A DNA stretch of 64,000 nucleotides, taken from positions 310,001 to 374,000 of the forward strand of contig FN648111.1 in NCBI GenBank assembly GCA_000310025.1, read 5' to 3'. This document shows, piece by piece, positions 1 through 64,000 of the stretch (the first letter of the stretch is position 1; every line of letters begins with the position of its first letter). The position numbers and the translations under genes were made by a program. The stretch comes from Ectocarpus siliculosus. Lineage: Eukaryota; Sar; Phaeophyceae; Ectocarpales; Ectocarpaceae. Under the pieces are notes generated by a model. The model was not told the origin of the DNA and ran no database searches. It was given only the letters and a program-made list of their open reading frames with translations.

Positions 1-953
1 TACATCTGCGGAAAGGCGGGAATCGCCTCTGGCTGAATCGGCCGAGGTACGCCACGGTGCAACAATACAGCAGCCCTTTCGTCGTGTGTACTGTAGCACA
101 ATTCATTGCTGTAGGACAGAATGTACGTCCTACACAAATAGATGCAGCAGCGTCGTCCGGAATATGTTGCGAGATGGTAAGAATCAGCTACCTCAAAACG
201 AATCCTACACTGTTGTGTTTGTCGGTGCGAAATGCTGTCAGCCGGCCAGGTCATCTTCACGGTCGCAAGCACGATATAATCCAGCGAAAGCACACTACCA
301 ACTGAATTGGGACAGGTCTCAACACCTCAAGAGTAGCTAGCGCTCACGAGCAGGGCTTCGTTCCATATGAAGCAAATTATTATCCCCATTGCAGCGACTA
401 GTTTTTTTTCTCTGAACCTCGAAGGTTGAACGAGAAAAGGCTGGATCAAGCAGCCTCGTGTGGAAAACTGTGGAGAGACCGGCGAAAACGGTCTCTCGGT
501 GAAAACGGCCTCGAACGTCAGCGGCCTTCCCAGAACTTGATACCGCAGCATAGCATCAGAAAACATTGGTTTTGAAAGGAGTACGCTAAATAGTGTGTCT
601 TCACAGCGGCGTGTGTGTGTGGCTCAACAACGGCGCAGGGGAAGTGGAGCGTGAGGCATACGCTTGGCTCCCTGTGTTGCTAGGCATCTGGGGGTTCGTG
701 TCACATGTGTGAGGTCCTCCGTTGGCCAGCGGTTCCATATTGCCCGATATGCCCGGCGTCCGCGCGCGTGTCCCGATGAAAAAATGTCGGTTTATTTCTG
801 AACACCGCAACAAGGTGGAGGCGGATACAGACATGCGGGGAGCTGCAGCAATTGCAGGATCGGGTGACGCGGACAATTGTGCAACTTCTGTGCTAATGTT
901 CTCCGGTGTGGGGCAGGATGTGGACATCCCTATTCCCATCCCCCCTCCCACAG
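1..953. other. No supported gene; upstream or intronic sequence of the MAPKKK
   Basis: Open frames on both strands here overlap each other and show no recognisable motif or consistent splice borders. The stretch may be intron or 5' sequence of the kinase gene that follows, because the first readable kinase exon lacks a start codon. Nothing else is visible. Confidence 0.4.
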
Positions 954-3900
954 AGGAGCTATCCGAGTCACTAACCGTGGAAGTTTCTGCAGATTTTTCC
1001 GCGGATCTTTCGGAAGACTCGGATTCAGGATCGGGCGTTTGGAGACATGGAGGGTAGGTTTGTTTCAAACCTATTAGTAGAGACAGGGCTGCATCAACCA
1101 GAAACAGAGCAAGATACCAACCATAACACTAACTATACATGTCCAGCATTCCAGCCCGGGCGTGCCTTTCAAGCCCATAAGCATTCCGTCACAAGCAATA
1201 CGCCAACAACAACAGACTAATGCATAAGAACTGTATTCCTTTTTCTTACCTGGCTCTTAGCATGTCCCCAATCTCGGTGTTGTGGACTAGCGTCTATGCG
1301 ACTCCCAACGGATGTCTATCGTATCGTATTTTCGTAAACCTTGACCCAGCGGACTAGCGTCTATGGGATTCCCATCGGACGTCTATCGTAGCGCATATTA
1401 TTGGAAAACCTTGATCCAGCGGCATTGTGTATATTTCCGGTGAGGGGGTTGCATCGCTGCTTGGGGTCCTCACGCACACAAAAGTAACTACATGAGGTTG
1501 TGGTGATATCCTCCCTGCGTGCGCTTCGACGATTTCATGGCTTCCGTCGCCATGTTGTACACACGCTGCGCCCGTCTCTTTTCCCTTCAGGCCGGATGAT
1601 GGCGAGGACAGCCAGTGGGCGGCTGACAACGGTTGCCACACGTGCGTCTCTCGCCACCCCCACCCCCACGCCATCCACTGGAAGAGGGGGGAGCAGATTG
1701 GGATGGGCTCGTTCGGCAAGGTGAGGGGTGCAGAGGACGGGGATATTCCACCCATGGTACGCCTCGCGATTGTTGTGGCGGTCTGCGGATGCGCGGAGAA
1801 GTTCCTTGCACTTCGGACAGCGCTAGCTTGTTGCAAGGCTAGACGTCTGCATAGTAGCCGAAGCTGTTCTTTCGATCTTGCCGTAAACGTCAGTCCTTGC
1901 GGGGAGGGAGAGCTTGTGCAATGTGCCCCAAAAATTCCAGGTCATTGGCGAATTCAATGACATCTGCACCGCACGCAGGTCTTCTTCACGGCTTTGATAA
2001 TTGTGCATACTCATCTGTATTGATGTAAGGGTCGAAGGCGCCCCCGCCGCAGGTGCCGACGTATTTTCAGAGCTCGGATGTTTTGATTTTGCATGCCTCA
2101 ACTCTTACCTTTTCATGCGAGAATAGTGAACCATCTATCCGTAGATCCGTGGATGGGCGGGCAGTCAGACGATGCCTAGTCCATGTCCGATTCTCGGATT
2201 CCTCGCGTGTTGGTAGGCGTCATTGATGTATCTCTCGACCATACTTTTTTGCTTCCAATGGCATCCTGGTGGCGCGTACGAACCAAGCTTGACGCGATTC
2301 GCTCGCGTTCAGAACGGGCGATTTACACGGACAGAGGCAGCATTGTGTGTCTCGGGACAACTCCTTTCATCGTCCAGAGTTTCAATCATTCTTGGGGCAC
2401 CTCTCATGTACGTACGTACGCGTGTGGTGTCCAACGAAAAGGTGTTCAAAGGGTTGAACGAGTCTACCGGGGAGCTGTTCGCGGTTAAGCAGATAAGCCT
2501 CAGGCACGGTCTGAGGGACGAAATCAACACCCTCGAGGCAGAGATCGATCTCATGAAAGACCTCGACCACAGGTGAAGATTTTCCGTAGCATTTGGCATT
2601 GTCAGAGGCGTGAACCTCATGTACGCGTACCCCACGTTCTTGAAGCGATTGTATAAAACATCGAAATTGTACCGGCAGAAAATTGGCCCACGTCAGACGC
2701 GCTCACGTGCGTTCCCTTCGCTGTGCGAAAATGTTATAGTATCCTTGGCGCGGACATCCAGTACAACTTCATCGTGCCGGTGTGGGCTTGACCTTCGACA
2801 AAGTGAGGCTATAAACGTGCTTGCAGGCCCTCTCCCGCACCCCTAACCCGGTCTTGCGTAATTCGTGGTGCTACCTTGGCGCGATTGGATGCAGGCACAT
2901 TGTTCGCTACTGCGGCACCGACCGAGGAACGCGGCACCTGTACATCTTTCTCGAGTATGTCCCGGGTGGGTCCATCGCAAGCATGCTGCAACAGTTCGGA
3001 GTGTTCAGAGAAGACTTGGTCAGGCGGTTCATGCACCAGATTTTGCTCGGAACGCGGTACCTGCATGACAAAGGGATCATCCACAGAGACATCAAAGGCG
3101 CCAACGTTCTGGTTACTGAACAGGTACGACTGTATATTGTAGTATATCCCGTTGCAACACGGCGAATCGGTCAGAATAACAATGGACACCGCTTCACTGC
3201 AAACATGTAGTCACAGTCCCGGTGGAACTCCGTCGTGCAACATCTATCGATTTTAACTCGCGAAATAGCCGTCACCTACCATGCGCAGAGTTGTTATTCT
3301 TCCTCAGTTTCTCCTGATGTCTACGGCCGTGCAGTACATATGTAGCTCGTGCCTTCAGCCATCCCCAACAACATGCTGTGTTCCATCCACAAGAAAGTAC
3401 GACTCTTCGTTGTAGGCGTTCCTTCGACTTGTGTGCCTTTCCGTGTCGCACGTTGCAAATCACGATATTCTGTCCTTTCACTGTGCAGTAGTCCTTTGGA
3501 GGTTGTAAGCAGCATATGCGACCCCCAGGGCCCCACACACTAAATTCGTTTCAGCAGAAACCTTGAAGTAGTTTAACGTCACGATGCTGTGCCCGTAAAC
3601 GCTATAGACAGCTAGCAAGGCGATGCCACCGTCATGCCCACTTCGCGTATTGCACTTCTTGTCGACTCGGCTCTCAGGGCATCGCGAAACTGGCGGACTT
3701 CGGGTGCTCCAAGCAGTTTCAAGGAGTAACCACTCCGGTGAGAACGACTTACAGTACACACGAAAAGGCCATTGTACCTATCTGAGCAACAACACCACAG
3801 GATTTTTGTCTATACAAGTGTGAGCCAGTTTGAATCCGAAGGTGGTGTCAACATATGGTTATACAGTAATGCATCGCAGAACTCTCGGGCATAGATGAAT

Positions 3901-5175
3901 CAGTACTCAATCATCTTCGCCATTGACCACACCATTTAACAGATGTCGATACAGTCAGCGCAACCGAATTCTTGAGTACATTTCGGCGTGCTCGGTGCCG
4001 TTGACCGCCTTCACACGATTTTGCGATAGCTTTGCGGTGGTCGCGACAAATCCGTTGGGAGTATGCGTAAGAATAAGAAATGTTTCGGTGAGAAACTCTT
4101 GCGATCAACGTCACCGATAGACGATGGTCAGAAAACGGACGACGGTCATCTTGGAGTACAACGCTGTTCCAATGTGCATGGCTCGCGTCGCGTGTCAGAG
4201 CTTCGACGATAGCCTAAGGACCATGCGGGGGTCGGTTCCGTGGATGGCTCCCGAGATGGCCAAGCAGACGGGCCACGGCCGAAGCGCCGACGTGTGGAGC
4301 GTAGGGGCGACGATGATCGAGATGTACACGGCTCGGTATCCCTGGCCTCCGTTCTCGAACAACATGGCGGCTATCTACCACGTCGCCACCGCCACGGCAG
4401 TGAGTTCATGAGTCTCTCTGTGTATAGTCCCTTGGTTGAGAGGGTGTCACATGCTTTTGGTCGCTTCGCTCCCGCCGTACAGGGAACGGACACGATTGGC
4501 CACATTCTTCGTGCATCGACGGCACGGCTGAAGGATGGTGATGTCCCTCGGCTAAGTGCCTCGATCAACAGTGCACACGCCACATATCGCTGCCATCGCT
4601 CATTACCCAGCCAAGTGGTGAGATTTGCAGTTCTGACGACCTCAGCTCTTACGGGGTCGTGGCGATAGCTAACTTAGGTGGCTAGGACAAGAAGAAATGC
4701 TACGTCCAACAGCAATGCTCGTGTCCTTCCTTACCGCTGTCCACCTCGCAGCCACCGGCATTTCCTGAAAACATTTCCTCGGAAGCGACGGATTTTCTGT
4801 CGAAATGCCTCATCATCGACCCTGATGCGCGGTTGAAGGCCAACGAACTTCTGCAGCACCCGGTATGCGAGCGGAACCAAAAAGCATGTGCAGGCTCTGG
4901 ATTGTAGGATGGATGGAGTAAACGGCCTGCTGCGACCCTTGATAAACAACTGTTGCAGCGCAGCTTACATAGCACAGTTTCACGATCTTACACAATCTTG
5001 GTCTTTTAACCATGAACTCCGCTCCCTAACGGCATGCCTGGCGATCTCGTCCGCCGTTTTTCCTGACGATATCTATCCGCAGTTCCTTCTAGTTGCTGAA
5101 GCGGAGCTCGAGGCTTCTTTCGGCCAAGGGCCTGGCGGCTTCGGCTTGGGCGATGGCACAGCCGAGCTAAGCTAG
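954..5175 (+). CDS. MAP kinase kinase kinase (STE11/MEKK type), C-terminal kinase domain
   Basis: Serine/threonine kinase that would phosphorylate MAP kinase kinases in a cytoplasmic MAPK cascade. Spliced exons: 1591-1720, 2442-2572, 2895-3123, 3678-3737, 4199-4399, 4752-4862 and 5083-5175 (TAG stop); every junction keeps phase. A tentative upstream acidic exon, 954-1053, ends in a phase that fits 1591. In order: IHWKRGEQIGMGSFGKV (glycine loop), FAVKQI (catalytic lysine), EYVPGGSI hinge typical of MEKKs, HRDIKGANVL catalytic loop, ADFGCSKQF activation segment, GSVPWMAPEM, DVWSVGATMIEM and a final LLQHP helix followed by a ~30-residue Gly-rich tail. All kinase-critical residues are present, so it looks active. 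The kinase is C-terminal, as in MEKK/ANP proteins. The N-terminal regulatory part is unresolved and may begin outside the window. Family identity is firm; the exact STE11 subfamily is not. Confidence 0.88.
1285..1421. repeat. Two-copy tandem repeat (~67-70 bp)
   Basis: The unit beginning GACTAGCGTCTATG occurs at 1285 and again at 1352. Both copies end in CCTTGAYCCAGCG, with scattered substitutions and small indels. It lies in the intron upstream of the first firm kinase exon. Confidence 0.8.
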
Positions 5176-6861
5176 GGGGATTGCGTGACGGCCAGGTTTT
5201 CCCGGGGCCAGCAGTAACAGAAGAAGCTTTGCCGCTCATTGTCATATATTTTCCGGTTCAGCAGTGGCGTCGGGACGTGTCGGCCGCGATCCTAAAGATG
5301 GGCCGGTTTCGGACTACAACATGATCGTGCCCTGTGGGACGCGCGCCATTCAGGGGTAGGGTTGAAGCACCGTGTTTGTCGAAAACCAGGTTTGTAGCGG
5401 GCCTCGTCTCTTGTTGTCCTTGACGACACGAAGGCAATGCTTCGAACGTTGTTGTGTCCATGAGCTAAAATCACCTCCGCTCGTGGAAAAACCAAGACAA
5501 ATAGGCGTGCCAAATCTTGATGTAGTGTACAGTCAGTCCGAATTGTCACCGGGGAGTTATATATTCTACTGTGGTCTAAGTCCGTTTCGTTCGTTGTCGC
5601 TGTATCCTATCCCCTTGACTCAAAAGGCACGGGTGCATCTTTCTTTCTTTGTTTTCCGACATCACCCTTCACTCATCATTATGCACATGGCAAGTCGTTA
5701 CTGTCGTTGTGGTCGTCGCAGGCTGTTGGCGTCGTTGCTAGACTATTAATGTTCGTGCCTTTCCCAGTCTCAAGACTCAAGACTGCGGTCACAAGAAAAC
5801 GGAGGCGAAAGCTACCGAAGAAAGAGTATGAGGAGGGGCTGTTATCCTACGGGTACTGGGGAGGGACATGGGGGCATGGTTTAGTGCAAAGTGTATTGTG
5901 CTTGGAGGGGTAGGTGGACGGGGCTGGCTACTGCAGGTGTTCGCTTTCCTACAGTGGCGAGGGCCGGAGAACTAGTAGTCCGTAGCAGCACAGTTCGGGA
6001 ACCAAGAAAGAGGCGTACGTACACAAACCTGTGTTGGCGTGTTCTTATATGTAACGATTCTCGGCGTAGTGGCGAGAGAGACTTTCCTGTGCCGGTCGAT
6101 CGATGGGGGTCTATGCGTCTGCCACACTCAGCGTGAACGTAGCTGGTAGCCAATAACGGAATAGTCTAGGCTATTTTGCTGGGTCCCGAAGGCACATCAC
6201 GCAATCACCAACTCATACAACTGTAGTAAGAGAGGTCTCATCTTCGACTGACTCGGGAAGAGATTCTTGGCCAGACACACGGCTCCTGTGGTAAACAAGT
6301 AGGACATACACATGGCAGTAGCAGGCCCTCTCGTACAGCCATCTCCTCAAAGCATCGACTATCCTCGATGCCCGACGAGGAGCGCGCTCATCATGCGGGC
6401 CGAGACTTGCCGATGATCCCGTACATACAAATTGTAGATCATCCATGTTTGTCTACAGAATGCTACTTTGGCTGGGGAAAATGTGGAGCAGGAGTGCGTC
6501 TCTTCTCCGCAAGTCACCGTTGGCAGCCTCAACTTAACCACGATTCCCACGCGCCACACCCCACTGTCCTCCTCACTCTAGGTTCTAGGCCCACTGCCCC
6601 GCCGTGTGGCGTGTGACTGCTCGCCCGCCATCCCTACAGGCCGACAGAACTCTGCCTTGTTGCTGCTATCCCCCCAAAAATATGTACCGGCCTCGCTGTA
6701 TTGGAGAGAGAAGTCTCGGTTGCTGCACATCTGGCTGCCCATTATTTCCTCTTCGTGTTTCGTTCCTCCCCCTGTCTGTTGACGCGTAGAACACGGTACC
6801 GCTGACCGTGTATTTCGTTGTTGCGCGATCCTGCTCTTTGGATCACAATCAAATTGGGGAG
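5176..6861. other. Intergenic region after the MAPKKK
   Basis: No frame here shows a protein motif or a phase-consistent exon pair on either strand. It presumably holds the kinase 3' UTR and spacer. Nothing else is recognised. Confidence 0.5.
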
Positions 6862-7066
6862 ACCCAATCCATCTGGTGATGTTTCAGCATGCAGGTATCC
6901 TCACTCAACGCGTCTATGTATCCGGCAATCTCCAATCCAATCCACCTGTGAGGTTTCAGCATGCAGGTATCCTCACTCAACGCGTCTATGTCTCCGGCAA
7001 TCTCAAATCCAATCCACCTGTGAGGTTTCAGCATGCAGGTGTCCTCAATCAAGGCGTCTTTGCAGG
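6862..7066. repeat. 72-bp tandem repeat, about three copies
   Basis: The motif GTTTCAGCATGCAGGT starts at 6881, 6953 and 7025, giving an exact 72-bp period. The first two units are nearly identical and the third diverges after about 25 bases, running into the duplicated segment that follows. The period is a multiple of three, so a frame stays open through it, but nothing suggests it is translated. Confidence 0.92.
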
Positions 7067-7318
7067 ATGGTCCTGCAACGAAGTCCTGCAGGATGGAAAA
7101 CGCCTCCAGAACCATCCCACCACAATAACAGAACCAAACACAGAACCACGCACCAAACGACCGCTCTTTTTTCACCACGAAGACACACCGAGCACACAGC
7201 CGCCTCCTTGCGCGGCACACGAAGCACACAGCGCCCACACCGGGCAGACCACACACAGACCACAGCAGACATGTCCCTCATGGATATTATCGGGGGGAAA
7301 GCGGCGAATCGCAGTTGA
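7066..7318 (+). pseudogene. Truncated copy of a 5' gene segment (matches 11,804-12,041 inverted)
   Basis: About 230 bp here match, in reverse complement, the 5' flank and first codons of the small minus-strand gene at 11,366-11,830. Both read MSLMDIIGG from the ATG (7271 here). Here the frame stops after 15 codons, where the other copy continues. It is therefore a duplicated promoter/5' UTR/start-codon segment without the rest of the gene, either a gene fragment or the end of a dispersed repeat family. Confidence 0.6.
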
Positions 7319-7385
7319 ATAGGAGAAAGCTCTGCTCAGTGATGTACATCAGTGCACTCTACGATATTGATGGGTCGATGATACA

Positions 7386-7589
7386 ACCGTACACGACACA
7401 AGATAACACACGACCTGGACCGATTTTCAAAGCTCGATAGTCTCAACGACGAGGAGGATGAATAATCGAAACGATCCGACCAGACAGTTTCAACGCTACC
7501 GTTTTCAGCGTTACGATTCTTTCTGCTGTTATAAATCGAGCTTTGAAAATCGGTCCAAGGGGTGTGTTATTATCTTGTGTCTTATACGG
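7386..7589. mobile_element. MITE, family 1, copy 1
   Basis: About 204 bp with terminal inverted repeats of ~53 bp. The left arm (CCGTACACGACACAAGATAA...) runs to GATTTTCAAAGCTCGAT at 7438; the right arm is its reverse complement starting ATCGAGCTTTGAAAATCGG at 7535 and ending near TATACGG at 7589. There is no coding capacity. The same termini recur at 30,717-30,937, ~51,495-51,737 and 51,733-51,947. Confidence 0.85.
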
Positions 7590-7756
7590 CACTCTCGGGC
7601 TGTTCAAGCTTGCTGTATGCATACAGCATTAATTGCAGCTCACGGCATCATGGTGACGAAACAAGAACGGCTAACGATCATGGCGCCGTTTGCATATAGC
7701 CCAAGAGTCTTCTTGGTGATGAGCGGATGGGTGTTCGCCCGAGGGTTGAAGCAGTT

Positions 7757-7840
7757 GGGATGAAGAACTTGAAAGCGAGCGGGTCAAAGTATTATTTGGG
7801 ACGAAGAACTTGAAAGCGAGCGGGTCAAAGTCTCATTTAG
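7757..7840. repeat. 42-bp tandem repeat, two copies
   Basis: GAAGAACTTGAAAGCGAGCG followed by GGTCAAAGT appears twice, 42 bp apart. The copies differ mainly after the shared core. Confidence 0.85.
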
Positions 7841-8199
7841 GCAAATGGGTTCCAGGCACGGTTTTGATCAATCGCTTGCGGCGTGCGGCCGGCGTGCCAA
7901 AAAAAAAACACAGGTTGGTAACACCCTTTGGTGGTTTAATCCTAAAATCGGAACAAGCACGGGCTCACGCAGATGAAACACCACACCACGCCCGGGATCC
8001 TTCCGTCTATGATAACCCCAACAATTTTACATGCGTCTGTCCAACCCACCGGAAACCAAGAAAATAATACACTCCCATTCGCCACGCCTGCAAGCACACA
8101 AACACGGACGCCGAGGACGGTTCCGAGACTAACCAAGTGGGGCCGAGCGCCCGGGATGATACGGTTCGTGTCACTCACTGCAAGCATGGGTCCTGCAAT

Positions 8200-10407
8200 T
8201 CAACCGTAAGTTTGGTTGTACGTACGTCTAGCCGCTCCAACCACAGCACCCCCCTTGCGAGACGCCCGTTTTCTTTTGCCGGTGTCTCTGCTCGTCGGCG
8301 GGCGGACGACAGCTGGATTTGCCACCGCCAATCCTGCCGACGATCCTATCCTCGACGCCTGGTGCACTCCCTGCTTAAATTGCTGCACGAGTGCCCGCAG
8401 GGCTTCGGGAGGCACAGTCTCTACCCCCAAGCTTACAGCTGCTGTTGCCTCCTTGAGGCAGTCTACGTAGAGAAATCGGCGGTCTTGCGGGGTGGGCCCG
8501 GTCTCCTTCAACTGCACTAGAGAAGACTCAATGGTCACGTTACCAGCATCCCACTGCACCCCTCCCCCTGCTCCCCCCCCCCCCTTGTCGCCGTCCGTGG
8601 CACACTGCAGCCTGCCGGTGGCGACAAGCGGGGCCTGTTGTTCGCCCTCAGATAGGGCCTCGTGGTTTTTGGTTACGGCCCACTTGGGCTTTGCCCCCTC
8701 TGGCCACTCAGTTGTCGCCCTCCGCCCCCTCTGGCCACTCATGGTCCTGGGGTGTACTCTTCGGCCATGCAGAGCCTCTATGACGACCGCTTGCGCGGCC
8801 GGTTTCAATCCAGCATCTGGAACGGAGAACAAGAACGCGGACGTAGTATGGACGACACACTCGTTGGGCCACATATCACACGTCCGACCAACACCGGACA
8901 ACACACTCGTTGGGTCAAACACCGAACTGCCCGACTAGCCTATTTTTAACCTGTCCCCGGGTAGGAGGACACCTTGCGTCCCGTGTAAAGGTATACCAGA
9001 GCAAAAGAAGTTCGCGTTACAACGACACCCACAATCAGCACACACCTATCAACGCGCCTCACTTGCCCTCTTGCGGCAAGAGTCCAAGCTGTACAGCACG
9101 TCGTATAGTTTGATGATGTCAACGAAACACAAAACGTTCGCGCCCAACTTCGGGGGGCGGAGGCGGGCAACGACACTACCTCGAGCACCAGCAAAGCGAG
9201 GCTAGACGACTTACCAGTGAGCTTCGCTGCGGTCTCCTTCATTGGGGTCGTCAATGGCCCCTTCTGTGCTTGTTGAACATCCGCAGCCTCTTTGTCGACG
9301 GTGTGCAGGTGCTCCAAATCCATCGTCGTCAACCGCGGATGCTGGTGGACGTCGGTCTTAATCGGCCATCGAATGTTGATCTGAAGGCCAGTCAGTCGGT
9401 AACACAACAGTCACGCAGCAACGACAGCAACGATAAGCAAAGTGTGTTCATCGTATTTTCAAGGAGGTTAAACCACCCTATCAAAAACAATCTCGACCCC
9501 ATGCTGACGTCAACCAAAACAAACCAAGAACCTCCACGCATGTGTGTGTACGAGCTGGGGCGTTCCATCATATTCAAATATAGTCGCATCGAACACACGG
9601 CGAGCGGAGAGTAAGGTGCTGTCTTTCATGCTTGCAACACGACAGAAGAAGTGTTTCCTGCCCCCCCCCATCATCTCTCCTAGCCCTTCATTTGCATAAC
9701 GACAACATTCCAAGGCAGGGCTGCAGAACCCACACACACACACAACACCAACCTTGCAGTTGCAGCCGGTCCTCTGGCTGTCGCTTCTCCGGCTCTTCGT
9801 GCTGTTGTCTGCCACACAGGTAAAGGAAAGGGGAGTGGCAGGAGACCGCCTAAAGCACATTAGGTACGGTCGAGTATGCATAGGTTGCGTGGAACATATA
9901 TTCCTCACTCCTCACTCTCCAACATGTTCATCTCTGCAGCGCGCGTCATGCCTGGACCTGAACGTCGCTCTTTTTGTACCCATTGATGCAATACACCAGG
10001 TGACACATACCGAATCGGGGGCGGGTGTTACTGCGGGTGCCCTTTACCACGTCGCGGCGCCCAACCTCTACGCCACGTGTGTTCCATACGTCGGCATTCA
10101 CGCGGGGAAAATGGGGGGGGGGGGAGATCATGGCGCATTTATACTAACCGGTACTTGCTGGTTTTTTCCGTTGCGGCATGCCATGTACGCATTGCAACGT
10201 CGTCGCCACCACTCGACCGCCCCCCCTCTCCTTAGAAGATGTGGACACGGACACCTTGACCCCATGCTGTTCGCACACGTCCTTCACGGCCGATACTAGC
10301 TGGGGAATGTCCTTCTCCTTTGTGGGGATGTTTCCGAGATCCCTCTTCAGGGCGTCAGCGCTGTACACCCATTTTTCCTGCACGACAGGCAACCGGAACC
10401 AGGGCAT
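8200..10407 (-). pseudogene. Internally deleted FAR1/Mutator-like (MULE) transposase copy
   Basis: Reading leftward, exons 10407-10155 (ATG, MPWFRLPVV), 9808-9753 and 9380-9215 join in phase, with donors such as GTAAGT. They encode an N-terminal domain of FAR1/WRKY-GCM1 character: WVYSADALKR, a Cys/His-containing VHGMPQRKK, RTGCNCK and VHQHPRL (the HNHP position). A fourth exon starting near 9179 runs to a stop after SCRKRASEAR. Then 8922-8200 encodes a C-terminal block alignable with the transposase at 13,813-17,069: WPEGAKPKW versus WPDVARPRW, LKETGPTPQDRRFLYVD versus LKEKGPTDQDRQVLYAD, and ANPAVVR versus ANPGTVR. The DDE catalytic core and SWIM finger expected between them are missing, with no room for them. 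It is best read as a deletion derivative. Terminal inverted repeats were not found. Confidence 0.68.
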
Positions 10408-11365
10408 ATGGCAGCAGATGGGTAGAGGGTCAGTGTGGTGTTAGGGTATTAGAGGAAAATTAATGTGGTGCGAACATCAGGAAAAATGTAACCTTGATCT
10501 CCCTGTTCCTTCCCACCACAACATAGTACCCACCGGCGTGTTTCTCGGTACAACAAGACGTATGCGCCGCGGTCACACAGGAAGGAGGGGGCGAGGGGGT
10601 GAACAGCGGCCTTTTTTTTTCATTTCCTTCTCTTGCCTCGCCTCGCTTTGCCCCACTTTTGTTTTCGTTTCTAATTGTCGTTTCGCACCACCGCCCTCCC
10701 GCGGTGCGTGCCATCGGTTACTCGCGAAAGGGTTCGGCCGTCCCTTCCCCGGGCTAACGGCGGGGGCGAGTTGTGACTACTCGCGGGCTCCGTCGCTTTC
10801 AACCGTAAATTTGAAAAAGTATCACCCGCACAGGGAATCGAACTCCAACTCTACACTAGCACTACAACACCGGGCAACGGGACCTTCTGTTTCACCAACT
10901 TGTATGATGTGCGCGTCATGGTTATTGCGCACCAATATGCAGGAAATGTGCATACCTTGGTGGGACTACTCGGTGCTGCTCCTTTCTCCACGCTTCCCGA
11001 ATGTTCGGCGCTCCCCGATCCTCTCTCCGCAAGCGTTGACCTTCCTCCCCCTTCACCTATCTGCTGACATCAGGAGAGAGAAAAGGAGAAAGAGACAGAG
11101 AGACAAACAGACGAAGCACACAGCAATAAATGAATACACAGCAGGTGGAACGAGGCTCGTTGAATGCGTGTGCGTGAACTCTTCGGACTTCAAGAATAAC
11201 TACCTACAGCTTACCGGTTCTCGATCTGCTTTGTTAATCGTCACCGCGTGTCAATCGTCACCGCGTGTACGCGCGTGTACAGCAGTGCATATGTGCGTGT
11301 ACAGAAGTGCACATGCATGGAGACTATGACCAACTAGACTATTTTTTTTCTGCTTGTGTTAATCC
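10408..11365. other. Intergenic sequence, no gene recognised
   Basis: Long frames on the + strand (10,463-11,329) have no motif and run through low-complexity pyrimidine tracts. Short GTGTAC-rich repeats lie near 11,240-11,310. Nothing else can be supported. Confidence 0.5.
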
Positions 11366-11830
11366 TCACCACATCCCCTCCCTGGGCATCTCCCGGAACA
11401 TTTGCTGTTGAGATATCGCTTCCTGCTGCTCGTGCTTCTCTCGGAACTTCTCTTCGTTGCTCTTCACGTCCTGCGTTTGACTTTGACGTTACAGCAGTAT
11501 AATAGAACAAGGGGAGACAGAGGGGAAAGAAAAGAAAATAACAAGGCTAGGGAGTGTTTCGGGCGGTCGGGGTCTTCCACTTATAGGGTCGCTAACAGGC
11601 AGAACGCAGACACCGTTGACCTGCATTCTTCTTTAGGAATCCCTCACCATTTGCTCTGGAGCTAATCCTGAATCTCCTGCTGCTCCTGCTCCTGCTCTGG
11701 CCTCCTGCTGCTTGTGTTTCGTTGACTCGTCGCGGCCGCTCTCGATTTCAATGACGCTGCTGCTGTCCGAAAGCATGTCGTCATCTCCACCCAAGGGCAG
11801 CCTTCCCCCGATAATATCCATGAGGGACAT
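11366..11830 (-). CDS. Small acidic/Gln-rich protein of unknown function
   Basis: Two exons on the minus strand: 11830-11648 (ATG, MSLMDIIGGRLPLGG, 61 codons, donor GTGAGG) and 11470-11366 (acceptor CGCAG, TGA stop), joined in phase 0 for 95 residues. The N-terminal part has a DDDMLSDSSS acidic run and a Lys/Gln-rich segment; the C-terminal part is a charged helix, EEKFREKHEQQEAISQQQMF, that could form a coiled coil. No family is recognised. The charged tail resembles C-terminal helices of transposon-associated trihelix/NAM-like proteins, but that is only a resemblance. Its 5' flank and first nine codons are duplicated at 7066-7300. A MULE is inserted 220 bp upstream of its ATG. It may belong to a dispersed repeat rather than being a host gene. 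Confidence 0.5.
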
Positions 11831-12041
11831 GTCTGCTGTGGTCTATGTGTGGTCTGCCCGGTGTGGGCGCTGTGTGCTTCGTGTGCCGCGCAAGGAGGTG
11901 CTGTGTGCTCTGTGTGTCTTCGTGGTGAAAAAAGAGCGGTCGTTTGGTGCGTGGTTCCGTGTTTGGTTCTGTTATTGTGGTGGGATGGTTCTGGAGGCGT
12001 TTTCCATCCTGCAGACTTCGTTGCAGGTTGCAGGACCATCC
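11804..12041. repeat. Inverted copy of the 7066-7300 segment
   Basis: Reverse complement of the segment at ~7066-7300, covering the 5' flank and start codon of the small minus-strand gene. Shared landmarks include the GGAGGCGTTTTCCATCCTGC core and the GGGACAT start-codon context. The MULE target site lies immediately beyond it. Confidence 0.85.
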
Positions 12042-12050
12042 TGCAAATAG
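12042..12050. repeat. Target site duplication, left
   Basis: TGCAAATAG directly precedes the left terminal inverted repeat and is repeated exactly at 18,103-18,111. Nine base pairs is the length typical of Mutator-like insertions. Confidence 0.9.
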
Positions 12051-12165
12051 GGGCGCGAATATTTGCAATCCATGGATTATAGAAGAGAACCACAGTCCAA
12101 ACATCCAGACGGATCGAAACCCCGGGAAACCGCCCGGAGTGTCCCCGAAGAGGTTCTTCTCCCTC
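12051..12165. repeat. MULE left terminal inverted repeat
   Basis: About 105-115 bp matching the reverse complement of 17,990-18,102, with only two substitutions in the first ~105 bp (an A/G after GGATTATA and an A/G in CATCCRGACGG). The arms diverge in a CT-rich stretch at the inner edge. Confidence 0.92.
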
Positions 12166-12769
12166 TCCTATAAAAGCAGCGATAATCACGGCGGCGGAGA
12201 GCCGTCTGAAGGCGGCGACACGCACCCGCACGCTGGGGGAAGACGAGGAGACAACACACAACGATAACTGGTGAGATCCCGTCCCGACAGGCGTCCGTGC
12301 ATCCTCTGTGTCTGTGCCTCACCCTCACCCTCTCTGTGATGTTTTTTTTGGAAATAAAATAGCAACGGCCGCACCCGCACCAGCGCCATGTGTGTGTTGG
12401 TCTGTCTCCTGTGTTGCAGCCTCCCTCATGCTGTCCCACGTGTCGATGCTGCTCTGTACCTGTTGTTGCCGTCGTACGTACGTTGGTGATCATGTGCCTG
12501 CACTGGTGTGGTCAGGCCAGGCCAGGCCCTGCCTGTTGTCCTTGCCGTATAGTCCGGAGTCTTTTCTTCTGGCTGCTCGGCTGTATGGTGGTGCTACAGC
12601 AGTGCTGGGCTGGTAGAGGTGCAGGCATTGTGCACGCACTTGCCCAACCCCTTAACTTCATGTGTCTACCCTCCATGTTCGCGTCGTGGGACCCGTGGCC
12701 TGCCGTGCGGTAGTGTCATTGCTAGGAATGCTTCCATCCAGTGCTGCTCTGTCGGCCTCTTACGGTGCT

Positions 12770-13605
12770 CGTCATGCTGGCGCTGCGGGAGCCTTTGCGG
12801 GCTACCCTGTACAAGCCCACCCCGTACAGCAACAACAGCAGCAGATATTGACCACCAGCCCTCCGCCGGAAACGCAGGCGAGACGGGTTGATGTTTGACA
12901 AGTGCGGTTCGACGTGACACCGGCAATGTTTGTTCCGTGGGTGTAGCACGCCAGTGGATTGTCGCTGCTGTGCTGTACCTCGTGCCTTTCAACGCGTGCA
13001 CGTACGGTTCGCTGTTTTCGTGTACTCAGCGGTGGACGGCGAAACGTTTCATTTGTCTTGTCTTGTGATCAAACGTTGACATGGTGTCCTATCCATTCCG
13101 CCGCGTGGTGGGTTTCGCGTGCGGTTGCAGGCCATGCTTTCACCTCGCACTGGTCTGCCGTTGGGAACTCCGGCCCCTGTGGGTGCTCCCGATGCTGGGG
13201 CCGCCGGAGGTTTTGCGGGCTACCCTGTACAAGCCCACCCCGTACAGCAACAACAGCAGCAGACATTGACCACCAGCCCCCCGCCGGAAACGCAGGCGAG
13301 ACGGGTTGGTGCTTGACACGTGCCGTTCGGCGTGACACCCACAATGTTTTTTTGTGTGCTTTACTTGATGTTGCTGCTGCTGTTCCCCTTGGCCCCATGA
13401 AAAGAGCACCGGTATCTGGCATTCCCCCGGTCCACATCAAGGCTCCCTGTAGAGGCCCTGCCATTGTTTCCGTGGGTGTAGCACGCCAATTGATTGTCCC
13501 TGCTGTGCTGCACCTCGTGCCTTTCAACGCGTGCACGTTCGGTTCGCTGTTTTCGTGTACTCAGCGGTGGACGGCGAAACGTTTCATTTGTCTTGTCTTG
13601 TGAAT
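12770..13605 (+). repeat. Tandem duplication of a poly-Gln exon-like unit inside the MULE
   Basis: Two diverged copies begin near 12,770 and 13,190. Both encode FAGYPVQAHPVQQQQQQ followed by LTTSPPPETQARR in the same frame, and both continue with near-identical sequence to CAGCGGTGGACGGCGAAACG. The second copy has about 120 extra bases (roughly 13,345-13,470). Preservation of frame over the Gln/Pro segment suggests it was coding, perhaps an N-terminal exon of the transposase, but I could not join it to the downstream exons by phase. Confidence 0.75.
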
Positions 13606-13812
13606 CAAATATGGGGCAAGGAAGATTGAACTCGTTGGAGTAGGTCTACAGTGGCTCCCGTCGTATCCCACGGTTTGTCATGGTTGGTAGTCATGATGCC
13701 GCATGACGAACGGCCCTTGAAGCGTGGTACTGCTGTCGCCTCCACATTGTTACCCTGTTTGTCTGTGACACGCCACTTATTTTTGTGCTCCCGGCTCTCC
13801 CATACGGCGCAG

Positions 13813-16800
13813 GTCATGGGATGAAGCCAAAAGAGGTGACGAAAGCAATGAAGGCGTTGCACGAGGACAGCGACATCGACATCAACAAGCGCGCGGTGCA
13901 GAACGCAGCTGCCATTGTGCACGGGGCGGAGAAGCCGAGAGATGCTGCCGATGCGTACGAAGAGGTGTGTCCATGTGTCCGTTGAGACTGTTGCCTCTCT
14001 TGTTTGTGTGTGGGATGTTGGGTTTTGCTCAAGGCGGTATCCGGGCGACAAGACACATACGATCGCAGGTGACAACCGGGAGAATATATGCCCCATGACA
14101 CCAAACCAAGAAATGTTGGAGGTAAAAAATGTGTGCCGTGCCGTCGTCGTGGTTTTGCGCTGATGCCCTCGATGTTTCCGGGCGCTTAACATGTTGCAAT
14201 TTCAGGTCATGGCCGCGACGGCCGACGGCGGAGTGTGCGAGATCAAGATGGATGACAGCGGCCGCCTGACGCACATCTGGTGGCAAACGAGAGAGCAGGT
14301 AGGTCGCCGGTCGTTGTGCCCCATACGAATATTCCCCAGCCGGAAGGTTTGCTTTCATTTTAGCATCTCGCACGTACCGCTTCGCCGTCCGCAAATGTAG
14401 GACGTCTGACCGAAAGCACGCCGTAGGCAAGGGTGGGGGTGCGTTGTGACGCGTCCAACACACGTCACACCCACAATTAAGTGCTCTCGATCCCCTTCGA
14501 CGTCATGCTCCGAATACGCAGGTGGCGCTTTGGAATCGGTACGGTCACGTTGCGCTCTACGACGACACCGCTGTCAAGAACAGATACCGTATGCCTCTCG
14601 GTGTGCTCGCTGTCGTCGATTCGGAGTATCGGACGCGGATCGTCGGCCAAAGCATAACGGCCGACACCACAACGGACACTTTCCTGTGGATGTTGAAGAG
14701 TGCGTTGGAGTCTCGCGGGAAGCAGCCGGATACCTTCATCCAGGACGCGGACGCGGCGATGACGGCGGCGGTGCGAGAGGTGTTCCCGGACGCGCTGAGC
14801 GAGGCGCAATTTATGGCACCTCAACCAGAACGTTATCAAGGCCCTCGCTAAAGTCCTTGGTGGGTACATGAAGGTGCGCTCTACTGTGTGTGTTGGCGTG
14901 GTTAGTCTGGCCTCTCGTATTGTCCTGGTCGCGCGACGTACGCTGCCCACTCTAGCCCCCCTCCCCCACTCCCGCTTGTATCCCCTGTGCGAGTTGGTGC
15001 GTTGTCATGGATCAGTGTCGCCTACTTGGAAGAGTGATATCCAGCGTCTCTGCGTAGACCGTGATGCGGAGACGACCTCGGCTTCGACGGAAACATACCT
15101 CACGACGTCCAGTGCACACAGAAAAAGCAGCAGCAGCAGCAGCAGGTTGTAAGCACCAATGGTATGTCGCTGAGTTTTTTCAACCCTCTCCTCGTCTCGC
15201 CTTAGCGCTAACGAAGTGTACGGGGTTGTTGGTGGCAGTCAATCGTACAGACCGGTAGCCCATATCGCAAAGGCCCCAACTCACGCAACACCCACCCGGG
15301 CCCACGTCGTTTGTGTTTTCCGCAGCCTTTCATGGACGAGTTCAGGTGTGTGCGTCAGCAGCTGTCATTGGCGAAGTTCGAACGGAAGTTCAACGCCCTC
15401 ATCGAAAAGTACCCGAAGGCGGAGAAGTACATGCAAGTAGTATATGACGACCGTGCACGGTGGGCGGAATATGTGTCGCCCCTGGTGTTCTCCGTGGGTT
15501 CGTGGACGACATCAAGAGTTGAAGGTGCGTGTATGCGTCATCTGCCATCATGAGCGTTTTGTTCGAGAACGACAGCGCATATAGCGTTGTCGTTGTTTTT
15601 GGGAGTTTTTCTACGTCTGTAGGGGTTGGGGGCGGCTATCTTCCTTGCCCCCTATTTACTATGCCATTGGTGAGTGCTTCTGGACGAATTTATCGTACGC
15701 CGTCAGTGGATGACCAGTAAACAACTCCCTACATGACGCTAATGTTTACGACCTCTTCGAAACATGTGGCTGTTGTCCGGCCCCTGTTGTTCGGGATTAA
15801 TGTACTTGGTCGGTGCACTGCGATCGTCCGGCTCATGTGTACATACATCTGTGGCGATGGGTGCGTCAAGTCATAGGCTTCTCTTTCAGTCGTTTGGCGT
15901 ACTGCGACTTCAACGATGTCTGATGACACCAATCACTAACCTACGGTTTGGTTTGTGTGTCGCTTCTTGCGTGTTTGTCCGCCGCACACACAACAGGCCA
16001 AAACGCCCTCATCAGGGATAGGTGCAACTCGCGCTCCTCGCTTTTGGACGTGGCGAAGTACTTTTCGGGCATCATCTGTTCCCAGAAGGATGCCGCCATG
16101 CTGCGTGACGCAATCGACCATCTGCCGCCTAATCGGATGGCGGCTCCACCAGCGACCGCTTTCAAGAGTGTGCTCGAGTCCTGCGAGTTCTCCATCGCGG
16201 GCTGGCCGCGGCGGTTCATGGAGCAAGAGATGACCGCGGCCATCACGTTTTGCCAGATGGGTGGTGGGGAGGTGGATGGACCAGAACGCGCGGCAGCTTC
16301 GGGGCGCACGTTCGAGTACATCGAGGACAAGCTTTGCGACGCCATTTACGTCTTCGGGATTCACGAGCAGCGTGATGACAAGGCCTTCGACTACCTCGTC
16401 TTGCTCTTTTCCGACGGTAGCCATCTCTGCCAGTGCCGCACACTCCAAACTCTCAGGCTATTTTGTCGCCATGTGTGGGCGGCGATGATGTACAGCCCCC
16501 GATTCAGATTCCACGTAGGCCTCCTGCACGAGCACTGGCTGACGGAAAAGGCGAGGGGAACACCGCAGCAGGACTGGCCGGATGTCGCCCGCCCTCGGTG
16601 GGTGGTATCCAACCGCCACGCTGCGAGAGAAGTGGACGGGGCGGCGGGAGAGGGAGAGGGAGAGGGGGTGGGGGGATGCAGCGGGAGGTGGAAGTCTTTC
16701 GTTGGGAGCAGCCAGACGGTGCAGACGGTCCTGTTGGACTTGAAGGAGAAGGGGCCCACGGACCAGGATAGACAAGTGTTGTACGCCGACGTAACGAAGA

Positions 16801-17069
16801 AGCTCGGGCAAGCCGCGAGTATTTTGTCTGATCGCTTTTCACCGACAGTCGCCGTAGCCCTCGTGGACCAATTTCTGACGATGGTCAATGTGCAAGCAGG
16901 CGGGGTAGGAACTACAACGACGGGAGGGCGGGGGGCGGCTCTCTTCATGGCCAACCCTGGAACTGTTCGCCTGCCCGCTAGGACAAGTAATAAAAGACGA
17001 CCTGGCGCTGCAGAAAGATACACAAGAGGGGGTAGCAAGAGAGCCGCGACTTCGGGGTCCCAACTCTAG
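13813..17069 (+). pseudogene. MULE transposase with one frame break
   Basis: DDE transposase of the Mutator-like superfamily, which cuts and pastes the surrounding element. Readable exons: 13813-13964, ~14069-14121, 14206-14298, 14522-14873, 15326-15534 and 15997-17069 (stop). Landmarks: LYDDTAVKNRYRMPLGVL (first catalytic Asp region), FIQDADAAMTAAVREVFPDA (second Asp), LWHLNQNVIKALAKVL (the conserved WHL block), TTSRVEGQNALIRDR across a phased junction, and a SWIM finger CQCRTLQTLRLFCRH (CxCx9CxH) near 16,428-16,475. After DALSEAQ (to 14,809) the WHLNQN block is in the +1 frame (TGG at 14,814), so the exon carries a one-base insertion or equivalent; otherwise the frame is open. This is either a disabling mutation or a sequencing error. 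The junction 13964/14069 does not keep phase with the obvious sites. N-terminal exons before 13,813 were not resolved. Confidence 0.82.
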
Positions 17070-17989
17070 TTTCGGTGTTGCATACTTTGGGGTACGTGAG
17101 TAGCGGTACGCGGCCCTAGGTTTACGACGTCACCGGGGCATATGCCTGAACGATGTTTTGTCCCCCCCCGGCGGCAGGTCAAGGCTCGGTGTGTTGTTTA
17201 TTTTTCGCTTCGGCGTTTTTGCGCCGATCGCCGTCTGTGATGTTGTCGATTTTGTGTTTGTATGTCTATTTGGTTGTTGCGGTGTAGCGTTCGATGGGGC
17301 CATCTGGTTCCTGTCCTGTTTTTATTTCTTTTGTTCCATTTCCTTTTCTTTTCTTTCTTCCGCCCCCTTTTTTGCCGTGTTGGGGTCATATCCAGGTCCT
17401 TTCTTTTTTTGGTGGGGGTCAGTCTATCATCAAATCGCTGTTGGATATTGATTGTTCTGTTTTGTTTTTTTCTGCGTCTATCTGTGCTTGTCGACCTGTG
17501 TGCTCTGCGAAGAAAACCGTGTGAGCCGCGTCTCGAGTTTGTTGAGCGGGCCTGCGGTGTGCGAACTAAACGATGCCTACAGATTTTGACGGCCCCATGA
17601 TGACTGACATCCATCACGGCAGCACCGTGCAGCAGGTTATATCTACCAAAAAAAGAATACTGCTGTATGTAGTTCACAAAATCTACAGCAACAATTGCTT
17701 GCAGCAGCAGAAACGCACAACAACAGCAGCACCACACGCGGATAGACACACACACAGAGAGAGACGAGCACTCCTCTAAGTACGGGGCGTTGTGTGTCGT
17801 CGTGTCCTCCTGTTCCTCTGAGGCCTAGCGTCTCCTGGGCATCCCGGGTGCGAAGGGTGGCCTTGGCGTGAAATATGTGCCAGTATGGCAGTATGGACTG
17901 TTGAGGCTGTTGCTGCAGACGAGAGCTCTGCTTCCGAAGACAACGGGCGTTAGATCCAGGCTCCGAGATAATATTGAATTTGAGAGGGA
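17070..17989. other. Non-coding 3' part of the MULE
   Basis: Strongly T-rich from about 17,190 to 17,480, then CA-rich. Long frames on both strands are compositional and show no motif. Confidence 0.5.
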
Positions 17990-18102
17990 GAGAGGAGAAC
18001 CTCTTCGGGGACACTCCGGGCGGTTTCCCGGGGTTTCGATCCGTCCGGATGTTTGGACTGTGGTTCTCTTTTATAATCCATGGATTGCAAATATTCGCGC
18101 CC
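17990..18102. repeat. MULE right terminal inverted repeat
   Basis: Reverse complement of 12,051-12,165. It ends in CGCGCCC at 18,102, immediately before the right target duplication. Confidence 0.92.
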
Positions 18103-18111
18103 TGCAAATAG
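18103..18111. repeat. Target site duplication, right
   Basis: TGCAAATAG, identical to 12,042-12,050. Confidence 0.9.
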
Positions 18112-18451
18112 GGTCTCTTCTCTCCTCCCAAAAAGCCAAAAAATGGTGGGTAATGATTCCGCGGATCTCCTTTTGGCGAGGGGCGTCGCAGAGCGCAGCT
18201 CTCCCATGCTGATGCTGCACCTCATCGCTCATGTCTTGTCTTTGCCTCCTGCTGCCTGCCTGCTATTCCTCGTCTACAAAAGCTTGCTCGCGCGTGGATT
18301 TGTGGGTCTACGCGTAACTTCCGAAGTATTGTTCGTTCCCTCCCAGGTCAAGGCCAGAAGAGAGATCGGTCGCTGGGCGGGAATTGGTTGGAAAACAGCA
18401 GACCCACATACCCCTCGGTCCTGTTGCTGCTGTGGTGCATCCATTCGCATC
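18112..18451 (+). promoter_or_regulatory. Presumed 5' UTR/promoter remnant of gamma-tubulin
   Basis: The 340 bp between the MULE target duplication and the gamma-tubulin ATG contain no frame with support. By position this is all that remains between the gene start and the transposon, so it must hold the 5' UTR and any proximal promoter not displaced beyond the insertion. No TATA-like or other motif is convincing. Confidence 0.4.
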
Positions 18452-27334
<8,883 letters not shown>

Positions 27335-30233
27335 CGTCACTCGTAGGATGCCGAATCAAGAATTAAGGAACGGGTAGAAGGCACTCTTGCGTGTACTTGC
27401 CAAGAGTTTCCCCCCGACACTTGACTCTGACTATGTAGCCATGGTGCACTGGTTGCGTCAACCTCTATGTGTATAGCTCTTGCGGCCATCGAAAGGTATG
27501 CTTGCCGCAAGCAAATTGGACGGGGGCTGTTTGTATACCGTTAACGCTGACGAAAGGTATCTATTTGCCGGCTGCTGCAGCGGAGGAGTTCGCGAATCAC
27601 GTAGAAGCCGTAGAGCAGGTGGCGGAGTGAGGACGGATGGAATGTGTCGAGCGAGACTTGCTTGGAATTTGGTATCGGGATTCAGAGCTTTACTCTGAAT
27701 CCCCTCCCCAAGCGAGTGAAAAGGACCAGGGTCCTTGCTGGATGCAGTCTGAGGGTGCCCATCAGCAGACGGTGGTTTGTTAGCATCGGACCGTCTGTTT
27801 GCCATGCAGTGATTTTGGCCGTTAGTTGTTACGGCTTATTTTCGACCATCTCTGGACGCGCCATACAAGAATTGTGTTCCCTTTTCGGGTAGTTAGCCCG
27901 CTTTGGCACGGAAAACGTCCGCATAGTGTGTACCGGTACGGATTTTGAAAGGTACTGTTTTTGAATGTGAAGACAACAACAAGAACAACGTGCAACCCTG
28001 CACTGCAGGAAGAACAAGGCATCCATACATCAATACGGCCGATCGCTTCAAGAGAGGCAGGGGGGGTGGTTTGTACCGAAACTCCGCCGGGGCTCCAAGA
28101 GTCTTTGTCGAACTTGGCAAGCTCAAGCTTGCCCGTCGCCGACCCCCTGGCACATGCATAAAATCTCGGACGAAGGCCCAACCATACGTCCTTGTGGGTA
28201 TTCTTGGTGGGAGTACCGTATCTCTTGACTATAATAGGCGGAAAACACATGCTGGTCCAGCAGGTCCGCCTGCATTAGGGGCGGCGGGCATCAAGCCAAC
28301 GGACATCGGGTTCGGGTTCTTCCACGCAGCAGCAGCCGAGAGGCACGGGGGGGAAACAGAAACAATGCAGTGCTTCCGCGGATACGGTAGGTTGTAACCC
28401 CCCCCGTACCAGAGATAAAAAATGCACCCTAGCCTAGACAGCACGTTTGAGCGCCCACCCTTCTGTGCTCTCTCAGGTTGAACAAGACCGGTTCAGTTTT
28501 CCCTTGGGTACTACATGTTCCTTCCGAGTGCAGCAAAAGAAAGAGCCCTCTCGTAGCGTAGCCCCATCGCATTCTACTGTATGGTAGGAAACAAACTCAA
28601 GAACGGAGTGTGGCGGGGCAACCAGCTACAGACCCCTTCCTAGCTGTCCGCGTCCGAAGAGCCGCAGAGCGACACCCCCCTCCCTTCCTCTCGACGGACA
28701 TCAATGCCATGTGATGTGATGTAATGTAACGTGTGCCGAAGAGAACCATCTCATACTCTTTTCCACCGACTTTGGAGCGGAGAAGAAACGCAACAACGAC
28801 TAGCTACAGCTGCCGCCGCCGTCGTCATCCCTGCTGATGGAACCGCAGCCATCTCGAGGGGCTCCGTGGATTCCATTCAGTTACCGAGCCCCCCCCAACC
28901 TTACAATAGTCCATGTCCCGGAACCCTCTTCGCAGCGTGTGGCAACGCTCACGAAGTTGGAAATTTCGTTTCTGGCAGAGTAGTGAATGGCTACGCTATG
29001 CCATGCCATACGGTCATGAGAATACGGGGCCCCATCCCACCTCTCCTTGCCTCTTGGCGGTGTGCTGTCAATCTCCCAATCTTGCCGTGCACAACCTTTC
29101 TTTTCAATGACACTTACGGCCGCATGGAAAACCGATAACTGCATCGATGCATCGATCAACACCAACCGGCTACATCCTACACGAACGTTTTTGCCCACAG
29201 CAGTGGATAGCCAACAAGAGAGTGGACCGACCAATCCTCATCAAATGAAATCGGTAAATTGATCTACTACTCAACACTTCGAAGACCGAACGACACGACA
29301 CGACACGATTACTCGTCATCTTCGTCATCGTCATCGTCCTCATCGTCCTCATCCTCATCATCGCCTTCGGCGGCTGTAAACGTGTACCTGGTGATCGTCA
29401 AGGCAAGGCAACCGGGGCCGTTGCAATACATATACACACGCAGATGAACAGATGAAGTAGACATAACAAGAGAGTGATCGTCGGTGCACACGTGTGTCTT
29501 GCGGGTTCCGTGTGGGCGTCGCAACAAACGCATTTAGTACACCCCCCTCAAAAGCCCACCTTCCAAGCATCCTCTCGTGAGCTCGTAAATCAACTGGCGA
29601 AAGACCGTGTTGGTGGGTGAAGACAGGGTATGTATGCATAGCAGTAGGTTTATCGTGGTGACACTGATGAATATCAGACCCCTGTTGTTTTCAAAGCTCG
29701 CTTCCTCCATAAGAGAAGGAGAATAGGTCGCAATGCCGAAAAGGGAGGGATTCGCAGCATAATCTCATCAAGAGCCCTCCTGGTACGTGTGAAAGCAATC
29801 GAGCTTTAAACACCGACCCAAAGTTTCGAGAAACAGCGCGACGCGCGGCATACTCCGGCAAGTATCCACACGTATCGAAGTTATCGGAACATTCTGAACG
29901 GTGCGGTCAATGCTCAGGCCACACTATCATCATCATCCATGATGTCAACGACAGCATTGGCCATGATGTCAACGACAGCATTGGCCACCACCGCAGTAAC
30001 AAGAAAACAACACGCTTAAGACCCTCACATGGCAACACCATGGCATCTCGAAAGAAAATGGCCACCAGTCAGACCCAGGGATATCCAAGCTTAAAACAAG
30101 TGCATTCTTCTGCTCTAGAGACGTAGCAACAGCAATAGTAGAAACCACCACGGCGTAGAAACCACCACGGCGTCCGGTGTTCGTTTGAACACTCGAAGAT
30201 CGAACACTTGAAGATTGCAGATCGGTGACACCC
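27335..30233. other. Intergenic region, no firm gene
   Basis: It includes the gamma-tubulin 3' UTR. A possible minus-strand terminal exon at 29,373-29,309 encodes AAEGDDEDEDDEDDDDDEDD and a stop behind a plausible acceptor, but no partner exon was found. A 24-bp unit (CATGATGTCAACGACAGCAT plus TGGC) is tandemly duplicated at 29,938-29,985. Other frames have no motif. Confidence 0.45.
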
Positions 30234-33200
30234 TTACCTAGGCTCTTGGGAGTAGATCTTTCCGTACTCTACCGGCAGCCCCTGCTCCTCACGCACGTTC
30301 CTAGCAAGCGCCTCGTCTCTAGCCCACTCCTGTTACAGGACAGCATGCGATTCAGTCATTCGTCAGTGGGCGTTCCTAAAACATGTGTCATGCTTCCTAA
30401 AAAAAGTCATGCACGTTGATTGAGCACCATCAATGGTTGCTGCTGAGTGTCATGCTTCCTAAAAAAGAGTGTTACTTGTTCGATGAATATCATTGGTTGT
30501 GACTCGCTTCACTACTCGCGCGTGTGGTGGAGAACGAGATAGCCCGCTGCTGGTGGTGCTCTCTTCCGTAGTCAACATGCTGAAATACGGTCGCATAAGC
30601 CACAATAGCTACTGCTGTCTTCACCGCCCGCTTAACGGGAAAACGCCTGTTTCAGATACCAGCTACTGCAGCTGTAGCGGAGAAACCGGTGGCGCACACC
30701 CCCCTCGACACATGAATACCGTATATGACACAAGATAACACACCCCCTTGGCCGATTTTCAAAGCTCGATTTCTCAACAGCAGGAAGAGTCACAGCGCCG
30801 AAAACGGCGGCGTTGGAACCGTCTCGTCGAGAGCTGTTCGAAAACGTATTGTTTCATTTATGCATCCTCTTCGTCGTGGAGTAATCGAGCTTTGAAAATC
30901 GGTCCAGGGGGTGTGTTATCTTGTGTCATATACGGTACTACAATAGTGATGATGTTCTACCTGTCGCCCATAAACGATTAATGTCTTGCTGTTGTCTCAA
31001 TCCAGTCCCCCTAAAGAGCAGGGTTTGGTGGGTGAGTACCCCGCTCACTCCAGTAGAATAGTGCGACCGTCAATAACGCAAGGCTGGAGAGCAATGAAAC
31101 ACAGCAGTCTGTTGCTGCGAATGCCAGGGGCACAGAGAAAAGCGGCCGCTGGTACCGGCCGCCCCGGTGGTCTAGTGCTACAGTCGTGGCTCTGTTTATA
31201 AGAGGGTGTTGTGACAAAGGCGCTCGACCTCTATAAAGGGTACCCTCTTATATGGGGGCACTCTATCGTAGGGTACCCTCTTACAAAGGGGGAGATCGAC
31301 ACTAACGAGAAACACAGGCACTTGACTACAGCACAGCGTACACCAGTATGCCGTGTAGGTGTGTAAGCATGTATGTGTGGTGGACTGTAAAGCACGTGTG
31401 GTGGGCTGATTGCCCGAGTTGACATGCCCAAAGCAAGCCGGGTGATCGTGATCGTATCGGCAACGCTTTCCGTTTTGTGATTAGTTCGTTCATGGAGTGG
31501 GAACATCTGCAGAGAATAATTGCCTCGCAGCCAAGTTGACGCAGCCATTGATACTAGGAGGTAAAGTACATGTTCATGCATGCATTTAAAACGCCTACAG
31601 AGTTGAACAACATGTTACAATTCCTCGACACCTCTCCGACCATGATAAACTTCATGTACACAGGCTACAAGCAAGTTTGTATTGCACCAACGAACGGTCT
31701 ACCTCCCCCTGGCCCCTGGCGCACACGATATACACATTGCCCACATTTAAAGAGGAGAGAACTCCCTGACGTCTGTATGCGGTGCAGGATTTGAACGGTA
31801 TGCTGAAAGGAACGAAATTCTAGCCTTGCACAAACAGCCCCCTGCTTCTCCTTGGCGCCGGGGCGTGTGCGTGTTCGTGTGCATTTTTATTTACTTTCAT
31901 TATTAGCATCGACTGCGCTACCCAGCTAACCAATGAAAACACGTCAGTCTCAGTGCGGCTGAACACAGAAAGTGCTTCAAAAGGCCACGACCTGGGACGC
32001 CATGAGGGCGCGCCATGGGGGAGGCTAAGCTATCCTCCAGATTAAAGATGGAGACCGTAGCAATAGAAGAAAACTGCACGTGTTTAGCCAAAGCTGCTAC
32101 TTTGCACACGTGTTCGTTTCGGGGTGCTTTCATCATCTTTGCATCATCCTCCTTGCATTTGCCACCAGTTTCACCAAAACACCACCATTCCTTGGCAGCT
32201 CCTCTCTGGTCTATTCTTCCTGCGGCGTTTCTTGTGAGGAATGTGTGTTTGTGTGTGAGAGAAAGGCCGGGGGGGGCACTCACCGGCGACTCCCTCACTT
32301 ACAAGCCCCCAATAGTGCGGTAAACCCTCTCTATAGTGGGGTGGGGTCCACTATGAAGGGTCCGATCTCTGTATTAGAGGGTAACCCTACTAGCGGGTCG
32401 AGTCCGTGACAACCAATTTCGACCCTCTTATATCGGAGCCCCGACTGTATCCTCGTAAACCACTAGTCGGAAAGGTCGTGAGTTCGAATCCCCATGGGGT
32501 GAAAAATTTACAAAATTTGCGGGTGCAAGCGAAATATGGCTGAAAAAGCTCTCGAGAGTAGCAAACTTCGACGTTAGCACCGTTGACGAGGGAAACGACT
32601 GGACCCTTCTCGCGATAACAAAAAAATTCAGGACGCACCGCAGGAGCAGGAGGACGGTGGGGCACGAAAATAAATAATAAGAAGAGAAGAGCCCTGGTGT
32701 TTACCCCCTCCTGCGTGACCCTGGATGGTTGTAGTTGTACTCTACATACACTGAAAAGTGTAGTACACGTCTCACCCCGAAAACTGGGGGGACTGTCACC
32801 ATGATAGATAGGACGAAAACACACACACACTACTTGCGAAAGCGCAACTACATTAGTGGTCCCGCTAAATGCCGGCTGAATAATGCCGGTTGCCCTATAG
32901 AATGCCGGTGAAATCGCCTGGCACAGATGTAATATTGAAGTTGTTTCATCCCATACTCTGAATATTGCCGGTTGCCCGCTACAATTGCCGGGTGAAGGGG
33001 CTTGCACTTACTGTATTGTATACCGTACCGGCATTATACCGGGACCACCACTACTGTACACCGAAGGACCTCTACCGTACCGCAGAGAAACGCCAAGACC
33101 ACGGCTGCTGTTCACCTTAATGCCCGTCTCCGGGCCGTAGCCCACTCCAGCAATAAGAATCACCGCGCTGGCCACCCAAGTCGCCGCCATGATCCCCTCC

Positions 33201-34833
33201 CATCCCTCCTTCTTGTAGTGGGGTCCCAGATTCAGGAAGTAGGCCTTGTTCTGCTCAAAGCCGTCAAGTAATGTGCATACACATACAGTCAAGACCGAGT
33301 CAAAACACGCGAAAGACAAAAAAAACGTTGAAAAAAGATCAAGGGTGCAGGGTCAACAACGCATTACAAAAGCCTTCGCAGGATGTTTCAAGTAAGTTAA
33401 GTGAACAAGTTGGATAAAGAAGCAATCGGGGAAGTTGGTCGGGGTTTGGGTTCGGGATCCGGTCTGCGTACACCCTCCGTATTCTAATTCCTCATAAAGC
33501 ATAGTTTCTCGCAAAACGAGGCGGTCCCAACGACAAGACGTATAAGGACACAAAGAGCCGCGACAGACGGGAGGTGTGTGTGGTAATCATCACACAAGGG
33601 GGACTGCCGTTGTCTGTGGTGTATGATGGAACACGAGACACATCTGCCATGCGAATGACAGACATTGTTGCATACAGCAGTAGTCAATAAGCAGACCATG
33701 TTGGGATGGAATTGGTTTTCGACTTTTTGCAGGAAAGGCACAAGAACATTGGTGCTGCAAGTCAGCAGGCAGACGATCAACAACACACAAGGCTAATGCG
33801 GGGGTAACTGCTGGGCAAAACAGTAGGTGGCAGCAGGGCAGCACGCGCAGCTGCCACTGAACCATGCCGTGAAAACACATTGGACATTGGACATGGCCAT
33901 GTTCGGCAGCGTTCGGCAGCGGTGTCACAATGCTGCAGTACATCTAGCTTGGCGAGCCTCGTGGGATTGCAGTTCACATGTAGAGGCAGCTATGCACAAC
34001 AGAAACAAGCAAGGGAGCTATCGCTCCGGCCGTACTACAGCAAGCAATACAGTATATTCTTGCCTACCACCTACTGTACCACTATCAAGCTGTAGCGGCG
34101 TACGGCGGTACACAACAAACCCATGGAGTGGGGACCGCCCTGTTCCACCTACGGCGCTCGCGGGGTGTTCCCCCCACCCAGCAGTAGTGCTAAGGCACTG
34201 CTGTACAGCAGATATTATAGGTGATGAGCAGGGAGCAGGCGCGCGGCGTAACTCGTTCCCGCACCGTCAGTCGGTGGCGTAAGCGCCCCCGCTCGTTGCT
34301 CGATACGGATGCAGCCCATCGCCGCCAGGCAGCACCTAACGCCTCTTCGACGCATGGGCTACACCAACACATGTACGAGAAAGCGGCAGCAACAACCTGC
34401 ACTACTGCTGTAAACTAGCAACCTCCAACAGGCCCCGAAAGCAATCACAACATCACAACACACCATGGACTGACTCGTGCTGCTGCAACACAAGTCGATA
34501 CGGAGACTGCTGCTGTAATCGAGACGTAAGAAGGATGATATGTTCATTGTGCACCCCTCATGACCTAAAACACCTTGTCCTGGAACGCACAGGTATTGCA
34601 GCATCGCGAACGCACAACCCATCCTCGTTTCCTACGGATCATGCACAACGGCTCTGCAAACGCCCTCGCATCATCCGACTTGCACGGGTGTAAGCAAGCT
34701 TGGGAACCCACTTCCTCACCTGGTCTACAGGTTTCAAGTTCGATGCGCTCCGTCGCGCCCCAGCCGACGCAGGTGTCGCTGCCACTCTCCTTGCAGCAGC
34801 TACTCCCGAGCGGGCAAGCATCCTAGAGGCCAT
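30234..34833 (-). CDS. Mitochondrial complex I subunit, ESSS/NDUFB11-like
   Basis: Probable single-span accessory subunit of NADH:ubiquinone oxidoreductase in the inner mitochondrial membrane. Three exons, all phase 0: 34833-34720, 33250-33116 and 30329-30234 (TAA), about 114 residues. Exon 1 encodes a typical mitochondrial presequence (MASRMLARSGVAAARRVAAT, Arg/Ala/Ser-rich, no acidic residues). Exon 2 encodes LGPHYKKEGWEGI and one membrane segment, AATWVASAVILIAGVGYG. Exon 3 encodes EWARDEALARNVREEQGLPV, matching the WARREA...R...GLP signature that follows the membrane span in NDUFB11/ESSS proteins. Splice sites are canonical (CAG/GTGAGG, AAG/GTGAAC; acceptors GAGCAG and TAACAG). The exon 2 start could be one codon earlier. 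The introns are long (1.5 and 2.8 kb) and carry transposon debris. The assignment rests on the WAR-EA motif, the topology and the small size. Confidence 0.72.
30717..30937. mobile_element. MITE, family 1, copy 2 (best preserved)
   Basis: 221 bp with ~53-bp terminal inverted repeats. The left end is TACCGTATATGACACAAGAT through AAAGCTCGAT (30,770); the right end is ATCGAGCTTTGAAAATCGG (from 30,884) to CATATACGGTA. TA flanks both ends, consistent with a TA-target element. It lies in intron 2 of the complex I subunit gene. Confidence 0.9.
31180..31290. repeat. pogo-like terminus repeat, copy 2
   Basis: CTACAGTCGTGGCTCTGTTT, then AAGAGGGTGTTGTGACAAAGG and GACCTCTATAAAGGGTACC, parallel to 25,843 onward. 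Several GGGTACCCTCTTA units follow. Confidence 0.5.
32330..32450. repeat. pogo-like terminus repeat, copy 3
   Basis: GTGACAACCAATTTCGACCC then TCTTATATCGGAGCCCCGAC and TGTA match the right part of the 25.8-kb copy. Its end is the reverse complement of the TACAGTCG-GGCTC left terminus. Confidence 0.5.
32875..33055. repeat. ATTGCCGGTTGCCC direct repeats
   Basis: ATGCCGGTTGCCC plus five bases plus AATGCCGGTGAA occurs near 32,882, and a close variant (ATTGCCGGTTGCCCGCTACA...) near 32,964. A CCGGCATTATACCGG palindrome lies at about 33,030. These look like ends of short transposon remnants in intron 2 of the complex I gene. Confidence 0.55.
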
Positions 34834-36317
34834 AGCGTCGGCTTGTGGCACACCTCCTACGCGTTGCGTGTGTGAACAAACTGGGTTGTGCTGTGTGTTA
34901 CCTAAGTTGAGTTGTCTATATACATGTCCGAGGTGGAGAGGCTCCGTGGAATCATTGTGTATAGTGCTGACAGGGGGCTCAGCACCTGTTGACGGTGGAC
35001 TGACTGGCGACCACGCGACAGCTGCTGGGCAGGCACCAGCAGGCAGACAAGATCATGGCGACGAGAAAACGGCCGAAGCCATGTTCGGCTCCGAGGATTC
35101 AGCTTGCATGTCGGAGAGCTCGGCGGGAGGTCATCAGTAGCGAGGAGGATACGGTGAGACGGTGAAACCAGTCCGAACAGCAGTCCATAAGCATGTTGAG
35201 AGAGACAGCTCATCTGCAGCGCAGAGAGAAGAGAGGAGGCGGACAACGGATTGCACCGCCGCACAAGCTTACACAGCAGCTTGCACCTTTGTACCTTAAA
35301 TGTTAGTACAACATGGCGTGAGGAGATTACGCACCGACCCACCTATCATCTCTTATTTCGCGATCCTATGCAACGTCGTGTCCTGCTGAGTCTGGATTGT
35401 TTTATATATTCGAGCACAGGACAGGAGGCAAAAAGTGCGCGAAATACATCATTTGTCATGTTTCGAGTGCGCTATTCGATTCGAGCGAGTACACTGCTGT
35501 TGGGCGTTGACGTAAGCAGCTATGATTGGATGTCTCGTACCGGCCAGTAGATGCCCTGTGAGTGCCCTGCCAGGAAGGCCGTGGCCTGAAATCTCTTTGC
35601 CGGAACAACTTGCACGTCAGAACTGAGTGTACTGCAAGTGATCGATCCCTCGGGAGGAGTGGGCTCAAAGAGAGCCCGGTGCCATCAACGGGTGATTGAA
35701 GATGGAGTTAAAGCGGGACCAACCCACCGAGACAGCAGTCAATCTTTTGTGACAGACAATGAAGAGCTCAGAGGGAACTTGTACCTTTGAAGATAGATAC
35801 TCCACAAGATAAAGATTTTCTCGGTACTACCTCTGGTTCTCTGCTTCTGACAAGTTTGACAAGAGTAGTTTGTTCTCCGAACACAAGCCAGATGGGAAGC
35901 TCTACCCTTGATTTACGATTACGAAACTAGAAAATTTCGCCGAAATGCGTTCGCAGACCAGATCAATCAATAGCCTGTGTGCGCCTGCTACACGGCTGCG
36001 TTCCGCCTAGTTCCCCTCGCTTCTTAGCTTCTCACGGAAATGGCTTTCTGATATCTATCTCTATCTAGTGCTCTTCTTCCCTTTCGTCCTAATAATATTA
36101 TATCAATCAAGGTAAAAGGGGAGCGAATTGTCGTGATTTCATGCCATCACAAATCAACTACAAATAGAAGACGGGCACAGCATGTGTGCAAGTGGTCACT
36201 CGCTTGGGCACCATTGTCGCCGCTCTTGCCCTCCGACCCGAGCTTACCGGACACGGTACACGGCAAGACACAAGCTTATAAACGCCCCGAAACGTTTCCC
36301 CCAATCTCCCCGTGAAG
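34834..36317. other. Intergenic region between divergent genes
   Basis: Lies between the minus-strand complex I gene and the plus-strand acidic/helicase gene. No frame carries a motif and no phased exon pair was found. It should hold both promoters; no motif is convincing. Confidence 0.45.
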
Positions 36318-36990
36318 GTCTGTTCACCAAGCCAAGTCGAAGGAAAGAGCACCACGAAATCTGTGTCAAAGTCTAAACCGAGGCGCCGGAGATGCACGGA
36401 CGAGCTCGGCATGCTCCTCCCCAACCCCAGCAGCGGCAGCAGCAGCAGTGAGGAGGGGGAGGATTGTGACGAAGGTGAGAGCGAGGGGAAATAACGAGAT
36501 AGATCTCCGAGGGTGTAACTTGCGTGGTTCATGGTTCATGAGTTCCGGGTGGGGTTTCGGAAGAATCACAGAACCCAAGGAACAATTCAACAATACGATG
36601 GCTAGGGTTTCGATAGTGTAGCAGAACTCAATGCAAGGTGCGGGTGTGAAAGTGTCCTACTGTAGATACAGAACTTGCGGGAAATTTGCGAGTATGTTGA
36701 CAATTGTTCTCAGGTGCCCCGGGCAGGGCTTTGGAATTATCACATTAGTTACCCCAGTGTCGATTAGGGGCTCGGAGATGCCAGACGAAATACTTGATTT
36801 GTGCTGGTACCCTTGGAAGATTAAGTTTGTGGTAACGTCGTTGTCTACCATACCGCTGACGAAACTTGCGGCCACAGGCAAGGGAAGAGCACCGCGTTCT
36901 CAGCTCGCCACGAGGACGAGTAGCCTGCTGATGGAGGATACGGGTGGCGACAGCGGTGCTGACAAGGACGGCGAGGAGGGAGCGGAGGAG
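36318..36990 (+). repeat. Segment duplicated at 41,250-41,880
   Basis: Diverged similarity to 41,250-41,880 over exon, intron and exon. Both have a basic motif (SKSKPRRRR versus SQSKPKRPR), a Ser run ending in Glu, the same donor context (GAAG or GAGG before GTGAGAG), and a following exon with IPLTKLA versus IPPTNRA and a GDSGAD/GSGAG acidic stretch. The copies are about 4.9 kb apart in the same orientation. Confidence 0.7.
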
Positions 36991-39375
36991 GACGGAAAGG
37001 ATCAGGAGGAGGAGGAGGAGCAAGAGGAGGAGGAAGAGAAGGACGCAGAGGAGGTGGACGAGGAGGTGCAAGATAAGGAGGAAGAGGAGACGGGGGAGAA
37101 GGAGCAGGAGCAGGAGGACGAGAAGGAAGAAGAGAGGGACGAAGAGGAGGAGGAGGAGATCGAGGAGAAGGAGAAGGAGCAGGAGGACGAAAAGGACGAA
37201 GAGAGGGACGAAGGGGAGGTGGAGGAGAACGAGGAGAAGGAGGAGGGCACCAGTACCGAGGACAACAGGGTGAGACGATCAAATGAGCACAGCTTACAGA
37301 ATTTGGACATGGAGAGGGAGGACAACGGTTATACGTTTTACGGCATGGCAAACACGCACCTTGTGAAAGGTCCGTTCGCTCAGCATAAGGCCGGCTGCCA
37401 TCATGGCCCTGTAGTAGTGCAACCTGACGCAGATACTGCTGCTGGGCGAAATCATCAGTGTCATGAGCCCTGCGGTAACCCATTATTCCATTCGCATCCG
37501 ATCGATTCATCGCAGGTCGTTCCATTGCAGGTGAAACAGGAGGTCACAAACGCCAACAGCGTGCAGAACCTCTTCATCGAGGTACCCGCTTGGCAGCGCT
37601 CGAGGGTGCTCGAGAACATCGTCACCTACTACTCGAAGGGCTCGCACGCCGTTGTGATCGCCGGTTCCAAGGCAGAGTGCGACGAGCTTGCCGACGGGAG
37701 AACTTTCAAGACTCTCACGTCTCAGGTACGGTACACAGGCAATGGATGGTCAGTGTCCTTTGGATTTCTCCACACACACACCTTCAACTCCACGCGGGAT
37801 AGGACCCAAAGAGTGTAACAGACGGGTCTGGGTTCGAGGTACTTTTCTGCGATTTGGTGTGGTGCCCAGACTCAGCTGAACACACTACGCTATCTTCAGT
37901 CGTCACGCACAGGCGTGGGGTACGTACATGTAGAGCGATGCAACGGGAGAACTGTTTCACCGATGACAGGCTTTGTCTGCTGTCATGGAAACATGGCAAA
38001 GTATCGCTTCGTTGTCGGCACGTCCCGCAAACGATATCTCCGGGGCCCACTGACTGCCCTAGGTTCATCTACCCGGTTTACTGTGGACACCTAATCGTAC
38101 GCTACGTGACATGGCACCCACCCTTCATCCCCGTTCTATCGCAAGGTTCTCTCCGGAGATGACCGCGAACAGTCCATCAAGGGTTTCCTTACCAAGGGCG
38201 TTAAGGTTCTGGTGGTTACCGACGTGGACGCCCGCGGTATCAACATGTCAGACATCGACCTGGTCGTCCATTACCGCCCTCCTCGCGACGCTGGTAAGAA
38301 GCCACGACAACTTTGCATCGTAGGAGTGTCCCAGTGGTTGTTTTTTCTGCACAGAAGAGAGCCCGCGTGTTGGTGAAATACTACACTACGTCGCGTTCTG
38401 TTGTTTTGAATGTCTTGAGTTTCGCCCGTGCATATGGCGAGACACGCATGTTTTGCTCACGCAGTCTGTTTGGCTTTAGCTCACGTCCACCCTCCTTTCG
38501 TCGCAAGCAACCCCCGCCTCTCCGTTAGTACGAGTGAGGTCGGTTCTCAAGTAAATAGGCTTCCCGTACTTTCCCCCTCCCCTCTCTCCCTGGCCCCAGG
38601 CTCCCATGACGCTCTCAAGGCGCTCGCGTTCCTCTTCCGCCGTTCCCTTGTTGTTGTGTCGTTTTTTTATTTTTTTAAAGATTGTTACGTGCACCGCTCC
38701 GACCGCATGGAAAGGGCCGTTCGTCCCGGCGTGACGGTTACGTTGTACGCCGAGAACGAGATCTGCGACATCCGCAATATCGAGCAGCGAGTGGGGTTCC
38801 GCTTCGAGTGCCGCGCGGTGCCATCCGAGGAGCAGATGATGGCTCTCGCCGTGATGCTTGCCCGCCAGCAGATAAAGGGAGTCAGCGATGACAGGGCGGA
38901 GTTTTTCAGGGGGGCCGCTCAGGAACTTCTCGCCGAAGACAAATCGGCGGTGAGTCGAAAGGTGCCTCGAGAAGGTACAAGTGTTTTGGGTTTTCCTGCC
39001 CGAGATGTCACTCGTGGGACTTAGATATCATATTGCCTGGGGTTTCTACACTATCCCTCCGCGGCGTTGAGGTTGAGCTTTGCAAGAGTTGCTTTTGCGA
39101 ATGCTTGGCGATAGGCAGCGAAAACGTGGAAGCTCGTCAGCTGTCTGTGAAGAACGGCCTCGCAGCGTGCTATTTGAGCGGATAATGTTGGCCTCTGCCT
39201 GCCTAGTGTTCTTCTCTTGTCTATAGAGACTTGCGTTTTCGTCTCTTCTGCGTTGTGGCCCTCATGGTCTCTCTGTACGTTCTCGCGCCCCTGGCTCTTA
39301 CAGGACACGGAACTTCTGCTTGCCAAGTGCTTGGCGACCATCGCCCGCATGACGGACCGCAAGACGGATGTTGCG
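36318..39375 (+). CDS. Acidic region plus DEAD-box RecA2-like helicase segment
   Basis: Exons join in phase: 36318-36474 (basic then Ser/Glu-rich), 36878-37269 (very Glu-rich), 37531-37725, 38146-38293, 38681-38949 and 39304-39375. From 37,531 they read as the second RecA domain and C-terminal extension of a DDX21/Gu-type nucleolar RNA helicase: RSRVLENIVTYYSKGSHAVV, AGSKAECDEL, VLSGDDREQSIKGFLTKGVK, VTDVDARGINMSDIDLVVHY (motif V) and CYVHRSDRMERAVRPGVTV (motif VI), then ELLLAKCLATIARM. The motif VI arginines remain but the usual HRSGRTGRAGR glycines are replaced. No Q motif, Walker A or DEAD box was found upstream, so alone it cannot be a working helicase. The exon at 39304-39375 ends in phase 0, matching the next exon at 39,896, so it may be one gene with the DUF4211-like part. 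It could equally be a helicase remnant captured by that gene. The start codon is not identified. Confidence 0.7.
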
Positions 39376-39895
39376 GTAAGCGTCGAATACGACATCTCTA
39401 GAATACTAATACTACGACACATTTGGGTGCTTTTTGCACCACCCACGAAGCCATATCCATTCATGATGTACAGGGCATTGTTGTGCTACATAGGAGTATG
39501 TATTCGGCTGAACTGGAACATCGCACACGGTAATCCTTGGCCTCTACGTTGCCTTGGTGCCTGTCCGAGAGTCGTTTCCATTTTTTTTGGTCCACGACAG
39601 AGGCGATCGATGCTGATGGGAGAGCCAGACAGCCTCTTGACCCTGCCTCCCACCCCCCTCTTCGCCAATGGTCCGTACCCTTAACACGGCCTAAACCTGT
39701 CCTGCGGGCGCAGTCTTCTAGTCTGAACACGAATCTGATTCGGCCACCGTTGTTGTTCGCATTACTGACTGTCTGCCTTGCAAGGATTTGTTTTGTTTTT
39801 TTGGAACGGTACCTTTTCCGGACAATCTGCGTTCGATGTTATATGCTATGAATTGACATCAATCGAGTATTGTGCCCTACTTCTGATCGGTACAG

Positions 39896-41309
39896 GCGTC
39901 AGACGATGAGGCGGATACTGAGGAAATCAGCACGGAACAAGACGACAGCGACGCCACAGAAGCCGATGCGGAACAACACAAGAAGGAACAATGTCCGATT
40001 CCCGAGGGTTCAGCGGAATCAGTACTCCAAGCCGACACCACCGGTGAAGACGGCTTGAATGACTGGCAGTACCTTACACCTGATGACGAGGTTTCCATCT
40101 CAGCGTCAGACGCGCATCATTCTAGTGCGGCATCGCCATCACAACCAGCATCGAATCAAGCTGCGTCAACAGCAACCTCGGTCGTAGTACGAGCCGTTCC
40201 TGAGAGAGCGGTGAAGGCCGCTGAGGCTAGCACCGCAGCTATCAGGTCGAAAAGAAAAGGGACTCGCGGTGCAGCGGGCGGAACACGAGGTAGCGGTGGA
40301 GGAAGACGGCGTAGGGTGTTCGAGGAGGACGACGACGATGATAATAGCGATTGTGTTGCCGTCGATGCGGTTAAGGGGCAGGACTCTGCCAAGATGGGCT
40401 TAGACCTCAGTGGCGAAGGAGACAGGGTTGGGTTGCCAGAAAACATCGTCACTGGTCCCTTGCAGGTCCGGCAGGAGCAGGAGGGCCAGGCGGCATTATC
40501 AGCACCAGCGGCAGCAGCACAAGGCGTTTCTGAGACGGCCGTGAAGGCTGCTAAGGCTAGCGCTGAAGCTGTCACCGCGAAAAACAACGCATCCGGTGCG
40601 CCGGGCGGCACACCAGGTGGTGGTAGAGGAAAACGGCGGAGGGTGTTCGAGGAGGAGGAGGATGATGATGATGATTATAGCGATCGCATTATTGTCGACG
40701 CGGATAAGGGACCGGAGTCTACGAAGCTGGGCTTGGGCCTCAGTGCAGGAGGCGGTATTGATGGTGTGCTGGAAGATGCCTCTTCCCTGCAAGACATCGT
40801 CGCTGGTGGTGGTGCCACTGTTGTTGGGGATACCTCCGGAGAGGCGCAAGATTACGGCGAAACGCAAGAGGGAGGAAAGGATGAGGAAGGCGAAGCCCTG
40901 TGGAATGAAGATAGTGACGAGGAAGTTGACGTCGCACCGGCGATCTCCAAGGGGAAGGGAAAAGGAAAAGCTAAAGCCAGAGATATTGCCCGAGGTGCCG
41001 ACGATGACAACGAAAACCACAACGAGTCGGTGACAGCAGCAGCAGCAGCAGCAGCTACCAAGACATCGTCAAAGAGCAGAGGAGGCGCAAGCGGAAGCCG
41101 GGGGCGGCGAAGACCAAGGCGTGCTGCGGCGTCGACCGGAATTAACTACGCAGCTATTCACGAGGGTCTATCGCCAGAGGACTTGGAAAGTGATGACGGG
41201 GGATCTGTTGAAGTCACCGGAAAGAAGCGCCCCAGAACGACGAAATTTGGGTCACAGTCTAAACCGAAGCGTCCAAGAGGCATAGACGTGGGCAGACTCC
41301 AACCCAACC

Positions 41310-41346
<37 letters not shown>

Positions 41347-42825
41347 GGAGGAGGTATTTGGCGAGGGTGAGAGCGGGGGACAATGGGGAAATGGTGTGTC
41401 TTGTGGTTTGCGAGTTCCCGGTGGGGTTTCGGAAGTGCCTCAGAAGTCACAGCAGTATCGGGTGGGGCTTCGGTAGTGTCACCGAACTCAACAGAAAGTC
41501 GGTTTGTGAGCAGGTCGTACAGAACTCCCAGGAAAATGCGAATGCGTTGAAAAGCGTTAAGGGTTATCCCGGGTAGGGTGTTAGCATTGTGTACATGTGT
41601 CGGAAGCGTCACAGAATCCACACACGCAACGGGGACAGATAGGCATAATATCCACCGGAACTTGTTCGCGTACCTTTGGCAGATTGTGATGACGACGTTG
41701 CGATACCGCCGACGAACCGTGCGCCCACAGCGAGGGGAAGAGCGGCGGGCCAAGTCCGCACGAGGAGCAGGCGTGGGGCAACACCGCCGGGAGAATCACC
41801 GTCTCCATTGCGGTCGCTCGAGAATACGGACGACGGCAGCGGTGCAGGCACTGGCGGCGAGGAGGAGGAGGACGAGGAGGATGAGAGCATGCCCGACCGT
41901 CGGAGGCGGAAAGGGGGCCGAAAGCGTCGAAGGGTGCTGGCGGAGGAAGAGGAAGAGGAAAGTGAGGTAGAGGAGAACCCAGGGGCATTGCTGTTCCAGC
42001 AGATGCAGGAGGACGATCCGGACGTGGAAGACACGGTGGTCGCCATGAGCAGGTGCCCTCCCTTGTACTGCTGCTGCTGCCGCAGTGGCAGAGTTCTGCT
42101 TGCAGAAAAGACGTGTGCGCCACAAGCCATGCTTGGGACATGTCCGACCTCGAGACCCCCATCGGTTTTGCCGTTTGTTTGCTTCCTCCTTTGGTTCCAC
42201 CGTGTGGGTTCGATACACCAGGTTTGTTTTTTGCATCACCTCTTCGCCAACTTACCCTGACCTTGTATGCACACGGTGCACGGTTGTGATCCCTTGCGTC
42301 AGCGCCGCCCTCACGGAGGAGGAGCACGAAAATGTCATGTGGTACACTTACCTGGAGTTTTTGGCCAAGGCAGTTCAAGGTGAGCGAGGCCAGCAAAATG
42401 GGACATCCACGTCAGATTAAAACGGCACTGTGGTACCTGCTCTAGCCGCGAAGGCAGGGCTAACAGGCACATCACGGCCTGGGCGGTTTCTCTGCTATGG
42501 CATGGTGATGCATGGAGAGGGCTCTCTCCCGTGCGTACTAACCCTAAGTGGTCGAGCCCAACACTGTGTTGTCCCCGCAGTTTCACACTCGAGTGGTGAA
42601 TGGCAATAGCTCACGCCATCACAGATCTCCAGTTTATGGATTGAAGCGCAAGTATGTTCGGTTGCGATCGACCACCGGCACGGGCATTATTCATACAAGT
42701 CCTTTCACTACTGAGGTAACAGCGACACCATCGCCCCATCCCGTGTGTGTTGGTATTAATTACTTCTTTCGTGAGGCATGTGTATTGTGATACAAGTGGC
42801 ATGTCAAGTGAGGTATCTCCGGTGC

Positions 42826-42874
<49 letters not shown>

Positions 42875-45800
42875 CTTCACATTTAACTCGTGTCAGTTGC
42901 TCATCCCAAAATCTAGCAAAGACTCGGTCCGTGGTCGCAAAAATGCTAGAGTCATGGTAAATTGTAAAGAAGCTGTCGACGCTGCAGGGGCGGGTGTCCT
43001 CCGAAAAGGGCTGGATGCAGGTGAACATTAAGGTTTGGTCCACCTAAGATATCTTTTTTGATGTCGCTCTCTGAGCGTACTTGTTTCCACGCCTGGTGCC
43101 ACACGCCAAACCTCTCTAAGGAATTTGGTACGGTTGATCAACAGGCGACTGGTATTATTGAAGACCCCTGCTTCTCGCCATTGAAATCTTTTGTTTCTCG
43201 GGGCACACGTCACATTTCTCTACACTAGCGGGCTTTACGACAATAGTTCCCACACGTTTCCCACCATTTCAATCCCTTGTCGTTGTTTCACCTGTGTCGG
43301 CCGATTGCTTTGGGGCCGCTGTGCTATATTTTTACGACCTTGGCCGTTCCGAAGGGGGAGGGAAGGGCGCGGCCTTCATGGAAAAGTTCGACTCCAAGAG
43401 GCACGCTTTTACCGACTACCGTAAGGCCATCAAGAACTTTGAAGGTCGCGTATGCACCATCCGAGAGAGTATCGCGGCGGGGGGTTCGTGGAACCAGGAG
43501 TTCATGTGAGACTTTGTGTGGAAGAAGTGGGTTTGCTTTGATTGAGGGTCTTGTACTTATGTCGGTTGACGCATTCTAGCCATCGCGCCGGCGAAAAGCG
43601 TGGCGGCGCTTGTTTTTATTTTGGTGATTTTTTTAGCGTTGCTCGCGTCCATGCGTCGCAGTACTGACTGTGGCCAACAGAAGGTCTCTGGTGGGTTGAT
43701 TGTTAGCACCCTTACGAGAGCACGGTGGGTTTCCCTGTGTCATAGTGCTGTGTGTAAACTGAGACGCAGTTTTCTTTGAGCACCTCTAGATGAAGGTGGG
43801 AAGAAAAGGAATTTATTCGATGCTCGATTCTCGTTCAGTGTCTCTCTACGGACTAAGATCATGCTAGAAGTTTCAGGATAGGCGGCTTGACGTTTGATGG
43901 TTTAAGAATTTTGCAGTGCGAGCCAGATCGACCCGATTTTGCCATCCCTAGGCGAACATGCGCCAGACGAGCGTGTTGGCTTAGCGTGTAGTCTGTTCAT
44001 CCCACAGCTAGCAACATGTGAACGAAATGCGGTACCGTTTGTCTTAGACTCGGGTTCGTGCAGAGGTCGACCAATAGCGTATATGGCGCAATGGCCGAAT
44101 TGATTAACTACATACTTCAGAAATCTGCCGATGAGGTTTCATAACCATGTGCCGCTGACTGGTTTTGAAGGCCCTTCATCCGTTTTTCGAGGAACCAGGA
44201 TGTCGCTCTCATGCTACCGTGTCACAGGAGTGCTTCTAGTGCTCGTTGTCGTTGATTCCCCAACTCGGTTCGCCGTTGCCAAAGTATTAATATGTTTTGC
44301 GTAATACCACCTCTCGCCCGTGCCTGCTTTGCGTACGGTGGTAAGGTGCAGGCACCACGGAAGGCTTGCCGTTATGTTTTTTTGTCACGTAAATGGACGC
44401 CGTCGTGGAGTCGTTCGATGTGGTTCCTTGTCTGCCATCCTTTGACGCTGCTGTTTGTGATGCTGCCGACGAAGATGGTGACTCGTCGGTGAAGATGTAA
44501 GGATTATAGTGATGGGGTGGTCGCGAAGATGACAATAGTTTTGGACAAAGCTCACAATGGGCCCAATATCTACTGCTTCCTTCGATTGGCCAATAGGACG
44601 GCAGTGACGAGCTACCCCTTCGTCGGCTTCCATTTCGGAGTGTCGCATGAAGGCCCCACCGAGATCGATGATGAAGAAGAGGGCCAGGACATCGATTGGG
44701 AGAGCCTGGGAAGGCCAGACCCGTGCGCGGCCTGCCACCGCCGACAGAGAGAAAACATGTCCACGATGTACCTCGCCGGCAGTCGCGGCGGGTACAAGTC
44801 CAAACAGGTGTGCTGATCGAACTGGATTGCTGATTGGTCAACCGTTGTGAGTGTTGTTGTCGCACATTGGCCCTTTATCGTTGGGATGGAATAGGGAATG
44901 CGGTGACCCCAAGCGGGTTCCGGTTGTGCGCCGGTTCATGCCAGTCTCGTGGAAGATTTTTTAATCATGATTCTTGTGGTCTGGTCGTACTGCTGTGCAT
45001 TGCAGCGCATGCGTGTCACCATATGCCATGTCCGGTGACGGATGCTCTGCACCTGTGACCTGCACGTGCTATGCCCGCTTACCTATACCGGCCTTCCTAT
45101 CCCGTACATGTATTTTGTTTTCGTATGCCGAAGCTCTGGACTAGCACAAGGTGGGACAGGCTTCTCCCGAAGGGTTGGAAGTCCGCTCCCGCTACAAGCG
45201 CCTACCGAGAGGCGAGTGTGTGCTTGTGCATCCAATACGAATGGACCTTAGCAGTAGGCTACGAGCTGCAGCAGCTGCTGAAAAGTTCTTCACCATGTGG
45301 AATGACACTCATGGTTGTGCCGCCTTAGCTCGCCCATCGAACAATGACCCCGGTATGTGTTGCGTTCGTTCTCTGTGTCCATTCACCTGCTGAGTGTTCA
45401 TCATTTCTCATCCCCACCTCTGCTGCGTGTCGAGTTGGCCTGTAACCACAGCAGTCGTTTCAAGACATTTCAAGCTGGACCTTTGTTCACAGGAGTGAGG
45501 ATCTAGATCAATTTGTTTCCAAACGCTGTGAGGAAGAACGTTCTTTCCGATACTCACATGTTTTCCCTGCGGTGGGACTTGCTACCTTCCCAATGGGTCC
45601 CAGTAAAGAAGCGCGTGAACGATTTGCTCTATGAAGGAAACACGGCGATGTAGGCCGTTATGGCGAAGAAGCTAAAGACGGGAGCATTTGTTATTCGAGC
45701 GAAGCGAGAATTCTAATCTGGCCTGAGGTCTCGCCGCAATGTAGGGCCCCATCAAGAAAAAAACGTTTGTCACGTCTGTTCGCTTAGTCTAGGTTTCTTA

Positions 45801-48800
45801 GAGTACATGGTTTGCTTTCAGACTACAGGGGTGAGCAGACGAACTTTTTTTTTTCGGGGCACACAGCGGATTGCAGCAGAGAACACACGCACAGCAAATA
45901 GCGTACACATAACAGACGACACACACGCACAGCGGGCGACAGCATCTGGGCTCGATGCCGCTGGACTCTCTGCGGTATGTGATGAGGCTCTGTATTGCTG
46001 TCGCGCATGTTTTACTTTTTTCCGCCGCCGCGTTCAACTGCCAGTAATGTGAGAACAGCGCCACATTAGTTCTCGAAACCTAAGACGCCGATCGCCATTT
46101 CACCACTTCGAGCATGTGCTCCATTGTGGTGTCTCTGGGCGTGATAGTTGTGTTTGGCATGGGTGCTGTATGTGGCGAGAGCATCGTGGCGATGTGAAAT
46201 CCGGTTTGCTTTTTCGCCTGGCGATCGATGCGGCCCGATTGCCCAGGCCAAAACAAACGTTTTGGATTCCACGCCGCCACGAAGGTCTTCCCACACACAG
46301 CACCCATGCCCAACACAACTAACTGTCACGCCCCGAGATATCGCAACGGAGCGCACGCTCGAAGTGGTGCCATGACGATTGGTGCGCTCGGTGATGAGAA
46401 CTGACTTGTGTCCTGCTGTTTCGCTGGCAGTTGGACAAACACCGAACAAAAACGAGGGAACAGGGGGGTTCAGCAATAGTATGCGGGGGGTATGTATGAC
46501 CACGAAAGCGGGATGTAGACGGGGGGGGGGGGGGGGGGNNNNNNNNNNNNNNNNNNNNNNNNNNNNNNNNNNNNNNNNNNNNNNNNNNNNNNNNNNNNNN
46601 NNNNNNNNNNNNNNNNNNNNNNNNNNNNNNNNNNNNNNGAACGCCCAAAAGGGCGCCTTCCAAATTTGGGGGCGGGGTTAAAAAAACAACCTTTTTTCCG
46701 GCTTTTTTGGTGGCTGTTGGCAAACCCCCGCACAAAAAAGGGGGAGGGGGGGGGTTCAGCATTTGTTTGGGGGGGGTTTTTAGGGCCCCAAAAGCGGGTT
46801 TTAGGGGGGGGGGGGGGGGGGGGGTTACCGGTAGGTGAAAGTTAACGTTACAGCTCTCACAGGAGGTGTAGTATCAAGTGTGTGGTGTTTGCACTCTGTT
46901 TCCGCTCGTGGACGCACACGCACACGCCTGACGACAGTTACATCTATCATTTGTCGCTCGTTGTAGCGACAGCTAGTATATCTTTCACACTGCTGCCATC
47001 CTGCCCCTTCCCGCCTGTTGACCGCTTTTCAGAAAGTCCGCGAGCGTCTTGGCCTCGGGGGGAGGTGCCGCTACAAGTCGCACCTCTATCACACGTAAGA
47101 ACAGAAACACACCATGTACTACATTTTAGCCACCGTACTTCTGTAGTGTGACGTGTTGGGCCACCCAGGACAGTAGTGTGTGCCCTTTTTCTGTCTTCTT
47201 CCACACCTCGCCTCTGTTTCGTTTTACGTGCCAGGTTGCCTGCGATTCACGAGGGGTGCGTTGCCTGCCCTTGCGACGACATGTGTGTCTGGGCGCGAGT
47301 CTGCAGTGTCCCCCGCAGCACGCAAGACGCTTACCCGAAACCCTGAGTTACACGACCCTAGCTAGACCCACCAGTTGCCGCCGGAGGCATGCAGCGGGGC
47401 TGACGACATGCTTCTACACTATGGTAGTCTTGTCCCCTCGACCCCAGATCCTCGCTGAAAACGGATGGTGCTCTTCAGCTGGTTATTGATCTTCACTCTC
47501 CGTGTTCCATTTCTGCCTGTGGAACCGTGAAGTATGCGAAACCCGACAACGATTGCCCCCCGTTCACTCTGACCGGACCCTACCCGAACCTAATCGTCAT
47601 CTGTATGGTCACCCTACGCATGACGCGGCCTCGTGCCAGCTTGTTACACTACAAGCTGTATCTGGTGTGTAAGGTTCGAGAGCACATGGACACGACCGGG
47701 GTCGGGCCCGAAGACCTTCGAAAGGGAGAATGGGCGGAGCAGAAGTGGGACGACGAAAAGCTTGCCATCGATCAGGTGCAGTAACATTTGTTCCCGTCGT
47801 CATTCCTAGCACAAATCCTAACCGTAACAACCCTAGCCCTAGCCGTAACAACCCTAACCCTAACCGTAACAACCCTAGCCCTACCCTAGCCCTATCCTTA
47901 ACGTGAAGACAACAACATTTCTAAGCCTAGAGTCACAACTTCGTCACCCGTTCCAAGGAGTACTGGATGCCTAACTTGTTAACTTTAACCTCATATGGTT
48001 GTCGGCAGCTGGTGGGGAAAGCCGAGTACATGGCCAACATGAAGACTTTTAAGGAATACTGGCGCGAAGAGACGTGGGCGGAGATGAAAGCCATCCGAAA
48101 GTGAGACATGCCTCCTGGGGTGGCTAATACTTTGCTTGGGTAGCAATTCTGTTGGAAGAAATATTTTGTTTTGATGCCCAACACACTGCCAGCGCTTGCT
48201 GCAGTGTGTGTGCCTGTGACTGTGCGATGTTGATGTACTTCGAAGTACTGAACTTAACATTTGAAAATATTGTTCGAATTTCTGCTCCGCACGTCTGTAT
48301 TCCTCTCTTCATTTGTTCTTCGGAAGCTATGTCATGAAGAGTTGATTGTTTCCCAACAGCGTGAGTCTGACGTCGCCCTCTCTGACATGCCAAGGGGGTT
48401 GGAGTGATAAGTGTATAAGGACGGGGAATTGAAATTGAATGATGAAAGTTCCGTTCTAGGCAGAATGGCTACAGAAGACAAGACCCAATTTTTGTGTTTG
48501 GTGTATTCTTCGATTTATGCTAAATAAAATAGACTATATGCGAAGATCAATGCTTCCACCCCAATGGCGTGCGATGTTGGTATTAGTGGAGTAACGCAGT
48601 GCCCCTCTCGACATAATTTTCACGAGAGAGCATGGGGCAAGCCCCCGGCATTGGGTAGGTTGAGAGAAGATTCCTTTGTAAAGATCCGTCAAACAGCAGT
48701 GTGGCACTAGATAGCTCAAACGTCAGAGCGGAGCCCAAGCCGTGCGCCCCGTGTTTGCAACCGGTTGGTACGACCTCTACAGGTGGCTCTACGTCCCGCT

Positions 48801-49083
48801 GCGCATCGTTTACGAGCAAGAGGCCAAGCATGATTGCCGCACCAAGCTGGACCAACTCGACGAGGCTGACTCAAGCACAAGCGACGACAGTGACAGCACC
48901 AGCGGCAGCCGTGGACGCTTGCCGCGCGGAAGCCAGAGGGCAGGAGCAGGAGCGGGGAAGGCTGTTCGGGGAGGTGGTGGTGGTGGCAGGAGACGCGGGC
49001 GATACCAGGACGACGTGAGCAGCGGGAGCGCGGAACCTGACAACATGAGCGATTTTATCGTTGACGACGACGACTACGAATGA
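39896..49083 (+). CDS. Nuclear acidic/basic repeat protein with DUF4211-like C-terminus
   Basis: Exons: 39896-41366 (long), 41683-42052, 42303-42379, 43355-43505, ~44395-44477, 44539-44807, 45151-45352, 47033-47094, 47640-47775, 48009-48100 and 48729-49083 (stop). The long exon holds two ~90-residue repeats (AVKAAEAS...GGGRRRRVFEEDDDDD and AVKAAKAS...GRGKRRRVFEEEEDDDDD), Lys-rich stretches and an 11-codon AGC run, as in nuclear chromatin-associated proteins. Downstream pieces match the layout I know for DUF4211: ENVMWYTYLEFLAKAV, FTDYRKAIKNFEGRV then GGSWNQEFM, a CAACHRRQRENMSTMYLAGS cysteine pair, and RYKSHLYHTLLHYKLYLVCK across a phased junction. The end is acidic (MSDFIVDDDDYE). The join before 44,395 lacks a clear acceptor, and phase is lost between 45,352 and 47,033, which spans the assembly gap, so an exon is probably missing. 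Function is unknown; DUF4211 naming is from motif memory and needs a profile search. Confidence 0.68.
41250..41880 (+). repeat. Segment duplicated at 36,318-36,990
   Basis: Downstream member of the diverged direct duplication described at 36,318-36,990. It includes (CAG)11 at 41,311-41,343, read as poly-Ser. Confidence 0.7.
42826..42874. repeat. (TTG)16 microsatellite
   Basis: Uninterrupted TTG trinucleotide run in an intron of the DUF4211-like gene. Confidence 0.95.
46099..46371. repeat. Large foldback (imperfect inverted repeat)
   Basis: Arms of roughly 125-135 bp surround a short loop near 46,225-46,240. The left arm (CACCACTTCGAGCATGTGCT through GGCATGGGTGCTGTATGTGG) is complementary to the right arm (CCACACACAGCACCCATGCC through GCACGCTCGAAGTGGTGCC), with scattered mismatches and small indels. 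A foldback transposon or hairpin is likely. It lies in an intron of the DUF4211-like gene just before the assembly gap. Confidence 0.85.
46539..46638. other. Assembly gap (100 N)
   Basis: Exactly 100 N flanked by long poly-G on the left and low-quality homopolymer-rich sequence on the right. Sequence at about 46,700-46,800 is a degraded copy of 46,430-46,530 (GGTTCAGCA... contexts), so the two contig ends probably overlap and the gap size is nominal. Confidence 0.97.
47816..47902. repeat. Interstitial telomere-like repeat
   Basis: Degenerate CCCTAA/CCCTAG units interspersed with CCGTAACAA, in an intron of the DUF4211-like gene. Several perfect CCCTAACC stretches are present. Confidence 0.8.
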
Positions 49084-50851
49084 GAACGCGAGCGCAATTG
49101 TTTGTGACACCGGGAAAGTTTCCGTAGAGGAACACTGCTCGTGAGTAGCTGCGGATCGCGTTGGACAGTTCGTGGTCGTGTCAGCACCCGTCTGTCTGTC
49201 GGGGATGATGGTTGTTTTTCTTGTGTCCTTTTCTTGTTCCCACGTTGACAAGAGGACAAAAGAATAAACAATGAGACTGCAAGCCTTCTGAAATAATCAC
49301 ACATAGTTGAAATCGACGTGTGATCAGCAGCAGTGTACAGCTGTTAGTTGGGTGTGTCTCGACCTGGTCACTGTTCCGTCTGAGTTGTCGCGACGTTATC
49401 ATGTTATGGTGCTGTGCTCATGTGAAGCGCACCAAGATTTGTGCGTAGATCTCGTTTCCAGCTGTGGTGTTGCCTTTTTCGCGGCGTTGGCAATTACTCT
49501 CGCGTATAGGTGTTGTGCATAGAGAGAGACACAATTTCTCGCAAGGTGCACAGGTGCATGTAGTAGCATCGTCATCGTCCAATATTGACTGAGTGTACAG
49601 TAGTGTCGGAGGTGTGCTAGAAGTACGTTTGGAGCGAAGAGCGTGTGACATGAGGAGACTGAGCGTGGCCTCCGGGTTCGGATTTAACTGCATTCGAGCC
49701 GTTTGCATTGGAATGTTCTCGCTGTTTCGCGTCGATTGGCCAGCCGGCTGGCCCGGTCAATGTTGAACTACACAAGGTTTAAATTCGCCTGCTTCACACA
49801 CACACACAGCGATTGTTTTTTTTATTTTTCTTAATATGACACAACGAAACCATCTCTATCATAGAAAAGAGTCTGAGATAGATTGTTGTTTTTGCTCATG
49901 TCGGGAAGAACTTGCATCTTCGTTGCAATCTTCACGAGTGGACCCTTCCAGCAGGAGCATTTTTGTTTTTTGCAAGAGGGCTAATGTGTGTGTGGTTGAA
50001 GCAGTATCGGCTCCCCAGTCCCTCGTCCTCTCTCTACCTTTTTCTTTGCGAGGAGAGATTAGTTAGCATCCCCGCTGCGGCAAGGAAAAGGTGCGTGATC
50101 TATTGAGCACAAAGTCTCAAGGTCCCTCGCTGTCTGATGTTCGGCGCCCGAACATAAACACAAAAAAACACTTTGCATGAAATGTCCCGGAAGAGGGAAG
50201 AGAGGAGATATTCGATTGGAAACGGACGGGTGTCTTCATTGCAACACTAAAATAGGTTGGACGTGACACTCTCTCGAGAGCCTGTGTGGAAGTAAGTTTA
50301 GTGGAACTTCATCGGTGCATGCTGCTTTTTTAGACTATTACGTCCTCGCGATAAAGAGAGGGCCTTATTTTGGCCATATTTATTTGATGATTGCCTTACT
50401 ACTGTACTTCTTACCAAAACGTGTCAGCTCTATTATTGCTGTCACACGCACTGGCTTACCCTACCACGTGCCCAGCACGCCAACCCAGCACTATACACAA
50501 TGTATCCACGATACATTGATCCTCACGGCCTAACCGCGCGGTGTGAGTGTTCCGCTTTGCCTACGGTGGTATCCAGCTGCTATGGACTGCTGCGTACCTT
50601 TCTGAGAATATTCTCGTCTGGCGTAGAGCCCGCAACAACCACATCATGGGGTATATAGGTATAGGGTAGGGGTGTTGGCACCCACACTCCGGCGCAAGCG
50701 GTCTGGCCGTTGGCTTGTTCGTGCTTGAAGTCGACACACAACTCTCGTTATTGCGGCGGCTGCTGCTGCCCGTCTCGTGCTGCCTACCGGCAGCGGCATG
50801 CCCCTAAGCGAAGACCTGCACGGCAAGGCCAGGTGTACGAGTGCTGTAGCC
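49084..50851. other. 3' flank of the DUF4211-like gene; no gene recognised
   Basis: No frame has a motif or phased partner. The region is AT-richer, with T-runs that could lie in the 3' UTR. Nothing further is visible. Confidence 0.45.
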
Positions 50852-52714
50852 ATGGATGAGAAGTCTGATTCGGATCAAGAGCTTGCGGCTCCCTCGTACA
50901 CTGCGGAGCCCACGGGACTGGCCCGAGAGCAGGTAGCTCCCGGCACAGGTGCCTACATGCAGCAGGAAAGGTCAGTACAGCTCGGGTGTTTCGTTCCGAT
51001 CCATCCAGTGATGCACCAGCTGTACATTTTGCCATGCCAAGCTGCAGCCAAGCTGCCCCGGGCGCTCCGACGCTCCGACGGTCGAACTCTCTGGTGGCTC
51101 CTTGGTTTACTGTACGTTCCGTGGATCTTGATTTCCGTTGCCTGCCGGAGGGTTCGGGTGGACTTTCGGTGGGGTTGCATGTCGCCTTCAAGGTTGGCTG
51201 GTCGGCAGTCTCCAGACCTAGTCTACAGCAGTACATCACTCGACGCTCGGTCATCACAACCTGTGATCGTGTAAATATGATGTCGTTTCGCGTGCAAAGT
51301 GCTTTGAAGAACGCGACCTTTTTCTTCTCTGCATCCGTGTGATTTCAAGCGGCCGTTTTGCTTTTTCGTTAGAAGATATTCGGGGGGCATCCCGAGAGAT
51401 TCCGTACCGAAGGTTGTTGTGGAGGAACGGCTGCTGCCCTGTCGCCTGTCTTCCATCGAACCACCACCACAAATATTGGTGGTGTGGCTACAGATGTACG
51501 TACGAGTTTTGCGTAAGATACCATACCCCCTGGACCGATATTCAAAGCTGATTTCAGTATCTACCCCCAGCCAAAACAGCCGGTGGCAGTACTGTACCGA
51601 AGTGGTTGAGTTGGAACTTCCTCGTCCAGAGCTTGCCGAAAACACATCATTGGAGTTTGGGTTTCTCTTGGTCATGGGGCACAATCGAGCTTTGAAATCG
51701 AACCGGGGGGCGTGGTGTTTGTGAAACCCACGTACCGTAGATGACGTATACCACACCTTCATCGATATTCATAGCTACAGTACATTTCTCCACGAAGAAG
51801 ATGCGTATATGAAACGATGCATTTTCAGGAAGCTCTCGACGAGATGACTCCAACGCCGCCACTTTCGGCCTCGCCACTCTTGCTGTGGAGAAACCGAGCT
51901 TTGAAAATCGGTCCGATGGTGTGTGATATCTCATGTAACCTACGGTATGTAATTTTCTTGTAATCTACGCACATGACCTCGGCATTGTCGGGCGTCAAGA
52001 CCATGGCAGCCGGGCTTGGTACTGGAGTACTTTTCGCTGCGTTGCCTCACCCGACATAGCGGCTGGGTCTGTCGCTTTTTCATACAGGGAGTGGGTTGCA
52101 CGTTTGGCAGGTGCTGTGGTTGCTTATCTTCGTTCCTCGATGTTGGTATGTTGCGGGCACGTGGGCGGTAGCTAGTGGGCGGGAGAGAATACCGATGGAT
52201 ATCGATGTCCAGAGGCACAATATTGTTTGTATGCTCCTCTTCGGGGTAGCATCTGGTCTGGAGGGTTTTTGTTTAAGGTCAACAGGAGCCAGAGAACCGG
52301 TTGTCTTTATTCGTCGAAATAGTGGCCGGTTGTCTTTTTGTTCACCTACATCAGGGGCATGCGCACGTACACTCGAGCGAACCCCCCATCTCCATTTGAT
52401 GATCCTCCTCGACCCTCTACAACAGGGTTGGCTCAGCAGAACCAGATGGTCTGCAGGTGTCGATGCCCCAGAACTTCACCATGGCTGAGGCAGGAATCTC
52501 GGAGACCTATGCCGACTCCGATGGCGTGTGGACCCCAACCACCGGATTCGGCCATGTATCGGGCTCATTTCAAGACGGTGAGATACAGCACATAGATGAT
52601 TTTCAAGTGCGCCTACCACCATCCCAGACTCCTCGCGACCTGAGTACCGTTGACAAGAGTCATTGGTGTACTGCTGTCGCACCTGATGACACATGGGAGT
52701 GGCAATGCGAATAG
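50852..52714 (+). CDS. Possible small hypothetical gene, interrupted
   Basis: Two stretches have coding character without a known family. 50852-50970 starts MDEKSDSDQELAAPSYTAEP and ends at a donor-like GGTCAGT. 52,370-52,714 reads PFDDPPRPSTTGLAQQNQMV, then, after a shift of frame near 52,455, VSMPQNFTMAEAGISETYAD and on to DDTWEWQCE and a stop. The two frames at 52,455 would join if one base were missing from the sequence, so the second part is either broken or misread. The phase between the two stretches does not fit simply. Two MITEs lie between them. It could be chance; confidence is low. Confidence 0.25.
51495..51737. mobile_element. MITE, family 1, copy 3 (diverged)
   Basis: Left end contains CCCCCTGGACCGATATTCAAAG and the right end ATCGAGCTTTGAAATCGAACC, ending near CGTACCGTA. 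The interior resembles copy 2 (GTTGGAAC...TCGTC...GAGCTTG...GAAAAC). It directly abuts copy 4. Confidence 0.65.
51733..51947. mobile_element. MITE, family 1, copy 4
   Basis: From TACCGTAGATGACGTATACC to the right arm CCGAGCTTTGAAAATCGGTC and TACGGTA at 51,947. The interior resembles the reverse complement of copy 2's interior, so it is inserted in the opposite orientation. Confidence 0.75.
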
Positions 52715-53624
52715 CGTTGACCATACATACACATGCTGATGCCAAGGGCACAACATCATGCACGAAGTATTGTTTTTTCATGTGGCTGGTCTTGCACCCG
52801 ACATCTGTGCCCATCTTGTGCGCAGAAATACACGGGTAGGTTTACTTCCCGATGAGCGCTGGGACTTCTCCGTTTTGACAAGCCGCATCTCTCCTTCCTG
52901 CGGCTGGTCATGAACGTGAACATGACCCCTTTTGTCGCACCCACGAAGCGCCAGGGTGTAGAAAGAACGGCACCATGTTTCGCCCCCGCCGCATTGCACA
53001 CATGAAATGAAACCCGAGCTTGGCGGTATTGAAACAGGTTTGCCGTCGATTTGTCGCGCCTCCATTTGCATGTGATCGATCTGGATAAGTACCCTATATA
53101 CACGAAGAAGAATTACAACATCAATAACTCCGGTGCATCCTCCAAGTTGTCTTGCTTTAGACTGACGGAATGTAAAAAACATTCGCTCTGTTGCCATTTT
53201 TTTCTCATGTTCGGCGAGCCTATAGCGGAGTTCTCTGGCGAGTACACAGAAGGTGGGATGTTTGTTATCGGAACCTTTCGTCTGCGATATGGACTCGGTT
53301 CTTCACCCCACCACTTGCGCTTGTTCCTGTGTCGGTATTTCTTTTTTCGGCAATTACTGCGTGAAAAGTTGTTAGTTTGGCAGCCACCGAGCTAGCTTCA
53401 AGGTGTTTTCAGCTGACAACTAAGAGTGCCGTGTCTTAATGCCGCAGGACGCGAGCGTGTACTACATCGTAGATAGTTGCTGGTAGCATTTTTACAAAAA
53501 GGCTCCGGCGAAAATTCATACCATGGTACACAGGATGCCAGCACCGACCAGGTAGCCGCGTCCGCATCGGACTAACCTCTTCGCTCCGATGTTCGCTTTA
53601 CCGTTTCGTTAGCCCGCAACAACG
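52715..53624. other. Upstream region of the ankyrin/TRP-like gene
   Basis: No supported frame. The last ~100 bp before the ATG at 53,625 are the probable 5' UTR. No promoter motif is convincing. Confidence 0.4.
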
Positions 53625-56600
53625 ATGGAGTCGGCGATTTGTTCCGCCGTCCCGGCGGAGGTAACGGCTCTTCTAGATCTGTTGAGGAATATGAGCAAGG
53701 CCTCCATGGACCGAGAGCTGACAGGGTGCTACGGTGGGAGAAGGGGTAACCCTCCACGGGTCGACGACAACGGGCTGTTTCGGATGACAGTTCCGCTCCT
53801 GCACGCCGCTTTTACTGGGAGCACTGGGATGTTTTCGACTGTCCTCGGAGCAATGCGAGCCAACCTGAGGCCTCAGCAGGCACGTGATGTCGCAGTGCAT
53901 GTTCAAGGCCCCATCTTCCGTGCCTTCATGCGCTTGTTCAAAGAGAAAAACAATTTTCCTACGCTGCTACATACCTGTTGAATGACCCTTGGTTGAAGTA
54001 CAGTAGTTCACTGGTCTAGCGTCGATTTGACCATTGAGCATGCGTTATTGCTCTCTTGTTCCCAAGATCGCAAATGGCCGGCAATGGTGGTTTGGCTTGC
54101 CACGGCACCTTTGACTGCAAGGCGCCGTTATCACGCAAGAGGACTGACTTACTCCCGTGGCACAAGACCCATGAGTGGTCAACCTCTTCCACGCCACCCC
54201 GTAGTAATCCAACCGGACGATCATCACCAGGTGAGACGAGCACTGGTGGCAAGAGATGGGCACGAACGTACAATCCTGGCGATGGCACTCGCGAGCAAGA
54301 GCAAGGGTTTGTTTGAGGCTGCGCTTGCTGCTCTGGAGGAAGACCTGACCAGGAACGAGGTGGGTCCACAAGAGTCGCCGTTGGCTAGCGCCGAACGCTC
54401 ACCGCATGCGACTGCCATCATGGACCTTCAGTTTTATAGTGATTGGGCTATGTTTGCCTCCCTACCTTCTGCTTTGCGCTGGATGCGTTTGCAGGTGAAA
54501 GAGCTGATGATGACCCCAGATGCTGATGGCCAAAAGATCTTACACTGGGCCGCAGCCACCGGATGCCTGCACACGTTTGAGACCGTTCTGTCAGCTCTAG
54601 GCAGCCGGCTGGATCAAGGCGAGGTGCGGCAAGTTAGAGTCACCATGGTGACGTCACTAAAACTTGTCACGTATCGTTCTGGTGTCGGAAATATTAGTTG
54701 GCCGCAGTCCACGTCACTCGTTTCGAGACTCCGCTCCCAGGTCACCGGCCGGCCACAGAGTATCGTACCCAGCACACGCCGTGCAATCGCGATCGCTCCA
54801 AAACCTTCTCCTGCGAATGCGCGTTTTCGCGTCTTCAGGTTGAACACCTCTTGGCGGCGTCTACGGCAGCCTCAACTAATGACATTTTCAGCGAAAGCCG
54901 AACGGTGCTGAACTCGGCAGCCAGCAGCGGGGGAAGCCAGGTTTTCGTGGCAGTCCTGGATTTGCTCGAACGGTGTCTTTCTGCTTGGCAGGTGCGAAGT
55001 CCTCCAGTGGGTGTGTTGTCCGCCGAGATGGTCTGGCGGTAGTTGGGTGCTGCATAGTAGGAGCTTCAAGACAAGCTATTGCCAGTCAAACGTGATACGC
55101 TGCCTGAAGAGATGTTGTCATCCAGTCAGCGAGACCCTCTCTTGGACCGAGACCCCTGATCAATGTTTTTCTGCATGTTGGCTGACCCTCTGGAACGGTA
55201 TCAACGGAGGCACACTGGGTAAGGACCTTCGTTTTTTCTTGCCGACGTAGCCCGCAGCAAATAGGTGCCCATCGCCCTCTGTCGCCAACGATCCACCATT
55301 TTTTGGACTTGCGTGCGACGCCAGGTGAAGCGCATGATGATTTATCAAGATATGGACCTCCAGGAGAACCTCCTTCATTCGGCGATTAACAGTCGGAGCA
55401 CCAACGCGTTTGACACCGTGTTGTCGTCGGTGACGAGCCGACTGACGCCGACCGAGGTACGAACGCTGACTCGACCCTCCAAACCGTCGAAGACTCGTTA
55501 AACGATTACAGAGTCGACGTTGAAAATTGTCGAGTACTCTGAATCAACTCCAGAACCAACGACGAACACTGTCGAAGAATCTCGAACGATTAAAGAGTCA
55601 ACCGTGCAGCTATTTTTGCGTTTTGGTCTTGCTCACGTCACTCCTTGCAACAAACTTTGAACCGAACCGAACCCCTGGTCCCTAGGCGAGAAATTTCCTC
55701 CTTCGTGCCGACGACGGCAAGACTCTCCTGCATGCTGCGGCTGGGAGCGGTAGCAAGGACATGTTTGAAGCGGTGTTGTCCACGCTGCTCCGCACATTCG
55801 GCCCAGAGAAGGTAAATCGATAGGAAGCGTCGCCAGCGTTGTCGGTGTGCAGGGAAACCGCCCACTTCGGTTGCCGCAGCGCTCGCGGTTTTTGTCGCCA
55901 CATCGCAACAGTTTTGCTTTATGTCTACCACCTCCCCAACCGCGCTCGCACCCCGCATGCAGAGACGATGGTGTACTGATCGCTCCAGGGTGTGATCCAT
56001 AATCGAACGGGATTCGTTGCTTTCGAGCTTGTACTTTGCGGTATTGTCTCTTGTCATGTTGTCGCGGTTCTGCTCGCAAAGGCGTTGATGTCTTCGGTTT
56101 GATTGCGTGATGTTCCTTCCAGGTTCAGGCGATATTGACGTCTAAAGCGAAGCACGGCAAGACGATCCTGCAGTTCGCAGCTCAGAGCGGGAACAAGGAG
56201 TCCTTTGGAACTGTTCTGGCGGCGGTGAAGGGCACTCCGGCCGCTCAAAAGGTGCACGAGTCTTGGCACGATGGTGGCGTTCCGTAGCCACATCGTCCCG
56301 AGCGTTGTTTGCGTTGATACTTCTCTCGGTCATGCAGCTGCGTATTGCACTGTCGGGAGACCAATATCCTGTGTGTATTGCTTCTCGGAAGTAACAGGGC
56401 TGCATCTTTTTGTCTTTGCCTCTGGTTCGAATGCCAGGGGACAGACGTGACTGTATGGTCTTCTAGGAGCGACTCTGGGCGAGTCCTTTGCGCTGCGGCC
56501 AGCAGTGGGAGCAGGGGGACGTTTGAGGCTGCGCTGGGGTCCCTGGAGCTTGAACTGCCTCCGGATGAGGTAAACGCGAGATTACGTGAACACCAGCGTC

Positions 56601-59600
56601 AAGTGTTGAGCATAGGATGTCCTGAGCATTGGCTGTCTTCTCAGGTTTTACAGCTAGGCTTAGCATTGAGGCGGCAATGGCCGCAACCGGAAAATACTTA
56701 CCTATACGAGTAGATCACGAACGTTCTCGCAAATACGTGGCAGTTGTGAAACCAGGTCGTCTTTTTGTGGGCCTTTCGGACACCCAAAACGCCAATATTT
56801 TCAGAAACGAATAGACAACGATCGATCCTTGCGCGGTACCTGCCTCCGTTTTTTTGCTGTATATACATACGGCACTTGACAACACTCTAGCGCAATTATT
56901 TTATTGATTTTTTTGTCCTTGGAATACCTGAAACAAACGAAAAATAGCAGGCAGACCAATGCCTCGGCTTTATGATCAAGCTGGACCGCTGCGACATCAG
57001 CCACCCATTCGTTCATTTGAGGCATCTTTAACATGCCCGAAAACTTGAAACCTTTCGACAGGTCAAGACGTTGCTGACGTCTACAGGAAATGGCGGCAAG
57101 TCTCTCATAACCTTGGCGGTCAGCAGCGGTAGCAAGGAAGTGTTTGAGGCGGTGCTCGCTGCCCTGTCTTCCTGGCAGGTAGAGGCCCGTTGGTAGCAGA
57201 ATCCAACAACGTATGCTGCGCTCCACGGAGCGGTTTCCTTACATCGCCGTCTACAGGTCGCATGACGTACTTTGCACGAGCGTATTCGTGCCTGAGAGGA
57301 TTAGGGTATTGCTGCCAACAAATGTGGTTGAAAAGCTGATCATCACCAGAGCAGCTGGGCACTTTCGTTTTTCTGTAGCCCCACTGTATGAGCGTGTCAC
57401 AAGCATTAGGTCTACTGCTGTAGTTGTCCAACAGCTGCACAACATTGTTATATGAAAGTTGATGTTCGGGGGGAGGTGGGCGTGACGATGCAGGTTTTTT
57501 TGAAATATACGAAAATTGAGACCTAACATCGTGTCCTGCTGCGGCGGGAACAGGTCAGGGACGCGATGCGCACGTCTAGCATGCATGCAGAACTGCTGGT
57601 TGCTGCGGCGAAGAGTGGGAGTATCGAGCTCTGGCAGGCGGTCGTGAATGACACAAGGGAAGGGAAGGTAAAGTGGGCATAATGTCGCAAGGGTTTGAGG
57701 CTCGTTTCCTAGACTGTGATCACGCAATGTTTGGCGTCATGGAAGACTTTTTGTCAGCTCGTGATCACGTGTTGCCCACTTGAGGGTGTAATACAAGCGA
57801 ATCATGCACGACAATATTTCTCATATGCGGGTGCGCTCCCTGCGCTTGGCCAGGCGCTTGGCCAGGCGAAAACAAGTGTGGTATCCGACGACAAGGGGGC
57901 AAGTCTGCTGCTGCGCACGGCGGCTTCGCAAGGCACCGTGCGGATGTGGGAAGCGGTTCGGCACGACTTACTTCTTGTCCAACCAGAACAGGTACGTGGT
58001 ATTGGAATATATCGTGGCGTCCAGGACCTTGCTTGATCCCTATTCGCCGTTCGAAACATGGCGCTGGGGGATCGGGTGACTATCGTGGCTGAAGGACAAT
58101 ATCAATTACTCCCTCCACAACGCGCTCGGTGGTGTCTTGCATATATTTGTTTTTGGTGGGGCACTGCTCACGTCGATGCCCGAAATGTTTTGACCTGGTG
58201 GCTTTTCGCCATGACCAAGCGCTGTGAAGTTTCCCAAACACGAACGCCCATATCATTTGAACACCGTGTGCCTTTGCCCCATGGAAGGTCCTTGGCTTTT
58301 TGTCGCGCAACTCGGGGCTGGCCAACGTGTTGGTGAAGGGGGCCGTCAGGAGTCGAGATCCTTCCATCGTGGGAGCCGTGATACAGTTTGTGCACTGCAC
58401 GCGACTTGAACAGGTAAGCCTTACTCAAAGCGTGTCCCAACAATCGTGTGTATTGCCGAGCATGGGCACATGTTGTGTTAGATCTGGTACACGAAACTCT
58501 CTGTACTTGTCCTTTTATGATGGCGAATGACTATTGTCAACACGCCCACTGTGGGAGAAGTCGACCCGTTTCGCGCCTGTTCCGATTCCATAAACCAGGG
58601 GGTTTTGGATTTTGGGGCGTTCATTGGGTCTGGGTTCTCGGACTGGACGACGGTGGTACTGGAAAAGTCAAACTTTGCGCAGGGAGCGGGTGGCGGAGGG
58701 CTTGACTGGGCCATAGGGGCTTTGTCTTGCCTGCTTCAATACCCGACAATGTTCGATACGGCAGATCTCATCCAGCTGTCACGAGAACGATCTGCCGAGT
58801 GGCTAAGGACTTGCTTCCTGGAGACCGTGGCGTGCTCCGACAACCCGTTCGTGCCCGGAATGACCCTGTCGATTGCGTTTGCCAAGTCGGCCAGCGTAGC
58901 TCCCGAAGGGGAGCGTCGGAAACTCCTTTCCCTGCAGGAGAGGGTGGATACCCTGTTGCTCGAGATTCTGGAAAGGCTCCCTCAGACTGTGCAGGGGTTC
59001 GACGGGGGAATGACTGGCTGCTCGGCTGTGTTCGAGCCCGAGCTTTCGAGGGAGGATGCAAGAGGGTTGCCCGGGCCTTTACGGCTGGCGCTGCAAGAGC
59101 GACAGCACGTCCAGACGTTTTGCACACAGCCACTCCTCACGGATTTCCTCTCTCGCCGCTTTACGTATGGCCTCCCTGGTCTAAGGGACACGCAGAACAT
59201 TCTCGGAGATAGAAGGGAGCTGACTAACCTTGCCAGGGGCGGGCCGGGAGAACTCATGTCGGGGCAGAAGTATCTCGCCTTGGACGAAGAGGGACGAAGG
59301 AAGGAAGATGGCAGAAGTCTTGATCGGTGCCTCTTGCTTGATCTCCAGGACAAGATCGGGCAGGAGGGGAAGCTACTGGATTCACGCAAGATCATCGACA
59401 CGTTGTTGTCCCCTTGCATCCTTCTGCAGGGCGCAAACTGTGCCGGTCTCTGGAACACCGCCGTTAGTCTAACCTTCCTCCCGGGGGCGCAATTTACGAT
59501 CGCTGGGCTGGTTGGTATGCCGGATCAGTACTATCGCGTCCCAGCGATGAGAATGCTGCTGGACCTGGCGGTGTATCTAGGCATGTTGGTATTTTTCAGC

Positions 59601-61941
59601 ACCGTTGTGCTCTTCCACGAAGACGGGCCCCTGACCCCCGGAGAGGCCGCCTTCGCCTTTTACATACTGGTAGGTTCATGCTTCACCGCAAGTAGAACAT
59701 CATGTCAAGCCGTTGCGGTTTAGACCTTTCGGTGGCAGTGACATCAAGCATCCACAGCAGATCTTGTTCCCGGAGGCATCGTGTTGGTGTTGTTTGAAGC
59801 ACGTCACTTGGAGGCACCGAGTAGAGGCGTGTTAGATGCGATTGCCTCGACATTTCTCTGCAACATCGTTTCACGATAATTTACCATTATTCCAAAAGTG
59901 GTGTTTTGCGTGACAGGAAGGGGCACACTAAAACCCGACCTTACAACCGCTGGTCGCTGACGCTTGCCTGTCCCAAGGCTGGCATTATCACAGAAGGACA
60001 AGAGATGAGGAGAGATTTCGGCCTCTACGCGGCGGACCACTGGAACATTCTAGATCTGCTGGGGCTTGGGCTCGTGACCGGCGGGCTAATTGTCCGATGT
60101 GCCGACGGGGACAACTCATGGGGGCGAGCTCTGTACGCTCTCAGTGCTCCCCTGATATTTTCGCGACTGTTGTTCTTCGCTCAGATGCTGCGATTCCACG
60201 GGCCGATGATCCAGGTGAAGTTTTAGTGTGTCCGTTATCAAGTGGGTCGATGTGCCTACCTTGTTCTGCTTATCAGTGTTGGCCGAGTACGTTCTGTGGT
60301 ATGACTTTCGTACGTTTCAACTCTACAACTGTGGTTGGTTGTCTTCAGGACAAATGCCTGACGGTGGAATATCCACGCTCAAGTATCGACGCTCAAGTAT
60401 CGACAACTTGTACGGAACGTTCGCGAGGAATGGAGTCCATTTCTTCTACATGTCTTGTCGGAAACTAGAACTACAACAATCCCTGACTAGTTTAGTTTCA
60501 AGAGCGACTTGCCACACGCAGTTTTGGGAAAGCGTGCTCGAATGTCACTCTTGTGGCTTGGGTCTAAGGCGGCAAGGAGACCCTTCGGCACATTGAATAG
60601 AGGGGATGTTTTTTCCCGGGCCTGAAGCTTCTATGGAATGGGATATTTATGTATCTATATGTTCGGTTCGTGAAGATTGGCGAGGGAAGAGTCCCTCCTC
60701 CTCACGTCTGGCATCGTTTGCGGTCTCCACCATGTCGTCAGGTTGTTTTCAGCATGACCGCGGAGCTCGTCAAGTTTGGAGTCGTAATAATCGTCGTGAT
60801 GCTCGGGTTTGCCATGTCCTTCCACGCTCTGTTCGGGGACGTCGACACGTTCGGCGGAACGTGCCTCACTTTGTTCAAAGCTATGTTGGGTGAGGTCGAC
60901 TTCTTCGGCTCTTTTCCAGGCAACCAGTACGACTCGGTGGCCACCGCACTCTTTGTCATCTACCTGGTTGTTATTGCCGTGATGCTGCTCAACCTTCTGA
61001 TTGCCGTCTTGAGCACATCCCATTCCAAGGTGGAGGGGAAGGCTGATCAAGAGTTCAAGGTGTCGAAAGCCCGAATAATCGAGCACTATCGAATGGTGGT
61101 GGACATGTGCTTGCTACCCCCCCCCTTTAATCTAGTGCAGCTGATACTATCGCTGCCGGTCATGGTCAGAGATCGATCAGGGCAAGGGACTGCATCAACG
61201 CGCGCACAGGAAGCGGTAGGCCGGATGGCGTTTTGGCTCGCTTTGGGGCCTGTTGCGGCCGCTTGTGGAACGGTGTTGTGGGTGTTGTCCTCGTTGTTTG
61301 CGCCTTTTGTATGGCATACGCACTTCTATAGCAAGGCGCAGGCCAGACGCGGTGCGTTGTCTGTTGGTTCACTCCTAGTTCGGTATTTGATCGTATTTTT
61401 TTGGTGCGTTCTTGGGGCCCCGCTGTACCTCATGGCATTTTGGCTCACTGCGCCCATGAAATGGCTCAAGCTACGACCCTGGTGCTGGGTATGGGATCGC
61501 CGCCAGGCGCCCTACATAGCTTCTTGGAATCCAAAGAGCGTGAACGACTTGCTGGAGGGAAACAGTGGCGGGCTTGTAGCTGGCGATCTTCAAATGTACC
61601 TTGAAGACCCAATCGGAGATCCCGAGGTACGGCCGGACGAGAGAAGAAAGCAAACGACGGTCGAGAATATTAAGCAACTGCGAAACCGCCTAGAGAAAAC
61701 AATCTTGACCCACTTGGACGCGAAGTTGGATAGTATCGAGCAGGATCGCGCGAGCTCGACTGATGGCGTACAGGTCCGGTTGGCCCGAATGGAGGAAAAC
61801 CTCGCGGGGATCAGAGCCCAGTTAGATGACCGGTTACGCCGCGTTGAGGAACATGTCTCAAAGATGCAGGAACAGGTCGACGAGAGGATTGATAGGTTCC
61901 TGAGTATTGTGGAACAGGCGGTGGATCGCAGAAACACGTAA
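53625..61941 (+). CDS. Ankyrin-like repeat TRP-type ion channel
   Basis: Probable plasma- or organelle-membrane cation channel with an intracellular repeat domain. Fifteen exons, every intron phase 0: 53625-53879, 54231-54359, 54495-54623, 54839-54991, 55325-55456, 55686-55811, 56123-56251, 56438-56569, 57062-57178, 57554-57667, 57866-57991, 58288-58413, 58599-59669, 59978-60214 and 60742-61941 (TAA); 1391 residues. Exons 2-12 (residues ~86-556) each encode one divergent ankyrin-like unit, e.g. DDGKTLLHAAAGSGSKDMFE, ending L..L...Q/E/K at the junction. Exon 13 holds a soluble linker and membrane segment LLDLAVYLGMLVFFSTVVLF (~876-895). Exons 14-15 give HWNILDLLGLGLVTGGLIV, S4-like ALYALSAPLIFSRLLFFAQM, S5 (~1003-1022), pore TLFKAMLGEVDFFGSF (~1035-1050) and S6 ALFVIYLVVIAVMLLNLLIA (~1061-1080). 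Two further hydrophobic stretches and a coiled coil (last ~70 residues) follow. S4 lacks a regular arginine ladder, as in TRP channels. Exon 1 uses a probable GC donor. Confidence 0.87.
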
Positions 61942-62670
61942 TGTTGGAATTGAAATTGTTTCCCGCGGCCACGTTTGGAAGCCTCGGCGTTGGTTGCTTG
62001 AGGTTGCTTTCCGGTACTAGCAGCGCCCGGAATGTTTGTGTGGCCCAGTGAATCCAGCAAGCGCGTACCTCCGGTTCGTCAATGGCTCTGGAGGGTCTCG
62101 AGACAACAGTGTTATCAGGGTAGGTGAGACCCAAATCCAGGATGTGGCTCAGAAAAGGGCGGTTGTGATCTAACCGGTGATCCAGGGGGTTCCGACTCCA
62201 CAGTAAGGTAGGTCCAGAAGTCTTGACAAGGGGAATCAAACCTCAAACTAACTCAGGCCGGCAAGATGCCGTTTTACATCTGCCGTCTTTAGACAGAACA
62301 CGTGAACACGTTTAGTTTGGATACAGGGCTTCACACGTTGTGCCGTCGCATCAGCTGCGACTCAGTACATGGCAGAGCAGGTGCGGTGTCCTCGTTGTCA
62401 GTGCACGGAATTCGTTCATTGGTGCCTATGAGCTATTAGTCTAGCCCTTCATCAAGTAATGCCCCTGTAGAGCTTGTGATGCTGTTTGGGGTACTCGGCA
62501 GAGCACTGATCTACGGGGTCTCCGGGGGTTACGTGGACGATGTGTTTATAATATATATATGATACGCGGGGCCTTGCCTTGGCCATATCTCTTTCAATCG
62601 TGAATGATAGAGGTATCGAGTCAATCTTCTTTCTCTTTCGGCCTCTGACGAAGCTGCCGCACCCAAACAG
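61942..62670. other. Intergenic after the ankyrin/TRP-like gene
   Basis: 3' UTR and spacer. No supported frame on either strand. Confidence 0.45.
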
Positions 62671-63329
62671 ATGGCTCCCGATAGAAACGAGTTGGATGCG
62701 TATTTGCCGCGGCTATGGACGTATTTTACGGAATTCACTGGTTGTCAGCTGCATGTTGTCCGTGTATTTTTTCTTGCCACACCTTTGGCGAAAACCACCC
62801 GTCGTTCGAATGTGAACCAACTAAGATGTCGTGAGGGTCGCCCCTGCCATGATGCGGTCACTACTGTACCACAAACAAACGTACATGTACGCTGCAAGTA
62901 CCAGCCCAAGTCATAGCGTTCGTATGCATGCTCGGATTATTAATTTTTGGGGTTTCCGAGTCCTGCCCGTTATCCGAGGCATTTTGTACAGTATCTCGAA
63001 CCGTCCCTCCTCGTATTCTCGCAGTTCCGCCAGATACTTTCATTTGATGCAAGCATGCTCCCCAACGGATAACAAACGCGAAGCGGGCACGTTGTGTGAC
63101 TTGCGCTCCGTTGTTGAAGAGGCGTTGTCGTCCTCGCCGTGCGCGAGCATGGAAACGATGTAGAGGTCGGGGCGCCGCTTGAACGAACATCGCCCAATGC
63201 TTCATGTATCATGCCCAAGGAACATCGTTGAACATTGACACTTGCTATTTCAATTCTACAAGACGTTTTTTCTGACCCTCTGATCCCGACGCCGGGCGTG
63301 ATCGGCACTTTTTGCCCATTCGCGGACGG
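62671..63329 (+). CDS. Possible partial gene, unknown (exons not resolved)
   Basis: Three stretches look coding. 62671-62748 (MAPDRNELDAYLPRLWTYFT) sits behind a pyrimidine-rich AACAG. About 63,040-63,160 reads TDNKREAGTLCDLRSVVEEA. 63,263-63,328 reads VFSDPLIPTPGVIGTFCPFA before a GTATGT donor. Phases do not agree with the most obvious junctions, so the structure is uncertain. If real, the gene continues beyond 63.3 kb and probably out of the window. No family recognised. Confidence 0.25.
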
Positions 63330-64000
63330 TATGTGTGTGCGGTCGGTAGGCGATCAATAGTCTAGAACCAGGATGGGTTTCTTAACGTCGTTCTCCTGTA
63401 GTCTGATCTACCGGATGGCACAGGTGACGTTTGTTGTTATATTTCGAGTTGCTTCATCATTGTCCGAGCTGCTCCGCGCCCAGGGCCGGAGTTCGATCCT
63501 CCTCGCCCCTCCCGCAAACACGAACGCCCACCCCCCCCGCCCCCTGCCCCCCTTCCGCCGACAAGCCCGCTGGGTTTTCCGCTCAGTCACCTTCCCGAAG
63601 CCCACCCCTGACCTTTTTCCTAACCCGCGGTGACCTCTACGGAAGATCGCCCCTTCCTTCGTCTCACAGGAGCAGCTGCGGTGCGCGCTCTTATTTGCTG
63701 CTTGCTGCTACTACTGAAGTTGACTCCACTACATCATCACCGCCCTTGCTTGTCCATTCCCCCGATCAAAGTTCTCCGCAATTTCTTGCGTAGACTACTT
63801 GCCACTGTACGATTCAATCCCGCGTCACAAACCCCAGATTTCCTGCGTTCAATCTTACACCTGTTTTCTTCTTTCCGTTTTAATTTCGTGCCCACCTTCT
63901 CCTGCGGTGCGTGCTGATTTTTTTTTTCGCGAGAAGGGTCCAGTCGTCCCTTTCCCTCGTCGACGGTGAGCTTTTTTTTTCTATGTTTCGCTTGTACTGG
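63330..64000. other. Pyrimidine-rich end of window, no gene supported
   Basis: Long C/T-rich tracts keep frames open without motifs. It may be intron of a gene starting at 62.7 kb or 5' sequence of a gene beyond the window. Confidence 0.4.

Follow-up and report, generated by a model that had tools for sequence, protein, structure and literature searches.

Ankyrin–TRP channels, among them NOMPC, TRPA1 and TRPC, carry an N-terminal ankyrin stack ahead of the TRP channel domain, and the canonical ankyrin repeat has a period of 33 residues. According to PMC6744473, crTRP1 of Chlamydomonas is a channel of this type, and PMC11471635 describes mutually exclusive exons at two sites in Drosophila TrpA1. 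In brown algae, repeat-per-exon arrays are known from the LRR-ROCO genes, in which each repeat is encoded by one 72-bp phase-2 LRR exon, the number of repeats varies among genes, the output is a GTPase, and positive selection and splice variants have been reported (Teng et al. 2024, PMC11378527; see also Zambounis et al. 2012, as cited in that paper). The repeat-per-exon arrays of brown-algal NB-TPR genes, as cited in PMC11378527, are likewise discussed as candidate receptors. TRP genes are reported to be greatly expanded in brown algae (PMC11085791), and the word ankyrin is absent from the main text of that paper. Among the matches listed in our search of the open literature, PMC7399828 alone combines brown algae with ankyrin repeats and TRP channels, but in its accessible part ankyrin is mentioned only for an oomycete receptor, and no listed match describes a brown-algal ankyrin/TRP exon-modular array.

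The gene described here lies in a 64,000-nucleotide stretch of the Ectocarpus siliculosus genome (contig FN648111.1, positions 310,001–374,000; 'the window', in which all coordinates below are given unless another locus is named). Like the LRR-ROCO genes, it has one structural repeat per exon, a uniform phase and a repeat number that varies among genes of its family; unlike them, the family has phase-0 exons of approximately 129 bp, ankyrin-like units and a channel as output, and no positive selection was found in crude pairwise tests. A COR-A search of the same genome gave one match, just over the cut-off. The repeat-per-exon array is shared with the NB-TPR genes, which differ, as far as they are cited, by their TPR units and NB output. 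In common with NOMPC, TRPA1, TRPC and crTRP1, an ankyrin stack precedes the channel domain, whereas the present units have approximately 43 rather than 33 residues, stand one to an exon, and are followed by conserved hydrophobic segments after S6. Drosophila TrpA1 is an ankyrin-type TRP gene with alternative exons, but not an array of interchangeable units as here, and YVC1-like and polycystin channels have a similar channel domain, to which the window gene adds an ankyrin-like array in front. Repeat-per-exon arrays are already published for LRR-ROCO and NB-TPR; the ankyrin/TRP version, with phase 0 and units of approximately 43 residues, looks new. It ties brown-algal TRP genes to exon-modular arrays, described there so far for candidate immune receptors.

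Gene model, ankyrin-like units and channel

A 15-exon model on the forward strand (53625–61941), rebuilt from the sequence, encodes 1391 amino acids and runs from a capping exon through eleven single-unit exons of 114–153 nt to a TRP-like channel, with all 14 introns in phase 0. The exons, splice sites and frames thus rebuilt agree with the initial annotation, which had described the eleven one-unit exons and the 14 phase-0 introns. Exon 1 (53625–53879) holds the start codon and an N-terminal cap with one ankyrin-like hairpin. The unit exons, all of phase 0-0 on the same strand, are U2 (54231–54359, 43 amino acids), U3 (54495–54623, 43), U4 (54839–54991, 51), U5 (55325–55456, 44), U6 (55686–55811, 42), U7 (56123–56251, 43), U8 (56438–56569, 44), U9 (57062–57178, 39), U10 (57554–57667, 38), U11 (57866–57991, 42) and U12 (58288–58413, 42). 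Every one of the eleven has a length that is a multiple of 3 and is flanked as AG|...|GT. It had also been proposed that most units end in AG and that the next exon begins with GTN. The AG end is found in 11/11 window units and in 19/20 live paralogue unit exons, whereas the GTN start, present in eight of the eleven window units, recurs in only three of those 20; the former is a family trait and the latter is local to the window gene. An exon-final AG is ordinary splice consensus, which phase 0 fixes here in the final codon.

The end of exon 1 is the soft spot of the model. The phase of intron 1 is fixed as 0 by the acceptor and frame of the next exon, and the exon 1 donor was picked to fit: a length of 1391 amino acids is reached only if the exon stops at 53879 and a GC donor is used (CAG|GCACGT), whereas phase-0 GT donors at 53888 or 53894, neither of which follows an AG codon, would give 1394 or 1396 amino acids, and the GT four bases 3′ of 53879 is not in phase 0. 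We prefer 53879 as the probable border because the first exons of the three paralogues read (C10, C11 and C3a) end in an AG codon and because one paralogue unit, C13_c, was placed, by hand, at an identical CAG|GCACGT border. Against this choice, the first exons of C10, C11 and C3a use GT donors, and those of C10 and C11 stop about seven residues earlier.

The reading of the spliced protein as an ankyrin-like array joined to a TRP-like channel was borne out by profile searches. Pfam Ank_2 matched over its cut-off (9e-13), best at units 6–7 (U6 and U7); significance in the array is confined to their surroundings, the remaining units being recognized solely by family similarity, on which the putative ankyrin fold of the weaker units U10–U12 is based. 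When four paralogue units were scanned singly, all stayed below the Pfam cut-offs (the best match being Ank_3, E 0.0022), and two of these four gave no ankyrin match at E up to 0.1. Unit length is 38–51 residues in the window and 34–46 in the paralogues, 43 being commonest; the 33-residue period is not kept, and the units are an ankyrin-like variant rather than canonical repeats.

The channel is encoded by exon 13 (58599–59669), with a linker region and the first strong hydrophobic segment, which we label S1-like; exon 14 (59978–60214), the middle of the TRP-like transmembrane domain; and exon 15 (60742–61941), with S5-pore-S6, two or more additional hydrophobic segments, a C-terminal tail, which on our reading is a coiled coil, and the stop codon. 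Pfam Ion_trans (4.7e-12) and PKD_channel (8e-6, over cut-off) matched here, as did YVC1_C (3.2e-6), which cleared its cut-off by 0.1 bit. Compared with solved structures, the channel part matched Inactive (9.9e-15), YVC1 (7.6e-14), TRPM1 (5.6e-12) and the TRP-like ion channel 6pw4 (9.7e-12), and TRP entries made up most of the best 60 of 199 PDB sequence matches. The window gene therefore has the six-helix ion-transport domain of the TRP superfamily with S5-pore-S6. Ion_trans was also found in four of five paralogue channel exons scanned, the C13 fragment giving none, and hydropathy predicts at least two strong hydrophobic segments past S6 in the window gene and in 7/7 other loci examined.

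A family of related loci and its exon turnover

Six related channel loci were found in the same genome, two on contig C3 (C3a and C3b) and one each on C6, C10, C11 and C13, and five of the six have clear one-unit-per-exon arrays. A profile made from the window's eleven units alone recovered further open AG|..|GT phase-0 exons at other loci, where they lie upstream of TRP-like genes, and for this reason the one-unit phase-0 layout exceeds chance. When all nine possible phase combinations were offered, with an iterated profile trained on 0-0 candidates and with GT but no GC donors in the scan, 26 of 31 live units scored best as 0-0 and the other five came within 0.7 bits of it; the border of B1 in C3a was placed by hand where the scan favoured a longer 0-0 exon. 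The initial annotation had pointed to the number of repeat exons as something to compare among paralogues, and this number does differ, the live counts found being 11 in the window, then 5, 3, 5, 4 and 3, and about 1 in C6. Weak extra profile hits in C11 (12512–12579, E 3.2e-4; 9012–9067, E 0.0099) and C3a (11636–11689, E 0.018, falling to 0.001 when the B-type profile was used) mean that the counts there may be too low. In the stretches scanned around two further channel-family fragments (C3 at 7.0 Mb and C6 at 0.99 Mb), no unit scored more than 10 bits. Four single-unit protein searches of the genome, in which such short queries overlook diverged units, returned members of the family together with two weak matches that lie outside it (C6:562328, E 0.057; C15:1262859, E 0.31).

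Self-comparison of seven loci revealed recent-looking exon duplication in two, both on contig C3. In C3a, A1/A2/A3 and B1/B3 match at the DNA level past the exon into the intron, as do A1/A2 in C3b, whereas no recent unit-exon duplicates were seen in C10, C11, C13 or C6. A B-type DNA profile, for which the best match in reversed sequence was 0.64, detected a fossil unit exon in each C3 locus, at 10271–10401 of C3a (5.8e-15; donor lost, frameshift) and at 8214–8305 of C3b (1.5e-13; frame broken, no donor at the usual place); read from the DNA, both appear to be dead. Trees behind the A–B history are weakly supported (0.61–0.79 at informative nodes). In the window array, recent exon duplication was rejected, as internal DNA self-comparison gave nothing beyond one match of 30 bp, and a search of the window introns for hidden or fossil units, using DNA profiles and protein candidates in all phases, returned only exon 1's own hairpin. 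The suggestion that unequal exchange can change the array is therefore supported in part: unit number differs among paralogues, and C3a and C3b have duplicates with flanking intron and one dead exon each. It is not supported for the window gene, whose array is no hot spot of recent exon turnover. For some members of the family, the evidence favours evolutionary gain and loss of exons.

A proposed modular sensor arm and its alternatives

We consider it probable, on the strength of sequence comparison, that these genes form an exon-modular family of ankyrin-like/TRP-like cation channels whose arm varies in length by exon gain and loss over evolution, the window locus being one intact-looking member. 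A cytosolic N-terminal arm would be a stack of ankyrin-like hairpins of approximately 43 residues, each encoded by one symmetric phase 0-0 exon, with borders falling between the second helix and the loop of the next hairpin, a placement drawn from the ankyrin consensus. Probably as in other ankyrin–TRP channels, the arm may act as a spring or docking surface and relay the binding of a ligand or partner, or strain in the membrane, to a six-helix channel, behind which come at least two further hydrophobic segments and a tail resembling a coiled coil; ion conduction, the sensing role and the mechanics of the arm are what we infer for the family. Since the unit exons are all frame-neutral, exon cassettes could be duplicated, die or be lost over evolutionary time, altering the length of the arm and leaving the channel frame intact. 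A more far-reaching and rather doubtful proposal is that the hairpin exons are interchangeable, gating range or partner choice being tuned by the number and choice of exons kept, in evolution, as partly shown, and perhaps in splicing; the family would then parallel, among channels, the modular LRR-ROCO receptors and have a membrane domain of eight segments or more. The family makes it possible to ask whether channel behaviour depends on the length of the arm and the choice of units, and whether splicing, or evolution alone, makes use of the layout.

The layout might instead be an inert relic, the old duplication of one phase-0 exon without a present role, leaving an arm that is a sensor of fixed length. 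Such a history is possible, although we lean against it: the window units are only 12–38% identical to the first, the 30-bp match is the only internal one, the exon content of a near-identical copy on contig C5 is unchanged and no recent duplicates were seen in four paralogues, but loci of the same genome vary in unit number and two hold both recognizable duplicates and dead exons. Somatic diversification, in which combinatorial exon skipping yields many sensor arms from one gene, seems to us unlikely. Every unit exon is symmetric, intron 2 (54360–54494, 135 nt, a multiple of 3 with a stop-free frame) could be retained in frame, and Ectocarpus ROCO splice variants with different sets of LRR exons provide a precedent (PMC11378527); however, exon symmetry is equally expected from exon duplication, and the acceptors of the model are all ordinary AG sites and its donors, apart from that of exon 1, ordinary GT sites.

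Least probable in our estimation is an immune-type receptor under diversifying selection or somatic exon recombination, notwithstanding the genomic style shared with the LRR-ROCO and NB-TPR candidates of PMC11378527. Rapid diversification was not shown by crude pairwise dN/dS, calculated without a site model: for three unit pairs of C3a against C3b, pooled, the value is 0.64, above the channel exons (0.30–0.38, pairwise) yet below 1, and that for the window against C5 is 0.4, so that diversifying selection on the repeat units was not detected. Thirteen single unit pairs ranged from 0.43 to 1.1, and the two near or above 1 (0.98 and 1.1) would favour such a receptor, whereas the recent C5 copy reveals no exon turnover relative to the window, and somatically recombined ROCO loci are not reported, according to PMC11378527. 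We give little credence, too, to a decaying gene or a mis-joined model. The model was built by eye and homology, exon 1 requires a GC donor, C3b is interrupted by an in-frame stop close to its end, C3a and C3b contain dead exons and the C5 copy is without the channel; against this, the 12 exons that were compared over their full length are all open in the C5 copy, with unchanged splice dinucleotides and no exon indel, and exons 13–15 align with paralogues over much of their length.

The near-identical copy on contig C5

The stretch 53166–58704 (forward strand), which comprises the upstream flank, exon 1, all 11 units and the first 106 bases of exon 13, is duplicated on contig C5 with 98.8% identity, and the copy retains the 12 exons in unchanged order. 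The following 3,215 bp (58705–61919), nearly the whole channel, are absent from it. If the reading of interchangeable exons were true, this copy, an array without most of its channel, could serve either as a soluble decoy or as an array donor. Differences between the two copies are unevenly spread, with 11 in 2,999 sites in the 5′ and 35 in 2,538 in the 3′ part of the array block (Fisher p 6e-5, computed with 34 in the 3′ part), a distribution that fits both gene conversion and plain rate variation. In the 3′ flank, the difference is 1–5.5% per 200-bp bin to 64119 and 14–21% in the last two bins.

Structure of the window gene

Rebuilt from sequence on the forward strand, the gene comprises a first exon starting at 53625, eleven unit exons of 114–153 nt between 54231 and 58413, each encoding one ankyrin-like hairpin, and three channel exons that run to a stop codon at 61941. 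The model places all 14 introns in phase 0 and bears out the exon sizes and phases proposed in the initial annotation. The annotated length of 1391 residues holds only if exon 1 stops at 53879, before a GC donor. This end is likely, since the paralogous first exons of C10, C11 and C3a finish in AG codons and since a second family unit, C13_c, was placed at an identical CAG|GCACGT border; counting against it, those three first exons use GT donors, and those of C10 and C11 stop approximately seven residues earlier. Intron 1 takes its phase from the acceptor and frame of the next exon, the donor having been picked to fit. Intron 2 (54360–54494) is 135 nt long, a multiple of three, and open in frame, and is a candidate for frame-neutral retention.

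Profile searches agree with the proposed fusion of an ankyrin-like array to an ion-transport channel: Pfam gave Ank_2 (9e-13) and Ion_trans (4.7e-12); PKD_channel also passed the cut-off, as did YVC1_C by a margin of 0.1 bit. The Pfam scan and the search of the same genome were run with exon 1 extended to 53894 (1396 residues), which adds five residues outside the domains. In a comparison with proteins of solved structure, the channel part matched Inactive (9.9e-15), YVC1 (7.6e-14), TRPM1 (5.6e-12) and the TRP-like channel 6pw4 (9.7e-12), and the array part gave weak matches to AnkX (0.0012) and designed repeat proteins, with NOMPC at 0.024. Single paralogue units in Pfam gave none over the cut-off among the four scanned, and two of these had no ankyrin match at all.

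Conserved hydrophobic segments past S6 were observed in the window (60742–61941) and in the paralogue channel exons. With a strong segment defined as a 19-residue mean hydropathy over 1.4, at least two lie past S6 both in the window gene and in all seven other loci examined (C3a, C3b, C6, C10, C11, C13 and C6b), and an additional one lies close behind S6 in the window gene and five of the seven. If membrane-spanning, these would bring a TRP-like channel to at least eight segments. The C-terminal tail resembles a coiled coil, the sole tool support being weak matches to Apolipoprotein, both far under the cut-off (0.47 for the window protein, 0.00033 for the C13 exon).

A family of paralogous arrays

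Searching the same genome with the window protein located related channel exons on contigs C3 (two loci, C3a and C3b), C6, C10, C11 and C13. Channel-family fragments were also found on C3 (7.0 Mb) and C6 (0.99 Mb), near which no units scored above 10 bits in the stretches scanned. Repeat-exon number does differ among the paralogues: live unit exons number 11 in the window, five in C3a, three in C3b, five in C11, four in C10, three in C13 and about one, in a longer stretch, in C6, all lower bounds, with weak extra profile matches in C11 and C3a. Two Ion_trans clusters on contig C17 (2573041–2593472 and 5023796–5035308), several of whose matches are strong, were absent from the matches to the window protein. 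The EsV-1-7 family is expanded in brown algae, and its repeat is abundant in this genome, with at least 150 matches (150 scored of 880 candidates), which makes a brown-algal origin probable. Dispersed repeats were also seen, one of 222 bp (window 30716–30937) with a 94% identical match near C13 and one of 0.6 kb (20085–20696) with a 96% identical match within the C3a locus.

A profile built from the eleven window units alone recovered similar exons at the other loci, open, in phase 0 and flanked by AG and GT. Among nine phase combinations, 0-0 scored best for 26 of 31 live units and the remaining five lay within 0.7 bits of it, in a scan covering GT rather than GC donors, with an iterated profile trained on 0-0 candidates and favouring that outcome. 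The 31 units share the pattern D-x-x-G-x-T-L-L-x-x-A-A/V-x-S-G-S-x-x-x-F-E-A-V-L, with one alanine invariant in all of them and tails mostly finishing in Q, E or K; the pattern resembles the ankyrin consensus, but the tail is longer here. As to the proposed border rule, the AG end is general across the family, since 19 of 20 paralogue unit exons have it, whereas the GTN start is peculiar to the window gene (8 of 11 unit exons, against a GT start in 3 of 20 paralogue exons).

According to PMC11378527, LRR-ROCO genes of brown algae carry one repeat per exon in 72-bp phase-2 exons and show both splice variants and sites under positive selection; that paper also cites NB-TPR genes as repeat-per-exon. 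Among the papers listed in searches of a mainly open-access literature, we found none on arrays of ankyrin exons in TRP genes of brown algae. PMC11085791 states that TRP genes have expanded in brown algae, PMC6744473 and PMC7312350 cite effects of TRP agonists and antagonists on the uptake of calcium by Ectocarpus, and TRP activation by copper is the subject of PMC5907779.

Gain and loss of unit exons

Exon gain and loss have altered at least some of the sensor arms in the family to which the window gene belongs. In C3a, three unit exons of one class (A-type) match one another in DNA, extending into flanking intron (E 2.4e-27 to 6.4e-22), as do two live exons of the other class (B-type; E 4.9e-17), and in C3b two A-type exons match, flanking intron included (E 3e-43). 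A third B unit of C3a, between A2 and A3, has lost its donor and shifted frame and looks dead, and in C3b the units run A, dead B, A, B. Both dead exons are detected by a DNA profile of the B type (5.8e-15 and 1.5e-13), whose best hit in the reversed-sequence control was 0.64. On our reading, C3a would represent three A–B pairs and C3b two, and trees, with support of 0.61–0.79 at informative nodes, do not settle which pair was gained or lost. In practice, the phase-0 layout means that a dead frame-neutral exon can drop from the message with the frame unharmed. C3b itself may be decaying, because a stop sits near its end. Long open frames just upstream of its array, within the initial 6 kb of the joined sequence, look like retroelement polymerase and recombinase genes.

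When each locus was compared with itself at the DNA level, C10, C11, C13 and C6 showed no duplicated unit exons and the window array a single 30-bp match, so that the evidence for exon duplication comes from two of seven loci. The suggestion that the array can change by unequal exchange is supported for C3a and C3b, but not for the window array; variation of the arm by alternative splicing would be a more far-reaching possibility.

A near-identical copy and constraint on the units

Window positions 53166–58704 are present on contig C5 at 98.8% identity (C5:2229500–2239499, reverse strand), where the sequence then resumes directly at 61920; this recent copy of the array lacks 3,215 bp that hold almost the whole channel. 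Exon 1 and the eleven units, the 12 exons whose full length was compared, are all open in the copy, with the same splice dinucleotides, including GC after exon 1, and the same unit number and order. Exon sites differ at 11 of 1,789 positions (six amino-acid changing and five silent, counted singly) with zero indels, and introns at 33 of 3,290 with three indels; the differences are unevenly distributed. Read on from the start of exon 13, the copy meets a stop after 78 residues. It is possibly an assembly artefact, because its contig ends approximately 10 kb away.

Pairwise dN/dS was 0.64 for three units paired between C3a and C3b against 0.30–0.38 for channel exons, and 0.4, on 11 changes, between the window gene and its C5 copy, which argues for looser constraint on the units than on the channel and not for diversifying selection. 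Compared with the two large channel exons, exon 14 being left out, the units show a modest excess of replacement changes (Fisher p 0.0098), and 13 single unit pairs gave values from 0.43 to 1.1, one over 1 and one at 0.98.
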